Shown here piece by piece: positions 1 to 64,000 of a stretch of 64,000 nt of DNA. Within the stretch, counting starts at the first letter, position 1; each line of letters starts with the position of its first letter. A model generated the notes under the pieces. That model had not been told where the DNA came from. It made no database searches and worked only from the letters and a program-made list of their open reading frames with translations. Origin of the DNA: Stigmatella aurantiaca DW4/3-1. Lineage in GTDB: Bacteria > Myxococcota > Myxococcia > Myxococcales > Myxococcaceae. The position numbers were made by a program, and so were the translations under genes. The DNA is taken from the NCBI RefSeq assembly GCF_000165485.1, contig NC_014623.1, positions 10,124,893 to 10,188,892 on the forward strand. Reading direction: 5' to 3'.

Positions 1-176
1 TTCTCGCGCCACAGCGAGGGGCGGGCCCTTTGTGCTCCCAACGCCTTCATTCACCCACCCGGCGCGACCGGGATCAGAAAAATGATCGGATGAGAGAGGA
101 AACTCGGAAAGCCTTGCGCAGATAATGGAGAAGTCTGGTGTACCTCTGGGTACGCCCCTAGCCCCGCAGAGGCCCC

Positions 177-1073
177 ATGTCCGGCGTCAATCCGAACCGT
201 CCGACCACCCCCCCCCGTACGACGTCCACCCCGTCTACCCAGACGCCCGCGCAGACGCCTGCGCAGACGCCGAACCGGGTGGAGACCAACGTCTCGGGCA
301 GCGCCCCCATCGCTCAGCGCCAGGTCAGCGGCGGCTACGAGACGGGCTCGGCCTTCGAGGCGAGCACCTCCGGCACGCTGCCGGGCGGCATCGAGGGGGA
401 GGCGCACGTCTCCGGCCCGAGCTTCTCGGTGGAGGGCAACGCGGACGCCAGCGTCGGGATGGGCGGCATCGACGTGAACCTGTCGGTGGACGTCAACGCC
501 ACCCTGGCCGAGGGCGGCGCCAGCGCGACCAAGACCTTCGAAGTGGACGTGGCCGGCGAGAAGCTGGACATCACCGTGGACCTGAGCGCCGAGGGCGTGG
601 TGGGTGCCGACGGCAGCCTGAACCTGGACATCCACATCGGCACCGACGGCCAGGTGTCCATCAACGCGGGCGCCGAGGGCTTCGCGGGTGCCCGGGCCTC
701 GCTGACCGGCGGCGTGAAGGTGGAGCACGAGGGCCGTGAGCTGGCCAGCGGCAGCGTGGAGCTGAGCGCCACGGCGGGCGTGAGCGGCGATGCGCACGCC
801 AACATCGAGCTGACGGGCGAGGGGCTGTCCTTCGACGTGGGCGCGGAGGCCTCGGCGGGCGTGGGCTTCGGCGTGGACATCGAGGGCAACATCAACGCGG
901 GCAACACGGTGCGCTTCGCGGGCGAGGTGCTCGGCGGGCTGGCCGAAGAGGGCGTGGAGTGGGCGGGCGACCGGCTCGAGGACATCGGCGACTGGGCCGG
1001 GGACCGGCTCGAGGACGTGGGCCAGTTCATCGACGACCTCATCCCGGACATCGACCTCAACCCGTTCAACTGA
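177..1073 (+). CDS. Hypothetical Gly/Ala-rich beta-repeat protein
   Basis: 298 aa, family not recognised. The first 30 residues are Thr/Pro/Gln-rich and contain a PAQT duplication. The middle (about residues 60-230) is rich in Gly, Ala, Ser and acidic residues, in short alternating polar/apolar stretches suggestive of beta-strands. The last 50 residues contain two near-identical amphipathic blocks, WAGDRLEDIGD and WAGDRLEDVGQ, ending in an acidic IDDLIPDIDL-like tail. There is no signal peptide and no long hydrophobic segment, so it is probably soluble. The ATG follows a GCAGAGG sequence. The next gene starts 46 bp downstream on the same strand, so co-transcription is possible. The bias in composition fits the rest of this genome. 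Confidence 0.7.
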   Translation: MSGVNPNRPTTPPRTTSTPSTQTPAQTPAQTPNRVETNVSGSAPIAQRQVSGGYETGSAFEASTSGTLPGGIEGEAHVSGPSFSVEGNADASVGMGGIDVNLSVDVNATLAEGGASATKTFEVDVAGEKLDITVDLSAEGVVGADGSLNLDIHIGTDGQVSINAGAEGFAGARASLTGGVKVEHEGRELASGSVELSATAGVSGDAHANIELTGEGLSFDVGAEASAGVGFGVDIEGNINAGNTVRFAGEVLGGLAEEGVEWAGDRLEDIGDWAGDRLEDVGQFIDDLIPDIDLNPFN

Positions 1074-1119
1074 GCGGCGCTTCCGTCCGAAGCCCCCTTT
1101 CTGATTGCATGCGGTGACC

Positions 1120-2298
1120 ATGGCAATCGAACGCACCGCGAAAGAGGGCTTCAAGCTGATGAAGATGGGGCTGCTGCCCGCGGCGGCCCGTGAGTTTCAA
1201 GGAGCGCTGGCCAAGAACCCCCAGGACGCCTCGGCGCTCCTGGGCATGGCCCGCCTCCACCTGGCGCAGCAAGAGGCGGACAAGGCCCGGCCGCTCCTGG
1301 AGAAGCTGCTGGCGCTGGACCCCGAGCACCCCGAGGCCCGCGGCTTCCTGGCCCGGCTGAAGGCGGAAGGGGAGAAGGACGAGGGCGCGCTCGACGAGCT
1401 GCGCGCGCTGGCCAAGAACCCCGAGGCCGGCTTCATCGAGTTCTACAACCTGGGACACGCGCTGCTGCTGTTGCCCGGCAAGGAAGCCGAGGCCGCGCAG
1501 GCGTTCGTGCAGGCCCTGAAAGTCGCCCCCAAGAACCCGCACGCCACCACGTACCTGGGGGTGGCGGTGTGGAAGCAGGGGCAACTGCCGCAGGCGCTCA
1601 AGTGCTTCAAGTACGCGGCCACGCTGGCCCCGCGCGAGTCGTTGCCCTTGCAGCTGGCCTCCAAGGTGCTGGTGCAACTGGGGCAGGTGGGCAAGGCGCA
1701 GCTGGCGTTGCAGAAGGCGCTCCAGCGCGCCCCGCAGAAGCCCGAGCTGCACGAGGACTTCATCAAGCTGTGCATCTTCGCCAACAAGCCGAAGCTGGCG
1801 CTCAAGTCGGTGATCGACTTCCGGCAGTTGGATCCGAAGAACCCCAACGGCCCCTACCTCCAGGGGCTGGTGATGCTGCTGTCAGGCAACCTGAGCGAGG
1901 CGCGCCGCACCTTCCGCGAGGCGGTGGCGCTGGCACCCCAGGCCTGGGAGCCCAAACTGGGCCTGGCGCGCGCGCTGCTCATCGGCGAGCAGAAGGAAGT
2001 GGCCGAGGCGCTCAAGCTCCTCGAAGAGGCGGTGGCGCTGGCCCCCACCGAGCCGGGCCCCTCGAACGAGCTGGCGGTGCACTACCTGGCCCGGCCGGAG
2101 ACGACGGCCAAGGCGAAGGAGCTGCTCGCGCGGGTGCTGGCCGCGCACCCGGATGAGCCCGGGGCGAACCTGAACATGGGCCTGGCGCTGGTGAAGACGG
2201 ACAAGGCGGCCGCGGCCGGGCACGCGCACAAGGCACTCAAGAGCACCGACCCCGCCGTGCGAGAGCAGGCCGAGCGGCTCCTGAAGCTGGTCTCCTGA
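1120..2298 (+). CDS. Tetratricopeptide repeat protein
   Basis: 392 aa. Nearly the whole protein is helical TPR-like repeats of about 34 residues, with the usual small residue/Ala/Pro pattern, for example DPEHPEARGFLARL and NPHATTYLGVAVWK. No enzyme domain, signal peptide or membrane segment is visible, so it is probably a cytoplasmic scaffold. The ATG at 1120 gives MAIERTAKEGF; in-frame GTG (1114) and TTG (1105) are alternative starts. It follows the glycine-rich gene by 46 bp and is convergent with the cupin gene. The partner proteins cannot be told from sequence. Confidence 0.85.
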   Translation: MAIERTAKEGFKLMKMGLLPAAAREFQGALAKNPQDASALLGMARLHLAQQEADKARPLLEKLLALDPEHPEARGFLARLKAEGEKDEGALDELRALAKNPEAGFIEFYNLGHALLLLPGKEAEAAQAFVQALKVAPKNPHATTYLGVAVWKQGQLPQALKCFKYAATLAPRESLPLQLASKVLVQLGQVGKAQLALQKALQRAPQKPELHEDFIKLCIFANKPKLALKSVIDFRQLDPKNPNGPYLQGLVMLLSGNLSEARRTFREAVALAPQAWEPKLGLARALLIGEQKEVAEALKLLEEAVALAPTEPGPSNELAVHYLARPETTAKAKELLARVLAAHPDEPGANLNMGLALVKTDKAAAAGHAHKALKSTDPAVREQAERLLKLVS

Positions 2299-2321
2299 GC
2301 CGCCCCTCCCGGGCAGGCTCA
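2296..2321. terminator. Weak bidirectional hairpin between convergent genes
   Basis: TGAGCC and GGCTCA arms face each other across a GC-rich loop. It overlaps the stop codon of the TPR gene and lies next to the stop of the convergent cupin gene. No T-tract is present, so it is only a candidate. Confidence 0.25.
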
Positions 2322-2789
2322 AGGCCGTGAGAAGCGCCGGAGCACCTCCGCGTGCTCCGGGTAGCGCGACAGGAGTTCCTCGCGGGAGGGCATCTCCCAG
2401 TCCGCGAAGTCGAACCCTGGCGCCACGGTGCAGCCCGCCAGCGTGTAGTTCCCCTCCGGCGCCGCCGCCTGGAGCACCCCCGCGGGGATGACCACCTGCG
2501 GCCGCTCCCCCCGCGCCACCTCGCGGCCCAGCGCCACCCGCTCCAGCCCGCGCGGGCCCAGCAGATACAGCGTCAGCGACGTGCCCTCATAGAAGTGCCA
2601 CACCTCGTCCGAGGCCACCCGGTGCCACGCCGCGAACGTGCCGCGCGGCAGCAAATAGTAGATGGCGGTGCCCGCGGAGCGCGTCCCCCGGGGCGTCTCC
2701 ACCTGCGCGCTCGCCCGGTACATCTCCCGGTAGTACCCGCCCTCGGGGTGGGGCTGAAGCCCCAGGGTCTTCACCAGCTCGTCGGCCAT
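2319..2789 (-). CDS. Cupin-superfamily protein (DUF985, YML079-like)
   Basis: 156 aa. The DUF985 pattern runs the full length: HPEGGYYREMYR near the N-terminus, GTAIYYLLP, then WHRVASDEVWHFYEG, which resembles the cupin metal-site strand, and a C-terminal LAGCTVAPGFDFADWEM block typical of the family. Members are small single-domain beta-barrels whose substrate is mostly unknown. The ATG at 2789 starts MADELVKTLGL, which matches family N-termini; 13 further upstream residues are arginine-rich and unlikely to be coding. No operon partner. Confidence 0.88.
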   Translation of the reverse strand: MADELVKTLGLQPHPEGGYYREMYRASAQVETPRGTRSAGTAIYYLLPRGTFAAWHRVASDEVWHFYEGTSLTLYLLGPRGLERVALGREVARGERPQVVIPAGVLQAAAPEGNYTLAGCTVAPGFDFADWEMPSREELLSRYPEHAEVLRRFSRP

Positions 2790-2912
2790 GCGGCGCACTC
2801 TACCCCGGCGGACCATCCAACCTCCCACCTCCTGTCCGGGACCTGACCCACCAGGTCACCTCCGTGCTTGAACCACCCTGCCTATCAGGTCATACTGGTT
2901 CCAGCCGTCCTC

Positions 2913-4925
2913 ATGGGTCACATGTCCGTGCTCTCCCACCCCTTCCAACTCCAACCGGACATGATGGTGGGTCCCTGGCGCATCGTGGCCCGGCTGGGCT
3001 CGGGCGGCTTCGGCGCCGTGTTCCGCGTCGAGTGGGGCGGGGAGTTCTTCGCCCTCAAGTTCGCCGTCCACGGCCCGGACAGCCAGGACCCCAACCGCAC
3101 CGACGGCCGCGCCCGGCGCGAGCTGGCCTGCCTGCTGATCACCTCCCACCCCCACGTCGTCCGCGTCTGGGGCCATGGCCGCTGGCCCCACCCCCGCACC
3201 GGCTACCACTACGTCGTCATGGACTACGTGGAGGGGCCCACCCTCACCGGCTGGGTGCGCCAGCAGCAACCCACCCTTCGCCAGGTGCTCGTCCTCTTCG
3301 ACACCCTGGCGCGCACCCTCGATTCCCTGCACGCCCAGGACATCCACCACCGGGACCTGAAGGGCTCCAACATCCTCGTGCGCGCGGTGGACAACGCGCC
3401 GCTGCTCGTGGACTTCGGCGCCGGGGACCACGCCGACTCCACCCCCCTCACCGAGGGGCCCCTGCCGCCCGGCACCCCGCACCTGCGCACCCCCGAGGCC
3501 CTGCGCTTCCTGCGCGAGCAGTACTCCAACCCCCTGGCCCGCTACACCTCGACCCCCAGCGACGACCTCTACGCGCTGGGAGGCACCCTCTACGAGGTGC
3601 TCTCCGGCGTGCCGCCCTTCCCCCCGCACCTGCCGCGCGAGGTGCTCATCCACCAGATCGAAACCCAGATGCCGGCCCCGCCGGACGCGCTCAACCCGCT
3701 CATCCCCTCGGCCGTGTCCGAGCTCGTGCAGCGCCTGCTCGCGAAGGACCCCAAGCACCGCCCCCCCAGCGGCTGGGCCCTCCACGAGGAGTTCGAGGCC
3801 CTGCTGAAAAACGAGCACCTCGCCCTGGACTTCGCCCTGGCCCCCAGCCCGGAGGCCGCGACGACCGAGGGCATGGGCGAGACACTGCTCATGGTGGGCG
3901 AGGATCCCCCCGAGGGACGCCCGCCCCCGGTGCGCACCTCACGGCCGCCCTGGCTCGAAACGGAAGAGCCTCCCGTGCCCCCCCCTCCCCTCCCCCCTCC
4001 GCCCGCCGCGACGTCCGCCAGCACGCAGGCCCCCCGCGGCTGGGCCGTCCGGGGAGGGCTGGTGCTGCTCTGTCTGTTGGGCGTGGGCGTGGGCCTGGGG
4101 CGGACCGGCCCCTCTTCCGGAGGGCCTCCACCGGCCCCCCCCCTGCCTCCTCCCCTGCGGGTCTCTTCCCTCCCCACCGAGGCGCTCCCGCCGCCGGCGG
4201 ACGCCGCGGACACAGCGCCCCTGCCCTCCTCGATCCTTTCCGACGCGGGCCCTGGCCCCGTCGCCGCCGCGCCCCCGCGTCCCCCAGCTCCGAAAGGTCC
4301 CCCCATGAGGAAAAAGAGCCCCGCGACTCCCCCCGCGCCCGAGGCAGGCAAGACGCTGCCCCAGCTCGTCGGTGCCACCGTCGCCGCGTGCGCGCTCGCC
4401 GGAGGGTGCGCCAGCCCGGGCACCCAGGTGCGCCTCTCGGTCCCCCGCGAGCCCTGTCCCCCGGGCGCCCGGGAAGCCATGGAGCCGTTCCGCAAACACC
4501 ATGTCTGGAAGGACATCGTCTTCGTGCGGATCGGCAACACGGGCGAGTACCACACCCCCGTGAGGATCCCCGCGCCCGAGGAGGGCCCCGCCCAGGCGGT
4601 GGTGGTCTGGCCCGGCGAAGAGGGGGCTCTGCCGATCCACAGCGTGCTCTTCGGCCGCTTCTACCGGACCCAGCGCGTTTTCCTCGGCCAGTTCACGGAG
4701 GTGCTGCTGCCCGATGGCCAGCGGCTGCCCGTCTGCTACCAGCTCGTTCACACCAAGAGCCAAGACTTCCAGAACCCGAACTGGGTGCCCCAGGGGTGGT
4801 TCTACGAGGAGCCCGTGGAAGCGCGGCAGATCCAGTCCGTGGGCAGGGCCTCCTGGGTGGGCAAGCAGTTTGGCGAAAACGTCGATACGTCCACGCTGCC
4901 CCTGCCGCCCCCGCGGGCCCGCTGA
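2913..4925 (+). CDS. Membrane-anchored Ser/Thr protein kinase
   Basis: About 670 aa. The N-terminal Hanks-type kinase domain (about residues 21-310) has a GSGGFG glycine loop, ALKF lysine, HHRDLKGSN catalytic loop, DFG and a TPE variant of APE. A Pro-rich linker leads to one membrane helix near residues 375-398, then a second Pro-rich stretch and a globular C-terminal part of about 170 aa with several Cys, probably outside the cytoplasm. The segment ACALAGGCASPG looks like a second lipobox-like patch but is internal. Starts at 2913, 2922 or 2961 are all possible. A DUF2381 gene follows after 36 bp, a common pairing in myxobacteria, so the two probably act together. Confidence 0.87.
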   Translation: MGHMSVLSHPFQLQPDMMVGPWRIVARLGSGGFGAVFRVEWGGEFFALKFAVHGPDSQDPNRTDGRARRELACLLITSHPHVVRVWGHGRWPHPRTGYHYVVMDYVEGPTLTGWVRQQQPTLRQVLVLFDTLARTLDSLHAQDIHHRDLKGSNILVRAVDNAPLLVDFGAGDHADSTPLTEGPLPPGTPHLRTPEALRFLREQYSNPLARYTSTPSDDLYALGGTLYEVLSGVPPFPPHLPREVLIHQIETQMPAPPDALNPLIPSAVSELVQRLLAKDPKHRPPSGWALHEEFEALLKNEHLALDFALAPSPEAATTEGMGETLLMVGEDPPEGRPPPVRTSRPPWLETEEPPVPPPPLPPPPAATSASTQAPRGWAVRGGLVLLCLLGVGVGLGRTGPSSGGPPPAPPLPPPLRVSSLPTEALPPPADAADTAPLPSSILSDAGPGPVAAAPPRPPAPKGPPMRKKSPATPPAPEAGKTLPQLVGATVAACALAGGCASPGTQVRLSVPREPCPPGAREAMEPFRKHHVWKDIVFVRIGNTGEYHTPVRIPAPEEGPAQAVVVWPGEEGALPIHSVLFGRFYRTQRVFLGQFTEVLLPDGQRLPVCYQLVHTKSQDFQNPNWVPQGWFYEEPVEARQIQSVGRASWVGKQFGENVDTSTLPLPPPRAR

Positions 4926-4961
4926 GCCGCCCCCTGGCGTTCCCGACCGAGACCCCGTGCC

Positions 4962-5864
4962 ATGTTCCCTCCCCTTCGCGCAGCCTCCCTGGGGCTCGTC
5001 CTTCTCTGGGCCACGCAGGCCACCGCGAGGCCCGGTCCGCTCCGGTGTGAGCCCGACGTGCGCCACATCCGCCTGGAGCCCGGCGCGCAGAGCCCTCCGC
5101 CCGAGGTGTGCATCCAGGCGGGAAAGGCCACCACGCTGCTGTTCGACCGGGCCCTGCGCCCCGGCGAAATTCGACTGGAGGGCCGGACGCGGTTCCGGCG
5201 GGCGGAGGCCATGGGCAGCATCCTCGTGCTGGTTCCGGGCGAGACGCTCACCTTCGGCATGCGGGTGCGGCTGGAGGTGCCCTTCCGCGAGGAGGGAGAG
5301 AGCGCGGCCTTCGTCCTGGTGGCCTCGTCCCTGGCCGAGCGCCAGGTGGAAGTCTCCCAGGGAGGCCAGGCCGAGGAGGCCTTGTCCGGGGAGGAGCTGC
5401 GCACCGTGTTGCAGCAGTGCCGCCAACAGCTCACGGAAACCGAGACGTGGTGGGCCCGGAGCCAGAACCTCGCGGGGGCCGTGAGCCACCTCTGGCTGAC
5501 CGATGCGGTCATCAGCCTGAATCTCCTCGCGGAGGCCCGCGCCGCGCAGGCACCGGGCTTCCCCTGGATCAGCGAGTTCTTCACCTACCGCGCGGACGCT
5601 CACGAGCGCGCCCTGCGCATGGGCCTGCGCCCCCGCGAAGGGGCCCCGCCCTGGAAGGCCATCCAGGCCACCTTGCAGGGCCCCTCCGGCGAGTGGCCCC
5701 TGCCGCTGGAAATCCTGGAACCGCCCCCCTTGCCTGGCAGGGGCCAGGATGTCCTCCTGCACGTGCCCCCCTCGCCCGATGACGAGAACCCAGGGCCCTA
5801 CACCCTCGTGCTGGTGAGCCAGGGGGCCCCGCCGTGGATCATCCCGGGGGTGCGCTTCCCGTGA
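4962..5864 (+). CDS. DUF2381 family secreted protein
   Basis: 300 aa. It has an N-terminal signal peptide (LGLVLLWATQATA, cleavage near residue 22) followed by the DUF2381/TIGR02268 layout: a beta-rich half with TTLLFDRALRPGEIRLEG and GETLTFGMRVRLEVPF, then a helical segment (ELRTVLQQCRQQL) and a C-terminal beta region. This family is known mostly as a myxobacterial paralogous group, and genes often sit beside a transmembrane Ser/Thr kinase, as here. The function is unknown; a role as a periplasmic ligand or partner of the kinase is inference. Confidence 0.85.
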   Translation: MFPPLRAASLGLVLLWATQATARPGPLRCEPDVRHIRLEPGAQSPPPEVCIQAGKATTLLFDRALRPGEIRLEGRTRFRRAEAMGSILVLVPGETLTFGMRVRLEVPFREEGESAAFVLVASSLAERQVEVSQGGQAEEALSGEELRTVLQQCRQQLTETETWWARSQNLAGAVSHLWLTDAVISLNLLAEARAAQAPGFPWISEFFTYRADAHERALRMGLRPREGAPPWKAIQATLQGPSGEWPLPLEILEPPPLPGRGQDVLLHVPPSPDDENPGPYTLVLVSQGAPPWIIPGVRFP

Positions 5865-5877
5865 GCGAGGGGAAGGG

Positions 5878-6273
5878 CTACCTGCGCCCCTTGGCGGGCC
5901 GGTTGCGGTTCACCATGGCGCCCGCGATGAGGCTCAGCAATTTCACCTGATGGGAGGTGAGCTTGCGCAACCGGCGCAAGAGCCTCCGCAGATCCGCCGT
6001 GTCATCCGAGCGGGGGCGGATCTCCTCCCAGGATGGGGACGCGGGCGGGCCCGCCAGCTCCTCCAGCCCGAGAAACTCGTGCGGCGACACTTTGAGGACG
6101 AGGCACAGGCGCCGCAGGTTCTCCACGCGCGGCAGCATCTGCCCCCGCTCCATGCGCCCATACACCTCCGAGGCCATGCCAATGCGCTCGGCCACGTCCT
6201 CCTGCGTCAATCCCGCACGGACCCGGGCGTTCCGCGCCGCGGTTCCCAGAATGCTCGCGAGGGGTTTTTCCAT
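5878..6273 (-). CDS. XRE-family transcriptional regulator
   Basis: 131 aa. Residues 10-70 form a lambda-repressor-like helix-turn-helix: ARVRAGLTQEDVAERIGM, then SEVYGRMERGQMLPRVENL. The C-terminal part (ELAGPPASPSWEE onward) is polar and has a basic Arg/Leu-rich helix that may mediate oligomerisation. It is convergent with the DUF2381 gene, 13 bp apart. Upstream lies the long noncoding stretch with the minisatellite. The target is unknown. Confidence 0.88.
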   Translation of the reverse strand: MEKPLASILGTAARNARVRAGLTQEDVAERIGMASEVYGRMERGQMLPRVENLRRLCLVLKVSPHEFLGLEELAGPPASPSWEEIRPRSDDTADLRRLLRRLRKLTSHQVKLLSLIAGAMVNRNRPAKGRR

Positions 6274-6774
6274 GGCTCCTGCAATCCAATCGCTCAGGGC
6301 TCGTCCGGCGGAAAATGCACGGCGAGATGACCCTCAGGGTCACTTGGAGCCATCATACCTCAAGCGTCCGCCAAGGGGTGCAGGATGCTGCGGGCCTGGC
6401 ACCCGGAAAGCCCCCGCGGGGACGCATGGGGCTGCGCCGGCCTTCCGGCGGGCGGACCTCCTCGGGCGCCCTCGGATGCGAAACCGTGAGGGGCTCTGCA
6501 TGAGGCCGAGAAGCTCCTGAGACGGTCCGCCAAAAACAACCACGGTTCTCCGGGGCGGACGTTGCTGACGGACGCGGCACGGAATGAGCCCAAAACACAC
6601 CGGGGAGGAGCCGCCCCTAGCAGCTCCTCCCCGGCGTGTTTCCCCACTGCTCGCTCAGCACTTCCCCCCGACCTGCCCCGCCCCCCTGTAATTCCTATCG
6701 CTGCCCCAACCCCATCCCCGCCCAACCCCTTGCAGCCCTTAAACCCTCACGGGCCGACTCTTTTTAATCCCGTC
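6274..6774. other. Intergenic region upstream of XRE gene
   Basis: About 500 bp with no convincing gene on either strand. It should hold the promoter of the XRE gene. Toward 6,700 it becomes C/T-rich and grades into the minisatellite. Confidence 0.5.
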
Positions 6775-6954
6775 TTTACCCTGTCCCGCCCTGCCCCAAA
6801 CCGCGCCAACGCTGTCTCTGACTGCCCCGTCCCCGCCCTGCCCCGTCCTGCTCTCCACTCGGACCTGCCCCATCCCGCCGCCCTGCCCTGAATGGCTTTC
6901 AAGTCTGTCCTGCCCCATCCCCCCGTTCTGCCCTACCCCCACCCGCCCTGCCCC

Positions 6955-7395
6955 GTCTCGCTTGCAACCCTGTCCTGCCCCGTCCCGCCGCCCTGCCCCG
7001 TACTGCCCCGTCCCGCCGCCCTGCCCCGTACTGCCCCGCCCCGCCGCCCTGCCCCGTACTGCCCCGTCCCGCCGCCCTGCCCCGTACTGCCCCATCCCGC
7101 CGCCCTGCCCCGTACTGCCCCGTCCCGCCGCCCTGCCCCGTACTGCCCCGTCCCGCCGCCCTGCCCCGTACTGCCCCGTCCCGCCGCCCTGCCCCGTCTC
7201 GCTTGCAACCCTGTCCTGCCCCGTCCCGCCGCCCTGCCCCGTACTGCCCCGTCCCGCCGCCCTGCCCCGTACTGCCCCGTCCCGCCGCCCTGCCCCGTAC
7301 TGCCCCGTCCCGCCGCCCTGCCCCGTACTGCCCCGTCCCGCCGCCCTGCCCCGTCCCGCCGCCCTGCCCCGTACTGCCCGTCCCGCCCGTCCTGC
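6955..7395. repeat. 28-bp GC-rich minisatellite with G-quadruplex potential
   Basis: GTACTG anchors recur exactly every 28 bp at 7000, 7028, 7056, 7084, 7112, 7140 and 7168, then at 7241, 7269, 7297 and 7325, with a last one at 7371 after an extra 18-bp partial unit. Each unit is GTACTG followed by C-rich runs. The minus strand of every unit reads GGGG-CA-GGG-CGGC-GGG-AC-GGGG, a canonical quadruplex motif. A block beginning GTCTCGCTTGCAACCCTGTC occurs at 6955 and again at 7196 (241 bp apart), so the array was also duplicated at a larger scale. Degenerate relatives extend back to about 6775. Because 28 is not a multiple of 3 and units lack stops, long spurious reading frames run through all frames. 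Confidence 0.93.
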
Positions 7396-7933
7396 TTCGC
7401 TCTCGTCTCGGGGATTGGTCTTAGCATCACGCGTGCCAGCATGCCCTTGAGGGCCAACACATGTGATTCCAGCCACTTGGCGGATGAGCAGGGCACGCGC
7501 TCGCCGCTTCGGAAGGCAAAAGTTACAACGCCCCTCCCCCCTGTTGGGGGGACTTCTTCCGGCGACTGTCTTCAGGTCCTACGCGCCCTGAATCCTGATA
7601 AGTAGGCATCGGACCCACATGTGCGCCAGCCGGGCCTGCTCTTTTCTCAAGGCCCCCAGCCCCGGCGCAACCGCACGATTCCGTCCCCCGGCGGGCGGCC
7701 GTTCCCACACTCCCAACGCCTCTGCTCAGACATCGCGCGGGAACGTGCACCCGCATTCGCTTTCTCAATCAGACGGACACGCCCCAACCCAGACAGCGCA
7801 CGGGACCATTCACAACTCATGACGCAGTGCGCTCATCGCAAACCGCTGTCAAAGCAGTTGCCCGGGGTGTCCACGCACCCGAGTATCCCCGGTTCCGCTG
7901 TCCGCACCTCCCTTCGAGGAACCCCACCCCACC
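7396..7933. other. Noncoding region upstream of GH31 gene
   Basis: About 540 bp without a supported gene. It probably holds the promoter of the downstream glucosidase gene; no clear promoter motif could be assigned. Confidence 0.5.
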
Positions 7934-10498
7934 ATGGTCAATCGCTTGCTGTTCCGTCTGGGTACGGCGTGCTCGCTGTCCCTGTCGCTGGCCACCGCCC
8001 AGGCTCAACCGGCTCCCGCCGCGGCCCCCGCGGCCCAGGCCACGCCCGCCGCGGCCCCTCAATTCCTCACCGCCGTGACCTCCGTGCGTGCCCTGAACGA
8101 GGGCCTCGAGGCCCGCTCCGGCGAAGCCCTCCTGCGGGTCACCGCGCTTCGCGATGACGTGCTCCGGGTGCGCATCAGCCCCAGTGCCACGCTGCCGGAA
8201 GATGCCTCCTGGGCCGTGCTGCCCGAGTCCCGCACGCGCCGCACCCAGGTCACCGCCCTGCCCGACACGGCGCAGGCCGCGGGCTTCCAGACGGCCGCCC
8301 TCGAGGTGCGCCTGGAGAAGAACCCGCTGCGGCTGGTCATCCTGGACCGTCAGGGCCAGGTCCTCTCCGCCGATGCCCTGAACCGCCCCACGCAGTTCGT
8401 GGGGGGCGGCTTCCAGGTCACCAAGGAGATGCCCCTGGACGAGCACTACTTCGGCCTCGGCGACAAGCCCGGCCCGCTCGACCGCCGGGACATGGCCTTC
8501 ACCATGTGGAACACCGACGCCTACCGCCACCAGGAGTCGACCGACCCCCTCTACAAGAGCATCCCCTTCTTCATGGCGGTGCGGGCTGGGCGCAGCCACG
8601 GCATCCTGCTCGACAACACGTGGCGCTCGAACTTCAACTTCGGCAAGCAGTGGCACGACGCCTACTCCTTCGGCTCGGATGGCGGCCCGCTGGACTACTA
8701 CGTCCTGTATGGCCCCTCGCCGAAGAAGGTCCTCGAGGCCTATGCCTTCCTCACGGGCCCCTCGCCGCTGCCGCCGCTCTGGGCGCTGGGCTTCCAGCAG
8801 TCGCGCTTCAGCTACGAGCCCGAGTCCCAGGTGCGCGAGATTGCCTCGCGGCTGCGCTCGGACCGCATCCCCTCGGACACCATCTTCCTGGACATCGACT
8901 TCCAGGTGCAGAAGCGGCCCTTCACCATCGACAAGGCGAAGTTCCCGGACTTCGCCGGCATGCTGAAGGACCTCCACCAGCAGAATTTCCACATCGTCAC
9001 CGTCACGGACTTGCACGTCCCGGCCCTGCCCAACGCGGGCTACGCGCCATATGACACGGGCATCGCGGGCAACCACTTCATCCACAACCCGGACGGCAGC
9101 ATCTTCACCGGCCCGGTGTGGCCAGGCCCCTCGGCCTTCCCGGACTTCACACGGGCGCCCACGCGCGCCTGGTGGGGCGCGCTGCACAAGGACTTCGTGA
9201 AGCTGGGCGTGGACGGGTTCTGGAACGACATGAACGAGCCCTCGGTCTTCGAGACGCCCCTGAAGACCATGCCCCGCGAGTCCGTGCACCGCATCGAAGA
9301 GCCGGGCTTCGCCCCCCGCAGCGCCACGCACGCGGAGCTGCACAACGTGCTGGGCACGCAGAACGCGCGCGCCACCTATGACGGGCTCTTGAAGCTGAAG
9401 CCCGACGAGCGCCCCTTCGTGCTGACGCGCGCCACGTACGCGGGCGGCCAGCGCTACGCCATCACCTGGACGGGGGACAACAGCGCGACCTGGAACCACC
9501 TGCGCTTGAGCACGCCCATGCTCCTGAACCTGGGCCTGAGCGGCTTTGCCTTCGCGGGCGTGGACTCAGGGGGGTTCTCGGGCTCGCCCTCGCCGGAGCT
9601 CTTGACGCGCTGGACGCAGGTGGCCGCGTTCAACCCGCTGCACCGCAACCACTCCGAAAAGTACATGGCGCCCCACGAGGTGTGGGCCAATGGCCCGGGG
9701 CCCCTGGCCGTGCGCCGCGCCGCCATCGAGACGCGCTACCGGCTGATGCCCTACCTCTACACGCTGGCGGAGGAGACCTCGCGCACGGGCATTCCGATGA
9801 TGCGGCCCCTGTTCCTCGAGTTCCCCGACGCGGCGGCGGACAAGCACCCGCTGGACCTGTGGGCGGGCAACCAGTTCCTGCTGGGCCGGAGCCTCATGGT
9901 GGTGCCGCCGCCCTACGCCGATGCGCTGGACGCGTACCGGCCCACGCTGCCGCAGGTGGAGTGGTTCGACTTCTGGACGGGGAAGAAGGTGGTGAAGGAG
10001 AAGGAGAACGCCACGGACCCGGACACCAAGCCGCTGGTCGCGCCGAAAATCACCCCCACGCTCGAGGTGCTGCCGGTGTTCGTGCGCGCGGGCAGCATCC
10101 TGCCGCTGCAACCGCTGGTGCAGAGCACCAACGAGAAGCCGCAGGGCCCGCTGGAGCTGCGCGTCTACCCAGGCCCCGATTGCCAGGGCAGCCTGTACGT
10201 GGATGACGGCCGGACCTTCGCGTACAAGAAGGGCGCCTTCCTGCGGCAGGAGTTCACCTGCGAGGCGAGCGACGGGAACGTGCGGGTGAAGCTGGCCCCG
10301 CCCACGGGCAAGTACGCGCCGTGGTGGAAGAGCTTCGAGGTGGTGGTCTACGACTGGGCCTCGGAGGGCGCCACGGCCACGCTGGCCTCGGGCGGCAAGC
10401 TCGCCGCGCGCTACGACGCCCCCTCGCGCACCGTGCGCATCACCGTGCCGGCCACCGCACAAGGCGCGGAGCTGCGCCTGACGAAGGCGGCCCCGTAA
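7934..10498 (+). CDS. Secreted glycoside hydrolase family 31 (alpha-glucosidase type)
   Basis: 854 aa. A signal peptide (SLSLSLATAQAQ, cleavage near residue 25) leads into an Ala/Pro-rich linker. It is followed by the GH31 N-terminal beta-sandwich (YFGLGDKPGPLDRRD at about residue 174), the TIM barrel, and C-terminal beta domains. The catalytic nucleophile is Asp432 in GFWNDMNEPS, and the acid/base is Asp515 in TWTGDNSATW. DIDF at about residue 320 is the substrate-binding DXD-like strand of the family. It probably cleaves alpha-linked glucosides, or related alpha-glycans, outside the cytoplasm; the exact specificity (glucosidase or xylosidase) cannot be read from sequence. It is monocistronic and ends before a strong hairpin. 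Confidence 0.93.
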   Translation: MVNRLLFRLGTACSLSLSLATAQAQPAPAAAPAAQATPAAAPQFLTAVTSVRALNEGLEARSGEALLRVTALRDDVLRVRISPSATLPEDASWAVLPESRTRRTQVTALPDTAQAAGFQTAALEVRLEKNPLRLVILDRQGQVLSADALNRPTQFVGGGFQVTKEMPLDEHYFGLGDKPGPLDRRDMAFTMWNTDAYRHQESTDPLYKSIPFFMAVRAGRSHGILLDNTWRSNFNFGKQWHDAYSFGSDGGPLDYYVLYGPSPKKVLEAYAFLTGPSPLPPLWALGFQQSRFSYEPESQVREIASRLRSDRIPSDTIFLDIDFQVQKRPFTIDKAKFPDFAGMLKDLHQQNFHIVTVTDLHVPALPNAGYAPYDTGIAGNHFIHNPDGSIFTGPVWPGPSAFPDFTRAPTRAWWGALHKDFVKLGVDGFWNDMNEPSVFETPLKTMPRESVHRIEEPGFAPRSATHAELHNVLGTQNARATYDGLLKLKPDERPFVLTRATYAGGQRYAITWTGDNSATWNHLRLSTPMLLNLGLSGFAFAGVDSGGFSGSPSPELLTRWTQVAAFNPLHRNHSEKYMAPHEVWANGPGPLAVRRAAIETRYRLMPYLYTLAEETSRTGIPMMRPLFLEFPDAAADKHPLDLWAGNQFLLGRSLMVVPPPYADALDAYRPTLPQVEWFDFWTGKKVVKEKENATDPDTKPLVAPKITPTLEVLPVFVRAGSILPLQPLVQSTNEKPQGPLELRVYPGPDCQGSLYVDDGRTFAYKKGAFLRQEFTCEASDGNVRVKLAPPTGKYAPWWKSFEVVVYDWASEGATATLASGGKLAARYDAPSRTVRITVPATAQGAELRLTKAAP

Positions 10499-10517
10499 GG
10501 CGAGACAACGCCACGAT

Positions 10518-10558
10518 CTCTTGCTGCCTCCTTCTGTCTTGAGGGGAGGCAGCAAGAG
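10518..10558 (+). terminator. Strong stem-loop after GH31 gene
   Basis: A perfect 14-bp stem, CTCTTGCTGCCTCC paired with GGAGGCAGCAAGAG, around a 13-nt loop starts 20 bp after the stop codon. There is no T-tract, but the position and perfect stem favour a terminator or mRNA 3'-end stabiliser. Confidence 0.65.
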
Positions 10559-10800
10559 TCCGCGGCAGGCGCGGGGCCAGCAGTCCCCTGGGGACCTTGC
10601 GGCGCTCATCCTTCGGAGGGTGTTAGAGCTCCTAACAAAAGGAAGGTTTGAGGTTCCGGAAGAAGATGAGGCAGCCGCTCAGAACAAGGAAGCCGAAGTG
10701 GACCTCGTCGCGCGGCTCATCGCGCACGCGCAGACGCTTCTGGTCGAACTCTGAATGCACGAGTCGTGGACCAGCCGGAAACAAGCAGGGGGGCGGACAT

Positions 10801-11150
10801 GGAATGGATGGGGCTTGCCGGACGAGTGAAGCAGGACCTGGAGCGGATGATGTCGTACGGCCTGCTGCCCCCGGGTGGATGGCTTCTCTCGGAGAACACG
10901 CTGGCCAAGGGGCGGTGACCCTGGAGAACCTGGGGTGGTGCTGGAGGGCCCGGGCGCCGCTCAACCGGAGAGACGCCACGGTGCTTCGAGTTGGCGGAGG
11001 AGGCCCGTTGGGACGACACCCCCGGCAGGTGGGCAGAGCTGGAGTTCGAGTTGCTGAGGCAAGCAGCCCGCGCGGTGGACCGCCCCGGACAAGCGCTGCT
11101 GCTGCAATCCCTGGAGCGCTCGTACCGGAGGAGAGGCTGCCGGAGGCGAA
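10801..11150 (+). pseudogene. Decayed GntR-family regulator fragment
   Basis: One frame reads LAGRVKQDLERMMSYGLL, then LLSENTLAKGR and a stop. Further pieces, AVTLENLG, then in other frames CFELAEEARWDD and ELEFELLRQAARAVDR, resemble the rest of a GntR regulator. The helix-turn-helix between SENTLAK and VTLENL is deleted; the same stretch survives in the related fragment at 58424. At least two frameshifts are present. It cannot make a working repressor. Confidence 0.5.
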
Positions 11151-11157
11151 GGGGCCC

Positions 11158-11182
11158 AACCTGTCTGCTTGCCCTACAGGTT
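11158..11182. repeat. Palindromic repeat AACCTGTC-N9-kACAGGTT, copy e
   Basis: A 25-bp imperfect palindrome, AACCTGTC then TGCTTGCCC then TACAGGTT. It is one of five related copies in the window (others at 25870, 25929, 40711 and 58659) and lies inside the defective element. Confidence 0.7.
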
Positions 11183-11418
11183 CGAGCCAACGGGTGCCCA
11201 CGGGGGGCCCCCACCCCCCTCTGGGCTTGGCCTTCAAGAGCGCCCAACCCAGGCTCTGATTTGTTAGGAGCTCCTAGCCTCCTTCCCGGTCTCGACCGAA
11301 TCTGAACCGAAGGTGTTCGATACCACGGGAGACTTCCGGGACTTCGGCGGGTCCACCAACCGGCTGAACCACAGACACCTGGTGGAAATCGCCGTTCACC
11401 TGCCGGCCCAATGCCTGA

Positions 11419-11777
11419 CTACTGCCCGCTGGCGGCGCTGTCCTGGACCGGCACGCTGGAGAGCACTGGGTCTTGGGCTCCTATTCCCAAGACATTGCAA
11501 CGCACGGTATTGACGAGCGTTCCACAGGCATCATAGATGGCCACGCCATAGCGCACTCCTACCTGACAGGAATAGCCTGAATCAGCACAGAAATTGATCC
11601 AGAGGCAGCGGCCCGTCTGGTATCCCTGAGAATCGACCTCACACCCAATGCTGAGCGCTTGCTGTTCCACATCTCCCTGGGAAAGTGGCGCCAACACCTC
11701 CCCCTCCGTTCCACCACATCCCCCAGGCCCACGGCAGCAGTGACCATCCAAAGCATCCAAGACTTCGAGCGAGTCAT
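11419..11777 (-). pseudogene. Frameshifted small lipoprotein
   Basis: An ATG at 11777 starts a signal-like MTRSKSWMLWMVTAAVGL. The frame then runs into DVVERRGR and stops early. In the neighbouring frame a Cys-rich protein continues (GCGGTEGEV, CEVDSQGYQTGRCLWINFC, CGTLVNTVRCNVLG) to a stop at 11419. One extra G in the G5 tract at 11720-11724 would join the two and create GLGGC, a lipobox directly before CGGTEGEV. So this looks like a roughly 118-aa lipoprotein broken, or phase-varied, at a homopolymer, or a sequencing indel. The mature domain, with six or more Cys, is not recognised. Confidence 0.5.
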
Positions 11778-12053
11778 GATGAGGCCTCCATTCAAGCAAC
11801 TCCTCTTGTCATCGCACATCTTTGAGCAAAAACCAAAGTCAACCCTCTTCGCGATGGAGCTTCATTGAATGCGCGGAGCAATGAAACATCGCACCTTCTA
11901 TGTGCGATTGGACACGAGCCGAAGATGGCATGCTGAACGATTGGCAGACCGCTTTCTGCATTTCGAATACGGTGAATGCGCTGTTCGGGTACGTGGCACC
12001 GGCCATGGGGGCGCCTGAGATGTCACAACTTCTTGCGACGCTGGGCGAGCATT

Positions 12054-12371
12054 TCACCCTACGAAGATCTCTGAGACCTCATCCCAGTCTACCTCGCTGA
12101 GTTCATCCAGAATGAACTCGATGCGTTCCAGAAGCCAGGCGTTTTTTGAATCGCCTGCCAGCATGGCTCGCAGCTTCTGGAGTTCATCCATCACCTCGAC
12201 CATCTCCTTCACGTCGAGGGTGGGCCCATTCTCGAACAGTGGAACCCACTTGAGGCTCAGCCTCTCCGACGCGGGAAGCCACACGGTGTGATACGCCCCT
12301 TGGGCGGCGACCGGAATGTGGAGATCATCTCGGCCTGGCGTCTTGAACTGGATGCGGATCGCGATGGCCAT
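12054..12371 (-). CDS. Hypothetical small acidic protein
   Basis: 105 aa, family not recognised. The N-terminal half is mixed beta (AIRIQFKTPGRDDLHIPV, then HTVWLPASERLSLKWVPLF). The C-terminal half is helical and strongly acidic: EMVEVMDELQKLRAML, then LLERIEFILDELSEVDWDEV. Small, acidic, single-domain proteins like this beside decayed genes are often immunity or antitoxin proteins, but that is inference only. The ATG at 12371 is preferred over an upstream in-frame start. It lies between the frameshifted lipoprotein and the pilY1 cluster, on the same strand. Confidence 0.6.
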   Translation of the reverse strand: MAIAIRIQFKTPGRDDLHIPVAAQGAYHTVWLPASERLSLKWVPLFENGPTLDVKEMVEVMDELQKLRAMLAGDSKNAWLLERIEFILDELSEVDWDEVSEIFVG

Positions 12372-12503
12372 CAGCGGCTCTCTTGAGCATGGCCCTCGGA
12401 GGCCCAATCCGGCAGACGCCGAAAGCCTTGGATCTCCGCCAGGGTGGGAACTTCGGCCGACCCTCGCTGAGTCACCCGTGCCTGGGGTGTGCGAGGTCCC
12501 CGC

Positions 12504-15500
12504 CTACGGGTCCACGGACACGGAGGTGAGCGGCAGGTTCCGGCTGGTGCCGTCTCTCAGGGCGGCCGGCGTGCTCAGGACCACCGAGGTGCGCGCCTGG
12601 CCCTCGGCCTCCAGCCTCAAAGGAATGACCTCGGGCGGACTGGAGGTGGAGGCGAAGCCGAGGAAGCGGGCCCGAGCCCCCTCCGGCCCCGAGAAGCCAG
12701 CCGCGCAGTGGGCCTTTCCGGTGAGCGGATCCGCCTGGTACAGGCGCGCGGTGTGCGTGGCTGATGCCCGGCCGCTCACCGACGACACGCCACGGGCCTC
12801 CAGCGAGTTCCAGAGCACACACCCATTCACCACGGCCGCCGAGGTGCTGGTGCGCTCGAAGGGGCGGGCATACGTCAGGGACCAACCCTTCCCCGAAGGC
12901 GAGGCTTCCACCTCACCGGGCGTCATCCCTCCCGAGGCATCGAACTGCCCCACGTCCTGGAGATCCGCGTCCGTGAGCATCTGACGCTCGAAGGCATCCG
13001 CCTCCTGGCTGGTGTTGAACGTGCGGGACGGCGCGCCGCCGTAGCTCGAGATGCCATAGAAGCGCTCGGCATAGGGGGGCACATCGCGGGCATAGCGAAA
13101 CGATGGCGCGAAGAAGTCCCTCCGGTAGCATTCCCAAAAGTTCGGCCCCCCCATGCACCGGTAATCATTCGTGAAGGGAGTCATCCCCCCCTGACAGACC
13201 CCATCGAGCCCATGGCTCGAGGTGAACCGCACCTGGGCACTCTGGCACGCGGGGCCCGGCGTCCCCGGCGTGTGCCCTCCTTGCAGGTAAGCCCAGCCGC
13301 CATAATGGGCCTCGGAGGACGCCGCGAGCTGCCCCCCCCGGTACACCTCGAGCGCATTGCTCACGGTGCACCCCTGCTCCGCGCAAGCACGCATATTCCC
13401 TGGACGGCAGACCGAGCGCTCCTCGGAGAGGTTCTGCCGGTCGCCCGTCCCCACGAAGGTCCTCAGCTCCCCTGTCTCCTGCCGCACCACGTTCGTGGCC
13501 ATGGAGGCGAACGGCCCCCGCAGCCGCTCTGGCGCTCCCGCCGGACTTGCCACGCGGAACGCTCGCGCCGCATGCCAGTTGTCCACCCGCTGCGTGGCGG
13601 CATTCCAGTGCCCCGGATTCCAGAAGCGCGCCACCCAAAGCTGCCCTCCGTAATCCCCCACCGTCGCCGTGTCGAAAAGCTCGTCCCGCTCCAGGCTGCC
13701 CACGTAGAGGTTGTCCACATCGGCCAGCGCCACCCCCGCCGAGAAGGGGTAGAGCAGTTGCTCCGAGCGCCGCTGGCCATCCCCGAGGAAGAAGCTCCAC
13801 ACCGTGTGACCCGTGGCCAGATCCACCATCGCCAGGCCCCGGCCCCGCATCTGGTAGGGATCATACCCGCCATTGAGCGCCACCACCCACCGCTCGCGGG
13901 CGGAGACCTCATCGAACGAGCGCGACATCCCAGCGCTCACCGCGGGCATGCCCCGCAGGGCCCCGAGCGCGTCATCCGCCTGCTGCGTCAGGGCCACCGC
14001 GCCCAGGGGCGGCGCCTGCGGGGAGAAGTGGCTGACGCTCTGGCCTACCTGGAGTGCCAGCACGTCGCACGGCTGGGGCCACATCCACAGAAACGAGCCC
14101 CGGGTGTTGGGAAGACGCGGGGCGTTGGGCAGATCCGGCGCCAGCAGATCCGTCAGATCCAGCGCGAAGTGGTGCACCCCGCCCTGGCCCGAGCCCACCA
14201 CCGCCACCGTGCGGTACTCCATCCACTGCTTGCGGCCATCCCGCGCGGCCCCGGCGCCCACCCCGTCCATCCACACCTCGCGCACCATGGGGGTGCCGTC
14301 CACGAAGGTGGCCTGCTTGCCCACGTTGGGGAGCATCTTGGACAGCATGTCTGGGGGCACGAAGGCCCACAACTCCTGTCCCGTGCCCATGTCGTAGTTC
14401 CCGAGCCCCGTCCCCGGCGCCGTGGAGACAAAGCGGCCGTGGTGGAAGGCGTGCAACAGGCCTCCGCTGGAGCCCATCAGGAGGATCTGGTCCCGCTGGC
14501 CCGTCTCGAAGCGGTACTTGTCATAGGCATCCGCGTTGGCATTGCCCGGAATCAGGTAGCCGTCCTGCAACGGCGTGGCACCGGCGTAGAGCGCCCGCGT
14601 GCACTGTGGCGAGGAGCCGCACTGCGCCCTGGGCACCGGCGGCCCCACGGCGATGGGCGAGGCGTGGAGACTGCCTTGCAGCAGGAAGGGACGGTCCAAG
14701 CCGCGCCGGGAAGGCTCTCGGTTCAAGGCGTCCGCGCCGCGATACCAGCGGATGATGAGCCGGGCACACTCGAGCGGCGTGATGGCGGGAAGGACGCCGT
14801 AAAACCGATCGCACTCAACGGGGAACGCGGTCGGGTGGATGCCGAGGGACTCCATCAGCACGCCCGCGTTGGCCTCGGAGAACTCCACGGGCGTGTCCTG
14901 GTGGTCCAGCTTCCCATCCCCGTTGCCATCGACGAGGGTGAAGATGCGCCGTTCCTTCCAACGCGCCGTGGGCGAGGCATCCGGCTTGAGCACCTGGCCG
15001 GCCTCCCAATACGGCTTGGCGGGTACAGCCACGTTGTCGCGAGTGACGAAGGCACCTTCGGCCGTCTCCACCACCGGCTTGGAAACGGCGTCCAGCAGAT
15101 GCAGGTCGTCGCAATCTCTATCGGCGTTGAGATCCCCCGGCTGAGGGAAGGGCGCGGACGGGACACACCCGAGTTCCCGCTCGAACTTGTGCTGGAACCG
15201 GTAGAGAAACCCTTGCCGTGGCCGGGGGTCTTCGGGGTCGAACATGCGCGTGCGGGGCAGGACGGCCGCGGCGACGCCGCCTCTTCTCGGGAGGGCCAGG
15301 GCCGGCGAGGCGAGCGCCGTGGTGCGCCGTATGTCCTGGGCTGCGATGGCGTTCAGAATGGCATTCGTGAGGCTGGCCGCATCATCCGCCGTGGCATAGA
15401 GCCCTTTCCCCACGTCCGCGGTGTTCTTCAACAGGTTGCTGTCGATCCCGAAGCCAATGGTATGCACCCGGAGGCTCTGCTGCCCGCTGGTGTCGAGGTC

Positions 15501-16754
15501 CCCGGCCACGGGGGGGAAGTTCATGTGAAGATCCGAGCTGGCCAACAGCTTCGCCACATCGTCGAGCAGGTAATGGTTGGCATTGGCGCCCTGATCCGGG
15601 CACGGCCGCGAGGCGGGGCAATGGACAGGGCCCCCATTGCGCGAGCGGATCCTGCTGACGACGAGGCTGGAGAGGCTGTCGTTCGCGGGCTCGCCATCGG
15701 CGAGCAGGATGACCGCGTTGGCCTGGTGCCCCCAGCAGACCGACCGGATCTCCGAAAAAAGCATCTCGTTCTTGAAGTCATCCGGATAGCTGTAATTGGA
15801 GGGACTGCTTCCAAAGCCAAACACGTCCCGGTACACGCTGGGGTCCGAGGTGAAGTAATAGCCCGTGTTGAGCAGGGCCCGCGCCAGGGGCGTTCCACTC
15901 TGGAAGGACAGGGCGTTGATGCCCTGGATGAACTCCGCACGGTGAACGCCGAAGGCGCCCGGATCCGCGAGGCTCTCTTGGCACCCGGGCCGCAGCCTCT
16001 TCACGTTCGTGGAGGCGGTGCCGTTGAGGACGCTGAATCCCACGCGCGCCCCGCGAAGGGTCTGGAGGACGCGCTTGAGCACCGCCCGGGCCGTCACGTA
16101 CTTGGGGGGATTGAAATTGAGGAAGCGGCCCCAGAGGACGAAACGGGGGTGGGTCGGCCCGGAGTCGTTCGCATTGAACGCCATGAAGTACCCGCGCGTG
16201 CCCAGACACTGCAAGCACTTGAGATACTGGGCTGCGTTGACCGTGCTCCACTGAGGCACCACGCCCTGGCAAGCCGCCTGCTGGGTGCTCCACTGAGCCG
16301 GGGGGCTGTTCTGGGTTCCCCATGCCCCCATCACATAATACTTGTTGTCCTGAAACAGATTGGGAAACCCCTGGTCCGAGCCAATCCAGGTGCCCTGGTC
16401 CGGGACTGGGTACTGAAGACCAGGCTGCCACCCCCGGCTGTCCGCGAAAGCGTTCAGCGTGGGATTCTCACATCCGTTCACGGTGGCGTCGTAGAACGCC
16501 TTGTAATTGCTTGCATCGACCTGGGGCAGATCCGCCATGGAGGGCGTCGCACCGAGGATGAAGTGAATGTTGGGAGGCGGCGCCCAGGAGCGGAAGAACC
16601 GCTCATCGCCCGGAGGCTCGGTGTTGAGCAGCACATCCTCGATGAGGGATGTGGTGAGCTGACAGCAAGCAGGGCTGTTCTCGGACGACCCCAATTGCGC
16701 GGACGCCGCTCCCACGGCCCCCAGCAACATCCAACCCAGAAACCAACGCTTCAC
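12504..16754 (-). CDS. pilY1: PilY1-like type IV pilus protein, copy A (degenerate MIDAS)
   Basis: 1416 aa, with a GTG start chosen because VKRWFLGWMLLGAVGAASAQ aligns with the signal peptides of the two upstream paralogues, and TGGGGG lies ahead of it. After the signal peptide comes SPACCQLTTSLI, then a von Willebrand A domain (about 62-480) and the C-terminal PilC/PilY1 beta-propeller (ILLMGSSGGLLHAFHHG, ELWAFVPPDML, QGGVHHFALDLTDL). A calcium-loop motif DGNGDGKLD lies near residue 606. PilY1 proteins sit at the pilus tip and act in adhesion and pilus assembly. Here the metal-site motif reads GATPS instead of DTSGS, so the vWA domain probably cannot bind metal. It is last in the tandem array. 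Confidence 0.9.
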   Translation of the reverse strand: MKRWFLGWMLLGAVGAASAQLGSSENSPACCQLTTSLIEDVLLNTEPPGDERFFRSWAPPPNIHFILGATPSMADLPQVDASNYKAFYDATVNGCENPTLNAFADSRGWQPGLQYPVPDQGTWIGSDQGFPNLFQDNKYYVMGAWGTQNSPPAQWSTQQAACQGVVPQWSTVNAAQYLKCLQCLGTRGYFMAFNANDSGPTHPRFVLWGRFLNFNPPKYVTARAVLKRVLQTLRGARVGFSVLNGTASTNVKRLRPGCQESLADPGAFGVHRAEFIQGINALSFQSGTPLARALLNTGYYFTSDPSVYRDVFGFGSSPSNYSYPDDFKNEMLFSEIRSVCWGHQANAVILLADGEPANDSLSSLVVSRIRSRNGGPVHCPASRPCPDQGANANHYLLDDVAKLLASSDLHMNFPPVAGDLDTSGQQSLRVHTIGFGIDSNLLKNTADVGKGLYATADDAASLTNAILNAIAAQDIRRTTALASPALALPRRGGVAAAVLPRTRMFDPEDPRPRQGFLYRFQHKFERELGCVPSAPFPQPGDLNADRDCDDLHLLDAVSKPVVETAEGAFVTRDNVAVPAKPYWEAGQVLKPDASPTARWKERRIFTLVDGNGDGKLDHQDTPVEFSEANAGVLMESLGIHPTAFPVECDRFYGVLPAITPLECARLIIRWYRGADALNREPSRRGLDRPFLLQGSLHASPIAVGPPVPRAQCGSSPQCTRALYAGATPLQDGYLIPGNANADAYDKYRFETGQRDQILLMGSSGGLLHAFHHGRFVSTAPGTGLGNYDMGTGQELWAFVPPDMLSKMLPNVGKQATFVDGTPMVREVWMDGVGAGAARDGRKQWMEYRTVAVVGSGQGGVHHFALDLTDLLAPDLPNAPRLPNTRGSFLWMWPQPCDVLALQVGQSVSHFSPQAPPLGAVALTQQADDALGALRGMPAVSAGMSRSFDEVSARERWVVALNGGYDPYQMRGRGLAMVDLATGHTVWSFFLGDGQRRSEQLLYPFSAGVALADVDNLYVGSLERDELFDTATVGDYGGQLWVARFWNPGHWNAATQRVDNWHAARAFRVASPAGAPERLRGPFASMATNVVRQETGELRTFVGTGDRQNLSEERSVCRPGNMRACAEQGCTVSNALEVYRGGQLAASSEAHYGGWAYLQGGHTPGTPGPACQSAQVRFTSSHGLDGVCQGGMTPFTNDYRCMGGPNFWECYRRDFFAPSFRYARDVPPYAERFYGISSYGGAPSRTFNTSQEADAFERQMLTDADLQDVGQFDASGGMTPGEVEASPSGKGWSLTYARPFERTSTSAAVVNGCVLWNSLEARGVSSVSGRASATHTARLYQADPLTGKAHCAAGFSGPEGARARFLGFASTSSPPEVIPLRLEAEGQARTSVVLSTPAALRDGTSRNLPLTSVSVDP

Positions 16755-16813
16755 GGCAGACCCCCAGCAAGACAGGCTCCGCCGGATAACGAAGTTTTCA
16801 ACTTCCAACAAGT

Positions 16814-16833
16814 GCCCCGCGTTCCAGCGGGGC
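16814..16833 (-). promoter_or_regulatory. Hairpin in leader of pilY1 copy A
   Basis: A 7-bp stem GCCCCGC/GCGGGGC with a 6-nt loop lies 60 bp upstream of the copy A start. Together with the terminator-like hairpin just before it, it may limit read-through from copy B. Confidence 0.35.
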
Positions 16834-16852
16834 GTTCCACGATTCTCAGAAA

Positions 16853-16875
16853 ATGCTCACGCGGAGCGTGAGCAT
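16853..16875 (-). terminator. Terminator-like hairpin after pilY1 copy B
   Basis: On the minus strand a perfect 10-bp stem, ATGCTCACGC paired with GCGTGAGCAT, with a 3-nt loop is followed by TTTC. It starts 26 bp after the stop codon of copy B. This is the most typical intrinsic terminator seen in the window. Confidence 0.6.
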
Positions 16876-16901
16876 GTCTGGGTTTACCGTTGTCCCTGGA
16901 G

Positions 16902-19900
16902 CTACGGGCTGACCGGGAAGGAGACGAGCGGCGGTTGCCCATTGCCCCCCAGGGTCCTGTTCGGCGTGCTCAGAAGCACCGAGGTGTGGACCTGGCCGCC
17001 GATCCACACGTGCTGGGGCACGGGCTCCGGGAGGCTCACCGGCGTCGCGAACCCCAGGAAGCGGGCCCGCGTCCCTGAGGCCCCCTGGGAGAAGCCCGCC
17101 GCGCAGGTGGCCTTCCCGGTGATTGCGTCTGCCTGGTAGAGCCGGGCCAGGTGCGGGCCCTCCCGCGAGCCCCCCGGGGCGGACGTCTCCCGGGCCTCCA
17201 GGGAGTTCCAGAGCATGCACCCGCCCACGGCCGTGGCGCTGGTGCTCGTCCGCTGGAAGGCCGTGCCGTACTGCAGAGACCAGCCCGCGGCCAGGGCCGG
17301 CGCTTCCACCTCTCCTGGGGAGACCTGGCCCGAAGCGTCGAACTGTCCCACGTCCACCAAGTTCCCATCCGTCATCATCTGGCTGTCAAAGACCGCCGCC
17401 TCCGCCTCGGTGTTGAACGTGCGGGACGGGTGGCCCCCATAACTCCACACGCCATAGAAACGCTCGGGGTACAGCGGCTGGCTCCGGACATACCGGAAGG
17501 GCATCCGGGTGTCTGTTTGAACACGGCAGTTCCAGGTGCCCGGGTTCCCGTCACACTTGTAATCGAGCATCTCGTAGCGCGCGCTCGGGCATCCGTTCTC
17601 AGCGGCGTGCGCCGTGAAGAGCCGCACCTGGGAGTTCGCGCACGCCAACCCCGAAGCGTCCGTGGACTGTCCCCCGTACCAGTACGCGTGAGACTGGTAA
17701 TTGGCCGAGGCCACCGACGCGAGGAGGCTGCCCCGGTCCACCGCCAGCGTGTTCTCCACCCGGCACCCCTGCTCCGCACACGCCCGCGGGTTGCCGGGCC
17801 TGCACACCGAGGCCGCCTCGGACAGATTCTGCCGGTCTCCCGTCCCCACGAACGTCCTCAGGAACCCCGTCCCGGGTTGCACCACCTGGGTGGCCATGGA
17901 GGCGAACGGCCCCCGCAGGGCCTCGGGATGCCCCGTCCGGCCCGCCAGGTTCTCCACTCGGAACGAGCGCGCCGCGTGCCAGTTGTTCACCCGCTGCCTC
18001 GCCGCATCCCACGTCCCCGGCCTCCAGAAGCGCACCGTCCACAGTTGGCCTCCGTAGTCCCCCACCGTCGCCGTGTCGAAGAGCTGATCCGGCTCGTGGG
18101 CCGTTCCATACGAGCTGCCCACGTCCGCCAGCGCAATGCCCGCCGTCACCGGGTAGAGCAGCTTCTCGGAGCGGCCCTGGCCATCCCCCAGGAAGAAGCT
18201 CCACACCGTGTGGCCGCTGGTCAGATCCACCATCGCCATGCCCCGGCCGCGCACCTGGTAGGGATCATCCCCGCCGTTGAGCGCCACCACCCACCGCTCC
18301 CGGGCTGGCTCGCCGTCAATCAGCCACGGAGACGGCGGATTGGATCCCCAGCCGCCCGCCAGACTTCGCAGGGCATTGTCCGCCTCGGGCGACAATGCCA
18401 CCGGGCCGATGGGGGGCGTCTGCGGCGAGAAGTGGCTGACGCTCTGGCCCACTTGCAGCGACAACGCATCGCACGGCTGCGGCCACATCCACAGGAACGT
18501 GCTCAACAAAGAGGTCGGAGAAGCATTCGCGGTCAGCAGTTCCGTCACGTCCAGCGCGAAGTGGTGCACCCCGCCCCGGCCCGTCCCCATCACCACCACC
18601 GTCCGGAACTCCTCCGGCTGCTTCACCCCATCCTGCTCCGCCCAGCCGCCCCCATCCATCCACACCTGGCGCACCATGGCGGTGCCATCCAGAAGGGAGG
18701 CATGCTTGCCCACGTTGGGGCGCAGCTTCGGCAACACGTCCGGCGGCACGAACGCCCACAGCTCCCGGCCCGTTCCCGCGTCGTACTGGCCCAGTCCCGA
18801 AGCCGCGTCCGTGAACAACCGCTGCCCCGCGTGGAAAGCGTGCAGCATGCCCCCGTTGGAACCCACCAGGAGAACCTTGTCCCGCCCCCCGGCCTCGGCC
18901 ACGTACTTCTCGTAAGCATCCGCGTTGGCGTTGCCCGGCACGTCATACCCTCCCTGCAAGGGCGTGGCCCCCGAGTAGAGCGCAGGCGTGCACTGAGGCG
19001 AGGTGCCGCACAGGGACTTGGGCAGCGGAGGCTCCACGGTGATGGGCGTGGAGTGGACGATGCCGTGCAGCAGGAAGGGCCGGTCGTACTCACGCAGGGC
19101 CGGATCTGGATTGAGAACGTCCGCGCCCCGGTACCAGCGGATGACCAGCTTGGCGCAGTCCAGCGGCGTCAAGCTGGCGAGGTTCAACCGGACACGCAAA
19201 TCCTCGCACCCGCCGGGATTCTGGCTGATGCCCAGCGCGTCCATGAGCTGCCCGGCGTTCCCCTCGTCGAACGCCTGCGGCCAGTCCCACCGGTCGAGCT
19301 TGCCATCCTGGTTGGAGTCGATGGCGGTGAAGATCTTCCTGTACTTCCATTGCTGCCTCATCGGGTCGGCCTGCGAGAGCACCAGGCCCGCCTCCCAGAA
19401 CGGCCGTGCCTGATTCTCCGGGGCGTTCTGTTTCACGAACCCTCCGATGGAGGTCTCCACGACCGGATCTCCGTCCACGTCCAGCAGGTGGGTGTCGTCG
19501 CAGTCTCCATCGCTGTTGAGGTCCCCGAACCAAGGGTTCGCCGGATCACACCCCAGCGCCCGCTCCGAGGTGAGCTGGAACCGGTAGAGAAACCCGCGCC
19601 AGGGGGCCGTCTCATCGAGCGGGGCCTGGGCGCGTGGCACCACGGCCGCTCCCTGCCCATTCACCAGCAGGCTCTCCACGGACGGCCCGGCCAGGGCCGT
19701 GGTGCGCATCTTGACCGTCTCCCGCAGAAGCGCGTCCTGAAGGGCCTGCCGGAGACCGGCCGCGTCATGGGCGGTGTAGGAGCGCCCCCCGCCCACGGCC
19801 GCGGCGTTCTTGAGCAGGTTGCTGTCGATCGCGAATCCCACGGTGTACACCCGTAGGCTCTGTTGGCCCGAGGTATTCAAGGCCCCCACGATGGGCGGAG

Positions 19901-21146
19901 TGCTGTATTGCAGATCGTTGGTGAACAGCAGCTTCGCCACGTCGTCGAGCATGGCGTTGGCGTCATTCGGCGTGTCGGCACAGGGCGCGGAGGGCGGGCA
20001 GGAGACAGGGCCCCCGTTGCGCGAGCGGATCTTCTGGACGACGGCCGACCCCAGGGTGTCGGTGTTCGGCTCACCATCGGTGAGGATGATGACGGCCGAG
20101 GCTTGATCTCCCCAGCACACCGAGCGGTTCTCCGAGCTCAAGGGCTCGTTCTTGAAATCGGTGGGATAGGCATAGCCCACGGTTGGATTCGTGGCGCCGA
20201 AGCCAAACACGTCCTTGTAGACGGTCTGGTCCGAGGTGAAATAGTAGCCCGTATTGAGCAGGGCGCGCGCCAAGGGCGTGGCGGTATTGAAGGTGAGCGA
20301 GTTGATCGTCGCGATGAAGCCGGTGCGGGAGGAGTCGAAAGCATCGGCATTGGCGAGGATCCCCTGGCAGCCAGGCTGCATCTTCAGCGTGTTCGCCGAG
20401 GATGTCTGGGTGAAGGTGCTGATGCCCGCTCGAGCCCCCTTCAGGTTCTTGAGCACCTGCTTGAGCGCCGCCCTGACCGTCACATACTTGGGCGGGTTGA
20501 AGTTGAGAAAGCGGCCCCAAAGGATGAAGTTTGGGTTCACACGATTATCGGAAGTCGAGGAATCATACACCCTGAAATACCCCCGGGTGTTCAGGCACGT
20601 CAGGCACCGGGCGTATTGGGCCGCGTTCGTGGTGTTCCAGTTGGGAACCCGGGAGCAGGCCATTTCCTTCGTGTCCCCCAAGGGCGGGGGGGCATTCAGG
20701 GCCTCCCAGCCTCCCATCATGTAGTACTTGTTGTCCTGGAAGAGGTTCGGAAAGCCCGTGTCCGCGCCGAGGCCCGTGCCAGTGTCCGGCACGGGGTACT
20801 GGAAAGTGGGATCCCAGCCGTGGCTGTCCGAGAACGCCTGGAGGGCAGGGTTCTCGCAGCCGTTCACGGTGGCTTCGTAGAAGGGTTTGTACTGCGAGTT
20901 GATGATCTGCGGCAGCTCCAACATGGAGCCCGAGGTATCGACGATGAAGTGGATGTTGGGTGGCGGCGCCACGGGGATGCGGGCACTGAGAAACCGCTCA
21001 TCGCTCGGCGGCTCTGGGTTCAGCACGTCCTGAATGAGCGACGTGGTGAGCTGGCAACAAGCGGGACTCGTGCTGGAGGAGCCAAGCTGCGCGGACGCCG
21101 CCCCCGCGGCGCCCAACCACAACAGGCTCAGGTAAAACCGTTTCAT
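16902..21146 (-). CDS. pilY1: PilY1-like type IV pilus protein, copy B (intact MIDAS)
   Basis: 1414 aa. The ATG at 21146 is chosen because MKRFYLSLLWLGAAGAASAQ is a signal peptide like that of copy C, with AGGGGG upstream; the frame is open much further 5' but that part is not protein-like. Order: signal peptide, SPACCQLTTSLIQDV, vWA domain with intact MIDAS (D70-T-S-G-S) and the later ILTDGEP strand, two calcium-loop motifs (DLNSDGDCDD near 539, DSNQDGKLD near 605), then the beta-propeller (VLLVGSNGGMLHAFH, GRGGVHHFALDVTEL). Of the three copies this keeps the canonical metal site, so it may be the main functional one. It lies 104 bp downstream of copy C. Confidence 0.92.
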   Translation of the reverse strand: MKRFYLSLLWLGAAGAASAQLGSSSTSPACCQLTTSLIQDVLNPEPPSDERFLSARIPVAPPPNIHFIVDTSGSMLELPQIINSQYKPFYEATVNGCENPALQAFSDSHGWDPTFQYPVPDTGTGLGADTGFPNLFQDNKYYMMGGWEALNAPPPLGDTKEMACSRVPNWNTTNAAQYARCLTCLNTRGYFRVYDSSTSDNRVNPNFILWGRFLNFNPPKYVTVRAALKQVLKNLKGARAGISTFTQTSSANTLKMQPGCQGILANADAFDSSRTGFIATINSLTFNTATPLARALLNTGYYFTSDQTVYKDVFGFGATNPTVGYAYPTDFKNEPLSSENRSVCWGDQASAVIILTDGEPNTDTLGSAVVQKIRSRNGGPVSCPPSAPCADTPNDANAMLDDVAKLLFTNDLQYSTPPIVGALNTSGQQSLRVYTVGFAIDSNLLKNAAAVGGGRSYTAHDAAGLRQALQDALLRETVKMRTTALAGPSVESLLVNGQGAAVVPRAQAPLDETAPWRGFLYRFQLTSERALGCDPANPWFGDLNSDGDCDDTHLLDVDGDPVVETSIGGFVKQNAPENQARPFWEAGLVLSQADPMRQQWKYRKIFTAIDSNQDGKLDRWDWPQAFDEGNAGQLMDALGISQNPGGCEDLRVRLNLASLTPLDCAKLVIRWYRGADVLNPDPALREYDRPFLLHGIVHSTPITVEPPLPKSLCGTSPQCTPALYSGATPLQGGYDVPGNANADAYEKYVAEAGGRDKVLLVGSNGGMLHAFHAGQRLFTDAASGLGQYDAGTGRELWAFVPPDVLPKLRPNVGKHASLLDGTAMVRQVWMDGGGWAEQDGVKQPEEFRTVVVMGTGRGGVHHFALDVTELLTANASPTSLLSTFLWMWPQPCDALSLQVGQSVSHFSPQTPPIGPVALSPEADNALRSLAGGWGSNPPSPWLIDGEPARERWVVALNGGDDPYQVRGRGMAMVDLTSGHTVWSFFLGDGQGRSEKLLYPVTAGIALADVGSSYGTAHEPDQLFDTATVGDYGGQLWTVRFWRPGTWDAARQRVNNWHAARSFRVENLAGRTGHPEALRGPFASMATQVVQPGTGFLRTFVGTGDRQNLSEAASVCRPGNPRACAEQGCRVENTLAVDRGSLLASVASANYQSHAYWYGGQSTDASGLACANSQVRLFTAHAAENGCPSARYEMLDYKCDGNPGTWNCRVQTDTRMPFRYVRSQPLYPERFYGVWSYGGHPSRTFNTEAEAAVFDSQMMTDGNLVDVGQFDASGQVSPGEVEAPALAAGWSLQYGTAFQRTSTSATAVGGCMLWNSLEARETSAPGGSREGPHLARLYQADAITGKATCAAGFSQGASGTRARFLGFATPVSLPEPVPQHVWIGGQVHTSVLLSTPNRTLGGNGQPPLVSFPVSP

Positions 21147-21202
21147 GACAATGCCCCCTGAAAGGGATGCATTGCCGAATAGCCTGACTGATCCATAACA
21201 AC

Positions 21203-21224
21203 AAGCCCCTCCCCCCGGGGGCTT
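21203..21224 (-). terminator. GC-rich hairpin after pilY1 copy C
   Basis: On the minus strand AAGCCCC and GGGGCTT form a 7-bp stem, followed by GTTGTTATG. It begins 26 bp after the stop of copy C. The T-tract is short, so some transcripts may read into copy B. Confidence 0.4.
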
Positions 21225-21250
21225 CCCCTTCGCCTCCTTTCGCGACTCAG

Positions 21251-24200
21251 CTACGGGCTGACCGGGAACGAGACGAGCGGCGGCTGGCCACTGCCCCCCC
21301 CGGTCCTGTTGGGCGTGCTCAACAGAACCGAGGTGTGGACTTGGCCGCCGGCCCATACGTGCTGGGGCGCGGGCTCTGGGAGGCTCACCGGTGTCTCGAA
21401 TCCCAAGAAACGGGCGCGAGTTCCTGAGGTTCCCGTGGAGAAGCCCGCCGCGCAGCTGGCCTTCCCGGTGACCGCGTCTGCCTGGTAGAGTCGTGAGACG
21501 TACTTGGCGTCCTCCGAGGGGAGCTCGCGGGCTTCGAGCGAGTTCCAAAGCACACACCCCTCCAGGGCGGCCGCCCCCGTGCTCGTCCGTTGGAAGTTCG
21601 AAGCATACTGAAGATACCAGCCTGCTCCCAGCGAGGGCGCTTCCACCTCTCCCGGTGAAACCCCACCCGAGGCGTCGAACTGTCCCACGTCCAGCAAGTC
21701 CCAATCCGTCATCTGCTGGCTGTCAAAGGCCGCCGCCTCCGCGCTGGTATTGAACGTGCGGGACGGATGGCCTCCGTAGCTCCAGAGGCCATAGAAGCGC
21801 TCCGGGTACAGCTTCTGGCTCTGGGCATGGCGGAACGGCAGCCGGGTGTCTGTTTGAACGCGGCAATTCCAAGAGCTCAGGGTCCCATCGCACTTGTAGT
21901 CGAGCGTCTCATACAGATCGCTCGCGCACTCGCTCGTGGCGGAGTGGTCCGAGGAGAGCCGCACCCGGGCACTCGCACACGCGGGGCCCGAGGAGCCCGT
22001 GGCTTGTCCTCCCAGCCAGTACGCGAAGGCGTGATGGTTGGCCACGGAGGTCGCCGCGGTCACGTTGCCCCGGTACACCGTCAGGGTGTTCTCCACGCCG
22101 CACCCCTGCTCCGCGCAGGCCCGCGGATTGCCCGGGCGGCAGAACGAAGCCTCCTCGGAGAGATTCTGCCGGTCTCCCGTGCCCAGGAACGTCCTCAGGA
22201 ATCCGGTCTCGGGCTGCGCCACGTTGGAGGCCATGGAGGCGAAGGGCCCCCTGAGGGCCTCGGGGTTTCCCGTCCGGTTCGCCAGGTTGGCCACCCGGAA
22301 CGAGCGCGCCGCATGCCAGTTGCTCACCCGCTGCGTGGACGCATCCCATTCTCCTGGCCTCCAGAAGCGCAGCGTCCACAACTGCCCTCCGTAATCGCCC
22401 ACCGTCGCCGTGTCGAAGAGCTGATCGGCCTCGATGGCCGTGCCATAGGAGCTGCCCACGTCCGCCAATGCGATCCCCGCCGTCACCGGGTAGCGCAGGG
22501 CGTCGGAGCGGCCCTGCCCATCCCCGAGGAAGAAGCTCCACACCGAATGGCCCGTGGCGAGATCCACCAGCGCCAGGCCCCGGCCGCGCAACTGATAAGT
22601 GTCGTATCCCCCATTGAGCGCCACCACCCATCGCTCGCGGGCAGGTGTGCCATCGATGAACCACGGCACCAAGGCATTGGGCCTCCAGGTTCCTCCCAGA
22701 ATCCGCAGGGCGTCATCCGCCTCGGGCGTCAGCGCCACCGGGCCGATGGGCGGGGTCTGCGGCGAGAAGTGACTGACGCTCTGGCCCACCTGGAGCGCCA
22801 GCGCATCGCACGGCTGCGGCCACATCCAGAGGAACGAGCCCTGGCTGCTGGGGACACGCGGACTGCCGGGCAGATTCACCGCCAGCAGGTCCGTCAGGTC
22901 CAGCGCGAAGTGGTGCACCCCGCCGCGGCCCGTCCCCACCACCGCCACCGTCCGGAACTCCGTCCACTGCTTCATCCCGTCCTTCTGGCTATCCGCGCCC
23001 ACCCCATCGATCCACACCTCGCGCACCATGGGGGTGCCATCCACGAAGTAGCCGTGTTTGCCCAGGTTGGGGCGCATCTTCGGCAACAGGTCGGGAGGCA
23101 CGAACGTCCACAACTCCTGGCCTGTCCCCACGTCGTACTGCCCCAGCCCCGTGGCGGGGTCCGTGGACACGCGCCGCCCATTGTGGAAGGCGTGCAACAT
23201 GCCTCCGTTGGAGCCCACCAGGATGATCTTGTCCCGAGCCCCGGCCTCGTACTGGTACTTCTCGTAGGCGTCCGCGTTGGCGTTGCCCGGCACGGAGTAG
23301 GCGTCCTGCAAGGGCGTGGCCCCCGTGAAGAGCACGGGCGTGCATTGCGGCGAGGGGCCGCACAGGGACTTGGGCAGGGGCGGCTCCACGCTGATCGGCG
23401 TGGAGTGAAAGATGTCATGCAACAGGAAGGGCCGGTCCTGGCCACGCAGGGCCGGGTCGGGATGGAGGACGTCCGCACCTCGATACCAACGGATGACCAG
23501 CTTCGCGCAGTCCAGCGGCGTCAGGCTCGCGAGGTTCAGCTGAACACGCAAGCTCTCGCACTCGGCGGGGTTCTGACTGATGCCCAGCGAGTCCATGAGC
23601 AAACCGGCATTCGCCTCGGTGAACTCCACCGGCATGTCTCGATGGTCGATCTTCCCATCCGTGTTGCCATCCACGATGGTGAAGATCCGCCGGTTCATCC
23701 ATTGCGTGGATGGAGCGGAGGCGCCCTTGAGGACTTGGCCCGCCTCCCAGAACGGCCGGGCGGGTGCATGGGTGCTGCTCTTCACAAAACCCCCGGCCTG
23801 GCTCTCCACCACCAGATCCCCATCCACGTCGAGCAAATGGGTGTCGTCGCAATCCCCATCGCCGTTGAGGTCTCCAAGCCAAGGGCTTGCCGGGTCACAC
23901 CCCACACTCCGCTCGGACGTGAGCTGGAACCGGTAGAGAGAGCCCGCCCTGGCAGAGATCCCCTGGAACTCCTTGAGACGCGGGACCACGGCCGAGCCCT
24001 GGCCATTCACCAGCAGCCTGTCTACGGCGGGGGCGGCGAGGGCTGTACCGCGAACCCTGACCCCCGTCGGCTTACCCTTCTCACGGGCGATGGCCTCCTG
24101 GAGCGCCTGCTTGAGAGAAGGCACCCCGTTGGTCAGAAAATGAAGCCCACCACCCACCTCCGCGGTATTTTTGAGCAGATTGTCAGCAGCTCCGAGGTTC

Positions 24201-25534
24201 ATCGTATACACGGTCACGCTCTGCTGGCCCGATGTGTCCAGGTCTCCCACGATCGGAGGTGTGGAACGATGCAAGTCATTCTCGTAGAGCAGCTTCGCCA
24301 CGTCATCGAGCATGTAGTTGGCATCATTGCTGTTGTCACCGGAGGTGTCGTTGCACGGCTGAGACGGGGGGCAGTTGACGGCACCGCCGTTGCGTTCGCG
24401 GATCCTGGACACAACGGTCGCTCCGAGGGAGTCTTTGGTGGGTGCACTCCCTGCGATGAGGACAATGGCCGAGGCTTGGCTTCCCCAACACACCGTGCGG
24501 TTGTCCGAGGTCAAGGCCTCGTTCTTGAAATCGGCGGGATAGGCGTAACCCGTGAGCGGATTCGCATTGCCGAAACCAAATCCCCCATCGGTCGTGTCCC
24601 GGTAGATGCCCTGATGCGAGGTGAAATAATAGCCCGCGTTGAGCAGGGATCGTGCCAGAGGCGGGGATGTATTGAAAACCAAAGAATTGATCTTCGCGAT
24701 GTAGTCAATACGATGACTGGAGAATGCCTGGGGATTGAAGAAGACTTCCTGACAGGTGGGCTTCATCTTCTGCGCGTTTGACGAAGCCGTTGAGTTGAAG
24801 ATGCTAAAGCCAACGCGCACCCCACTCAATTCCTTGATGACCTGCTTGAGCGCCGCCTTGGCAGTCACGTACTTGGGAGGGTTGAAGTTGAGGAAACGGC
24901 CCCAGAGGATGAAGTTCTGGTTGGTGCGCTGGCTGGAAGTGGTGTTGTACACCTTGAAGTAGCCCTTGGTGCTGAGGCACGACAGGCACTTGAGGTACTG
25001 GGCATTGCCCGAGGCGTTGTTCCAGTTCGGCACTTGCTGCTGGCAGGATGCTTCGCGCGTGTTCCAGGTCGGGGTGGGGTTGCTCTGGTTACCCCAGAAC
25101 CCCATGGCGTAGTACCTGTTGTCCTGGAAGAGGTTGTTGAAGCCCGTGTCCGAGCCAATGCCCGTGCCAGGATCTGGCACGGGGTACTGGAAGGTGGGAT
25201 CCCAGCCATGGCTGTCGGAGAATGCCTGCAACCAAGGATTCTCGCACCCATTCACGGTGGCGGAGTAGAACGCTGTGTAATTGGAGTTGCTGATCTGCGG
25301 CAACTCCTCCATGGCGCCCGAGGTATCGAAGATGAAGTGGATGTTGGGCGGCAAGCTCCCAAAAACCGAAGGGCTCAGAAACCGCTCATCACTCGGCGGT
25401 TCGCTGTTCAGCACATCCTGAATCAGCGACGTGGTGAGCTGACAACAGGCTGGACTGTTGCTGGAGGTTCCGAGCTGCGCGGACGCCGCTCCCGCGGCGC
25501 CCACCAGCATCAGGCCCAGGCAAAACCGTTTCAT
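21251..25534 (-). CDS. pilY1: PilY1-like type IV pilus protein, copy C (altered MIDAS)
   Basis: 1427 aa, with signal peptide MKRFCLGLMLVGAAGAASAQ and GAGGGGG upstream of the ATG. The domain order matches copy B: SPACCQLTTSLIQDV, vWA, calcium-loop motifs DLNGDGDCDD and DGNTDGKID (near 617), and beta-propeller (IILVGSNGGMLHAFHNG). The MIDAS reads D70-T-S-G-A, losing the last Ser, and the DGEP strand reads LIAGSAPTKD, so metal binding is doubtful. The C-terminal halves of B and C are nearly identical (shared QPPLVSFPVSP end), pointing to recent duplication or gene conversion. The leader resembles that of the remnant at 26013. Confidence 0.92.
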   Translation of the reverse strand: MKRFCLGLMLVGAAGAASAQLGTSSNSPACCQLTTSLIQDVLNSEPPSDERFLSPSVFGSLPPNIHFIFDTSGAMEELPQISNSNYTAFYSATVNGCENPWLQAFSDSHGWDPTFQYPVPDPGTGIGSDTGFNNLFQDNRYYAMGFWGNQSNPTPTWNTREASCQQQVPNWNNASGNAQYLKCLSCLSTKGYFKVYNTTSSQRTNQNFILWGRFLNFNPPKYVTAKAALKQVIKELSGVRVGFSIFNSTASSNAQKMKPTCQEVFFNPQAFSSHRIDYIAKINSLVFNTSPPLARSLLNAGYYFTSHQGIYRDTTDGGFGFGNANPLTGYAYPADFKNEALTSDNRTVCWGSQASAIVLIAGSAPTKDSLGATVVSRIRERNGGAVNCPPSQPCNDTSGDNSNDANYMLDDVAKLLYENDLHRSTPPIVGDLDTSGQQSVTVYTMNLGAADNLLKNTAEVGGGLHFLTNGVPSLKQALQEAIAREKGKPTGVRVRGTALAAPAVDRLLVNGQGSAVVPRLKEFQGISARAGSLYRFQLTSERSVGCDPASPWLGDLNGDGDCDDTHLLDVDGDLVVESQAGGFVKSSTHAPARPFWEAGQVLKGASAPSTQWMNRRIFTIVDGNTDGKIDHRDMPVEFTEANAGLLMDSLGISQNPAECESLRVQLNLASLTPLDCAKLVIRWYRGADVLHPDPALRGQDRPFLLHDIFHSTPISVEPPLPKSLCGPSPQCTPVLFTGATPLQDAYSVPGNANADAYEKYQYEAGARDKIILVGSNGGMLHAFHNGRRVSTDPATGLGQYDVGTGQELWTFVPPDLLPKMRPNLGKHGYFVDGTPMVREVWIDGVGADSQKDGMKQWTEFRTVAVVGTGRGGVHHFALDLTDLLAVNLPGSPRVPSSQGSFLWMWPQPCDALALQVGQSVSHFSPQTPPIGPVALTPEADDALRILGGTWRPNALVPWFIDGTPARERWVVALNGGYDTYQLRGRGLALVDLATGHSVWSFFLGDGQGRSDALRYPVTAGIALADVGSSYGTAIEADQLFDTATVGDYGGQLWTLRFWRPGEWDASTQRVSNWHAARSFRVANLANRTGNPEALRGPFASMASNVAQPETGFLRTFLGTGDRQNLSEEASFCRPGNPRACAEQGCGVENTLTVYRGNVTAATSVANHHAFAYWLGGQATGSSGPACASARVRLSSDHSATSECASDLYETLDYKCDGTLSSWNCRVQTDTRLPFRHAQSQKLYPERFYGLWSYGGHPSRTFNTSAEAAAFDSQQMTDWDLLDVGQFDASGGVSPGEVEAPSLGAGWYLQYASNFQRTSTGAAALEGCVLWNSLEARELPSEDAKYVSRLYQADAVTGKASCAAGFSTGTSGTRARFLGFETPVSLPEPAPQHVWAGGQVHTSVLLSTPNRTGGGSGQPPLVSFPVSP

Positions 25535-25869
25535 GGCGATTCCCCCTCGAAGGCAAGCATCGCCGCATAGCCTGTTTTCCAGGCAACAGCAAGCATGCCC
25601 CAGGCCTGGGCGTCTCTCTCAGACAGTGCTCACCCTAGAAGCGAAGTCGTCCACACATTCGCAATGGTGGCGTCCAGAATCGTGAGTGACGCGGGCGGCA
25701 GGAACAGGGGGCCGCGAGTTTGAGGACGCAGGTCGCGGGTTCCTCGTCTCGGCGTGGAGCTCCCCGCCGTTGACGGGTCCTCCCATACCGGCGGCACCGC
25801 TTTGCCTCGGCACGCAACTCCCAGGCGCTGAACCGGTTTGAGTTCACTCCTTTCGCGGCACTCTGGGCA

Positions 25870-25894
25870 AACCGGTATGGCTGTCTGACAGGTT
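25870..25894. repeat. Palindromic repeat, copy a
   Basis: Reads AACCGGTATGG then CTGTCTGACAGGTT. It is a diverged copy of AACCTGTC-N9-GACAGGTT with an intact right arm. Confidence 0.6.
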
Positions 25895-25928
25895 TGTTCG
25901 AGGTGCTGCCGTCGGTGAGAGCCGGGCA

Positions 25929-25953
25929 AACTTGTAGGCTTGTCCGACAGGTG
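25929..25953. repeat. Palindromic repeat, copy b
   Basis: Reads AACTTGTAGG then CTTGTCCGACAGGTG. It keeps the CTTGTCCGACAGGT core; it starts 59 bp after copy a, in the same orientation. Confidence 0.6.
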
Positions 25954-26012
25954 CAGACGACTTGTCGTCGGCAGGGGCCTCGACTATGTCGAAAAACTTG
26001 TAAGACACTCAA

Positions 26013-26516
26013 CTAGGGGCTCATCCCCAACGAGATGACCTCCTGAATCGCTTGCTTGAGGCCCGCCACGTCGTTCACGCGGTAGGAGAGGCCCCCTCCC
26101 TCATTCGCGGCATTCCTGAGCAGGTTGCTGTCGATCCCCAGCCCCACGGTGTACACGTTCACGCTCTGCATCCCCGAGGTGTCAAAGTCCCCCACGACGG
26201 GCGGCACGCTGGCCTGCAAATCATTCGTGTGGAGCAACTTCGCCACGTCATCGAGCATGTACAGGGCATCATTCGAACTGCCGAGGCACGGCGCGGAGGG
26301 CGGACAGTGGACAGGGCCCCCATTGCGCGTGCGGAGCGGGGTCACGACGTTCGCCCCGAGATTGTCGCTGGTGGGCTCACCATCGGAAACGAGGAGGACC
26401 GCCGTGGACTGGCCTCCCCAGCACACCGACCGGTTTTCCATGGAGCCCGAGGTGTCGACAATGAAGTGGATGTTGGGCGGAAAATGGAGAGACTCCCAGT
26501 GAAGGCAGCCGCCCAC
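26013..26516 (-). pseudogene. Remnant of a fourth pilY1 gene (vWA fragment)
   Basis: 167 codons. The frame begins in a leader similar to that of copy C and jumps directly into PPNIHFIVDTSGSM; the ribosome site, start codon, signal peptide and first 60 residues are gone. A second deletion joins the MIDAS to ENRSVCWGGQSTAVLLVSDG, removing about 260 residues relative to copy B. The frame ends in AIQEVISLGMSP, where the complete copies continue for some 900 more residues. MIDAS (DTSGS) and DGEP are conserved, but without a signal peptide and propeller it cannot act as a pilus protein. A short cytoplasmic product is possible but unlikely. Confidence 0.8.
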
Positions 26517-26582
26517 GCATAGCTTGTTTTGTATTGATCAGCAATCCCCTCCTCCGCCTGGGATTGTCCTTTCAAAAAGCGC

Positions 26583-27764
26583 TTACGCCCGGACCAGGGG
26601 TTGACGCTCCCGTGACAATTTTTCCAGCATGGCCACCCCTTCCGCCATGCCGGGCAGCGTCTGGGATTCGGCCTGGAAGCGCCGGGCCCGCTCGCGGTAC
26701 GAGCCATCCCGCATCATCTCGCGCACCTGCTGGCGGAGAAGCTCGGGGGTGAGCGTGTCTGGGTTAATCCGCCGTCCCACCCCCAGCCGCTCGCAGGACT
26801 GTGCATTCATGGGTTGATCCGCCGCCAGCGGCACGATGAGCACCGGCAATCCCACGTACAGCGCGCTCATCACACTGTTGTATCCCCCGTGCAGAATGGC
26901 CAACTCGCACCGGGGCAACAGCAATGACTGTGGAATGTAACGCTCCACGTGCACATTCGAAGGCTGCGGCCCCAACCGCGCCGGATCCATGTCCCGGCCC
27001 ACCGTGACGATGAGGTCCACCGGCTCCTCCCGGAGCGCCTCGGTGATGGTGCTCAGGTGCCGGATGAGCTTGTTGAACACCGTGCCCAGCGTCGCGTAGA
27101 CCACCGGGCGGCTGCCCAGCGAGGCCATCCACTCCGGCAGCCGCTCGAACCCCGATTGGTCAAACACTTCCGGCTTCAAATATTGCGTCGTGGCGGGAAG
27201 CGGCCCGCCGAAATACTCCGCCGGCATGAAGGACAGGTGCAGGTACCGGAAGAGGGCCTTCAGCTCCGGGTCCGGCGGCAGGCCCTGCTCCGCCCGCAGG
27301 ACATCCAGCCGCCGGGCGAAGAGGGCCTGGCTCGCCTCCCCGAGGCTGCCCATGCCCCCCACCTGGATGGTGGCGTAGGGAATGCCCCGCCGCTCGGCCA
27401 CCATGGGGCCCGCGAACTCGATTGACTCGCTGATGATCAGGTCCGGCCGCCAGCGCTGGCACACCTTGCCCAGGTCTTGCGCCATCGGGCGCGCCAGCCG
27501 GTCCACGAAGAAGTCGAGCACCGTCTCCAGTTGCTCCGGGACATCGAGCCTCGGCGGCGGCACCGCGCGCTCGAGGTCGAAGTCCAGCGACTCGAAACCC
27601 ACCCCCGCCGGGAAGACGAGAAAGCCGCTGGCCTCCACCTGGGCCCGGAACGACTCGGCGGCGGCGAAGGCCACCTCATGCCCAGCCTGCTGGAGCGCCT
27701 GGGCTGTCGGTACCAGTGGGTGAAAGTGACCGGTCGCAGGTGTGGTGGTGAAAAGAACACGCAT
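26583..27764 (-). CDS. GT1-family glycosyltransferase (MGT/UGT type)
   Basis: 393 aa. It has the two-domain GT-B fold of nucleotide-sugar glycosyltransferases of natural products and macrolides. N-terminal acceptor domain: MRVLFTTTPATGHFHPLVP, HEVAFAAAESF. C-terminal donor domain: VVYATLGTVFNK, YIPQSLLLPRCELAILHGG, then SALYVGLPVLIVPLAADQPM, the family signature (HGG...DQ). It probably transfers a sugar to a small-molecule or lipid acceptor in the cytoplasm; the acceptor cannot be predicted. It is divergent from the LytS-type kinase gene and shares a 243-bp upstream region with it. Confidence 0.9.
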   Translation of the reverse strand: MRVLFTTTPATGHFHPLVPTAQALQQAGHEVAFAAAESFRAQVEASGFLVFPAGVGFESLDFDLERAVPPPRLDVPEQLETVLDFFVDRLARPMAQDLGKVCQRWRPDLIISESIEFAGPMVAERRGIPYATIQVGGMGSLGEASQALFARRLDVLRAEQGLPPDPELKALFRYLHLSFMPAEYFGGPLPATTQYLKPEVFDQSGFERLPEWMASLGSRPVVYATLGTVFNKLIRHLSTITEALREEPVDLIVTVGRDMDPARLGPQPSNVHVERYIPQSLLLPRCELAILHGGYNSVMSALYVGLPVLIVPLAADQPMNAQSCERLGVGRRINPDTLTPELLRQQVREMMRDGSYRERARRFQAESQTLPGMAEGVAMLEKLSRERQPLVRA

Positions 27765-27854
27765 GGCTCAAGCCCCCCCGAGGCGTTGGTTTCACCGAGG
27801 GTAGCTCCCGCGGGCCCCGTGGCTCACGCCAGACAGCGGCTCTCCAGGCGCTCT

Positions 27855-27893
27855 GTTCAGCACCCGGGAGAGTCCCGGACTCCGGTGTTGAAC
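27855..27893. promoter_or_regulatory. Nested inverted repeat in divergent promoter region
   Basis: Outer arms GTTCAGCACC and GGTGTTGAAC (one G-T mismatch) enclose an inner stem CCGGGA-GAG-TCCCGG. It lies between the divergent glycosyltransferase and LytS genes, so it could be a binding site for a regulator such as the adjacent LytTR protein. That role is inference. Confidence 0.4.
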
Positions 27894-28007
27894 CGCGCCC
27901 TGCGCAAGCGCCTCCGGGTCGAGGCTGTCGTGCCCCCAACCTCCGGGCGCTCCCGCCCGCCGCAACGCCCATTGACCCCCGAGGGCCAACCCTGAAACCA
28001 TCCGCCC

Positions 28008-29141
28008 GTGAAGACCGAACGGACAGCGCCCTCCACCCCCTGGTGGAGTTGGCGCGTGGGGGCACTCATCCTGGCGGGGTGGACCCTCGCCGGTGCGATG
28101 GGCCTGTCATACGCGTGGACCTCCTCCCAGCTCTCTGGCCGGGCGCCGGTGACGCTCCGGGCGGTGACCAGCTCGCTGGAGAGCGTCTGGCTTTGGGCGC
28201 TGATGACGCCGCTCATCTTCGCCTGCTGCGAGCGCTTCCCGGTGGTCCGCCCCCGGTGGGCCCGCAACCTGGGCTGCCACCTGGTGCTGTATGTTTTCCT
28301 GTGGGCGGTGGACATGGGGCTCGCCTGGCTCCTCCGGCCCTGGATCGGCCACCCCGGCAGGCCCTTCCTGCTGACCCTGGCGGAGGGCGCCCTGCTGAGC
28401 ATCTACAGCTACGCCGGCATGGCGGCCATCGGCCACGCCCTGCGCTTCTACCGCCTCTACATGGAGCGCCGGGTGCGCGCCTCGGAGTTGGAGACCCAGC
28501 TCGTGCGCGCGCAATTGCTCGCGCTCCAGATGCAACTGCGCCCCCACTTCCTCTTCAATGCCCTCAACGCCATCACCGGCCTCATCCGCACCGGGGACTC
28601 GAAGGGCGCCGTGCAGATGACGGTGGGGCTGGCGGATCTGCTGCGCGCGGTGCTGCGCGGGGATGACACCCAGGAAGTCCCCCTCCACCAAGAGCTGGAC
28701 TTCGTGGCGCGCTACCTGCGCATCGAGCAGCTCCGCTTCCAGGAGCGGCTGCACACCCAGATTCGCGTGGACCCCTCGGCCAGCGATGCCCTGGTTCCCC
28801 ACCTGCTCCTGCAACCCCTGGTGGAGAACGCCGTGCGCCACGGGGCGCGGGCCGAGGCGCAGAACCGGGTGGACATCCACATCACCCGGGAGTCGGACAT
28901 GCTCTGGCTGCGCGTGCGGGACACGGGCCTGGGCCCGAACCCTCCCGGCGGCGCCTCTCCAGAGCCCGCTTCGGAGCCCGGCGTGCCCCGCGAGGGGGGC
29001 ATCGGGCTGAGCAACACCCGCGCCCGGCTGCGCCACCTCTATGGGGATGGGCACCGGCTGGAGCTGCTGCACGCCGAGGGCGGGGGCGCCGTGGCCCAGG
29101 TCGCCATTCCCTACCGCCGCGCGGCGAGGGCGGTGCAGTGA
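28008..29141 (+). CDS. LytS/YehU-type sensor histidine kinase
   Basis: 377 aa, GTG start. Four hydrophobic segments in residues 12-150 form the membrane domain (GALILAGWTLAGAMGLSYAW, VWLWALMTPLIFACC, LGCHLVLYVFLWAVDMGLAW, LLSIYSYAGMAAIGHALRF). Next is the His_kinase (PF06580) domain with RPHFLFNALNAITGLI, phospho-acceptor His180, and an ATPase domain with LVENAVRHG and GGIGLSNTRARL. It should phosphorylate the LytTR regulator encoded directly downstream; the two genes overlap by 4 bp (GTGA). The signal sensed is unknown. Confidence 0.93.
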   Translation: MKTERTAPSTPWWSWRVGALILAGWTLAGAMGLSYAWTSSQLSGRAPVTLRAVTSSLESVWLWALMTPLIFACCERFPVVRPRWARNLGCHLVLYVFLWAVDMGLAWLLRPWIGHPGRPFLLTLAEGALLSIYSYAGMAAIGHALRFYRLYMERRVRASELETQLVRAQLLALQMQLRPHFLFNALNAITGLIRTGDSKGAVQMTVGLADLLRAVLRGDDTQEVPLHQELDFVARYLRIEQLRFQERLHTQIRVDPSASDALVPHLLLQPLVENAVRHGARAEAQNRVDIHITRESDMLWLRVRDTGLGPNPPGGASPEPASEPGVPREGGIGLSNTRARLRHLYGDGHRLELLHAEGGGAVAQVAIPYRRAARAVQ

Positions 29142-29959
29142 CGGCGGGGGACGTCTCCGCCCCCATCCGCGTCCTGGTGGTGGATGACGAGCGCATCGCT
29201 CGGCAGAGCCTCCTGTCGCTGCTGGCCGCGGATCCCGAGGTGCGCGTGGTGGGCGAGTGCGCCAGCGGCCCCCAGGCGGTGGAGGCCCTGCGCCAGCACC
29301 CGGTGGACGTGCTCTTCCTGGATGTGGAGATGGCGGGGATGGACGGCTTCCAGGTGCTGCGGCAGGCGGGCCCCGAGCTCTCCGCCGCCATCATCTTCGT
29401 CACCGCGTACGACACCCATGCCCTCAAGGCCTTCGAGGTGCACGCGCTCGACTACCTCCTCAAGCCCTTCGATGACGAGCGCTTCGCGCGCGTGCTCGCC
29501 CGCGCCAAGGAGCACGTGCGCAACGGCCGCATCCAGACCCTGGCCCGGCAGCTCGCCGGGCTCCTGGGCGCCGCCCCCCCGCCTCCCGCCGCCGCCCCGG
29601 TGACACCCCCGCCCGAGCCCCCGCGCTACCTCGAGCGCCTGGTGCTCAAGGACGTGGGCCGGGTGGCCTTCGTCAACGTGGAGGAGGTGGATTGGCTGGA
29701 GGCCGAGGACTACTACATCCAGGTGCACACGGCCGGGCAGACGCACCTCATCCGCCAGTCCCTGCGGGAGCTGGAGACGCAGCTGGATCCCCGCCGCTTC
29801 GTGCGCATCCACCGCTCCACCATCGTCAACGTGGAGCGCGTGAAAGAGCTGCGTCCGCTCTTCCACGGCGAGTACCACGTCATCCTCCGCGACGGAAACC
29901 AGCTCAAGCTCAGCCGCAGCTACCGCGCGCGGCTGGATGCGCTGCTCGGCCGGAAGTGA
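29138..29959 (+). CDS. LytTR-family response regulator
   Basis: 273 aa. The receiver domain (residues 10-125) has the acidic pair D16/D17, phospho-acceptor Asp62 in LFLDVEMAGMDGF, and Lys in DYLLKPF. A Pro-rich linker (about 145-162) precedes the C-terminal LytTR DNA-binding domain, with VDWLEAEDYYIQVHT, RFVRIHRSTIVNV and LKLSRSYRARLDALL. LytTR proteins bind paired short repeats upstream of targets. Its start overlaps the kinase stop, so they are translationally coupled. Genes around it may be its targets. Confidence 0.94.
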   Translation: MTAGDVSAPIRVLVVDDERIARQSLLSLLAADPEVRVVGECASGPQAVEALRQHPVDVLFLDVEMAGMDGFQVLRQAGPELSAAIIFVTAYDTHALKAFEVHALDYLLKPFDDERFARVLARAKEHVRNGRIQTLARQLAGLLGAAPPPPAAAPVTPPPEPPRYLERLVLKDVGRVAFVNVEEVDWLEAEDYYIQVHTAGQTHLIRQSLRELETQLDPRRFVRIHRSTIVNVERVKELRPLFHGEYHVILRDGNQLKLSRSYRARLDALLGRK

Positions 29960-29996
29960 ACCCCCGCCCGCTCCTGGCGAGGGCCCGGGAGCGCGT

Positions 29997-30596
29997 TCAG
30001 CGGGTGGGGCGCATGGGCTCGGCGCGAATCACCCGGGCCGTGGGCTCTCCAGACGCCTCCTTGGACCCTTCCACGTAGGCCACGCGCACCTCGGTGCCAT
30101 CGTTCAACGACTCGGGTGCCATCGCCTTGCCCGCCTGCACCGAGCAGGTGACGTTGTCCGTGAGCAGCTTCACCGGCCCCTTCCCCGGAACGTCCACCGT
30201 GACCAGCCCGTTCGAGGTGAAGGTGAGGATCCCCGAGACCACCGTCACCGGCTCGCGGTCCTGGAGCGCGTCCGCGCAGAGGTGCTTCTCCTCCCCCACG
30301 GTTCCCGCGCCGCCCATGCCCTCTTCCAGCCACGCCGGCTTGTTCAGGGTCAGCTTCAGCTCCCGCGCCACCTGCCCGTAGAAGCGGCGCTTTTCCCCCG
30401 AGGGCTCCCACGCCTCGCCCTCACGCGGGAACTGCCCGGTGTCCACCGTCGCCGCGCCGCCCCCGCCAGAGCTCGCCGCCACGGGAGGCGCCTCTTCCGG
30501 GCCCGTGGGCGCCGGGGCCCTCGCCATCTGGCTTCCACACGCCATCGCGCCCAGCCCCACCACCGTGCACCCCATTCGCATCCAGCGTCGCATCAT
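29997..30596 (-). CDS. Hypothetical lipoprotein
   Basis: 199 aa. A signal peptide ends in lipobox GAMAC (Cys20). Then follows a Pro/Gly-rich linker (APTGPEEAPPVAASSGGGG) and a roughly 140-residue domain with two Cys (HLCADAL and NVTCSV), which could pair. No known family recognised. It is the likely second gene of a minus-strand pair: the membrane-protein gene ends 42 bp upstream of its start. It is convergent with the LytTR gene. Confidence 0.8.
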   Translation of the reverse strand: MMRRWMRMGCTVVGLGAMACGSQMARAPAPTGPEEAPPVAASSGGGGAATVDTGQFPREGEAWEPSGEKRRFYGQVARELKLTLNKPAWLEEGMGGAGTVGEEKHLCADALQDREPVTVVSGILTFTSNGLVTVDVPGKGPVKLLTDNVTCSVQAGKAMAPESLNDGTEVRVAYVEGSKEASGEPTARVIRAEPMRPTR

Positions 30597-30638
30597 GTCC
30601 CCTCCTGTGTCGTGTGAGCCCCGTCTCCGTCCGGGAGA

Positions 30639-31169
30639 TCATCGGGGCGTGCGCTCCTCGAGCGTGCGCTCCTCGAACTCCGCCAGGGCCACCCGGCGCC
30701 GCTCGGCCATGGCGAACAACAGCCCCAAGGGCAGCCCGTAGAAGACCGCGTGCAGCACCAGTTGGAAGAACTGGGGCACGCTCAAGAACCAGGGGTAGTG
30801 GCCCCGCGCGACGAACTGGAACGTCACCCCCCAAATGCCCAGCGCGAAGAGCATCCCCATGGCGGCCTGGTGCGCCCCCTGGGGCCGCAGCTCCATCGCC
30901 ATCCGGGCATCCACCAGCGAGTACGCCAGGCCGAAGAACGCCGCCAGCAGCAGGTGCACCCCCAGCCCGGCGAACGCCGTCAGCCCCAGCGGCATGTCCA
31001 TGAGCGCCCGCGAGCCCAGCACCACGCTGGCCGCGTAGCGCAGGGGCTCCAGCACCCCGGTGCCGCCCAGCAAGGAGGCCAGGCACTCCGCCAGGGCGAA
31101 CACCAGCCCCGCCACGAGTCCGAACCCCAGCCCGTTCTTCGCCGACCAAGGGGTCTTGGACCAGGCCAT
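30639..31169 (-). CDS. Four-helix membrane protein
   Basis: 176 aa from the ATG at 31169 (MAWSKTPWSAKNGLGF); the open frame extends 70 residues further upstream but that part is Arg-rich and not protein-like. There are about four hydrophobic segments: LGFGLVAGLVFALAECLASL, LTAFAGLGVHLLLAAFFGLA, GMLFALGIWGVTFQFVA and FQLVLHAVFYGLPLGLLFAM. The C-terminus is short and charged (FEERTLEERT). Function unknown. It is upstream of and in line with the lipoprotein gene, so the pair may form an envelope module. Confidence 0.8.
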   Translation of the reverse strand: MAWSKTPWSAKNGLGFGLVAGLVFALAECLASLLGGTGVLEPLRYAASVVLGSRALMDMPLGLTAFAGLGVHLLLAAFFGLAYSLVDARMAMELRPQGAHQAAMGMLFALGIWGVTFQFVARGHYPWFLSVPQFFQLVLHAVFYGLPLGLLFAMAERRRVALAEFEERTLEERTPR

Positions 31170-31456
31170 GCCGTGCCTCCGCGTGTGCCGCGCGTCTCCA
31201 TTGACGCCGCTGGGGGCTCGCTGCCGGGCCCTCCCACAGAGGGTTGTCATCCTGGGGCGCGAAGGGCAGACGCCGGATCGACGGCCCCCGCCTCCTTGCC
31301 CGTCCCCCCGGCGCGCGGACAGGCGCTGCCGCCAGGCCCTTCTCCCCAGGACATTGGAAAAATGGAATTCCAGGCCCACACGCGTTCCCGAAGGTCCGAG
31401 CCTCCCCAGGCGATAGACTGTCCGGTGACGCGCTTCCCCCTCCCAGCAGGCGGCCC

Positions 31457-33070
31457 ATGCAGGACAAGCCCTTCACCGACGTTTCCACGGCGGCCACCCC
31501 CCGGCACGTGAGGGAGGAGTCCTCACGCCCCGTCTTCGTCCTCACCATCGTCTCCCACCCCACCCCCCCGCGCGCCGGGGAGCGGCTGGTGCTGGGCACG
31601 CTCGCCTCCGGCCATGCCGTGGCCATGTCCCGCGTGGGCCCGGACTTCGTCCTGCCCGGCGCCACCCTCGGCATGCCCCTGGCCGACACCTTCATCAGCC
31701 GCAAGCCGCTGCTGTTCGACTCGACGGGCCCGGACCGGGTGCGGCTGCGCGTGGAGGAGGGCGGCACGCAGGTGCTCGTGGGGGATCAGCCGCTGGTGGG
31801 CGCCCGCGAGTTCGGCCCCCAGGAGCTGCGCGAGGGCGTGCCGCTGGTGCTCGCCGGCCGGGTCGTGCTGCTGCTCCACCAGAGCCTCCCCTTCGCGCCC
31901 TCCGCCGCTGGGGATCTCGGCATGGTGGGCCACGGCCAGAGCACCCGCCGCGTGCGCGAGGATGTCCTCCGCGTGGCGGATCTCAAGGTGCCCGTGCTCA
32001 TCCGCGGGGAGACGGGCTCCGGCAAGGAGCTGGTCGCCCGGGCCATCCACCAGCGAAGCACCCGCCGCCAGGGCCCCTTCGTCAGCGTGAACCTGGGCGC
32101 CATCCCCAAGGAGCTCGCCGCCGCCGAACTCTTCGGCGCGAAGAAGGGCGCCTACACGGGCTCGACCCAGGAGCGCGAGGGCTTCTTCCGCGCCGCCCAC
32201 GGGGGCACGCTCTTCCTGGACGAGGTGGGCGAGGCCCCCGCCGAGATCCAGGGGCTGCTGCTGCGCGCCCTGGAGACGGGCGAAGTCTACCCGGTGGGCG
32301 GCACCGCGCCGGTGACCGTCGACACCCGCCTCATCACCGCCACGGACGCGGACCTGGAGGCGCGCATCGTCCAGGGCACCTTCAAGGCCCCGCTGCTGCA
32401 CCGGCTGGCGGGCTATGACATCCAGGTGCCGCCCCTGCGCGAGCGCCGCGAGGACATCGGCGTGCTCTTCCACCACTTCGCCCGCGAGGAGCTCCAGTCG
32501 CTGGGCGAGACCCACGGGCTGGAGTCCCTCGCCGCCCAGGGCGCCCCCTGGCTGCCGGCCGCCCTCGCCGTCCGCCTCGTGCGCTTCTCCTGGCCCGGCA
32601 ACATCCGCCAGCTGCGCAACCTGACGCGGCAGATCATCATCGGCAGCCGGGGTCAGGGCGCCTTGCAGGCCACCCCCCGCATCGAGCAGGAGCTGGCCGC
32701 CTCCGGGCCCCCCCCCGCTGGACGCGCCCCGGAACCCGCGCCGGCCCCGGCGCCTCCGGCCGCCGAGGAGCCCGAGGCCACCCGCCGCAAGCCCTCCGAG
32801 GTGAGCGACGCGGAGCTGTTGGAGGCGCTGCGCACCAGCGCGTGGGATCTCAAGGCCGCGGCCCAGCGGCTGGGCATCACGCGCCCCTCGCTCTACGTGT
32901 TGATCGACAGGAGCCCCAGCCTCCGGACTGCGGGAGATTTGAGCGCCGAGGAGATCGCCCGCTGTTTCCGGGAGTGCAAGGGCGACTTGGACGCCATGGC
33001 GCGGCGCCTCGAGGTCTCCAAGCGCGGGCTCCAGCGCCGGGTCCGGGAGCTGGGGCTGGGCCCGTCCTGA
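31457..33070 (+). CDS. Sigma54-dependent activator with FHA-like N-terminus
   Basis: 537 aa. The N-terminal 140 residues look like an FHA-type sensor (VFVLTIVSHPTPPRAGERLV, then RVRLRVEEGGTQVLV), common among myxobacterial enhancer-binding proteins. Central AAA+ domain: Walker A GETGSGKE near 184, Walker B TLFLDEVGE, and R-finger region LLHRLAGYDIQVPPLRER. The sigma54-contact loop is GAYTGS (residues 231-236) instead of GAFTGA. The C-terminus appears to carry two helix-turn-helix units, DLKAAAQRLGITRPSLYVL and DLDAMARRLEVSKRGLQRRV. The ATG at 31457 is chosen because upstream codons are Pro/Arg-rich. It probably controls sigma54 promoters; target unknown. Confidence 0.9.
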   Translation: MQDKPFTDVSTAATPRHVREESSRPVFVLTIVSHPTPPRAGERLVLGTLASGHAVAMSRVGPDFVLPGATLGMPLADTFISRKPLLFDSTGPDRVRLRVEEGGTQVLVGDQPLVGAREFGPQELREGVPLVLAGRVVLLLHQSLPFAPSAAGDLGMVGHGQSTRRVREDVLRVADLKVPVLIRGETGSGKELVARAIHQRSTRRQGPFVSVNLGAIPKELAAAELFGAKKGAYTGSTQEREGFFRAAHGGTLFLDEVGEAPAEIQGLLLRALETGEVYPVGGTAPVTVDTRLITATDADLEARIVQGTFKAPLLHRLAGYDIQVPPLRERREDIGVLFHHFAREELQSLGETHGLESLAAQGAPWLPAALAVRLVRFSWPGNIRQLRNLTRQIIIGSRGQGALQATPRIEQELAASGPPPAGRAPEPAPAPAPPAAEEPEATRRKPSEVSDAELLEALRTSAWDLKAAAQRLGITRPSLYVLIDRSPSLRTAGDLSAEEIARCFRECKGDLDAMARRLEVSKRGLQRRVRELGLGPS

Positions 33071-33087
33071 GCCTGTCTCACGGCGCG

Positions 33088-33115
33088 TGCTGACACATCC
33101 AGGAACGTGTCAGCA
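33088..33115. promoter_or_regulatory. Inverted repeat TGCTGACAC-N10-GTGTCAGCA
   Basis: Perfect 9-bp arms separated by ATCCAGGAAC, between the sigma54 activator stop and the next start. The same arms (GTGTCAGC/GCTGACAC) recur at 55213. It may be an operator or terminator; no T-tract. Confidence 0.5.
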
Positions 33116-33152
33116 TGTGAGAGGCACGCCACCCAAGGAGAAAACCGACCCC

Positions 33153-33536
33153 ATGGCCGACTTGACCATCACCGTGAGCGACAGAGACGAGCCTGTCTTT
33201 TCCCCCGCCAGCGAAAACCTCACCACCCCTCCCCGTGGCTACGTCCGGCAAGGCGGCAGCGTCGAGTTCGTTCTGGCGTCCGGGTCGGCACCCGTCAACG
33301 TGACGTTCCCCAAAGGCTCCCCTTTTTCTCAGACGGGCCCCATTCAGTTGGGCGGCCCCGCCCAGCAGTCCACCCAGGACAAGACCGTCGCGTCCCAGGC
33401 CCCCGCCTCGTCCTACTCCTTCGTGGTGACCTTACAAAATCCCCCCCCGAAGCATCACGGCGAGGATCCCGAGCCCCCCTCGACGGTGTCGGGGGATCTG
33501 GAAGTCACCCCGGACTTCCCTTTCCCGGAAACGTGA
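33153..33536 (+). CDS. Hypothetical small beta-rich protein
   Basis: 127 aa, with a good ribosome site (AAGGAG, about 12 bp before the ATG). Sequence: ADLTITVSDRDEPVFSPAS, VRQGGSVEFVLASGSAPVNV, SSYSFVVTLQNPPP, ending in VSGDLEVTPDFPFPET. It looks like a single immunoglobulin- or cupredoxin-like beta-sandwich without a signal peptide, lacking the Cys/His/Met of a copper site. Function unknown. It lies 82 bp after the activator gene, behind the GCTGACAC inverted repeat, and may be regulated with it. Confidence 0.75.
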   Translation: MADLTITVSDRDEPVFSPASENLTTPPRGYVRQGGSVEFVLASGSAPVNVTFPKGSPFSQTGPIQLGGPAQQSTQDKTVASQAPASSYSFVVTLQNPPPKHHGEDPEPPSTVSGDLEVTPDFPFPET

Positions 33537-33551
33537 GCCCAACCCGGCGCC

Positions 33552-36500
33552 TCACGGCTCCTCGGCCATGCCCAAGTGGGGGTTGAGGGCGAGCGCCTGC
33601 TCCAGCACCTTGCGCGCCTCGCTCCGCCAGCCTTCCTGCTGGGCCACGGGGGCCGGCGTCTCCGACAGCATCAGGAGCAGCCGGGCCCGGGCGGCAAGGG
33701 CCTGGGCCCAGTGAGGCCGGGCCGCCAAGGCTTCCTCGACGCGCGCCAGCCCCTCTCGCAGCACGGCGGAGCGGTCCTGGCCCGTGTGCGCCAGCCATGC
33801 CGCCCAGGCGAGGTGCAGCCGCCCCAGGGCCAGGCGGTACTCGTGCCACTCCGGATCCCTCTCGATCGCCTGCCGGAAAAAGCCCGCGGCCCGCTCGAAG
33901 TCCTCGCCTCGCCCCTGGCCCCGCTGGGCCCGCCAGCGCGCCCGGACGCCCTGCACCTCGCCCGCGTAGCGCAGCGCGAACCCCAGCTGCGGGTAGAGTT
34001 CGAACTCCTGGCGCAGGGACGCCTCGGCCTCCTCGAGCCGCGGCCCCGGATCCCGGCCCTGCCGCAGCTCCCACAGCGCCAGCGTGTGCTGGGCCTTGGC
34101 CACGTTCGCCCGGAACAGCGCCTGCTTGGGCATGCGCTCCAGGGCCTCCCGGAAGAACGCCAGGGCCTTGCGGATGCTCTCGGAAGGGTCCTCGCCCCGC
34201 TGGCTCCGGTAGAGCCCCCGCCAAGCATGCACCTCGCCCAGGTTGTTGTAGGCAAAGCCCTGCTTGGGCGCCACGTCCCGGGCCTGCTCGAACGAGGCCT
34301 GGGCCACGTCCAGCAACTCGAACGGGTCCTGCCCCTCCTCCCACGCCAGCTCCGAGCGCCACAGCAGCGCGCCGCCCAGGGCGTTGTGGAACTGAGGCAG
34401 CTTCGCGTTGATGCCCAACCCCTGGCGGTACAGCGCGATGGCCTTCTCCAGCTCTGGCGCCGCCGCGCCCCCGCGGTTGTACCGCCGCCGGGCCCGCCAC
34501 TCGTGCACCTGGGCCCCGTAGTAGTAGGGCACGTAGTTGCCCGCGTCGATGCCCCGCGCCCGCTCGAGCGCCTCCCGGGCCCGCTCCAGGTCCGCGTCCG
34601 CGTCCACCGCCCGCGGGTGGGAGGCCCGCTTGAAATACGCCGTCCCCAGGTTGACCCAGCCATCCACCGGCTTCGCATCGAGCGCGATGGCCACCTGGTA
34701 CGCGGCAATCGCCTGATCGCGGTGGGCCAGCGAGTCACCGCCCCCCTGATCCTCGTAATCCGCCCAGATCTTGAAGCTGTGCCCCAGCTCGATCTGGACC
34801 CCGTAGTCCCAGCTCGCCGCGGGAACGCGCTCGAAGGACTGGACCGCCTGGCGCAGCTGCTCACCCGGATCCTCACCGTGCTCCTGGCGGTAGCGCGCCC
34901 ACAGGCGCAGGACCTGGGCCAGCTCCAGGGAGGGCTGCGATTCGCCGGGCGCCAGCACCTGGGCGGCCCGCGCGGCGGCGAGCGCCTTCTCCACCAACGG
35001 CAGCACCTCGCCGCCCTGCTGCATTCGGAACTCGGCCAGCCGCCGGTGGAACTTGGACTCCAGCACCCGGACCTTGAAGGAATCCGGCGCGGCCGTGAGC
35101 GCGTGCGCCAGCGCCTCCACGCCCCGCTCGTAGGGGGGTTGGACCTCGCCCTGGCTGTAGAGCTCCAGGTACAGCGAGGCCAGGTGCAGCGAGGCCAGGG
35201 CCGAGTGCACCGCGGGCTCGCTCTCGCCGATGCGCGCCGCCTCGGCGTACGCCTGACGGGCCGCCTCGATGTCGGCCAGCGCCCCGGACCGGTCCCCTTG
35301 GTTGCGGCGCCGGAAGGCCCTCGCCTGGAAGATGTCCCCGCGCAATTGGGGGCCCTCGTGGAACCAGGGGTAGGTGGTCCTCATGGCGTCCAGCTCGCTC
35401 AGCGCCTCCGCGTGGCGTCCTTCGTAGAAGGCCAAGAGCGCCGCCACGTAGTGCGGCGAGGGGGCGTCGGCGCCCTCGCTCTGCCGCAGGTAGCCGAGGG
35501 CCGGATCCCGGTAGCGCTGCTCCAGCGCCTGACGGCGGAGCTCGCGCAGCCCGGTGTCCCGGAGGCGCTCCACCTCCAAGAGCTGCTCCTGGTAGAGCTG
35601 CCCCAGCGCGAGCGCCAGCGCATAGGCCACGCGCGCGTCGTGGTACCCCCCGCGCCAGGCGGACTCGAGCCGGGGCAAGGCCCTCTCGGGGTCCCCCAGC
35701 GCGAGCAGGGCCCGGCCCAGGGCATAGTTGCCGGGCGCCTGCGCCGGCTCGCCCCCCTGGCGGATCTCCTCCTCCAGCGCGGCCATTCCCTCCTGGAGCG
35801 CCCGCCGGTCCGGGCGCGTGTCGTGCAGCGGCGACAGCGCGGCGTACCGGGCCTGGGCCTCCATGCGCTCCACCCGCTCGGTGAAGCGGCGGGCGAGGCG
35901 CTCCCGCAGCGCCACCTCGCGCTGGGTGAGCAGCGCCTGGGCCAAGGCGAGCATCAGGCCCAGCAGCGCCGTGGAACCCAACCCCACCACGAGCCAGTGC
36001 TTGCGCAGCTTCTTGCGCAGCCGGTACCCGGCCCCCGCCCGGCGCGCGCGCACGGGTTCGCCCGAGAGGAAGCGCTCCAGGTCCTCGGCCAGGGCGCGCG
36101 CCGAGCCGTAGCGGGCCTCGCGGTCCTTCTCCAGGCACTTGAAGACGATGGCCTCGAGGTCCACGGGGAGGCCGGGGACGCGCTCCCGGAGCGAGCGGGG
36201 CTCCTCGGACTGGATGCGCTGGAGGAGCCCCAGCGCGTTGTCCGCCACGAAGGGCGGCACCCCCGCGAGCACATGGTAGAGCGTGGCGCCCAGGCTGTAG
36301 ACATCCACGCGGAGATCCAGCGCGCTGCCCTCGCCCCGGGCCTGCTCGGGGGCCATGTAGTGGGGCGTGCCGAGCACGTCGCCCGTGGCGGTGTGCTCCG
36401 CGTGCCAGTCTCGCGCCAGGCCGAAGTCCATGACGTAGGCCTTGAGGTCTCCCTCCTCGGAGCGCTCGATGAGGATGTTGGAGGGCTTGAGGTCCCGGTG

Positions 36501-37166
36501 GATGAGGCCCGCCCGGTGGGCGGCGTGAACCCCTTCGGCCACATCGCGGAGCACGCGCAGCTTCTGCTCCAGGGTGAGCTCGGGGGCGAGCTGACCCAGG
36601 TGGCGCCCGTTCACGTACTGCATGGCGATGAAGGCGCGGCCCTGGACTTCGCCCACCTCGTACATCTCGCACACGCGCTCGTGGAGCACGCGGGCCTGGG
36701 CGCGGGCCTCGGAGAGGAAGCGCTGGGCGAGCTCGGGCGCGCCATCGCGCACGAACTTGAGCGCCACGTTGCGGCGCAGGCGCGGATCATACGCGAGGAA
36801 CACTTGACCCATGCCGCCCTGGCCGAGGAAGCGCACCGGCTGGTAGCGGTCCCAGTGGGGCAACGGGAAGGGGGGCTCCGAGGACGGCGAGGGTGGCGGC
36901 CCCCCGGGCTGTTGGGTCAGAGGGGCCTCGAAGGGCGAGGCGGGCGCGGGCGGAGGCGTGTCCTGAGGCTCGGTCCGGTGTCTCAGCGAAGAGAGCGTCT
37001 GCGGGGAGAGCTGCCCGCGCTCCAGGAGGAGCTCCAAGGGACTGCGTTGCAGCCGGAGGGCCTCGGCGCGCAGGGCCTCCATCTCGTTCCGGGACAGAAT
37101 GCCCTCAACCATCGCGAAGCGAAGCTCATCCTCGTACGCCGCTTGCCACGTGCCAGGTGGGCTCAC
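33552..37166 (-). CDS. Ser/Thr protein kinase with C-terminal TPR array
   Basis: About 1204 aa. An N-terminal 75-residue helical segment (LSRNEMEALRAEALRLQRSP) and Pro-rich linker precede the Hanks kinase domain (about 108-375): FLGQGGMGQVFLAY, NVALKFV, IHRDLKPSNILIE, DFGLARDW, GTPHYMAPEQARG, all key residues present. One membrane helix (VVGLGSTALLGLMLALAQAL) lies near 395-415. The remaining 770 residues are irregular TPR-type helices (LASLHLASLYLELYSQG, AFYEGRHAEALSELDAM, FRANVAKAQHTLALWELRQG), probably periplasmic. The GTG at 37166 is the preferred start; an upstream TTG/ATG adds 17 residues. It is downstream of the GNAT gene. Confidence 0.92.
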   Translation of the reverse strand: MSPPGTWQAAYEDELRFAMVEGILSRNEMEALRAEALRLQRSPLELLLERGQLSPQTLSSLRHRTEPQDTPPPAPASPFEAPLTQQPGGPPPSPSSEPPFPLPHWDRYQPVRFLGQGGMGQVFLAYDPRLRRNVALKFVRDGAPELAQRFLSEARAQARVLHERVCEMYEVGEVQGRAFIAMQYVNGRHLGQLAPELTLEQKLRVLRDVAEGVHAAHRAGLIHRDLKPSNILIERSEEGDLKAYVMDFGLARDWHAEHTATGDVLGTPHYMAPEQARGEGSALDLRVDVYSLGATLYHVLAGVPPFVADNALGLLQRIQSEEPRSLRERVPGLPVDLEAIVFKCLEKDREARYGSARALAEDLERFLSGEPVRARRAGAGYRLRKKLRKHWLVVGLGSTALLGLMLALAQALLTQREVALRERLARRFTERVERMEAQARYAALSPLHDTRPDRRALQEGMAALEEEIRQGGEPAQAPGNYALGRALLALGDPERALPRLESAWRGGYHDARVAYALALALGQLYQEQLLEVERLRDTGLRELRRQALEQRYRDPALGYLRQSEGADAPSPHYVAALLAFYEGRHAEALSELDAMRTTYPWFHEGPQLRGDIFQARAFRRRNQGDRSGALADIEAARQAYAEAARIGESEPAVHSALASLHLASLYLELYSQGEVQPPYERGVEALAHALTAAPDSFKVRVLESKFHRRLAEFRMQQGGEVLPLVEKALAAARAAQVLAPGESQPSLELAQVLRLWARYRQEHGEDPGEQLRQAVQSFERVPAASWDYGVQIELGHSFKIWADYEDQGGGDSLAHRDQAIAAYQVAIALDAKPVDGWVNLGTAYFKRASHPRAVDADADLERAREALERARGIDAGNYVPYYYGAQVHEWRARRRYNRGGAAAPELEKAIALYRQGLGINAKLPQFHNALGGALLWRSELAWEEGQDPFELLDVAQASFEQARDVAPKQGFAYNNLGEVHAWRGLYRSQRGEDPSESIRKALAFFREALERMPKQALFRANVAKAQHTLALWELRQGRDPGPRLEEAEASLRQEFELYPQLGFALRYAGEVQGVRARWRAQRGQGRGEDFERAAGFFRQAIERDPEWHEYRLALGRLHLAWAAWLAHTGQDRSAVLREGLARVEEALAARPHWAQALAARARLLLMLSETPAPVAQQEGWRSEARKVLEQALALNPHLGMAEEP

Positions 37167-37254
37167 GCGCGGAGCATATAATGAGGCAGGGCCGGGCACG
37201 ACCCCTGCCGGCCGCATGGACGGGCTCTGGAGGAAGCAGGCGCTGGAGCGTTCC

Positions 37255-37728
37255 TCAGGGCGCGTCCATGGCCCTCAGGTCGAGCGACAGAAAGCGGCTG
37301 TTCGGATCGGCCGTGTAATTCGCGAACGGCGGGCAGTCGGTGAAACCGTGCTTGAGGTACAGCGCGTGCGCCGGCCGGAAATACTCCCACGAGCCGGTTT
37401 CCAGGCTGAGCCGCGTCATGCCACTGGCTCGGGCGGTGGCGATGATGTGACGCAACATGGCGCTGCCGGCGCCGCGTCCGCGCATCGCCTCGGCCGTGTG
37501 CATCGATTTGATCTCACCGTGGTCCGGCGTCAACCACTTGAGCGCGCCAGTGCCGGCCAGCGCGTCGCCCTCCCAGATCGTCCACGCGCGGACATCGGGC
37601 GACCGCAACCCGCTGAGGTCCAGCGCATGGGCACTGCCAGGCGCGGTCTCCGCCCGAGCGCGGCTTAAATGCATGTGCAACAAAGCGATGACACGTGGGT
37701 CATCCCAATCCGCGTCGATGATGCGCAT
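37255..37728 (-). CDS. GNAT-family N-acetyltransferase
   Basis: 157 aa. The acetyl-CoA binding loop is recognisable as EAMRGRGAGSAMLRHIIATA (R/Q-x-x-G-x-G/A), followed by MTRLSLETGSWEYFRPAHALY and KHGF, a layout typical of the yncA/PhnO-like GNATs. The ATG at 37728 starts MRIIDADWDDPRV, matching family N-termini (the extra 24 upstream residues do not). Substrate unknown. It lies 88 bp upstream of the kinase-TPR gene, same strand, and may be co-transcribed. Confidence 0.88.
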   Translation of the reverse strand: MRIIDADWDDPRVIALLHMHLSRARAETAPGSAHALDLSGLRSPDVRAWTIWEGDALAGTGALKWLTPDHGEIKSMHTAEAMRGRGAGSAMLRHIIATARASGMTRLSLETGSWEYFRPAHALYLKHGFTDCPPFANYTADPNSRFLSLDLRAMDAP

Positions 37729-37826
37729 CCCGGTCTCCTGCCTGCTGATCCAGGGGTGCGACGTTATGGTGGACGCGAACCCAGCGCAAACCGTGGACAA
37801 TCAAGAACCCCTCACGAGGTGCCACG

Positions 37827-38735
37827 TTAATGCGCAAGACTCCGCCAGAAGTCTGGCAGGCAAGAAGAGGGCATTTGCTCCGTTAGCCGGTGGCAGAAAT
37901 ATCCTTCCCCGCACACCTCGGGGCCCTGCGGCTCACAGGGCTGGACACACTCCCAGCCATCACAGACCGACCCCGCTTCGCAGGGGGGATACCCTTCGCC
38001 ACAGCGCGCGACGCATGCCATCCATGCCTTGCCGGGATACGGCGGTTCGTACTGCACGTCGCACTTGCGGCCCTCAGGGCACGGAGTCTGGAGGCAGTCC
38101 GGTCCGTACACCTGCGCGCATTGCGAAGAGCCCTCTTTGAAATGAATACACTGCTGCCCTTGAGGACACCCCTGAGTCTCGCAAGTGGGAAGACATACGG
38201 ACTGGGGGATGGTGTCCGCGCAGAAGAATCCTTCAGGACAACCTTTCATATCCCCCGGCTGGCATGGCCGGGCGCACCAACCCTCCTGCCCCCCGCACAG
38301 CAAGCCGGCTTCGCAAGCGTGCTCTTTGTCAGGCGAAAGCTTGATGCACCCCTCTCCCTCCTTGCGGATCCCCATCGGGACACAAACGCGCACCTGCGGC
38401 CCCCCTCCCCAAGTGGCCAAGCTTTGGCAGAGTTGGTCTTCCGGACACTGCGCATCTGCAGTGCATTGACTATCGGTGCAATACGACCGCACGGAGCGGA
38501 CATCGAACAAACAGCCCAGCGGAGGCTCACACTCCGCTCCCGGCCCGCAGCGTCTGCCGTAGGTCATCAGCCGCATGCGCTGCTCGGTGTCGAGCATGGG
38601 GCTGATACGTTCAACGGGCGGCGTGCCCACTGGTACCTCCTGCCGTAACAACTCCCACGCCAGCAGCACGATCGGCAGAGGCAAGAGCACTCCCATCCAG
38701 AGAGCCACGACTTTGCGCCAACCCCTGCTCCGCAC
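37827..38735 (-). CDS. Membrane-anchored Cys-rich protein
   Basis: 302 aa. An N-terminal membrane helix (KVVALWMGVLLPLPIVLLAW) is followed by about 28 Cys in repeats of the type CGPGAECEPPLGC, CTADAQCPEDQLCQ, CEAGLLCGGQEGWC, CPEGRKCD and CGEGYPPCEAGSVCDG. This spacing resembles Dickkopf/EGF-like Cys-rich modules common in secreted myxobacterial proteins. Disulphide-bonded extracytoplasmic domain predicted. It begins 53 bp after the stop of the membrane kinase gene and is probably co-transcribed with it, so it may be the kinase's extracytoplasmic partner. Confidence 0.85.
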   Translation of the reverse strand: MRSRGWRKVVALWMGVLLPLPIVLLAWELLRQEVPVGTPPVERISPMLDTEQRMRLMTYGRRCGPGAECEPPLGCLFDVRSVRSYCTDSQCTADAQCPEDQLCQSLATWGGGPQVRVCVPMGIRKEGEGCIKLSPDKEHACEAGLLCGGQEGWCARPCQPGDMKGCPEGFFCADTIPQSVCLPTCETQGCPQGQQCIHFKEGSSQCAQVYGPDCLQTPCPEGRKCDVQYEPPYPGKAWMACVARCGEGYPPCEAGSVCDGWECVQPCEPQGPEVCGEGYFCHRLTEQMPSSCLPDFWRSLAH

Positions 38736-38788
38736 TTACGGCACTCCTCCCAGTTTACACCTGCGACAATCGTCCGAGTCCTCACCTC

Positions 38789-40138
38789 TCATTCCGAGGT
38801 CGAGGGACGGCGAAGCTCCAAAATCGGAATGTAACAGCCATCCTGCCAATCGAACGCATTGTCGCCGCACGGAGGAGGAGGAGCGTCACGCGGAGGAGAC
38901 CAACAACCACCGTTGATCTCCTTCTCGTATTGCGGCCTGCACGGTGGACGGCGCTGCCCCGGAAAGGGCTTCTTGGGCATCCCCAGCCCTACCCCGGCCT
39001 GACCAGTTTCAACCAGCCCTCCGTCCGCAACCGTCGGAAGGGCCTCCTCCGCCAGCCCCACCTTGGCTTCCTCCGTCCTCCCCTCTCCCGCTCTTCCCTC
39101 CACCGACAGTCTTCCCCCCATCCACCCCACTCCCACCGCCAGGCTCGCCCCCACCGCCCACCCCATCCACGGCTTCCACCCATGCACACGGCGCGGTGGC
39201 TTGGGCCTCGCCTTCGGCTCTGCTTTCCCCCGCGCCTGCCTCGCCACAATGGGCTCGTCCGCCTCGGGCCCTGCGCTCCTCTCCGCCTGCTCCAACTGCT
39301 CCGCCACCTCGGACGCTCGGCTCCTCTCGTGCGGCTCTTGGCTCAGCATCTGCCGGATCAGCCCCGCCAGTTCCGGCGCCAACGCCCCCCACGTCTCCGG
39401 CTCCTCCCACCTGGGCTCGACGAGTTCGTACCCCTCCTCCGTCTCCTTCATCTCCCAGTCCGGAGGATACCGGCCCGCCACCATCCGGTACGCCGTCACT
39501 CCCAGCGCATACACATCATCCGCGGGCAGCGCCTCGTAGCGCGCCTTCGGCTGCTGACGGCTCTCCCACTGAAACCTCAGCGACTCTGGGCTGTAGTACT
39601 CCGGCGTCCCCGGCGGCGGCGGCTGCCTCGTCAGCACAGGCGCCCTCCGGTAGTTGCACGAGCCGAAGTCCATCAGCACCGCTCTCCCGTCTCCTCTCCT
39701 CACCCGGATGTTGTCCCCCTTCACGTCCCGGTGCACTCCCTCCTCCGCGTGCGTCGCTTCCAGCGCTCGCGCCACCTGCCCCAGCACCCTCATCACCTCT
39801 CTCGAGGTGCGCGGCCTCTGCTCCGCCCACTCGTACAGCGACTCCCCTTCCACCCACTCCATCACCAGGTACGGAAACACCCCTCCGCCCGGCATCTCCC
39901 ACCCTCCTCGCTCGTACAGCCTCGGCACCGACGCATGCCGGATTCGCGACAACAACTCCGCCTCCCTCTCGAATCGCGGGTCCCGGTGATGCAGCGCCAG
40001 CTTCAACGCATACGGCCCTCCGGCCCTCTCCTCCACTGGCTCCACTCGGTACACCGCGCCATAGGAGCCATGGCCCTCTCGGCTCACCACTCGCCAAGCG
40101 CCTATCCGCGTCTCGGGTTCTAGGCTGTCGGGTGTCAC
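38789..40138 (-). CDS. Membrane Ser/Thr protein kinase
   Basis: 449 aa from GTG 40138 (VTPDSLEPETRIGAWRVV), preferred because GGAGGAGC lies just before it; the frame is open upstream with less protein-like sequence. Hanks domain (about 10-285): GHGSYGAVYR, ALKLAL, GVHRDVKGDNI, LMDFGSCNY, YSPESL. A membrane helix GWAVGASLAVGVGWMGGRLS follows near residues 325-345, and a short C-terminal tail has several Cys (RRPPCRPQYEK, GGCWSPP, PPCGDNAFDW, DGCYIP). The tail is likely outside the cytoplasm. The Cys-rich gene downstream is a probable partner. Confidence 0.88.
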   Translation of the reverse strand: MTPDSLEPETRIGAWRVVSREGHGSYGAVYRVEPVEERAGGPYALKLALHHRDPRFEREAELLSRIRHASVPRLYERGGWEMPGGGVFPYLVMEWVEGESLYEWAEQRPRTSREVMRVLGQVARALEATHAEEGVHRDVKGDNIRVRRGDGRAVLMDFGSCNYRRAPVLTRQPPPPGTPEYYSPESLRFQWESRQQPKARYEALPADDVYALGVTAYRMVAGRYPPDWEMKETEEGYELVEPRWEEPETWGALAPELAGLIRQMLSQEPHERSRASEVAEQLEQAERSAGPEADEPIVARQARGKAEPKARPKPPRRVHGWKPWMGWAVGASLAVGVGWMGGRLSVEGRAGEGRTEEAKVGLAEEALPTVADGGLVETGQAGVGLGMPKKPFPGQRRPPCRPQYEKEINGGCWSPPRDAPPPPCGDNAFDWQDGCYIPILELRRPSTSE

Positions 40139-40869
40139 GCTCCTCCAGCGTAGCCTCACACCCTTCCCCCTCCAACCGGGATGTTCTGCCCCATCACTCA
40201 CAACCGGCGCGGGCGCTCGCTGGAAAGCCGAGAAGTCATTGTCAATCTGATTAAGCGTTGACCCTCGACATGCTCCTGGCAGGCATCGCCCCAAAACGTC
40301 GGAGTCCTCCATGCATCGGATTGCCGTGAGCTTGCTCTCTCCCCTTCTGCTTCTGTGTATGGCATGCGCTCTCGTTCGCTTCACTTGTGGCTACGCATTG
40401 GCCGGATCCAACTGCACCCCTGGGAGGGCGAGCATCTTGATCTCCGCCCCAGACATGACGACCGCCATCGCCACCTGCCGTGCGTCACAACCGACCTCGC
40501 AACCGGACTTCCGCGACGTGAGCCACGCGGAGGAAGTGACTCCGACCGATCCAACCCCGTGCGCGGCAGCCGGAGGCTCGTGGCGGCCCACCAGCAGTTG
40601 TTGCAACTCTCGGGGTGAGAGCGCCCGCCGCGATGCGGCGGCCGCCGTGGCCCCATAGCGCTTCAGCCTGAAGAATTCACAAGGGCCTCGTGCCAGTCGC
40701 AGCCTCGCGGAACCTGGCTGCTTGTCGGACAGGTTCGTGCCTTCCCCCCTCGGAAGGGGCGAAGCACAGGCTCCTGGCGGACAGCCACTCAACGTGCGGA
40801 AGAGCCACGCCATCGGGGCGAGCCCCTCCCGAGGGCGGCTCTTGCTCGTCCTTCATCTTTCAAGCCTGC
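40139..40869. other. Noncoding region with doubtful small frames
   Basis: About 730 bp upstream of the kinase gene. A plus-strand frame from 40311 (115 codons, MHRIAVSLLSPLLLLCMACA) has a signal-like start but a poor later sequence; a minus-strand frame 40391-40813 is also doubtful. One palindrome copy lies at 40711. No gene can be supported confidently. Confidence 0.45.
40711..40735. repeat. Palindromic repeat, copy c
   Basis: AACCTGGC then TGCTTGTCG then GACAGGTT: seven of eight left-arm bases and a perfect right arm of the AACCTGTC-N9-GACAGGTT repeat. Confidence 0.7.
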
Positions 40870-41078
40870 TTCAATGTCCCGCACCGCTGGGACCTCGCCA
40901 TACCGACGGACAGTCGCGGCCCGAAGGTGGACGACAGGTTGTTCAGGCGCGGGGAACCCGTCCACCTCCAGGAACGCTTGAGAATTCCCGTCGAGATCGC
41001 GGGGACGCCTCTTGACGACACGGAAGCGGGCGCCGGGCTACCGGTTGTTGTCCGGGCCGCCTCGATGTACTCGCACTC
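40870..41078 (+). pseudogene. Truncated imm11/DUF1629-like immunity gene
   Basis: The frame reads FNVPHRWDLAIPTDSRGP, LFRRGEPVHLQERLRIP, VEIAGTPLDDTEAGAGLPVV, VRAASMYS. This matches what I recall of N-terminal halves of imm11-family immunity proteins of myxobacteria (PHRW...RGEPV...LRIP...AGxPLD...EAG). The start codon region and C-terminal half are missing; the sequence changes character after about 41,060. The minus-strand remnant begins where it ends. Such proteins neutralise polymorphic toxins. Confidence 0.5.
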
Positions 41079-41609
41079 AGCGCTGGGGGCGCCACAAGCG
41101 ACCCTTCAAGCCGGCGCTGTCACACGCCCGCTTCGGCTCCTCCGAGAAACAGTCGTAGAGCCACTCAGGGACGAAGAACACGGGAGGAAAGCCGCCCTCG
41201 GGCTCGCGCAGTTCGAGGTGCTCGGCGACTTCCCGGCCCAGGCGCTTCTTGCCGCTCCGACTGAAGGGCACGCCATCGACCCGGGGGGCTTCGCGGTCGA
41301 GGCAGTCCACCGGGTTCAGCACCTGCAGGATGACGAAGCCGTCATGGCGCAGGGTTTCACGGACTCAAGCACCCGCACCATCCGCTTGGAGATGACTTCG
41401 GGGACTCCTTCCCGCTGGTGGTAGTCGATGTCGGGCCGGAAGAAGCGCGCGTCCTCGAAGCCCTCGTGCCCATCAGGATGCCATCCTCGATGAGCTCCGT
41501 CGTCTCTGGCCCATCCATGGCCCCCCCGGGCGAGACTTCCCTGTTCTTCCTGGGGTATAGGCCGAATGTCTCTGCTTTTCCGAAGGTCCCCGCGTCCGTG
41601 AAACCTCAC
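41077..41609 (-). pseudogene. Frameshifted DUF1629-like immunity gene
   Basis: One frame gives DARFFRPDIDYHQREGVPEV and ISKRMVRVLESVKP, then stops. The frame shifted by one base continues TLRHDGFVILQVLNPVDCLD, PRVDGVPFSRSGKKRLGREV, FVPEWLYDCFSEEPKRACD, ending at 41077. VILQVLNPVDCLDRE resembles the LNVLxVVDxLD block of DUF1629 immunity proteins, and the final PExLxxCFxxAxxxAGLxG matches their end. The shift lies near 41,320-41,340. Its companion toxin is not present. Confidence 0.45.
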
Positions 41610-41883
41610 CCTGCTTCCACGGGCTCACCGGAGCGGAGAGCAGCGGGCCGCTGCCGCTGTTCGCCGTCGTGTTGCCCTGGGTGCTCAAACCGTTCCCATG
41701 AAAGAATCGGGCGATACGGGACTGGACGCGCCTTCCCCACAGCAGCGGCGCGAGGCCCACCCCGCTGGATCAGGCTGATTATTTGCACCGAGCCTGGACC
41801 TAACGCACGTTGACAGCTGAGTACCCGATTCACACCATCCAGGATGGCGGTGCGCAGCGCACGCCTGAAGACACGAGAAGACC

Positions 41884-42126
41884 ATGAGCGAGCAAAAGTT
41901 CACCGCGAGCCCGGCGATCCCCGGCCTGACGTTGACCGACTGGATCGCCATCCAGGCCCTGGCCGCCCGCATCGGCTCTGGCAAGGAGACGCCGGACGAG
42001 GCCACGAACGAAGCAGCCGTGTCATGGGCCTACAAGCTCGCCGACGCCATCATCAAGAAGAAGGCCGAGCGCGAGGCCGCCGGCACCCGCGTCCGCACCG
42101 AGGACTTCTACCCCCCGGAGGAATAA
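41884..42126 (+). CDS. Small hypothetical protein
   Basis: 80 aa: MSEQKFTASPAIPGLTLTDW, then IAIQALAARIGSGK, WAYKLADAIIKKKAEREAAG, TRVRTEDFYPPEE. A compact helical protein with a Lys/Glu-rich helix and acidic end; no signal peptide. Small proteins like this occur in phage-derived islands of myxobacteria, but no family is recognised and the assignment as phage-derived is a guess. It stands alone between decayed genes. Confidence 0.65.
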   Translation: MSEQKFTASPAIPGLTLTDWIAIQALAARIGSGKETPDEATNEAAVSWAYKLADAIIKKKAEREAAGTRVRTEDFYPPEE

Positions 42127-42434
42127 GCGCATTGCCTGCTCCTCCCCCTCCGCCCATCAACATGGAATTGCTCGCGCAGGTGCGCAGCACATTGCAGCGG
42201 AAGTCCGGGCGGGCATGAGCATTTCCGGGCAGGCGTGACTTCTGCTGCCGGGTTCCTTGGAGGCTTGGGCGCATGTGCTTGACCCTCTCTCCTGCTGAAT
42301 CCACCGAGCAGTCCGCACCGAGATGCCTTCGGCTTGTTGGCCACACCGCGCATTCACAGGACGGCTTTGCGCGGATGGGAGCCACATCACTCCCAGGTGA
42401 AGGGGAAGCTTGACGCCAAGGCACCTTAGGACTG
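42127..42434. other. Intergenic region, no features seen
   Basis: About 308 bp between the small hypothetical gene and the HipA-like remnant. No gene, clear terminator or promoter motif identified. Confidence 0.4.
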
Positions 42435-43162
42435 TTGACTTTCACATGGCGTGCAAGCAGCTTTGATCCAGTTGCTTCCAACAACTCGGGAACTCCGGCG
42501 TTCCCGCTGAGCGACGAAGCGGGGTGGGGGCTGCGCCATTTTCTGAATCGGGTTGAGTCCGTCGCGCACGCCTGGGCACAGACGGCGATGGACGAGCGCG
42601 CTTGGAAGTTTGTAGGAGACGCTCCAACTGGGGAGTCCGAGCCGTTCTATGTCCTGAGTGGGGATCTCGGCGGGGTCGCCAAGCCCAGGGAAAAAACGCC
42701 TCCACGAAAGTGGCCCCGGGCGGCCATCGAGAAGATCTGCGCCGATCTTGCCTACGAACTGAAATTGCCGGTCCCTCCTGTGACGCTGTGGAAGGCCTCG
42801 CGGAAGCTGAATCTCCTGGTCAGTTTGCTTGCGGTCTCCCTCATTCCTTTTGAACCGGCCGTCGCTTGGAACCAGAACGCGGGTAACCTCATTTTCACAG
42901 AGGAAGAGTCGGGCCTGGTCAGGACGGCGCACATTGATTTCTCGAATTCATTGTTTTTCGGCTTTTCACAGAGCAGTCCGGACATCATCGAACCCGTACG
43001 GGCTTACCCGGACGCTGGCCAACTCTGGACGTTCAAGTTCTTGAATCCACGATAGGCGCCATCGAGCGCCTGCCTCACCCGATGATTAGAGAGGTTGTGA
43101 ACCGCGTTCCTGATGACTTCCTGGAATGCGATCGTCATTGGTTAGTTTCTTCGGGGAGCTGA
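42435..43162 (+). pseudogene. Frameshifted HipA-like kinase family gene
   Basis: The first frame (to 43055) has GLRHFLNRVESVAHAWAQT, FYVLSGDLGGVAKPREK, LAYELKLPVPPVTLWK, GNLIFTEEESGLVRTAHIDF. This is like the HipA-like kinase layout (substrate loop, GN-LI..., ID-S). After about 43,010 the protein continues in a neighbouring frame as PTLDVQVLESTIGAIERLP, HPMIREVVNRVPDDFL, CDRHWLVSSGS to a stop at 43160-43162. The next gene's ATG is at 43164, giving an operon-type junction, which supports the shifted frame being the true end. Start is uncertain (TTG 42435). Similarity to HipA_2 is weak. Confidence 0.45.
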
Positions 43163-43163
43163 A

Positions 43164-43602
43164 ATGGTCTGGAGACGCCCAAAAATGTGGGTAGCCCCCA
43201 TCATGATGCTGTGGACGCGCGAGCCGACGCACTTCTCTGAAGCGGAGCGCACTGCACTCGGCCCCACTTACCGGCGCTTGCTCCTTGAGCGCCCGGGCTA
43301 CATTGCCCGTGCGTTCGAGCGGGCAATGGGCGGGACCCGAGGGCCTTTTGAGGCCCTCCAGAAGTTTGCCGAGGAGAACAGGGCGTCACTCTGGGTGACG
43401 GAACCGCAGAAGGTCTGGGTGCCCCACTCGGTGCTCCGGCCTGTGAAGGCGAAAGCTCGCGAAGTTTTCACTGCAAGACTTGTCAGCATTGAGCCAGAAG
43501 CCGGTCCCCGGCAAACGCGTCATTCCGCCTGAACAGTTGGAGCCTTGGATGATTGAACGTCAATTCAATGGCCAGGGGTGGATCGAAGCATCCGCACTCT
43601 AG
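43164..43602 (+). pseudogene. Frameshifted hypothetical partner of HipA-like gene
   Basis: A good ribosome site (GGGGAG) precedes the ATG, which follows the stop of the previous gene by one base. Frame 1 reads MVWRRPKMWVAPIMMLWT, FSEAERTALGPTYRRLLLE, VPHSVLRPVKAK. From about 43,450 the neighbouring frame gives LAKFSLQDLSALSQKPVPG, KRVIPPEQLEPWMIERQF, NGQGWIEASAL and a stop at 43600-43602. So a single-base indel probably broke a gene of about 145 aa. The family is not recognised. It is coupled with the HipA-like gene. Confidence 0.45.
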
Positions 43603-43666
43603 GAACGCATCACGTCGAGGGCGGCCGAGCAGTGGGCTTGCCCTGATTGGGTGAACGCAGGACTTC

Positions 43667-44602
43667 TCACGGCGACCAGTGCGCGCGGCGGCTCACCCAC
43701 GACTCGCCGCCCCGCCCATCCCTCACCACCGCCCAGAACACCACGTCCTGCGCCGTGTTGGCCTCTTTCGGAGGCTCCCACTCCGTGCGGTGCCGCCCCG
43801 GCCCGTCGCCAAAGCCCATGCCGCCCGTCTCCTCGGGCGAGAACTCGCCCAGCGTCGTGTGCCACGACACCTTCCAGGCCTCCCGCAGCGCCACCGACTC
43901 CTGGCGCAGACCCGGCACCACGTAGTCCTCCTGCAGCGCCGTCACGTCCGTCACCTTCACCACGAAGGGCCCCCGGCCCGTCAGCTCCGGCACCGCGTCC
44001 GCCGCCCAAGGCGCCTCCTCCAGCAGCAGCCCCGGCAGCACCGGGAGCTGGTTGACCGCCATGCCCGCCACCCGCGGGCACGAGAACACCATCAGCTTCT
44101 GCGCGTACACCGCCTCTTCGCCCGCCCCTTCGCCCGCCCGGGCGTACAGCATCAGCGGCATGCGCAGCCCTCCCAGCCCCTTGTACGGATCCTTCGCCAG
44201 CACCCGCGCCAGCAGCGGGGTGCCGTCCGCCACGGTCAGCGCCCCCGGGCGAATGCGGAGCGCCAACTCCGGCTCGTTCGTGGTGCCCTCCGCGAGTTGC
44301 ACGCGATCCGCCGCCTCCTCGCACGTCTCGTCCTCGGGGTCCGCGCACGCATACAGCGTGTAGCGGATGGCGCGGCCGCCGCCCACCGGGTCCACCAGCA
44401 ACGCCCGGAACGTCACCTCCCCGCTCAGCGCGGCCTGCGCCTCGGGCGTGTCCTCGCACGTGGGGGCCATCAACTCCGGCGGCTCCGTGGCCAAGCCCAG
44501 CACGCGGAAGTCATGCACCCGCGAGGCCTTGTCCTCGGGATCCACACAGGCCACGGCACCCAGGCAGAAAAGCAGCGCGGCGCATCGCATCAGGGCCTTC
44601 AT
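43667..44602 (-). CDS. Hypothetical lipoprotein of the TonB operon
   Basis: 311 aa. Lipobox GAVAC (Cys19) follows a signal peptide. The mature part is beta-rich with several immunoglobulin-like stretches (VHDFRVLGLATEPPEL, GEVTFRALLVDPVGGGRAI, DYVVPGLRQESVALREAW) and Cys residues that may pair. No family recognised. Its start lies one base after the TonB-dependent receptor stop, so it is the last gene of the exbB-exbD-tonB-receptor operon and may be the outer-membrane partner of the receptor. Confidence 0.82.
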   Translation of the reverse strand: MKALMRCAALLFCLGAVACVDPEDKASRVHDFRVLGLATEPPELMAPTCEDTPEAQAALSGEVTFRALLVDPVGGGRAIRYTLYACADPEDETCEEAADRVQLAEGTTNEPELALRIRPGALTVADGTPLLARVLAKDPYKGLGGLRMPLMLYARAGEGAGEEAVYAQKLMVFSCPRVAGMAVNQLPVLPGLLLEEAPWAADAVPELTGRGPFVVKVTDVTALQEDYVVPGLRQESVALREAWKVSWHTTLGEFSPEETGGMGFGDGPGRHRTEWEPPKEANTAQDVVFWAVVRDGRGGESWVSRRAHWSP

Positions 44603-44603
44603 C

Positions 44604-47321
44604 TCAGAAGCTTCCTTTCACGCCCACCACGGGGAGCAACGGAATGCCCGGCACCTCGTACTCGTCCCGGTAGCGGTAGTCATTGAAGACGAACTCGGCG
44701 TTCTTCGCGTTGTAGAGGTTCTGCACGTCCAGGTACGCGGTGAGCGTCCAGCTCTCCATCTGCCAGCTCTTGTCCACGCGCACATCGAGCTGGTGGAAGC
44801 CCGCCGCCCGCGCGGAAAAGTACGGGCCATACGTGGGCCGGTACACGTTCCCGTCCGACCCGTACACGTCATGCCGGTGGTCCAGCGGCGTCACCGGCCG
44901 GCCCGCCGTGTACCGGAAACGGCCGCCCAGCTCCCAGCCATTGCCGAGCACGTAGCTGCCCACCAGCGTGAGGATGTGCGTCTGGTCCCACGGGCTCAGG
45001 CCGTACGCCGTGTCCCCCGTGCCCCCATCGATGACGTTGTCGCGGATGGCTGGCAACGGCTCCTCGCGTCCGTCCTCGGCGCGGCTGAGCGTGTACGAGA
45101 GCCAGCCGAACCACTTGTCCGTGGGGGAGGCCCGCTCCTTCTTCACCATCAACTCCAAACCATACGCGCGGCCCAGGCCCTCGTTGCTGAAGCGCTCCTG
45201 GACAATGGTGCCATCCGGCTGGGTGAGGACTTGCCCCGGAGACACCACGTTCTTGAAGCGGCGGTTGAAGAAGGCCGTGAGGTCCACCTGGAAGCGGCTG
45301 GCCACCCGCTGCTCCACGCCGAGGCTGGCCTGGAACGCCCGCTGGTAGCCCAGGCGGGGATTGCCGTAGGGCAGAAACGCGAACCGGGGCGTGTCCGGAG
45401 GCTGGCTGTAGAGGCCCGCCGAGCCCTTCAGCGCGGTGTGCTCGTTGGCCGTGTACCGCGCCCACAGCCGGGGATCCAACGCCACGTTGCGCTGGCTGCC
45501 CACGATCTGGAGGTTGGCGCGCATGCCCGGTGTGAGGGTGAAGGCGCCCAGCTTGTAATCCGACTCCAGGAACAGCGCCCCATCGAAGCCCGTGATGCGC
45601 AGCTTCTCCTCGAGGCTCTCCGCCTCGGGGGATGCGCCCGGGAAGGGCACGTACTCGAAGCCCGGCGGGGCGTCGGCCACGACGTCGAAGCGTCCGTGCT
45701 CGAACATCACGTCCACGCCGGTGCGCAGGGTGATGGCGGAGGACAGCTCCAGCGCCAGCGTCTCGCGGGCCCCCAGCGAGTAGACGGTGTCCTTCTCCGT
45801 GTAGGAGGAGCCCACCTCCGTGTCGTACTTGTCGATGCCCGCGTAGGGCGCGAACACCGAGGTGATTTTTCCGACACGGTAGGTCCAGTCCCCCTTGAGC
45901 CGGTGAAAGAGGGTGTGGGACGACAGCGACAGGTCGTTGGCCTGGCTCTCGCCCGAGGACACCAGGGTGAGCTGGTCATCCGAGCCGAACGCCATGATGT
46001 AGCCCGTGCTGCGCCGCTCCGGGGCCTCCTCCCCCTCCCCTTCCTTCTTCCGGGCCCCGAAGTCCACGCGGAGCTGGTAGTCCCAGTAGCGCGGCACCAC
46101 CGAGAGCGTCTCGCCCTCCTCCTCCGGCAAGAACAAGGGCAGCAGCGCGTCGATGTAGGAGCGCCGGGCCGAGGCGGCCACGCTGACGCCCTTGGCCACC
46201 GGGGCCTCCAGGAAGAAGCCCGCGTCCAGCAGGTCCACCTTCACCGAGCCGTGCAGCGTGTCGCTGGCCCCCTTGCGGGTGGTGACGTCCACCACCCCGC
46301 CCACCGCGCGCCCGTACTGGCTTCCGTAGCCGCCCGGGTAGAAGTCCAGCGTGTCGAGGAACTCGGCGTTCACCACCGAGGGCCCCCCGAGCAGGTGGAA
46401 GAGGATGGGGATGTTCACCCCGTCCATCAACGTGGACGACTGGCCCGGGTTGGAGCCTCGCACCAGCAAGTCTCCGGCGATGAAGGGCGCTCGCGCCACG
46501 CCCGGCAGCGTCTGGATGACGCGGACCGGATCTCCAAAGGTGCCCGGCGTCTTCTGCGCCTCCTCCCGGGTCACGGTGCGGCGGACCACTTCCTTCTTCG
46601 GCCGCTCGGAGCGCACCACCGTCTCGAACGCCCCTCCCGCCGGCACCAGGTAGAAGACGACTTCCGCCGTCTCGTGGGGCTTCAGCGTCTCGGTGGTCTG
46701 GTAGCGCTGGAAGTTCGAGGCAATGACGCGCACCTCGCACTCCCCCGGCACCACCCGGAGCGTGAAGCGGCCCTCCGCGTCCGAGGTGGCCTCCGGCGCT
46801 TCCGGATCCTCCCCACAGCGCACCGTGGCCCCCGCCACGCGCGAGCGGCTGCCGCGCGAGAGGAGCCGGCCGGTGAGCGTGGCCGTCTCCCGTGGGGCGT
46901 CCTCACCCTCCTGTCCCGCCCCGGGCGCCGGGGCCTCGGTGAGGGTGAAATGGTAGACGTACTCGACCTGCACGGGGGCCGACACGCCGTCCACCTCGGC
47001 GGGGGTGAAGCGGAACTGGCGCACCGCCTCCACCGCCGCCTCGTCGAAACCGTGGCCCACCGGCTCGGCGGGCTTCACCTCGGTGACCGTGCCCTCCTCG
47101 GAAATGGTGACGATGAGCCGCACATCGGCGGTGAGCCCCTGCGCGGCGGCCTCCGCCGGGTACTGCGCCTGCACGGACCTCACCAGTTCGGGCGCCTTGG
47201 TGAGCTGTGGCGCGGCCGCCTGCGCCTCCGGCTGCGGGGGGGGGACTTGCGCGAGCGCGGGGGCACTCACCAAGAGCGAGGCGGCCGCGAGCACGCCACG
47301 GGCTTTCATGTTCAAGGACAT
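44604..47321 (-). CDS. TonB-dependent receptor with N-terminal TonB-C domain
   Basis: 905 aa from ATG 47321 (an ATG at 47309 is an alternative). Signal peptide (VLAAASLLVSAPALAQ), then a TonB C-terminal-type domain (about 45-135: VRSVQAQYPAEAAAQGLTAD, VRLIVTISEEGTVTEV, AVEAVRQFRFTPAEVDG). Next a carboxypeptidase-regulatory-like domain (TLTGRLLSRGSRSRVAGATV), the plug (VIQTLPGVARAPFIAGDLLV, RGSNPGQSSTLMDGVNIP, GGYGSQYGRAVGGVVDVTTR), and a large beta-barrel ending in SF. It imports or senses an unknown ligand across the outer membrane. A TonB-C domain in the receptor itself is unusual. Confidence 0.93.
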   Translation of the reverse strand: MSLNMKARGVLAAASLLVSAPALAQVPPPQPEAQAAAPQLTKAPELVRSVQAQYPAEAAAQGLTADVRLIVTISEEGTVTEVKPAEPVGHGFDEAAVEAVRQFRFTPAEVDGVSAPVQVEYVYHFTLTEAPAPGAGQEGEDAPRETATLTGRLLSRGSRSRVAGATVRCGEDPEAPEATSDAEGRFTLRVVPGECEVRVIASNFQRYQTTETLKPHETAEVVFYLVPAGGAFETVVRSERPKKEVVRRTVTREEAQKTPGTFGDPVRVIQTLPGVARAPFIAGDLLVRGSNPGQSSTLMDGVNIPILFHLLGGPSVVNAEFLDTLDFYPGGYGSQYGRAVGGVVDVTTRKGASDTLHGSVKVDLLDAGFFLEAPVAKGVSVAASARRSYIDALLPLFLPEEEGETLSVVPRYWDYQLRVDFGARKKEGEGEEAPERRSTGYIMAFGSDDQLTLVSSGESQANDLSLSSHTLFHRLKGDWTYRVGKITSVFAPYAGIDKYDTEVGSSYTEKDTVYSLGARETLALELSSAITLRTGVDVMFEHGRFDVVADAPPGFEYVPFPGASPEAESLEEKLRITGFDGALFLESDYKLGAFTLTPGMRANLQIVGSQRNVALDPRLWARYTANEHTALKGSAGLYSQPPDTPRFAFLPYGNPRLGYQRAFQASLGVEQRVASRFQVDLTAFFNRRFKNVVSPGQVLTQPDGTIVQERFSNEGLGRAYGLELMVKKERASPTDKWFGWLSYTLSRAEDGREEPLPAIRDNVIDGGTGDTAYGLSPWDQTHILTLVGSYVLGNGWELGGRFRYTAGRPVTPLDHRHDVYGSDGNVYRPTYGPYFSARAAGFHQLDVRVDKSWQMESWTLTAYLDVQNLYNAKNAEFVFNDYRYRDEYEVPGIPLLPVVGVKGSF

Positions 47322-47351
47322 GGCTTCAAGGTCCAGCGGCAATCGGAAGGC

Positions 47352-48152
47352 TCAGTCGAGCAGGAATGTGTAGGCATACTTCATTTCGGTGGAGACAGCC
47401 TCACCGGCCTTGAGGGCAGGTTTGAAGCGAAAGCGCAGGATGGCTTCGCGCGCGGCCGCCTCGAGCCCATGGCCGGGACCCGAGAGGACCCGGGCGGCCA
47501 CGACTCGGCCCTCGGTATCGATGGTGATGGACAGCGTCACCGTGCCCTCGATGCCCGCGCGGCGCGCCTCCTCCGGGTAGGGCACCTTCACTTCGCTCGC
47601 GAGCCGGGGCTCGCTGTCCACCTGGTAGATGGGCGTGTACTTCGGCGCCGCGTATGCCTTCACCTCCGACGGGGCGCGGGCCTTGTCCGCCGTGCGGCCA
47701 TACAGCGTATTGCCCACCGGGGCCGCGAAGCTCCCCGCGCTCGTGGTGGAGGACATCGACAGGCCCACCACCAGGGGCGCCTTCAGGGGCGCGGGCGTGT
47801 CGTTGGGGGGCGGGGGCGCCTCCACCGGTGGAGGGGACAAGGGCCGGGGGGCCTCGGCCACCTTGAGCCGGGGAGGGCGCACCGCCTTCGGGGGCGGCGG
47901 CGCGGGCTTCGGCTCCTCCTTCACCTCGGGCGGAGGAGGCGGGGGCACCGGCCGCGTCACCTCCACCATCACCATCTCCATCGCCCGCCGCGGCTCGGGA
48001 GGGGCCGCCGACCGCAGGTGGAGCAGTGCCAACCCTCCCCCGTGCAGCCCGATCGAGCCCAGCATGAAGCCCACCAGCCACCCGTTGCCACCGCGCGGCA
48101 CCTTGGCCGCCTCTTCGTCGAGGACACCCTGCCTCATGGAAACCGTGTGCAT
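47352..48152 (-). CDS. tonB: TonB energy-transduction protein
   Basis: 266 aa. One N-terminal membrane helix (GWLVGFMLGSIGLHGGGLAL, about 24-45), a Pro-rich spacer (TRPVPPPPPPEVKEEPKPAP), and a C-terminal TonB domain (VPYPEEARRAGIEGTVTLSI, ILRFRFKPALKAGEAV, FLLD end). It links ExbB/ExbD to the outer-membrane receptor. It lies 10 bp after exbD and 30 bp before the receptor gene on the same strand, a typical exb-ton-receptor operon. Confidence 0.93.
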   Translation of the reverse strand: MHTVSMRQGVLDEEAAKVPRGGNGWLVGFMLGSIGLHGGGLALLHLRSAAPPEPRRAMEMVMVEVTRPVPPPPPPEVKEEPKPAPPPPKAVRPPRLKVAEAPRPLSPPPVEAPPPPNDTPAPLKAPLVVGLSMSSTTSAGSFAAPVGNTLYGRTADKARAPSEVKAYAAPKYTPIYQVDSEPRLASEVKVPYPEEARRAGIEGTVTLSITIDTEGRVVAARVLSGPGHGLEAAAREAILRFRFKPALKAGEAVSTEMKYAYTFLLD

Positions 48153-48162
48153 GGACGCACCG

Positions 48163-48591
48163 TCAGCCTGGCGAGGGCGTGGGGCGCACGTCCTTCTCGA
48201 TGTTGAGGGCGAACTTGGCGATGCCCTGGCCCTTCACCACGTCGATGAGCCGCATCACCCGGCCGTAGGGAATGGACTGGTCCGCGCTGATGATGGCCCG
48301 GGTGTCCTTGTCCTTGGCCACCGCCTCGGTCACCTTGCGCGACAGCTCCGCCTCGGACAGCTCCGTGCCGTCGAAGAAGAGCTTCCCGTCCTTGTCGAGC
48401 ACCACGTTGACCAGCCCCTGCACCGTCTCACCACCGTTGGCGGCCCGGGGCAGGTCCACCTCCACCGTCTCGCGCACGATGAAGTTGGCCGTCACCATGA
48501 AGATGATGAGCAGCACCAGCACCACGTCCACCAGCGGCGTGACGTTGATGCCGGTGATTTCCTCGTCGTTGTCCTGCGCGCCGCCGGCCAT
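48163..48591 (-). CDS. exbD: ExbD/TolR family biopolymer transporter
   Basis: 142 aa. Short cytoplasmic N-terminus, one membrane helix with the conserved Asp22 (INVTPLVDVVLVLLIIFMVT), then a periplasmic domain (VEVDLPRAANGGETVQGLV, VVLDKDGKLFFDGTELSEAE). The Asp in the helix carries protons in the ExbBD/TolQR motors. It starts 2 bp after exbB. Confidence 0.95.
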   Translation of the reverse strand: MAGGAQDNDEEITGINVTPLVDVVLVLLIIFMVTANFIVRETVEVDLPRAANGGETVQGLVNVVLDKDGKLFFDGTELSEAELSRKVTEAVAKDKDTRAIISADQSIPYGRVMRLIDVVKGQGIAKFALNIEKDVRPTPSPG

Positions 48592-48593
48592 GG

Positions 48594-49268
48594 CTAGTTC
48601 GCCTCCGAGCGCAGGCTGCCCACGAGCGCGTGGCCCAGCGCCGTGGTGCGGCTGGTGAGCGTCTTGAGCTGGCGGTTGAAGACGTTGAAGGCCACCACCG
48701 CCGGAATCGCCACCGCGAGCCCCACCGCCGTGGCCACGAGCGCCTCGGAGATGCCCGCCATCACCGTCTGCTGGATGGCCCCCCCCTTGGCGCTGAGCGA
48801 GCCCAGGTCGTGGAACGCCTTGATGATGCCGAGCACCGTGCCGAACAGCCCGATGAAGGGCGCGTTGTTGCCCAGCGTGCCCAGGAAGGAGAGGAAGCGC
48901 TCATACTGCGGACGCTCCCGGGCGACGACGGAGGCGATGAGCTGCTCCACGGCGTCCGCGCCCCGCGAGGATGCGGCCAGCGCTTCCTGGAGGACGGCCG
49001 CCTCCATGCCGCGGCGGCCCTTCACCGCCGCGCGCACGGCCTCGAATTCCCCCCGGGACAACCGCACCGCCAGCGCCTCGGACTGGGAGAGCCGGTGGCG
49101 CGCGAAGTACAGCGCGCGCTCCAGCATGATGGCGATGGAGAGCACCGACAGGACGGTCAGCACCCACAACACCCACTCGGCGCTGGTGAGCGTCACTCCG
49201 AGCAACTTGCTGCTGAGCCACCCCAGCTGCTCCGGGGAGGCCTGGGCGAGCACGAACATGGACGACAT
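48594..49268 (-). CDS. exbB: ExbB/TolQ/MotA family proton channel
   Basis: 224 aa. Three membrane segments: SAEWVLWVLTVLSVLSIAIM, FLGTLGNNAPFIGLFGTVLG with IKAFHDLG, and ISEALVATAVGLAVAIPAVV. These are the MotA/TolQ/ExbB family core. It makes the proton channel driving TonB or TolA-type work. First gene of the exbB-exbD-tonB-receptor-lipoprotein operon; it lies 81 bp after the DUF4340 gene. Confidence 0.95.
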   Translation of the reverse strand: MSSMFVLAQASPEQLGWLSSKLLGVTLTSAEWVLWVLTVLSVLSIAIMLERALYFARHRLSQSEALAVRLSRGEFEAVRAAVKGRRGMEAAVLQEALAASSRGADAVEQLIASVVARERPQYERFLSFLGTLGNNAPFIGLFGTVLGIIKAFHDLGSLSAKGGAIQQTVMAGISEALVATAVGLAVAIPAVVAFNVFNRQLKTLTSRTTALGHALVGSLRSEAN

Positions 49269-49349
49269 GGTGATTTCCCCTCACGAACCGCGTGGTGCGA
49301 AGGGAACACCGGTGCCGCCGCCATGTGTCACCGCGAAAACGTGGGGCCG

Positions 49350-50843
49350 CTACTGCCCCTGCATCTGCCGCGCGCGCATCTGGGCCTCCAGCTGCTTGCG
49401 CAGCTCCGGCGGCAACTGGTCCAGCCCGCCCACCTGACGGGGCCCGCCCGGGGGCATCTCCGGCTTCTTGAAGAGCTGGAGCCCCTGGGCCAGCCGCGTC
49501 TTCACGAACTCGGGCACCGCGTAGGCCTGCGCGTCGATGGTGCTCCGGGCATAAACGGACTTCAGGCCCTCCGCGTCCGCGGGTGCCTCCTTGCCCAGCC
49601 GCAGAATCTGCGGTGCCACGCCTTCGAGAGACACCTCGATGAGCGCCGATGGCTTGCCCACCCCCAGCTGGGCATCGGTCATCGCGCCGTCGAGGACGCG
49701 CTCCGCGCGCAGCGAGCCCACCCACCCCAGCACGGACTCCACCTGGTTGGACTCGAAGTCGAAGCCGGCTGGCAGCGGCCTCGGCTCAATCACCTGCCAC
49801 TGATCGCCGTGCCTCGCCGCCTGGACCACCGTCGTGCCCGTCTGGAGCTTGAGCTTCGTCACCTTGGTGGGATCGAACCGGAACAGGTGCAGGTCCCTCA
49901 GGTCCGCCAGGCGCTTGCGCAGCGCGTCCGCGCTGTAGGCCGCGAGCTGATACACCTGCGGATCCCCATCGACCCGGGCCGCCACGGCCGCGTCCTTCTG
50001 GCCCGCGGGCGCGGGGGCAATATGAACGGTGACGCTCTTGCCGTCCTTGAGCTTCGCCTCGACCGTGTCGTGCGGACCGCCCAGCCCCGTGGCCGCGTCC
50101 GCCGCCGCCTCCCCTTCGAGGAAGTCCTGGGCGCTGAGCGAGGCCAGCTGCCGCGCCAGCTGGTCGGCCAGCGACGGATCGAACCGGAACCCCGGGGGAA
50201 GCACCGTCCCTTCCGCCACGCTCCACGCCCCCGGCTTGTCACCGGCGTTCAGGGTCAGCGCCTCGCCCTCCTTCGAGCGCAGGGTGAGCTGCGTGAGGTC
50301 CTCCACCTGGAGCGAGAGCAGGGCGCGCTTGCGCCAGTCCTTCACGTCCTTGCGCAGCGCCCCCTCCAGCCAGCCGCGCGCCACGAACACCTCGTCCGTG
50401 CCCGCCTTGCGCACGTAGGCGCCGCCATTCTTCGCGGCCTTGCCAAGCACCAGCTGGAAGTCCGGGGCGCCCGGCTGCACCACCTTGAGCGTGAGCCCCT
50501 GGGCCTCATCCAACCCGTACTCCGCATGCGTCTGCGCGCGCCCCGTCACGAAGTCGGGGTTGCGCACCTGGCCCAGCGCGTCCAGGGCGCTGGTGACCAG
50601 GGACTCCTCCGCCACGTACTTCGGGTCCGGCTTCTTCGGGTCCATCACCCGCCACACCGCCCCGTCCTTCTCCAGGCGGACCGAGCGCGCGCCCCCCAGC
50701 TCGAGGGCGGTGGCCTTCTCCTTGTCCACCTTCGGCAGCTCGAGCTTCCGCACCCCCACGCTCACGTGGTCCTCGCGGGTGGCCAGCACCGCCACGAGCA
50801 GCACCGCGAAGACGCCCAAGACGATGATCGTTCCCTTCTTCAT
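49350..50843 (-). CDS. DUF4340 domain protein of the gldA-F-G operon
   Basis: 497 aa. An N-terminal membrane helix (KKGTIIVLGVFAVLLVAVLA) leads to repeated DUF4340-type blocks: LRKDVKDWRKRALLSLQVED, LTQLTLRSKEGEALTLNAG, LRKRLADLRDLHLFRFDPTK and a third pattern. It ends in a Gln/Arg-rich helical tail (LRKQLEAQMRARQMQGQ). DUF4340 proteins commonly follow gldG-like ABC genes, as here (18 bp after gldG). It is membrane-anchored and extracytoplasmic; mechanism not known. Confidence 0.87.
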   Translation of the reverse strand: MKKGTIIVLGVFAVLLVAVLATREDHVSVGVRKLELPKVDKEKATALELGGARSVRLEKDGAVWRVMDPKKPDPKYVAEESLVTSALDALGQVRNPDFVTGRAQTHAEYGLDEAQGLTLKVVQPGAPDFQLVLGKAAKNGGAYVRKAGTDEVFVARGWLEGALRKDVKDWRKRALLSLQVEDLTQLTLRSKEGEALTLNAGDKPGAWSVAEGTVLPPGFRFDPSLADQLARQLASLSAQDFLEGEAAADAATGLGGPHDTVEAKLKDGKSVTVHIAPAPAGQKDAAVAARVDGDPQVYQLAAYSADALRKRLADLRDLHLFRFDPTKVTKLKLQTGTTVVQAARHGDQWQVIEPRPLPAGFDFESNQVESVLGWVGSLRAERVLDGAMTDAQLGVGKPSALIEVSLEGVAPQILRLGKEAPADAEGLKSVYARSTIDAQAYAVPEFVKTRLAQGLQLFKKPEMPPGGPRQVGGLDQLPPELRKQLEAQMRARQMQGQ

Positions 50844-50861
50844 CGCGTTCTCTCCCGAAGC

Positions 50862-52490
50862 TCAGACGGTGACGCGGGCGCGGCGAGCCTCGCGCATCCG
50901 CCAGCGCACCAGACCGAAAGCGGTCAGCAGAAAGGGGATGCCCAGCACGTTGCCATACTTCACCGCGTTGCGCGTGCCGTCCGTGAGGTCCTTGTCCAGC
51001 GGCGCCCCCGCGTACCCCCGGGCCCGCATGTTCAACAGCCCCGAGTCGAGCAGCAGCCAGTCGGCCACGTTGAGCAGGAAGGCCTGGTTGGCCGAGCCCA
51101 TGAAGTCATCCCACAGCGCCGACGAGCCCCCCGCGACGATGACGCGGGGCTCGCCCTGGCTCTCGGCCAGCACCGGCACGGGGGCGCTCGTGCTGGCCTC
51201 CTCGGCGAAGTGGCTCTTGAGCTTGCCGGACACCTGGACGATGAGCGGGTACGGCCCCCCCACGGTGGGGTTCTCCTCGCGCCAGTCGCGGCGCGGGTTG
51301 ATGTTGAAGGGCTTGGACTCCAGCCAGCTCGTCTTCGAGGACTTCGCGAGCACCGTGCCCTGCACGCCCTCCGGCGGCTGGAGCGTCACCTGGGTGGTGA
51401 AGGGCAGCAGCACCCCGCCAATCCCCTTGGACACCGGGCTGTCCCCCTCCAGCTGCGCCAGCAGCGGGATGAACGGGTAGGGCACCGGCACGTCGATGAC
51501 CATGAAGCCGCGCTGCTCCTGCATGGACAGCTGCCCGGAGCGCGCGTCCGCCACGAGCTGATCTCCCAGCTTCACCCCGTAGGTGGCCAGCAGCGGCCCC
51601 AGCCCGTGCTCCGCGTCCGAGGGCTCGAAGTTGCGCGGATCCACCTGGATCGCATCCAGGAAGAACGCCGCGCTCTTGCCCCCCATCAGGAACTGGTCGA
51701 TGGCCTTGAGCTCGTTGGGCTTGAGCGCCGTCTTGGGTCCGATGACGAGCAGTGCATCCACCGCCGCGTCCACCCGCTCGCCCTCCCCCAGCTCCACCGG
51801 ACGGACTTCATAGAGCTGGCTGAGCAGCTGTTGCAGCCGGCGCAGCTTCTCCTGGAGCCCCGGCTCGCCATGCCCTTGCAGCACGCCAATGACGGGCGTC
51901 TTGGGGCGCGTGAGCTTGCGCACCAGCGTGGTGAAGTCGTACTCGAGCGTCTGGGTATCGGCCACCACCGGGATGACTTCCTTCTTCTCCTGGTGCTTGA
52001 GGATGATGCCCATGTAGGCCCGCTTGGTCTGCACCTGATCGTCCTCGACGACGCGGACCTCCACCGGCTGCACGCCCTCCTGGGCCAGCTCGCGCTCCAC
52101 CGACGTGGGCTCCCGGAACGAGCGGCCGAAGATGTCGCGCTTCGTCTCCCGCTTCGCCTCCTTGTCGGCGTCCGTCTCCTGCGTCATCGGGTCCAGGAAC
52201 TCGAAGCTGAGCTTGCCCTTGGACGCGGCGCGGTACTCCTCGAGCAAGTCCCTCACGTAGCGGGCGTTGCTCGAATACGGCGGCGGCAGCTTGTCGGTGA
52301 AGTAGGCGGTGACGGTGACCGGATCCTCCAGCTCCTCCATCGCCTTCCGGGACGCCTCGGACAGCGTGTAGGCCTTGTCCCGGGTGAAGTCCAGGCGCGT
52401 GAAGGCACGCAGGCCGAGGATGTTGAGCAGGATGAGGCTGCCGGTGATGCCGAGCAGCAGGACGGTGGCGTTGAGGGTATTCTTTCTCAT
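50862..52490 (-). CDS. gldG: GldG-type ABC-associated extracytoplasmic protein
   Basis: 542 aa from ATG 52490 (MRKNTLNATVLLLGITGSL). An N-terminal membrane helix is followed by the GldG/ABC-type uncharacterised transporter domain (YTLSEASRKAMEELEDPVTV, AYFTDKLPPPYSSN, IGVLQGHGEPG), and a C-terminal membrane helix (VLGIPFLLTAFGLVRWRMR). GldG works with GldA and GldF in flavobacterial gliding; in myxobacteria its job is not established. It overlaps the operon order GldA-GldF-GldG. Confidence 0.88.
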   Translation of the reverse strand: MRKNTLNATVLLLGITGSLILLNILGLRAFTRLDFTRDKAYTLSEASRKAMEELEDPVTVTAYFTDKLPPPYSSNARYVRDLLEEYRAASKGKLSFEFLDPMTQETDADKEAKRETKRDIFGRSFREPTSVERELAQEGVQPVEVRVVEDDQVQTKRAYMGIILKHQEKKEVIPVVADTQTLEYDFTTLVRKLTRPKTPVIGVLQGHGEPGLQEKLRRLQQLLSQLYEVRPVELGEGERVDAAVDALLVIGPKTALKPNELKAIDQFLMGGKSAAFFLDAIQVDPRNFEPSDAEHGLGPLLATYGVKLGDQLVADARSGQLSMQEQRGFMVIDVPVPYPFIPLLAQLEGDSPVSKGIGGVLLPFTTQVTLQPPEGVQGTVLAKSSKTSWLESKPFNINPRRDWREENPTVGGPYPLIVQVSGKLKSHFAEEASTSAPVPVLAESQGEPRVIVAGGSSALWDDFMGSANQAFLLNVADWLLLDSGLLNMRARGYAGAPLDKDLTDGTRNAVKYGNVLGIPFLLTAFGLVRWRMREARRARVTV

Positions 52491-52498
52491 CGCGGGCC

Positions 52499-53218
52499 TC
52501 ACTGACGAACGTTGCTCAGCGTGCGCGTGGTCAAACCCAGACCCACCCCGGTGAGCGTGACGTAGAAGAGGACATCGCGCGAGTCGAGCACGCCCCGGGC
52601 GATGTTCTCGAAGTGGTAGTCCACCGACAGGTACTGCAAGAGCTCCGAGAGCGTCTGGGGCAGCACCACCGCGAACTTGTCGATGAAGTAGAAGCCAAAG
52701 CACAGCACCAGGCCGACGATGAACCCGACGATCTGGTTGCGGCTGAGCGCGCTCGCCCACAGCCCGATGGCCAGGAAGCTCGAGGCCATGAGCAGCAGGC
52801 CCACGTAGCCCATCACCACCGGGCCCCAGTCGAACGAGGCCCCCTCCGCGGTGAGCGCCGCCACGCTCAGGGGGTAAGGCAAGGTGAGCAGCAACCCCAC
52901 GCCCACCATGCCCAGGGCCGCGAGGAACTTGCCCGTCACCACCTGCCAGTCATGCAAGGGCATCGTGAGCAGGAGCTCCAGCGTGCCCGACTTCCGCTCC
53001 TCGGCGATGAGCCGCATGGTCACCGCCGGCACGAACACCACGAACAGCACCGGGGCCAAACCAAAGAAGCCGCGCAGCGAAGCCTGCCCCGCGACGAACA
53101 GCGTGCTGAAATACAGCCAACCCGACGTGAGCAAGAATCCGCCGAGCACGATGTATGCCACCGGCGAATTGAAGAAACTCTTGAACTCACGCCGGGCCAC
53201 GGCGAGTGTCATTCCCAT
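52499..53218 (-). CDS. gldF: ABC transporter permease (GldF-like)
   Basis: 239 aa, six hydrophobic segments: VAYIVLGGFLLTSGWLYFST, FGLAPVLFVVFVPAVTMRLI, LGMVGVGLLLTLPYPLSVA, MGYVGLLLMASSFLAIGLWA, QIVGFIVGLVLCFGFYFI, and a last near VLFYVTLTGVGLGLTTRTL. The motif AEERKSGTLELLLTMPLHDW is the ABC-2/GldF permease signature. Good ribosome site (GAGAGGTGAGCGA). It lies 42 bp after the ATPase gene. Confidence 0.9.
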   Translation of the reverse strand: MGMTLAVARREFKSFFNSPVAYIVLGGFLLTSGWLYFSTLFVAGQASLRGFFGLAPVLFVVFVPAVTMRLIAEERKSGTLELLLTMPLHDWQVVTGKFLAALGMVGVGLLLTLPYPLSVAALTAEGASFDWGPVVMGYVGLLLMASSFLAIGLWASALSRNQIVGFIVGLVLCFGFYFIDKFAVVLPQTLSELLQYLSVDYHFENIARGVLDSRDVLFYVTLTGVGLGLTTRTLSNVRQ

Positions 53219-53260
53219 TCGCTCACCTCTCGTGAGATTGAATCGAAGTCTGGCCGGACG

Positions 53261-54250
53261 TCACGCCGCGCGGGGCGGGGCTCCGGCGTTCGTGGCCTCA
53301 CCGCCGGTGAGCTTGCGGAAGGTCTCCTCCAAGCTCACGTGCTGGCGCTTCATCTCCAGCAGGCAGAAGTCATGGCGCACCGCCGCCTCGAAGAGCGCCC
53401 GGCGGATGTCCTCCGCGCCATAGCGCAGGTGGAAGCCCAGCGTGCCACCGCCCTCCGCCTCGCCCGCCTCCACCCCGGTGACGCCCGGCACCTGCGCCAG
53501 CACCGCGCGCACCTGCTCGGGCTGCAGCGGGGCCCCGGAGCGCGGCGCCAGCACCACCGTCACCGTGCCGCCCTCGCCCGTGGTGAGCCGCTCGGGCGCG
53601 TCGTCCGCCACCACCTTGCCCTCGCTGATGATGAGCACCCGGCTGCACGTGCTCTGCACCTCGCTCAGGATGTGCGTGCTCAGGATGACCGTCTTCTCCC
53701 GGCCCAGGTCCCGGATGAGGTTGCGGATCTCCACAATCTGGTTCGGGTCCAGGCCGCTCGTCGGCTCGTCGAGGATGAGCAGGTCCGGGTCATGGAGGAT
53801 GGCCTGGGCCAATCCCACACGCTGCCGGTAGCCTTTGGACAGTTGCTGGATGTCCTTGCCCAGCACGGCGCTCAGCCCACACCGGTCCACCGCGGAGCGG
53901 ATCCGCGCCTGGCGCTGCTCCCGGGGCACCCCGCGCACGTCCGCGATGAAGTCCAGGTAATCCCGGACCATCATCTCCTCATACAGGGGGTTGTTCTCCG
54001 GCAGGTAGCCGATCAGCCGCCGCGTGACGACCGAGTCCACCGTGACATCCATGCCATTGACCTGGGCCACCCCCGAGGTCGGTGTGACAAAGCCCGCCAG
54101 GATTTTCATGGTGGTGGATTTGCCAGCACCGTTGGGACCCAGGAAGCCCACCACCTGCCCCCGGGGGACCTCGAAGCTCACCCCGCGCAATGCCTGTGCA
54201 TTGCCATAGGACTTCGTCAGGCCCTCGATGCGAATCATCGGTTGAGACAC
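53261..54250 (-). CDS. gldA: ABC transporter ATPase (GldA-like)
   Basis: 329 aa. Walker A GPNGAGKSTTMKIL, Q-loop, signature QQLSKGYRQRVGLAQA, Walker B LLILDEPTSGLDPNQ, His-loop LSTHIL. A C-terminal domain of about 100 aa (VVLAPRSGAPLQPEQVRAV, GFHLRYGAEDIRRALFEAAV) resembles the GldA/CcmA group. The GTG at 54250 is preferred because GAGGTGG lies five bases upstream; the ATG at 54238 (MIRIEGLTKSYG) is an alternative. It probably powers the GldF/GldG membrane complex. Confidence 0.92.
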   Translation of the reverse strand: MSQPMIRIEGLTKSYGNAQALRGVSFEVPRGQVVGFLGPNGAGKSTTMKILAGFVTPTSGVAQVNGMDVTVDSVVTRRLIGYLPENNPLYEEMMVRDYLDFIADVRGVPREQRQARIRSAVDRCGLSAVLGKDIQQLSKGYRQRVGLAQAILHDPDLLILDEPTSGLDPNQIVEIRNLIRDLGREKTVILSTHILSEVQSTCSRVLIISEGKVVADDAPERLTTGEGGTVTVVLAPRSGAPLQPEQVRAVLAQVPGVTGVEAGEAEGGGTLGFHLRYGAEDIRRALFEAAVRHDFCLLEMKRQHVSLEETFRKLTGGEATNAGAPPRAA

Positions 54251-54320
54251 GATATCCACCTCGTGAAGCGACCACATGAGTCGAAGCGGGGCCTTCCACT
54301 AGAATGCCCCGCGGCGCCTG

Positions 54321-55106
54321 TCAACGCGGCAGCAATTCGATTTGTTCCCGGGCCAGGTCGATGCGTCCGCTGGCGGGGCTGACCGCCACGGGCGGGGCCC
54401 CCGGCGCCCCGCCCCATGGCTCCCACGGCTGCCAGCCGCCGCGGTGCGCCTCGAAGGGCAGGTGCCACAGGGTGCCCTGGGCCCCCCGCGCGAAGACATC
54501 CAACCGGCCCGGCCCCCAGCTGCTGACCGTGGGGCCCGAGGTGAGCACGCCGGCCCGCGCCTGCCATTTGCCCCACCCTCCCTGGGCCTCGTCGAAGGTC
54601 AGCTGCCACAGCCCGTTCTCGATGCCCCGTCCGAAGACGTCGATGCGGCCCTCCCCCCAGCTCACCGCCGCGGGCTCCGAGGTGAGCGCTCCCCCCAGCG
54701 GCTTCCAGGGCAACCACCGGGCGCTCCCCGGCTCGAACGGGCGGTGCCACAGGGTGTTGTTCGTGTGGCGGACGAAGACCTCCATGCGCCCGTCCGGCCA
54801 GCTCACCGCCGCGGGCTCCTGGCCGAAGGTGCCCCCCAGCGACTGGGGGGGCTGGAGCGCTCCCGTCTTCGCATCCAGCACCCGGTGGACCAGCCCGTTC
54901 CGGGCATCGCGGAGGAACACATCCAGGTGGCCTCCCGCCTTCACGCTCACGGCCAGCGCCTGGGGGGAGCGCACGTGGAGCGGCTTCCAGCAGGTGTCCG
55001 GGGACGGGGGCCCCTCCCCCGGGGCCTGCGCGAACGACACCGGCATCACCACGCACAGCGTCAACCCACACACCCCGGCAGCCCAGCTCAGCATCGATTT
55101 CCGCAC
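54321..55106 (-). CDS. Secreted PLL-like beta-propeller lectin-type protein
   Basis: 261 aa from GTG 55106 (CAGGAG upstream). Signal peptide VRKSMLSWAAGVCGLTLC to about residue 30, then repeats of about 48 residues: RMEVFVRHTNNTLWHRPFE, RIDVFGRGIENGLWQLTF, RLDVFARGAQGTLWHLPFE, each with GRxDVFxRGxxxxLW and a SWGxGR strand. This is the PLL/fucose-lectin-like propeller pattern, so binding to sugars on own or foreign envelopes is likely but the ligand is unknown. It is transcribed toward gldA with its own promoter region. Confidence 0.82.
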   Translation of the reverse strand: MRKSMLSWAAGVCGLTLCVVMPVSFAQAPGEGPPSPDTCWKPLHVRSPQALAVSVKAGGHLDVFLRDARNGLVHRVLDAKTGALQPPQSLGGTFGQEPAAVSWPDGRMEVFVRHTNNTLWHRPFEPGSARWLPWKPLGGALTSEPAAVSWGEGRIDVFGRGIENGLWQLTFDEAQGGWGKWQARAGVLTSGPTVSSWGPGRLDVFARGAQGTLWHLPFEAHRGGWQPWEPWGGAPGAPPVAVSPASGRIDLAREQIELLPR

Positions 55107-55212
55107 CGGTGACTCCTGGAGAGGGATGCGCGACGGCCTCAGCGAGGCACGAATCACGCCAACCTCCCTCCAGGAGGCCCGAGGGGGACCCCGTCTGGGT
55201 TTGACTGGGTTT

Positions 55213-55242
55213 GGACGTGTCAGCCGGTGTGCTGACACGTCC
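55213..55242. terminator. Perfect 12-bp inverted repeat after sensor gene
   Basis: GGACGTGTCAGC pairs with GCTGACACGTCC across a 6-nt loop. It begins 12 bp downstream of the pseudo-kinase stop and lies upstream of the PLL-like gene. The arms share GTGTCAGC/GCTGACAC with the repeat at 33088. Terminator or operator; no T-tract. Confidence 0.6.
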
Positions 55243-55254
55243 AGGGGGCGCCGC

Positions 55255-57375
55255 TCAGCGCACCCCCACCGGCCCGCGCGGCAGGTACACCTGGAACAGC
55301 GTGCCCTCCTGCTGCGAGGAGGTCACCTCCATGTGGCCGCCGTGCGCCCGGGTGATCTCCCGGGTGATGAACAGCCCCAGCCCCAGGTGCTCCCGCGTCA
55401 CCTCGTCCCCCACGAGCTGCGCCTGCGGCGGGTAGAAGAACGGGTTGAACATCTCCGAGAGCACCTCGGCGGGGATGGCCTCCCCCTCGCGCCGCACCTC
55501 CAGCACCACCTCCATGCCCTCGGCGAGCAGCCGCACGTCCACCGGCCGGTCCACCGGGCCCGTGCGCAGCGAGTAGCCCAGGAGCGTGCTCAACAGCTCC
55601 ACCAGCCGCTCCCGGTCCCAGATGCCGCGCGCATCCCCGCGCTTCACGTAGCGCACGAGCCGGTCCGGGTGCTCCAGCTCCACCGCCGCCACCACGTCCT
55701 GCGTCACCATGTCCAGGTCCACCCGCGAGCGCAGGAGCACCAGCCCCGCCCCCAGGTACGTGCGCGTGAAGTCCAGCACCTGCCCCAGCGTGCGCCCCAT
55801 CCGCTCCGCGCCCTGGGAGATGCGCGCCGCCGCCTTCGTGTCCACCTCCGCGAGCGTCCCGCGCCGCAGCAGCGTGGAGGCCGCCATGGTGATGGCCGAC
55901 AGCGGGGCCCGCAGCTCGTTGCCGACGATGTCCATCAACCGCTCGCGCACGGCCTCCGCGCGCTTCTGCTCGCGCAAGTCCCGCGTCACCGCCCCCAGCG
56001 CCACGGGCCTGCCCGTCTCCCGGTGCGCCAGCGTGAAGAGGTGGTGGCGCACCGGAATGGCCTCGCCCGTGCGCCGGTGGCGCAGCCGCAGCTCGCCCTC
56101 CCAGCTGCCCCGCTCGCGCACCGCGCGGAACGCCGTGCGCGCCAAGTCCCGGTCCTCCGCCAGGTACGTGTCCATCACCGAGGCGCTCCGGAACGCCTCC
56201 GGCGTCTCGAAGCCCAGCATCTCCTGGCCCGCCGGGTTCAGGTACATGGGCTGCCCGCTCAGCGAGGTGATGCCGATGCACTCCGAGGAGCGCTCCACCA
56301 GCGTCAGGAACTGCTCCTTGCGCTCGGCCCCCACGTCCGACTGCACCACCACCGCCCCCACCACCGTGCCATCCACCCGGACCGGCACCGCCGCGATGCG
56401 CGCCAGCACGTCCCCTCCCGCCTTCGCGTGCCGCACCAGCAGCTCGCGCGTGGTGGCCGTGCCCGCCAGGGCCCTCGCCAGCGGCTCCTCCTCCGGCGCC
56501 ACCTGCTCCTGGGTCTCCGGCGCCCGCGGCTGCAACCGCTCGAGCAGCGACGCGCGGCCGGTGAGCCCCGGGGCGCCGCCCGCCCCCAGCAACTCCTGCG
56601 CCGCCCGGTTGGCCCGGAGTGGGCTGTCCTCGGAGAGCACATAGGCGGAGCCCTCCACCGACTGGAGCACCCCGTCCAGCTCCGCCTCGCGCCGCCGCAG
56701 GAGCGCCCGGAGCGTCTTCAGCTCCGCCTCTCGCTCGATGGCCGCCTTCGCCGCCTCCGCGTGCGCCAGGAGGGACCCGCCGCCCCGCGCCACCAGCGCC
56801 AGCCCCCGCTCCTCGTTCTCCCCGAAGGCCCCCGCCCGCGGGGAGACCACCACGAGCACCGCGATCAGCCGCTCGCCGCACGCCAGCGAGGCCACCACGA
56901 GGGCGCGCGCGCCCAGCTTGCGGCACGCCTCGCGCTCCACGCGCGCATCGGCCTCGGTGTCATCCACGCGCCACACCAGGCGCGCCTTCGAGGCGGCGCC
57001 CCCGGGGTTCAGGTCCAGCCCCAGCTTCTCGCCCACCGTGCGGGCGAGGCTCCCGGTGGCCACGCGGCCCACGAGTTCCCCCTGCTCCAGCGTGGCCAGC
57101 ACCGCCCCCGAGGCCCCGGTCAGCTCCTGCGCCCGGGCGGTGAGCAACTGCTTGAGGTGCTCCACCTCGCCCCGGTCCGCCACGGCGGCCGCTTCGCCTT
57201 GAATCTCTCCCAGCCGCTGCGGCGAGTCGTCCGGGCGCACCGCGGGCGTCCCCGCCGAGGACCGGCGGCCCCCCTCGTCGGGCCGGACCGCGGGCAGCCC
57301 TGTCTGGGACCTGCGGGAAGAGGAGTCATCGGGGCGGACCGTGGGGATCGACGTCTGGGACTTGCGCGAGGACAT
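55255..57375 (-). CDS. Sensor-kinase homologue lacking phospho-acceptor His
   Basis: 706 aa. N-terminal triple repeat (TVRPDDSS, AVRPDEGG, AVRPDDSP), a GAF-like domain (about 60-210), PAS domains (about 230-475; SSECIGITSLSGQPMYLNP, HHLFTLAHRETGRPVALGA), then a HisKA-ATPase layout. The H-box reads DIVGNELRAPLS: Asn486 replaces the acceptor His. The N-box is ELLSTLLGYSL (no Asn), and DxGxG reads REGEA; only the last Gly-rich segment (GLGLGLFITREI) is normal. So it is very probably not a kinase but a sensor-scaffold. It is divergent from the SitA-like remnant. Confidence 0.87.
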   Translation of the reverse strand: MSSRKSQTSIPTVRPDDSSSRRSQTGLPAVRPDEGGRRSSAGTPAVRPDDSPQRLGEIQGEAAAVADRGEVEHLKQLLTARAQELTGASGAVLATLEQGELVGRVATGSLARTVGEKLGLDLNPGGAASKARLVWRVDDTEADARVEREACRKLGARALVVASLACGERLIAVLVVVSPRAGAFGENEERGLALVARGGGSLLAHAEAAKAAIEREAELKTLRALLRRREAELDGVLQSVEGSAYVLSEDSPLRANRAAQELLGAGGAPGLTGRASLLERLQPRAPETQEQVAPEEEPLARALAGTATTRELLVRHAKAGGDVLARIAAVPVRVDGTVVGAVVVQSDVGAERKEQFLTLVERSSECIGITSLSGQPMYLNPAGQEMLGFETPEAFRSASVMDTYLAEDRDLARTAFRAVRERGSWEGELRLRHRRTGEAIPVRHHLFTLAHRETGRPVALGAVTRDLREQKRAEAVRERLMDIVGNELRAPLSAITMAASTLLRRGTLAEVDTKAAARISQGAERMGRTLGQVLDFTRTYLGAGLVLLRSRVDLDMVTQDVVAAVELEHPDRLVRYVKRGDARGIWDRERLVELLSTLLGYSLRTGPVDRPVDVRLLAEGMEVVLEVRREGEAIPAEVLSEMFNPFFYPPQAQLVGDEVTREHLGLGLFITREITRAHGGHMEVTSSQQEGTLFQVYLPRGPVGVR

Positions 57376-57711
57376 GGCCTGACTCGGATACCGCGTGAGA
57401 CGGCGTCAATGGAAGCCTGCATGAAAAGGGGCCCTCACCCGGTGGCGTGAATCCGCCACCCCCGCACATTGGCCCCACATGTAACGGCGCAGCGGGAATG
57501 GAAGTGTGGGGAGGATTGACGCGGAAAGTCTAGGCCGGAAGGCGGTGGCGCTCAGGGGTCCTTGCGGTCCGTGGAGCAAAAGCCGGAATCCCCCCTCCCT
57601 TTCGCCGAGAAGTCCCGCCGCGCCCCTGGAGGGGGCGCACCTCGCCCCCCCACACAGGCCTCGCTTCCTGTCTATCTTCACCCAGTTGGCTCTTCTTCCC
57701 GGGGGGGCGCC
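57376..57711. other. Divergent intergenic region
   Basis: 336 bp between the pseudo-kinase start and the lipoprotein remnant. It should contain both promoters. No motif could be assigned. Confidence 0.4.
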
Positions 57712-58160
57712 ATGAGCGTTCCCGGAGTCGCCGTGTTGCTGCTGCTCGCGTCCGGATGCGCGACATCGCGAATCGTGATTTTGGATACAGGGATCGTCTA
57801 CAGGCCTTCCGAGCCGGAGCCCGTATACATATGATTTGAGAAGCTGTTCAAACAAGCCGATCCCTTCATGGAGCACGCCGCCAACAAGGTGCGCATCAAA
57901 GGGCCCCCGGGACCGCACTCACGCGAATACCATGAGACTGTTCTCAAACGGCTCACCGACAAGCTGCTCGGATGCCGAGGTGTTGCGCAATGCAGGGCTG
58001 CGTTGCTTGGCAAGCCACTGCAACTCACCGGGCGCTTGCGAATCCCTCTCTACAGGCCTGGCAGGCCGCTCGACATCGACTTCACCGGAGAGGGACAGAG
58101 GCCTGTTGTGAATGCAGGGCCGAATCCGTCTTCCGGACGCTGGCCTCTGACTCCGTCCAG
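57712..58160 (+). pseudogene. Decayed SitA-like lipoprotein toxin
   Basis: An ATG at 57712 starts a lipoprotein signal (MSVPGVAVLLLLASGCATSR, Cys16), followed by IVILDTGIVYRPSEPEPVYI and a stop. In another frame, downstream, comes EKLFKQADPFMEHAANKVRI, KGPPGPHSREYHETVLKRL, LGCRGVAQCRAALLG. This order, lipobox, SRxVxLDTG and then KGPPGPHxREYHE, is what I recall from SitA-family polymorphic lipoprotein toxins of myxobacteria, which are passed by outer-membrane exchange. The middle is deleted, the toxin tip replaced, and stops are present, so it is dead. Confidence 0.5.
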
Positions 58161-58342
58161 CTCATCACATTCTCAATGTGTCCCGGCTCATCATTGAGGG
58201 TCTGCGAATCGGCCCGGTGAAGGCCGGCAACGCCCGTGTCTTTCACTTGTGGGGCTACAGCTTGCCCATCATCCTCGATGAGGAGGTCAAGGCCGCTCTG
58301 GAACAGAGCGGGTGTGCAGAAGCAACGTTCACAGCAGTCTAA
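58160..58342 (+). pseudogene. C-terminal remnant of imm11-like immunity gene
   Basis: A short frame reads ILNVSRLIIEGLRIGPVKAG, NARVFHLWGYSLPIILDEEV, KAALEQSGCAEATFTAV, then TAA at 58340. This matches the C-terminal block of imm11-family proteins as I know it (VDGLRIDPxxVGxAxVFRLW, then IVSExIKxALExxGxTG). The N-terminal part is gone; the frame runs directly out of the toxin remnant. Toxin and immunity genes were probably adjacent and were fused by a deletion. Confidence 0.6.
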
Positions 58343-58423
58343 ACGCTCAGACCGAGAGGATACCCCCCCTGCCCACCCTGTCAGCCCCAGGTGGTGTGAC
58401 TGCCATACCTGAAACAAGGAGGG

Positions 58424-58621
58424 GGCGAATTTCTTCCCTCGGAAAACTCGCTGGCCAAGCACTACGGCCTCTCACGGAGCACCGTCCGTGAAGCACGGAA
58501 GCGCCTGGCCGCCAGAGCATTGATTGAGCAGCACCCGGGCCGCCGCAGCCGAGCCCTCCCCTTGGTGACACTGGAGAACTTGAGTGTGGTGCGCCCCCTC
58601 TCACCGCCTCCCGGAGCATGA
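58424..58621 (+). pseudogene. GntR-family helix-turn-helix fragment
   Basis: A 65-codon frame reads GEFLPSENSLAKHYGLSRST, VREARKRLAARALIEQHPG, RRSRALPLVTLENLSVVRPL. This is a clear GntR winged-helix segment (LPSE..LA...G.SR.TVREA...L...GLI). It lacks a start and the effector domain. The related remnant at 10801 shares SENTLAK and VTLENL but has lost this helix-turn-helix. It lies 250 bp before the intact IS. Confidence 0.65.
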
Positions 58622-58658
58622 GGACGCCACGGAGAGGCTGTCGGAGGCGAATCGCCCC

Positions 58659-58683
58659 ATCCTGTCTGCTTGTCCTACAGGTT
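58659..58683. repeat. Palindromic repeat, copy d
   Basis: ATCCTGTC then TGCTTGTCC then TACAGGTT. It lies between the GntR fragment and the IS end, just as copy e does in the element at 10626. The flanking bases, GAGAGGCTG upstream and GCCAACGG downstream, are also shared with copy e. Confidence 0.75.
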
Positions 58684-58874
58684 TGCGCCAACGGCCGCCC
58701 ACGGGCGGCTCCCCACCCGAGGCTCCCTCCTTTGACTCACGCACCCCTCTGGGAGACGGGGCTGGGAGGGTGGGACGGGTGCCGCTGGCGTGCGAGGGCG
58801 CTCTTCTCCCTGCTGACAGGGTCGCTTGAACACCACTCACCAGAAGGTACTCAACCTCCATGGCCGGGCGCTTA

Positions 58875-59756
58875 GAGCGCCTAACAAAAGTCAGGATTAA
58901 GGGCCCGGAAGAGGATCAGGCAGCAGCCCAGAACAAGGAGGCCGAAGTGGACATCATCGCGCCGTTCATCGCGCACGCGCAGACGCCGCTGCCGGTGAAG
59001 CCACGCGTTGGTCCGCTCCACCACCCACCGGTGCTGTCCCAGCCGTTGCTTCGACTCGATGCCGGGCCGTGCGATGCGTGGAGTGATGCCGCGCCGACGC
59101 AGGCCGCGACGGTTCTTGCGCGACGCGTACGCCTTGTCGGCATGCAGCTTGTCGGGCCGGTGACGGGGAGGACCGCGCGGCTGCCTCACCTTGGGCACGG
59201 CCTCCAGCAGAGGGAACAGCTCGCGCGTGTCATGGACGTTGGCTCCCGTCAGACTCTCGGCCAGCGGAAGCCCTCTTCTGTCGACAAGAAGATGATGTTT
59301 GCTGCCCGCCTTCGCTCGGTCCGTCGGGTTCTTGCCCGTGAGGGCCCCCCTTTGGAGGCTCGCACCGTCGAGGAGTCGATCGAGGCACGGCTGAAGTCCA
59401 CTTGGCCGCGCTGGCCCAGCTCGTTGAGCAGCAGTCGCTGGAGCTGCTCGAACACTCCGGCACGTGTCCATTGCTCCAGGCGTCGCCAAGCCGTCATCCC
59501 CGACAGGCCGAACTGCTTGGTCGGCAGCATCTCCCAGGGAATGCCGGTCCTGAGCACGAAGACGATGGCCTCCAAGGCGGCTCGCTCATCAACCCGGGGG
59601 CGGCCGGGCTTCTTCTTCTTCTTGGGAGCTGGAAGCAGCGGAACGACTCGCTCCCACAGCGCATCCGGTACGAGATCGCGAACCATGAAGCCCAAGTGTT
59701 CATGGGCCTGGCTTCCGTCCACCCTCCCTTTCAAACCTTACTTTTGTTAGGCGCTC
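58875..59756 (-). mobile_element. Intact IS5-family (IS427-type) insertion sequence
   Basis: 882 bp with perfect 17-bp inverted ends GAGCGCCTAACAAAAGT (58875-58891 and 59740-59756) and a 3-bp target duplication TTA (58872-58874, 59757-59759). It encodes an IS5-type transposase in two overlapping frames. The TTA right of the element is the complement of the TAA stop codon of the adjacent gene. It inserted recently enough for perfect ends and duplication. Confidence 0.93.
58881..59686 (-). CDS. IS5-family transposase (orfA/orfB frameshift)
   Basis: orfA (start 59686, 145 codons to 59249) has the N-terminal DNA-binding part: MVRDLVPDALWERVVPLLP, KKKKKPGRPRVDERAALEAI, GIPWEMLPTKQFGLSGMTAW, and the first catalytic Asp104 in RASIDSSTVRAS. 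orfB (to 58881) has HHLLVDRRGLPLAESLTGAN, LHADKAYASRKNRRGLRRRG (second Asp), VVERTNAWLHRQRRLRVRDE (Glu). The frames join at AAAGGGGGG (A3G6) near 59345-59353, a slippery run, by a -1 shift, as is usual for IS427-type elements. Both halves are otherwise intact, so it may be active. Confidence 0.9.
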
Positions 59757-60462
59757 TTAGAGCCAGTGCCGGTGGGTGGCCTCGCCAGTTCCTCGCCCGA
59801 GGTGCCGATTCAGTCTCCGGTGATGAACAGCGAACCAGTACGCTCCTGCGGTTGCCACGAAATCATAGGGATCGGCTGGGTGTTTCATCAGCCATGCCTC
59901 CGCCTCCGTCCGCGTGGCGAACGAAAGCACCGGGGAGGGAATTCCTCTGACAGTCATTGACTCCGTGACCGGCTCAATCGCGTAGTCCCGGCACATGCCT
60001 CGCGTCTTGTCCTCGCGCGTGTACCCCAATTGATGGTACTCATCGCCGATAAGAATGCGAGCGGGACTCGGCGGTTCCACGGCTCCGTTCAACCAAGCCT
60101 CCGCCTCCTCTCGGCTCTCGAAGTGCGCGATGGCTATCGGGGCGTACTCTCGTTGGTGAATGAAGAAGTCCTCGGCCTGCTCAAGCTGTCCCGTCTCGGC
60201 CGTGAAGTTCAGGAGGGTGATGAGCATGAGCACGTGCCTCTGCTCGAGCTCCATGAGTTCGTTCAGCGTCGCGAGCAAGAGTTCCGCCGCCCGTCAGAAA
60301 GTCCTCCAGCAGGTAAATCTGGCCTGTGACGTGGACGAAATCGCTGAGGGCGCGCAGATATCGCCAGAGCGTCTGCTCCTTCTCTCGCCCCCTCCCATTC
60401 GCTGCATTTCTCCAAACGGAGATGAACTTTCCCGCGTCTGCAAGCGCCTCATGGGTTTTCAT
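59757..60462 (-). pseudogene. Frameshifted hypothetical protein (immunity-like)
   Basis: The 5' frame (from 60462) reads KTHEALADAGKFISVWRNAA, LSDFVHVTGQIYLLEDFL, then enters DAERTHGARAEARAHAHH. From about 60,290 the neighbouring frame gives LATLNELMELEQRHVLMLIT, LLNFTAETGQLEQAEDFF, FESREEAEAWLNGAV, LSFATRTEAEAWLMKHPAD, ending HRHWL. Two copies of a SREEAEAWL/TRTEAEAWL motif mark the repeated domain. This family is common in myxobacteria, with no known job; it resembles immunity-type proteins by context only. Its TAA stop is the target duplication of the IS. Confidence 0.55.
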
Positions 60463-60517
60463 AGGGTCCTTTCATCCCAAGTATTCAAAGGGCTCGGCCA
60501 GCCATAAACTCCCCGGC

Positions 60518-61816
60518 GTGCGCCACCTCACCAACTGGGCCCGAAACGTCGAGTACTCGGCCGCCCGTCTCCACCGGCCCACCTCGCTCGACGAGGTGAA
60601 GGCCCTCGTCGCCAGCGCCCGGGCCGTCCGGGCCCTCGGCTCAGGCCATTCCTTCAACACCCTCGCCGACACTCCGGGCGAACTCATCTCCCTGGAGGCC
60701 CTCGCCCAGGAGGTGGTGATCGACCCCTCCGCCCGGACCGTCACCGTGAGCGGGGGCATCCGCTATGGCGAGCTTGGCGCCCGGCTCCAGGCGGAGGGCT
60801 TCGCCCTGGCGAACCTCGCCTCGCTGCCGCACATCTCCGTGGCAGGTGCCATTGCCACGGCCACCCATGGCTCGGGCAACACGAACCGGAACCTGGCCGC
60901 GGCGGTCTCCGGGCTGACGCTCGTCACCGCTCGCGGCGAGACGCTCGCGCTGACCCGCTCCAGCCCGGACTTCGCTGGAGCCGTCGTCGGCCTGGGCGCC
61001 CTGGGCCTCGTCACCTCCGTCACCCTCGACATCGAGCCGTCATTCGATGTCGCGGTCACCGTCTATGAGCACCTCGCCTGGGACACCCTGCTCCACCACT
61101 TCGATGCGCTCATGCGCGCCGCCTACAGCGTGAGCCTTTTCACGAACTGGGCGCGCGACACGGTGGATCAAGTCTGGCTCAAGCAGCGCGTCGATGGCAC
61201 CGCGGGAGCACTGCCCCTGCCAGGCCAAGATTTCCACGGCGCCACGCCCGCCCCGGAGCGGCGGCATCCCCTGCCGGGAGCCCCGGCCGAGGCCTGCTCC
61301 GAGCAACTCGGGATCGCCGGGTGCTGGGCCGACCGGCTGCCCCACTTCCGCCTTGGCTTCACCCCCAGCCGGGGCGAGGAGCTCCAATCGGAGTACATCC
61401 TGCCCCGCGCCCACGCGGCCGCGGCCATCGAGGCCCTGCGCGCCCTGGCCGGCCGCATCGCGCCCCTCCTCCAGATCGCGGAGATCCGGACGATGGCCGC
61501 CGATGACCTCTGGCTCAGCATGAACTACCGCGCGGACAGCGTCGGCTTCCACTTCACCTGGAAACCCTTGCAGCCCGAGGTGGAGGCCCTGCTCCCTGTC
61601 ATCGAGGAGGCGCTCGCGCCCTTCCGGGCGCGGCCCCACTGGGGCAAGCTGTTCCACGCCCGCGCCAGCCACCTGGCGACCCTCTATGAGAAGTGGCCGG
61701 CCTTCATCGCCCTGGCCGAGCGGCTCGATCCGGAACACAAGTTCCGCAATGACTTTCTCGCCCGCCACGTCTTCGGAGCAGGAACACAGGAGCGACGCAG
61801 CGAGATGATCAGATGA
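60518..61816 (+). CDS. aldO: Alditol oxidase-like FAD-dependent oxidoreductase
   Basis: 432 aa from GTG 60518, chosen because VRHLTNWARNVEYSAARLH matches the N-termini of Streptomyces AldO-type alditol/xylitol oxidases. The FAD-binding motif RALGSGHSFN has His44, the predicted covalent FAD site. ISVAGAIATATHGSG and GALGLVTSVTLDIEP are family blocks, and MTAADDLWLSMNYR-like residues belong to the C-terminal ALO domain. It oxidises sugar alcohols or aldonolactones with oxygen, giving peroxide. No partner genes; its 3' end overlaps the RES gene by 8 bp, convergently. Confidence 0.87.
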   Translation: MRHLTNWARNVEYSAARLHRPTSLDEVKALVASARAVRALGSGHSFNTLADTPGELISLEALAQEVVIDPSARTVTVSGGIRYGELGARLQAEGFALANLASLPHISVAGAIATATHGSGNTNRNLAAAVSGLTLVTARGETLALTRSSPDFAGAVVGLGALGLVTSVTLDIEPSFDVAVTVYEHLAWDTLLHHFDALMRAAYSVSLFTNWARDTVDQVWLKQRVDGTAGALPLPGQDFHGATPAPERRHPLPGAPAEACSEQLGIAGCWADRLPHFRLGFTPSRGEELQSEYILPRAHAAAAIEALRALAGRIAPLLQIAEIRTMAADDLWLSMNYRADSVGFHFTWKPLQPEVEALLPVIEEALAPFRARPHWGKLFHARASHLATLYEKWPAFIALAERLDPEHKFRNDFLARHVFGAGTQERRSEMIR

Positions 61817-62417
61817 GTGCGAATTCGTAGAGATCGAGCGTTTTGCCAAGCTCCGCGGCAAAACCATGATCCATCAGGGACGCGGTGATGAGCTGCGTCG
61901 CGAACCCCCGTTGAGCACGTTCGAAGACGACGGCACAAAGCTGGCTCGGATCATGACGCGATCGATAAGACAGCCCGTCAGGGCCCTCTGGGTGTTCATG
62001 GAATGCGCGTGACCATTCTTGTGGCAACGCATAGTCCGCCACCGCGAAGATGCTGGCATCCATGCGAAGGCGCCCCAGCCCTTCATTCGCCAAGTCCACC
62101 AGCTTGAGCGGCTGTGAGCGCGTGAGCTTTGTCAGGCTACGGTCCTCCAGGTCTTTTCGGCTCACTCGCCCACGGCTCTGGGGGACACGCCCGAATGTCT
62201 CCAAAAAAGCGCAGCCAAAGCTTTCGCCTGAATACATGACGCCATACGCCTGCTTTGGATCATCGAAGCGGTAGGCCTTGGCTTTTCCGAAGTAGAGGGC
62301 TCCCAACGCGGCGCGGTGAATGCGGTACCAGGGGCCACCCGCCTGAACGAGCGGAAGGGGCCTTTTCGCCAAATCGACCGGGGGTGCTTGCAGCGTATAG
62401 GGGTTGCTAGAGACCAC
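61809..62417 (-). CDS. RES-domain toxin
   Basis: 202 aa from GTG 62417 (GGGGAG upstream), overlapping the antitoxin end by 11 bp. RES-domain features: WYRIHRAALGALYFGKAK, RFDDPKQAYGVMYSGESF, CAFLETFGR, SLTKLTRSQPLKLVDLA, then YRSRHDPSQLCAVVFER. RES toxins break down NAD+ in starving or antitoxin-free cells. It is downstream of the antitoxin, the usual order for this pair. Substrate details are taken from the family, not shown here. Confidence 0.87.
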   Translation of the reverse strand: MVSSNPYTLQAPPVDLAKRPLPLVQAGGPWYRIHRAALGALYFGKAKAYRFDDPKQAYGVMYSGESFGCAFLETFGRVPQSRGRVSRKDLEDRSLTKLTRSQPLKLVDLANEGLGRLRMDASIFAVADYALPQEWSRAFHEHPEGPDGLSYRSRHDPSQLCAVVFERAQRGFATQLITASLMDHGFAAELGKTLDLYEFALI

Positions 62418-63021
62418 CGTGCTCCCCGTAGGTCTTTGCGATTCCCACGGCCTTGTCGACTTCTCCCGCGCGAAGGGCATCGAGCGGATGCTTGTGTTCG
62501 GGCAGGCGAGGATCCTTGGACAAGAAGAAGTTCAGCTTGCTCCACGTGTCATGATCCCGGAGCGCGGCAAGAACCTCTTCCAACCCCTTCAGGGGTTGAC
62601 CCTCCTCAGAAACCTGCCAAATCGGGTATGCGTAGCCGTGCTTCCCTCGCTCGACTCCCAGCAACTTCCCGGCTTTTCGACGGTCATCCACGGTCTGGCG
62701 GGTGACCTCCAACAACTTGGCCAGGTCGCTTGCCCCCACCGAGCCCCCTTCCGCAGAGAGCAGTTCCTGCCGGGCACGCAAGCCACGAACCCGCGCGAGT
62801 GCGAGCGGGTCCACGGTCTGGATCATCTTGAGCACTTCTGGCTGCTCAAGCACGCGCAGAACAATCTCGAACGATGACTCAAGTTCCTTGAGAAGAGACT
62901 CAAGAGAGGATTGGTCCAACTCAAGCACGAGGCTTCGGGACGCTTCTTGGACCGACGTCATGACCAAGGCACGCGCTGGGTCCGCCAGCATCCTCGAACC
63001 CGTTTCATGTCGATCCGACAT
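62407..63021 (-). CDS. Xre/MbcA/ParS-type antitoxin
   Basis: 204 aa with AGGAGG at the right distance from the ATG. N-terminal helical half (SLESLLKELESSFEIVLRVL), a helix-turn-helix (ASDLAKLLEVTRQTVDDRRK), and a C-terminal DUF2384-like toxin-binding end (SKLNFFLSKDPRLPEHKHPL, DALRAGEVDKAVGIAKTYGE). It should neutralise the RES toxin and repress its own promoter. It is longer than typical family members because of the N-terminal helical section. Confidence 0.85.
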   Translation of the reverse strand: MSDRHETGSRMLADPARALVMTSVQEASRSLVLELDQSSLESLLKELESSFEIVLRVLEQPEVLKMIQTVDPLALARVRGLRARQELLSAEGGSVGASDLAKLLEVTRQTVDDRRKAGKLLGVERGKHGYAYPIWQVSEEGQPLKGLEEVLAALRDHDTWSKLNFFLSKDPRLPEHKHPLDALRAGEVDKAVGIAKTYGEHGGL

Positions 63022-63273
63022 GCGGAGCCTCCTGAAAGCCGACCACCTCCTTAACGTAATTGCACACTATGAGCACGTCAATTCCGTCAAGCTCGCTTGC
63101 TCCGTCGGATGGCTCCCATACCGAAGGCCAATCCATTCGACCCCTTGCCTTGAGTCCACGGAGGTGATCAGGCCTGTCCGCTTCCCGACGCGCCATCCGC
63201 TCTCCCGGCACTTCGTCTCCCCTGAGAGCTCGAACCCTCTCAGGCTGGAGGGACCTTCCTCCCATGAGGTGCC

Positions 63274-64000
63274 ATGCCAAGCCCTGCTGACCGTCCGGAT
63301 CCAGCGCGTGTCACGCCCCAGCCGTGGAAGTCTCTCGCCTGGCAGGCGCTCGAAGCCGCCCGGCGCCGCACCCTGAACATGCTCGCCGGCCTCCCCGAGG
63401 CCGAGCTGCTCCGTCAGCACTCGCCCCTCATGTCCCCGCTCGTCTGGGATGTGGCCCACGTCGCCAACTATGAGGAGCAGTGGCTCCTGCGCGCCCTCGG
63501 CGGCCCCGCCCTCACCGACGCCGCCTTCGACGCCGTCTACGACGCCTTCCGCCACCCCCGCCGCACCCGCTCGGCCCTGCCCATCCTCTCCCCCGAGGCC
63601 GCCTTCGCCTATGCCGCCCGCGTCCGCGACGCCGTGCGCGAGCACCTGGAGCACCTCCCCGAAGACGCTCCCCTGCCCCTGCTCCAGGGCGGCTTCGTCT
63701 TCGGCATGGTCGCCCAGCACGAGCAGCAACACGCCGAGACCCTCGCCGCCACCCTCCAGTTGATGACCACCTGGGAGTATCGCCCCGCCGCTCGCCCCCT
63801 CCCTCGCCCCGGCGCCGTCCCCCTCCACGAGGTGTTCATCCCCGGTGGCCCCTCCCTCCAGGGCAGCCACGCCCCTTGGGCCTACGACAACGAGCGCCCC
63901 CCCCACCCCGTTCACCTGGCCCCTTTCTTCCTCGATGCCCACCCCACCACCCAGGGCGACTACCTCGTCTTCGTCGAGTCCGGCGGCTACGAAGATCCTC
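63274..64000 (+). CDS. egtB: Ergothioneine biosynthesis protein EgtB (partial)
   Basis: First 242 codons, running off the window. The DinB-like N-terminal domain has three predicted iron ligands, His62 (WDVAHVANYEEQW), His149 and His153 (VAQHEQQHAETL). It leads into the start of the FGE-sulfatase-like domain (PLHEVFIPGGPSLQGSHAPW, FFLDAHPTTQGDYLVFVESG). EgtB couples oxygen to hercynine and a thiol, giving the sulfoxide. ATG at 63274 (MPSPADRPDPARV). Any other ergothioneine genes would lie beyond the window. Confidence 0.92.
   Translation, partial: MPSPADRPDPARVTPQPWKSLAWQALEAARRRTLNMLAGLPEAELLRQHSPLMSPLVWDVAHVANYEEQWLLRALGGPALTDAAFDAVYDAFRHPRRTRSALPILSPEAAFAYAARVRDAVREHLEHLPEDAPLPLLQGGFVFGMVAQHEQQHAETLAATLQLMTTWEYRPAARPLPRPGAVPLHEVFIPGGPSLQGSHAPWAYDNERPPHPVHLAPFFLDAHPTTQGDYLVFVESGGYEDP

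Follow-up and report, generated by a model that had tools for sequence, protein, structure and literature searches.

The window, meaning the whole 64,000-nucleotide stretch of DNA that was analysed, holds a gene for a histidine pseudokinase: the protein has a kinase fold, lacks the catalytic residues, and shares this state with its orthologues (Table 1). The phosphoacceptor His, the N-box Asn and the G1 Asp/Asn are all missing and, judged by these residues, the protein is not an active histidine kinase. It is probably an orphan pseudokinase, descended from a histidine kinase, that signals by binding a partner through its DHp domain, the partner most likely being an active kinase of the HNxGxP subfamily. 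The conserved losses, together with the retained sensory and DHp parts, are what point to action by binding.

Table 1. Features of the pseudokinase gene and its neighbours, in window coordinates.
Feature	Position	Strand	Basis
Pseudokinase gene, 706 aa	55255..57375	minus	ORF; ATG start backed by N-terminus common to close orthologues
N-terminal tail, repeated SQT.LP.VR segments (aa 1-57)	57205..57375	minus	Translation, orthologue alignment
GAF domain (aa 76-201)	56773..57150	minus	Pfam
Weak, sub-threshold PAS match (aa 253-290)	56506..56619	minus	Pfam
PAS domain (aa 361-472)	55960..56295	minus	Pfam
HisKA/DHp domain (aa 479-538)	55762..55941	minus	Pfam
HATPase_c/CA domain (aa 587-700)	55276..55617	minus	Pfam
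Codon of Asn486 (AAC), phosphoacceptor His position	55918..55920	minus	Alignment
Codon of Tyr601, N-box Asn position	55573..55575	minus	Alignment
Codon of Arg629, G1 Asp/Asn position	55489..55491	minus	Alignment
305-aa ORF, no Pfam family	54321..55238	minus	Begins 16 bases after pseudokinase stop
egtB start, divergent neighbour, runs off window	63274..64000	plus	NCBIfam

Domain layout and catalytic motifs

The HisKA and HATPase_c domains scored 31.0 and 58.4 bits against Pfam cut-offs of 26.9 and 26.4, respectively, giving the protein the fold of a sensor histidine kinase. No stop interrupts the reading frame of the pseudokinase gene or of its five orthologues, which bears out the sequence-only reading that the gene is intact; the coordinates and residue numbering of that reading were also correct, with the gene on the minus strand. 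It had further called the sensory domains complete. This holds for the GAF domain and the second PAS domain, whose Pfam matches are near full length, but not for the first PAS match, which is sub-threshold. No membrane segment was apparent by eye in the 706-residue protein, and it is apparently soluble. Single-sequence structure models were unusable, with a mean pLDDT of 40.7 for the whole protein and 44.2 for the core. A search of the protein's own genome at E ≤ 0.01 found no second copy of the N-terminal tail. In the orthologue from G020, the tail is lengthened by an in-frame 48-base tandem repeat of 5.9 copies (L038:8783-9068).

The H-box reads VGNELRAPL, with Asn486 at the phosphoacceptor His position; the N-box reads LLSTLLGYSLR, with Tyr601 at the Asn position, and the G1 motif reads VRREGEAIP, with Arg629 at the Asp/Asn position. 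As controls from the same genome we used the 80 best-scoring of 131 other matches, minus one not covering the kinase core. Among these best-scoring controls, the acceptor His is present in 78/80 and the N-box Asn in 80/80, and the G1 residue is Asp in 58/80 and Asn in 22/80. The two controls without the His, L073 (Asn) and L117 (Gln), both retain the N-box Asn and the G1 Asp, and all three losses combined occur in the pseudokinase alone among the 81 sequences compared (the best-scoring own-genome stretches plus itself). The alignment thus confirmed that the acceptor His is replaced by Asn486 and that the N-box Asn is lost, as had been proposed. A third proposal, that the Asp of DxGxG had become Arg, has to be amended: Arg629 is there, but the residue lost was probably Asn, because 26/26 non-orthologous near relatives from several genomes, all with the His and the N-box Asn, have Asn at this position. 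The change would then be Asn to Arg rather than Asp to Arg.

The position four residues after the acceptor (His+4) is T or N in 73/80 of the controls and Ala in the pseudokinase, making phosphatase activity doubtful too; in the six orthologous sequences, it is A in four, E in one and T in one (G020). The acidic residue at His+1 is retained in 6/6. So are the G2 glycines (GLGLF), and the nucleotide site is therefore not wholly erased, so that some nucleotide binding may be possible. The sequences from G002 and G020 have a Leu-to-Glu change beside these glycines, which are themselves retained, and a 5-residue gap ahead of G2.

Conservation of the DHp domain and possible partners

Full-length relatives (E ≤ 1e-90) were found in 6/96 genomes of the family: G000 (its own), G001, G002, G004, G005 and G020. 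No further orthologues came from 145 genomes of the order searched at E ≤ 1e-62; the other 18 matches listed in that search begin at residue 257 or later, with 37–42% identity. For G002 and G020, the start codons were chosen from the shared N-terminus. The 6/6 sequences, which diverge to about 60% identity at their deepest split, share Asn486, Arg629 and the loss of the N-box Asn. Residue 601 is Tyr in four and His in two; four sequences encode Asn486 by AAC and the other two by AAT. When the orthologues were checked for conservation, His486 was found in 0/5 and Asn in all of them.

Between G000 and G002/G020, the pseudokinase is 81/78% identical in the DHp domain, 80/83% in the linker and 64/60% in the CA domain. 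The corresponding DHp/linker/CA values in canonical kinases, with orthology judged from similarity and length only, were 78/61/72% for control family A (G000 vs G002), 90/78/80% (G002) and 93/85/79% (G020), each vs G000, for family B, and 72/56/70% for an L002-type control (G000 vs G020). The pseudokinase DHp lies within the control range (72–93%), the linker above three of the four, and the CA domain below all four (70–80%). Control family F was set aside after its values had been seen, as its G000–G020 pair (51/39/45%) looked non-orthologous; its G000–G001 pair gave 89/83/93%. The DHp is mostly better conserved than the CA domain in canonical families too, so the pattern alone is no proof of a role for the DHp. 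Three losses in 6/6 sequences, with a DHp and linker conserved to much the same degree as those of canonical kinases from the same genomes, support the earlier reading of a signalling pseudokinase.

Phosphate chemistry is unlikely in a protein that lacks the acceptor and the N-box and G1 residues, as well as the phosphatase residues in five of six sequences; what remains is sensing and binding. Signals received by the GAF and PAS domains would alter the coiled coil and the DHp, which would hand the signal on by binding another signalling protein. The partner would most likely be an active histidine kinase of the HNxGxP subfamily, joined in a mixed dimer or a co-assembly, and the association may raise or lower its activity. 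We tentatively consider a fuller version, in which the acceptor, nucleotide-site and phosphatase signatures were gone from the fold before the lineage split; from then on it would have acted, with no need for ATP, as a structural subunit that is driven by GAF and PAS and tunes an active kinase through mixed dimers.

The nearest sequence relatives are canonical HNxGxP kinases of the same genome (L002, L003 and L004; 39–45% over the kinase region), which, unlike the pseudokinase, retain the His and the N-box Asn. The best match of known structure is the kinase core of a bacteriophytochrome (PDB 9rcc, 9eut; 83 bits, residues 470–686), which has a G1 Asn but differs in retaining the acceptor His; Pfam reported no phytochrome domain in the pseudokinase. 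A ChrS variant of Corynebacterium glutamicum likewise is an inactive histidine kinase that acts with an active one, HrrS, and heterodimers of the two were seen in two-hybrid assays (PMC9491836). That variant arose by a frameshift in laboratory evolution, whereas the losses described here are natural, old and due to substitutions.

The dead DHp might instead dock a response regulator, possibly phosphorylated, and relay or titrate it, as a sensor run in reverse. The model would be Caulobacter DivL, a controller of CckA that likewise has PAS domains and a kinase fold in which another residue stands for the acceptor His. DivL functions without kinase or phosphatase activity and, with Tyr in place of His, binds DivK~P via the usual docking face (PMC4211667); the well-conserved DHp of the pseudokinase would suit such a role. 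A Y550H DivL is reported to gain ATP-dependent phosphorylation with DivK~P, so its CA domain is still able, whereas the pseudokinase is without the N-box and G1 residues too. DivL shows no special kinship to the pseudokinase, ranking 15th of 28 solved sequences, at 29.9 bits. Among the 150 receiver domains listed, with scores for 150 of 255 candidates, none is nearby, the nearest being about 26 kb away. Six alpha-1 positions, known from the HK853 literature as specificity positions, also bear on this point. They are invariant at 3/6 in the pseudokinase vs 5/6 in families A, B, C, E and the L002 type, although the numbers are small, only A, B and the L002 type span the deep split, and family D was left out. 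This hints that regulator docking may be relaxed in the pseudokinase. Because the alpha-1 positions vary more, we prefer binding to an active kinase and consider DivL-like sensing of a regulator unlikely.

Pseudo-histidine kinases are already known; the present one is more degenerate than DivL and is maintained in one myxobacteria-like lineage. About 1% of sequenced kinases are substituted at the His, Asn being among the replacements, and few two-component pseudokinases had been studied as of 2014, according to a commentary (PMC5361649). No published work on this gene was recognised in the literature searched. A protein that has neither the acceptor nor the N-box and G1 residues, and that two sister genomes do without, would offer a clean test of kinase-fold signalling without phosphate chemistry.

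Selection and history of the locus

Whole-gene dN/dS was 0.17 (G000–G005), 0.15 (G001–G004), 0.26 (G000–G001), 0.50 (G002–G020) and 0.56 (G000–G002); single domains reached maxima of 0.81 (CA, G000–G001) and 0.99 (coil, G002–G020). G+C makes up 97% of the gene's third codon positions, which probably lowers dS. The six orthologues formed one clade (100/100) among 29 kinase cores, with a stem of 0.81 changes per column, in a tree that left out four canonical rows (L002, L028–L030) missed by the motif pattern; the link of the clade to the nearest canonical row was weak (85/43).

In G001, G002, G004 and G020, no more than about 4 kb separates the pseudokinase gene from egtB, and egtD and parAB-like genes belong to the same region. 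The distance is about 5.9 kb in G000, where a transposase gene lies in between, and about 81 kb in G005. Two genomes of the same genus, G003 and G006, have no pseudokinase gene at the egtB site and no kinase between the flanks: only 175 and 264 bases, respectively, separate egtB from the gene that in G002 and G020 follows the pseudokinase cassette. The pseudokinase gene was at the egtB site in 0/10 further family genomes read. A kinase beside egtB in G017 was rejected as an orthologue, having the His and a different N-terminus. A tree of EgtB, EgtD and ParB, weakly supported in its inner branches, places G003 and G006 together with G002 and G020. One gain with later losses is the simplest account, and acquisition of the gene by transfer is possible.

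Absence from the two sister genomes means that the gene is dispensable and, together with the somewhat lower CA conservation and the gap before G2 in G002 and G020, would suit a relic, eroding since kinase function was lost. We regard this as very improbable, as six frames have stayed open across the roughly 60% identity split with whole-gene dN/dS of 0.15–0.56, the DHp and linker are conserved like those of active kinases, and Asn486 has been kept despite a synonymous codon difference. Residual or unusual catalysis through the altered residues, whether the protein were to bind nucleotide, act as a phosphatase or phosphorylate a partner, could draw on the G2 glycines, the His+1 acid and the Thr at His+4 in G020, but is hard to credit with the N-box Asn and the G1 Asp/Asn lost in 6/6.

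Neighbouring genes and other acceptor-less kinases

The 305-residue ORF downstream is possibly co-transcribed with the pseudokinase gene. It is present in G005, G001 and G004 and replaced in G002 and G020, and it changes faster, with 59–67% identity between genomes where the pseudokinase shows 90–95%; it is not a conserved partner. Pfam found no receiver or kinase domain in the neighbours scanned. EgtB and EgtD passed the NCBIfam cut-offs; an F420-reductase-like name did not. Other neighbours are presumably parA, parB, bactofilin, lipoprotein, lectin, LysR and gld genes.

A DDE transposase lies in two overlapping frames at 58881-59734 (minus), the scan covering the first of them, and a RES-domain gene overlaps a 204-residue gene at 61809-63021 (minus), possibly as a toxin–antitoxin pair. 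In G001, egtB and the pseudokinase gene are separated by genes for an AHH nuclease and an Imm11 immunity protein (L035:7316-8753), where the window shows no more than a weak AHH fragment at 57868-58197; the interval looks like a turnover spot for nuclease/immunity pairs. The gene after the pseudokinase in G002 (L037:11039-13573) has a weak, sub-cut-off pre-toxin TG match, and similar genes also follow the pseudokinase in G020.

The genome of the pseudokinase holds other kinases without the acceptor. L153:552-2021 (G000:C1:965554-967020, minus) has Asn at the acceptor position, with the N-box Asn and G1 Asp intact. Of 12 loci read, out of 61 genomes matching, those of G000 and G005 have Asn and the remaining ten His, so that the acceptor loss in L153 looks recent and that in the pseudokinase older. 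L117 (G000:C1:5836062-5836700), with Gln at the acceptor position, contains one TGA and may be a broken gene.
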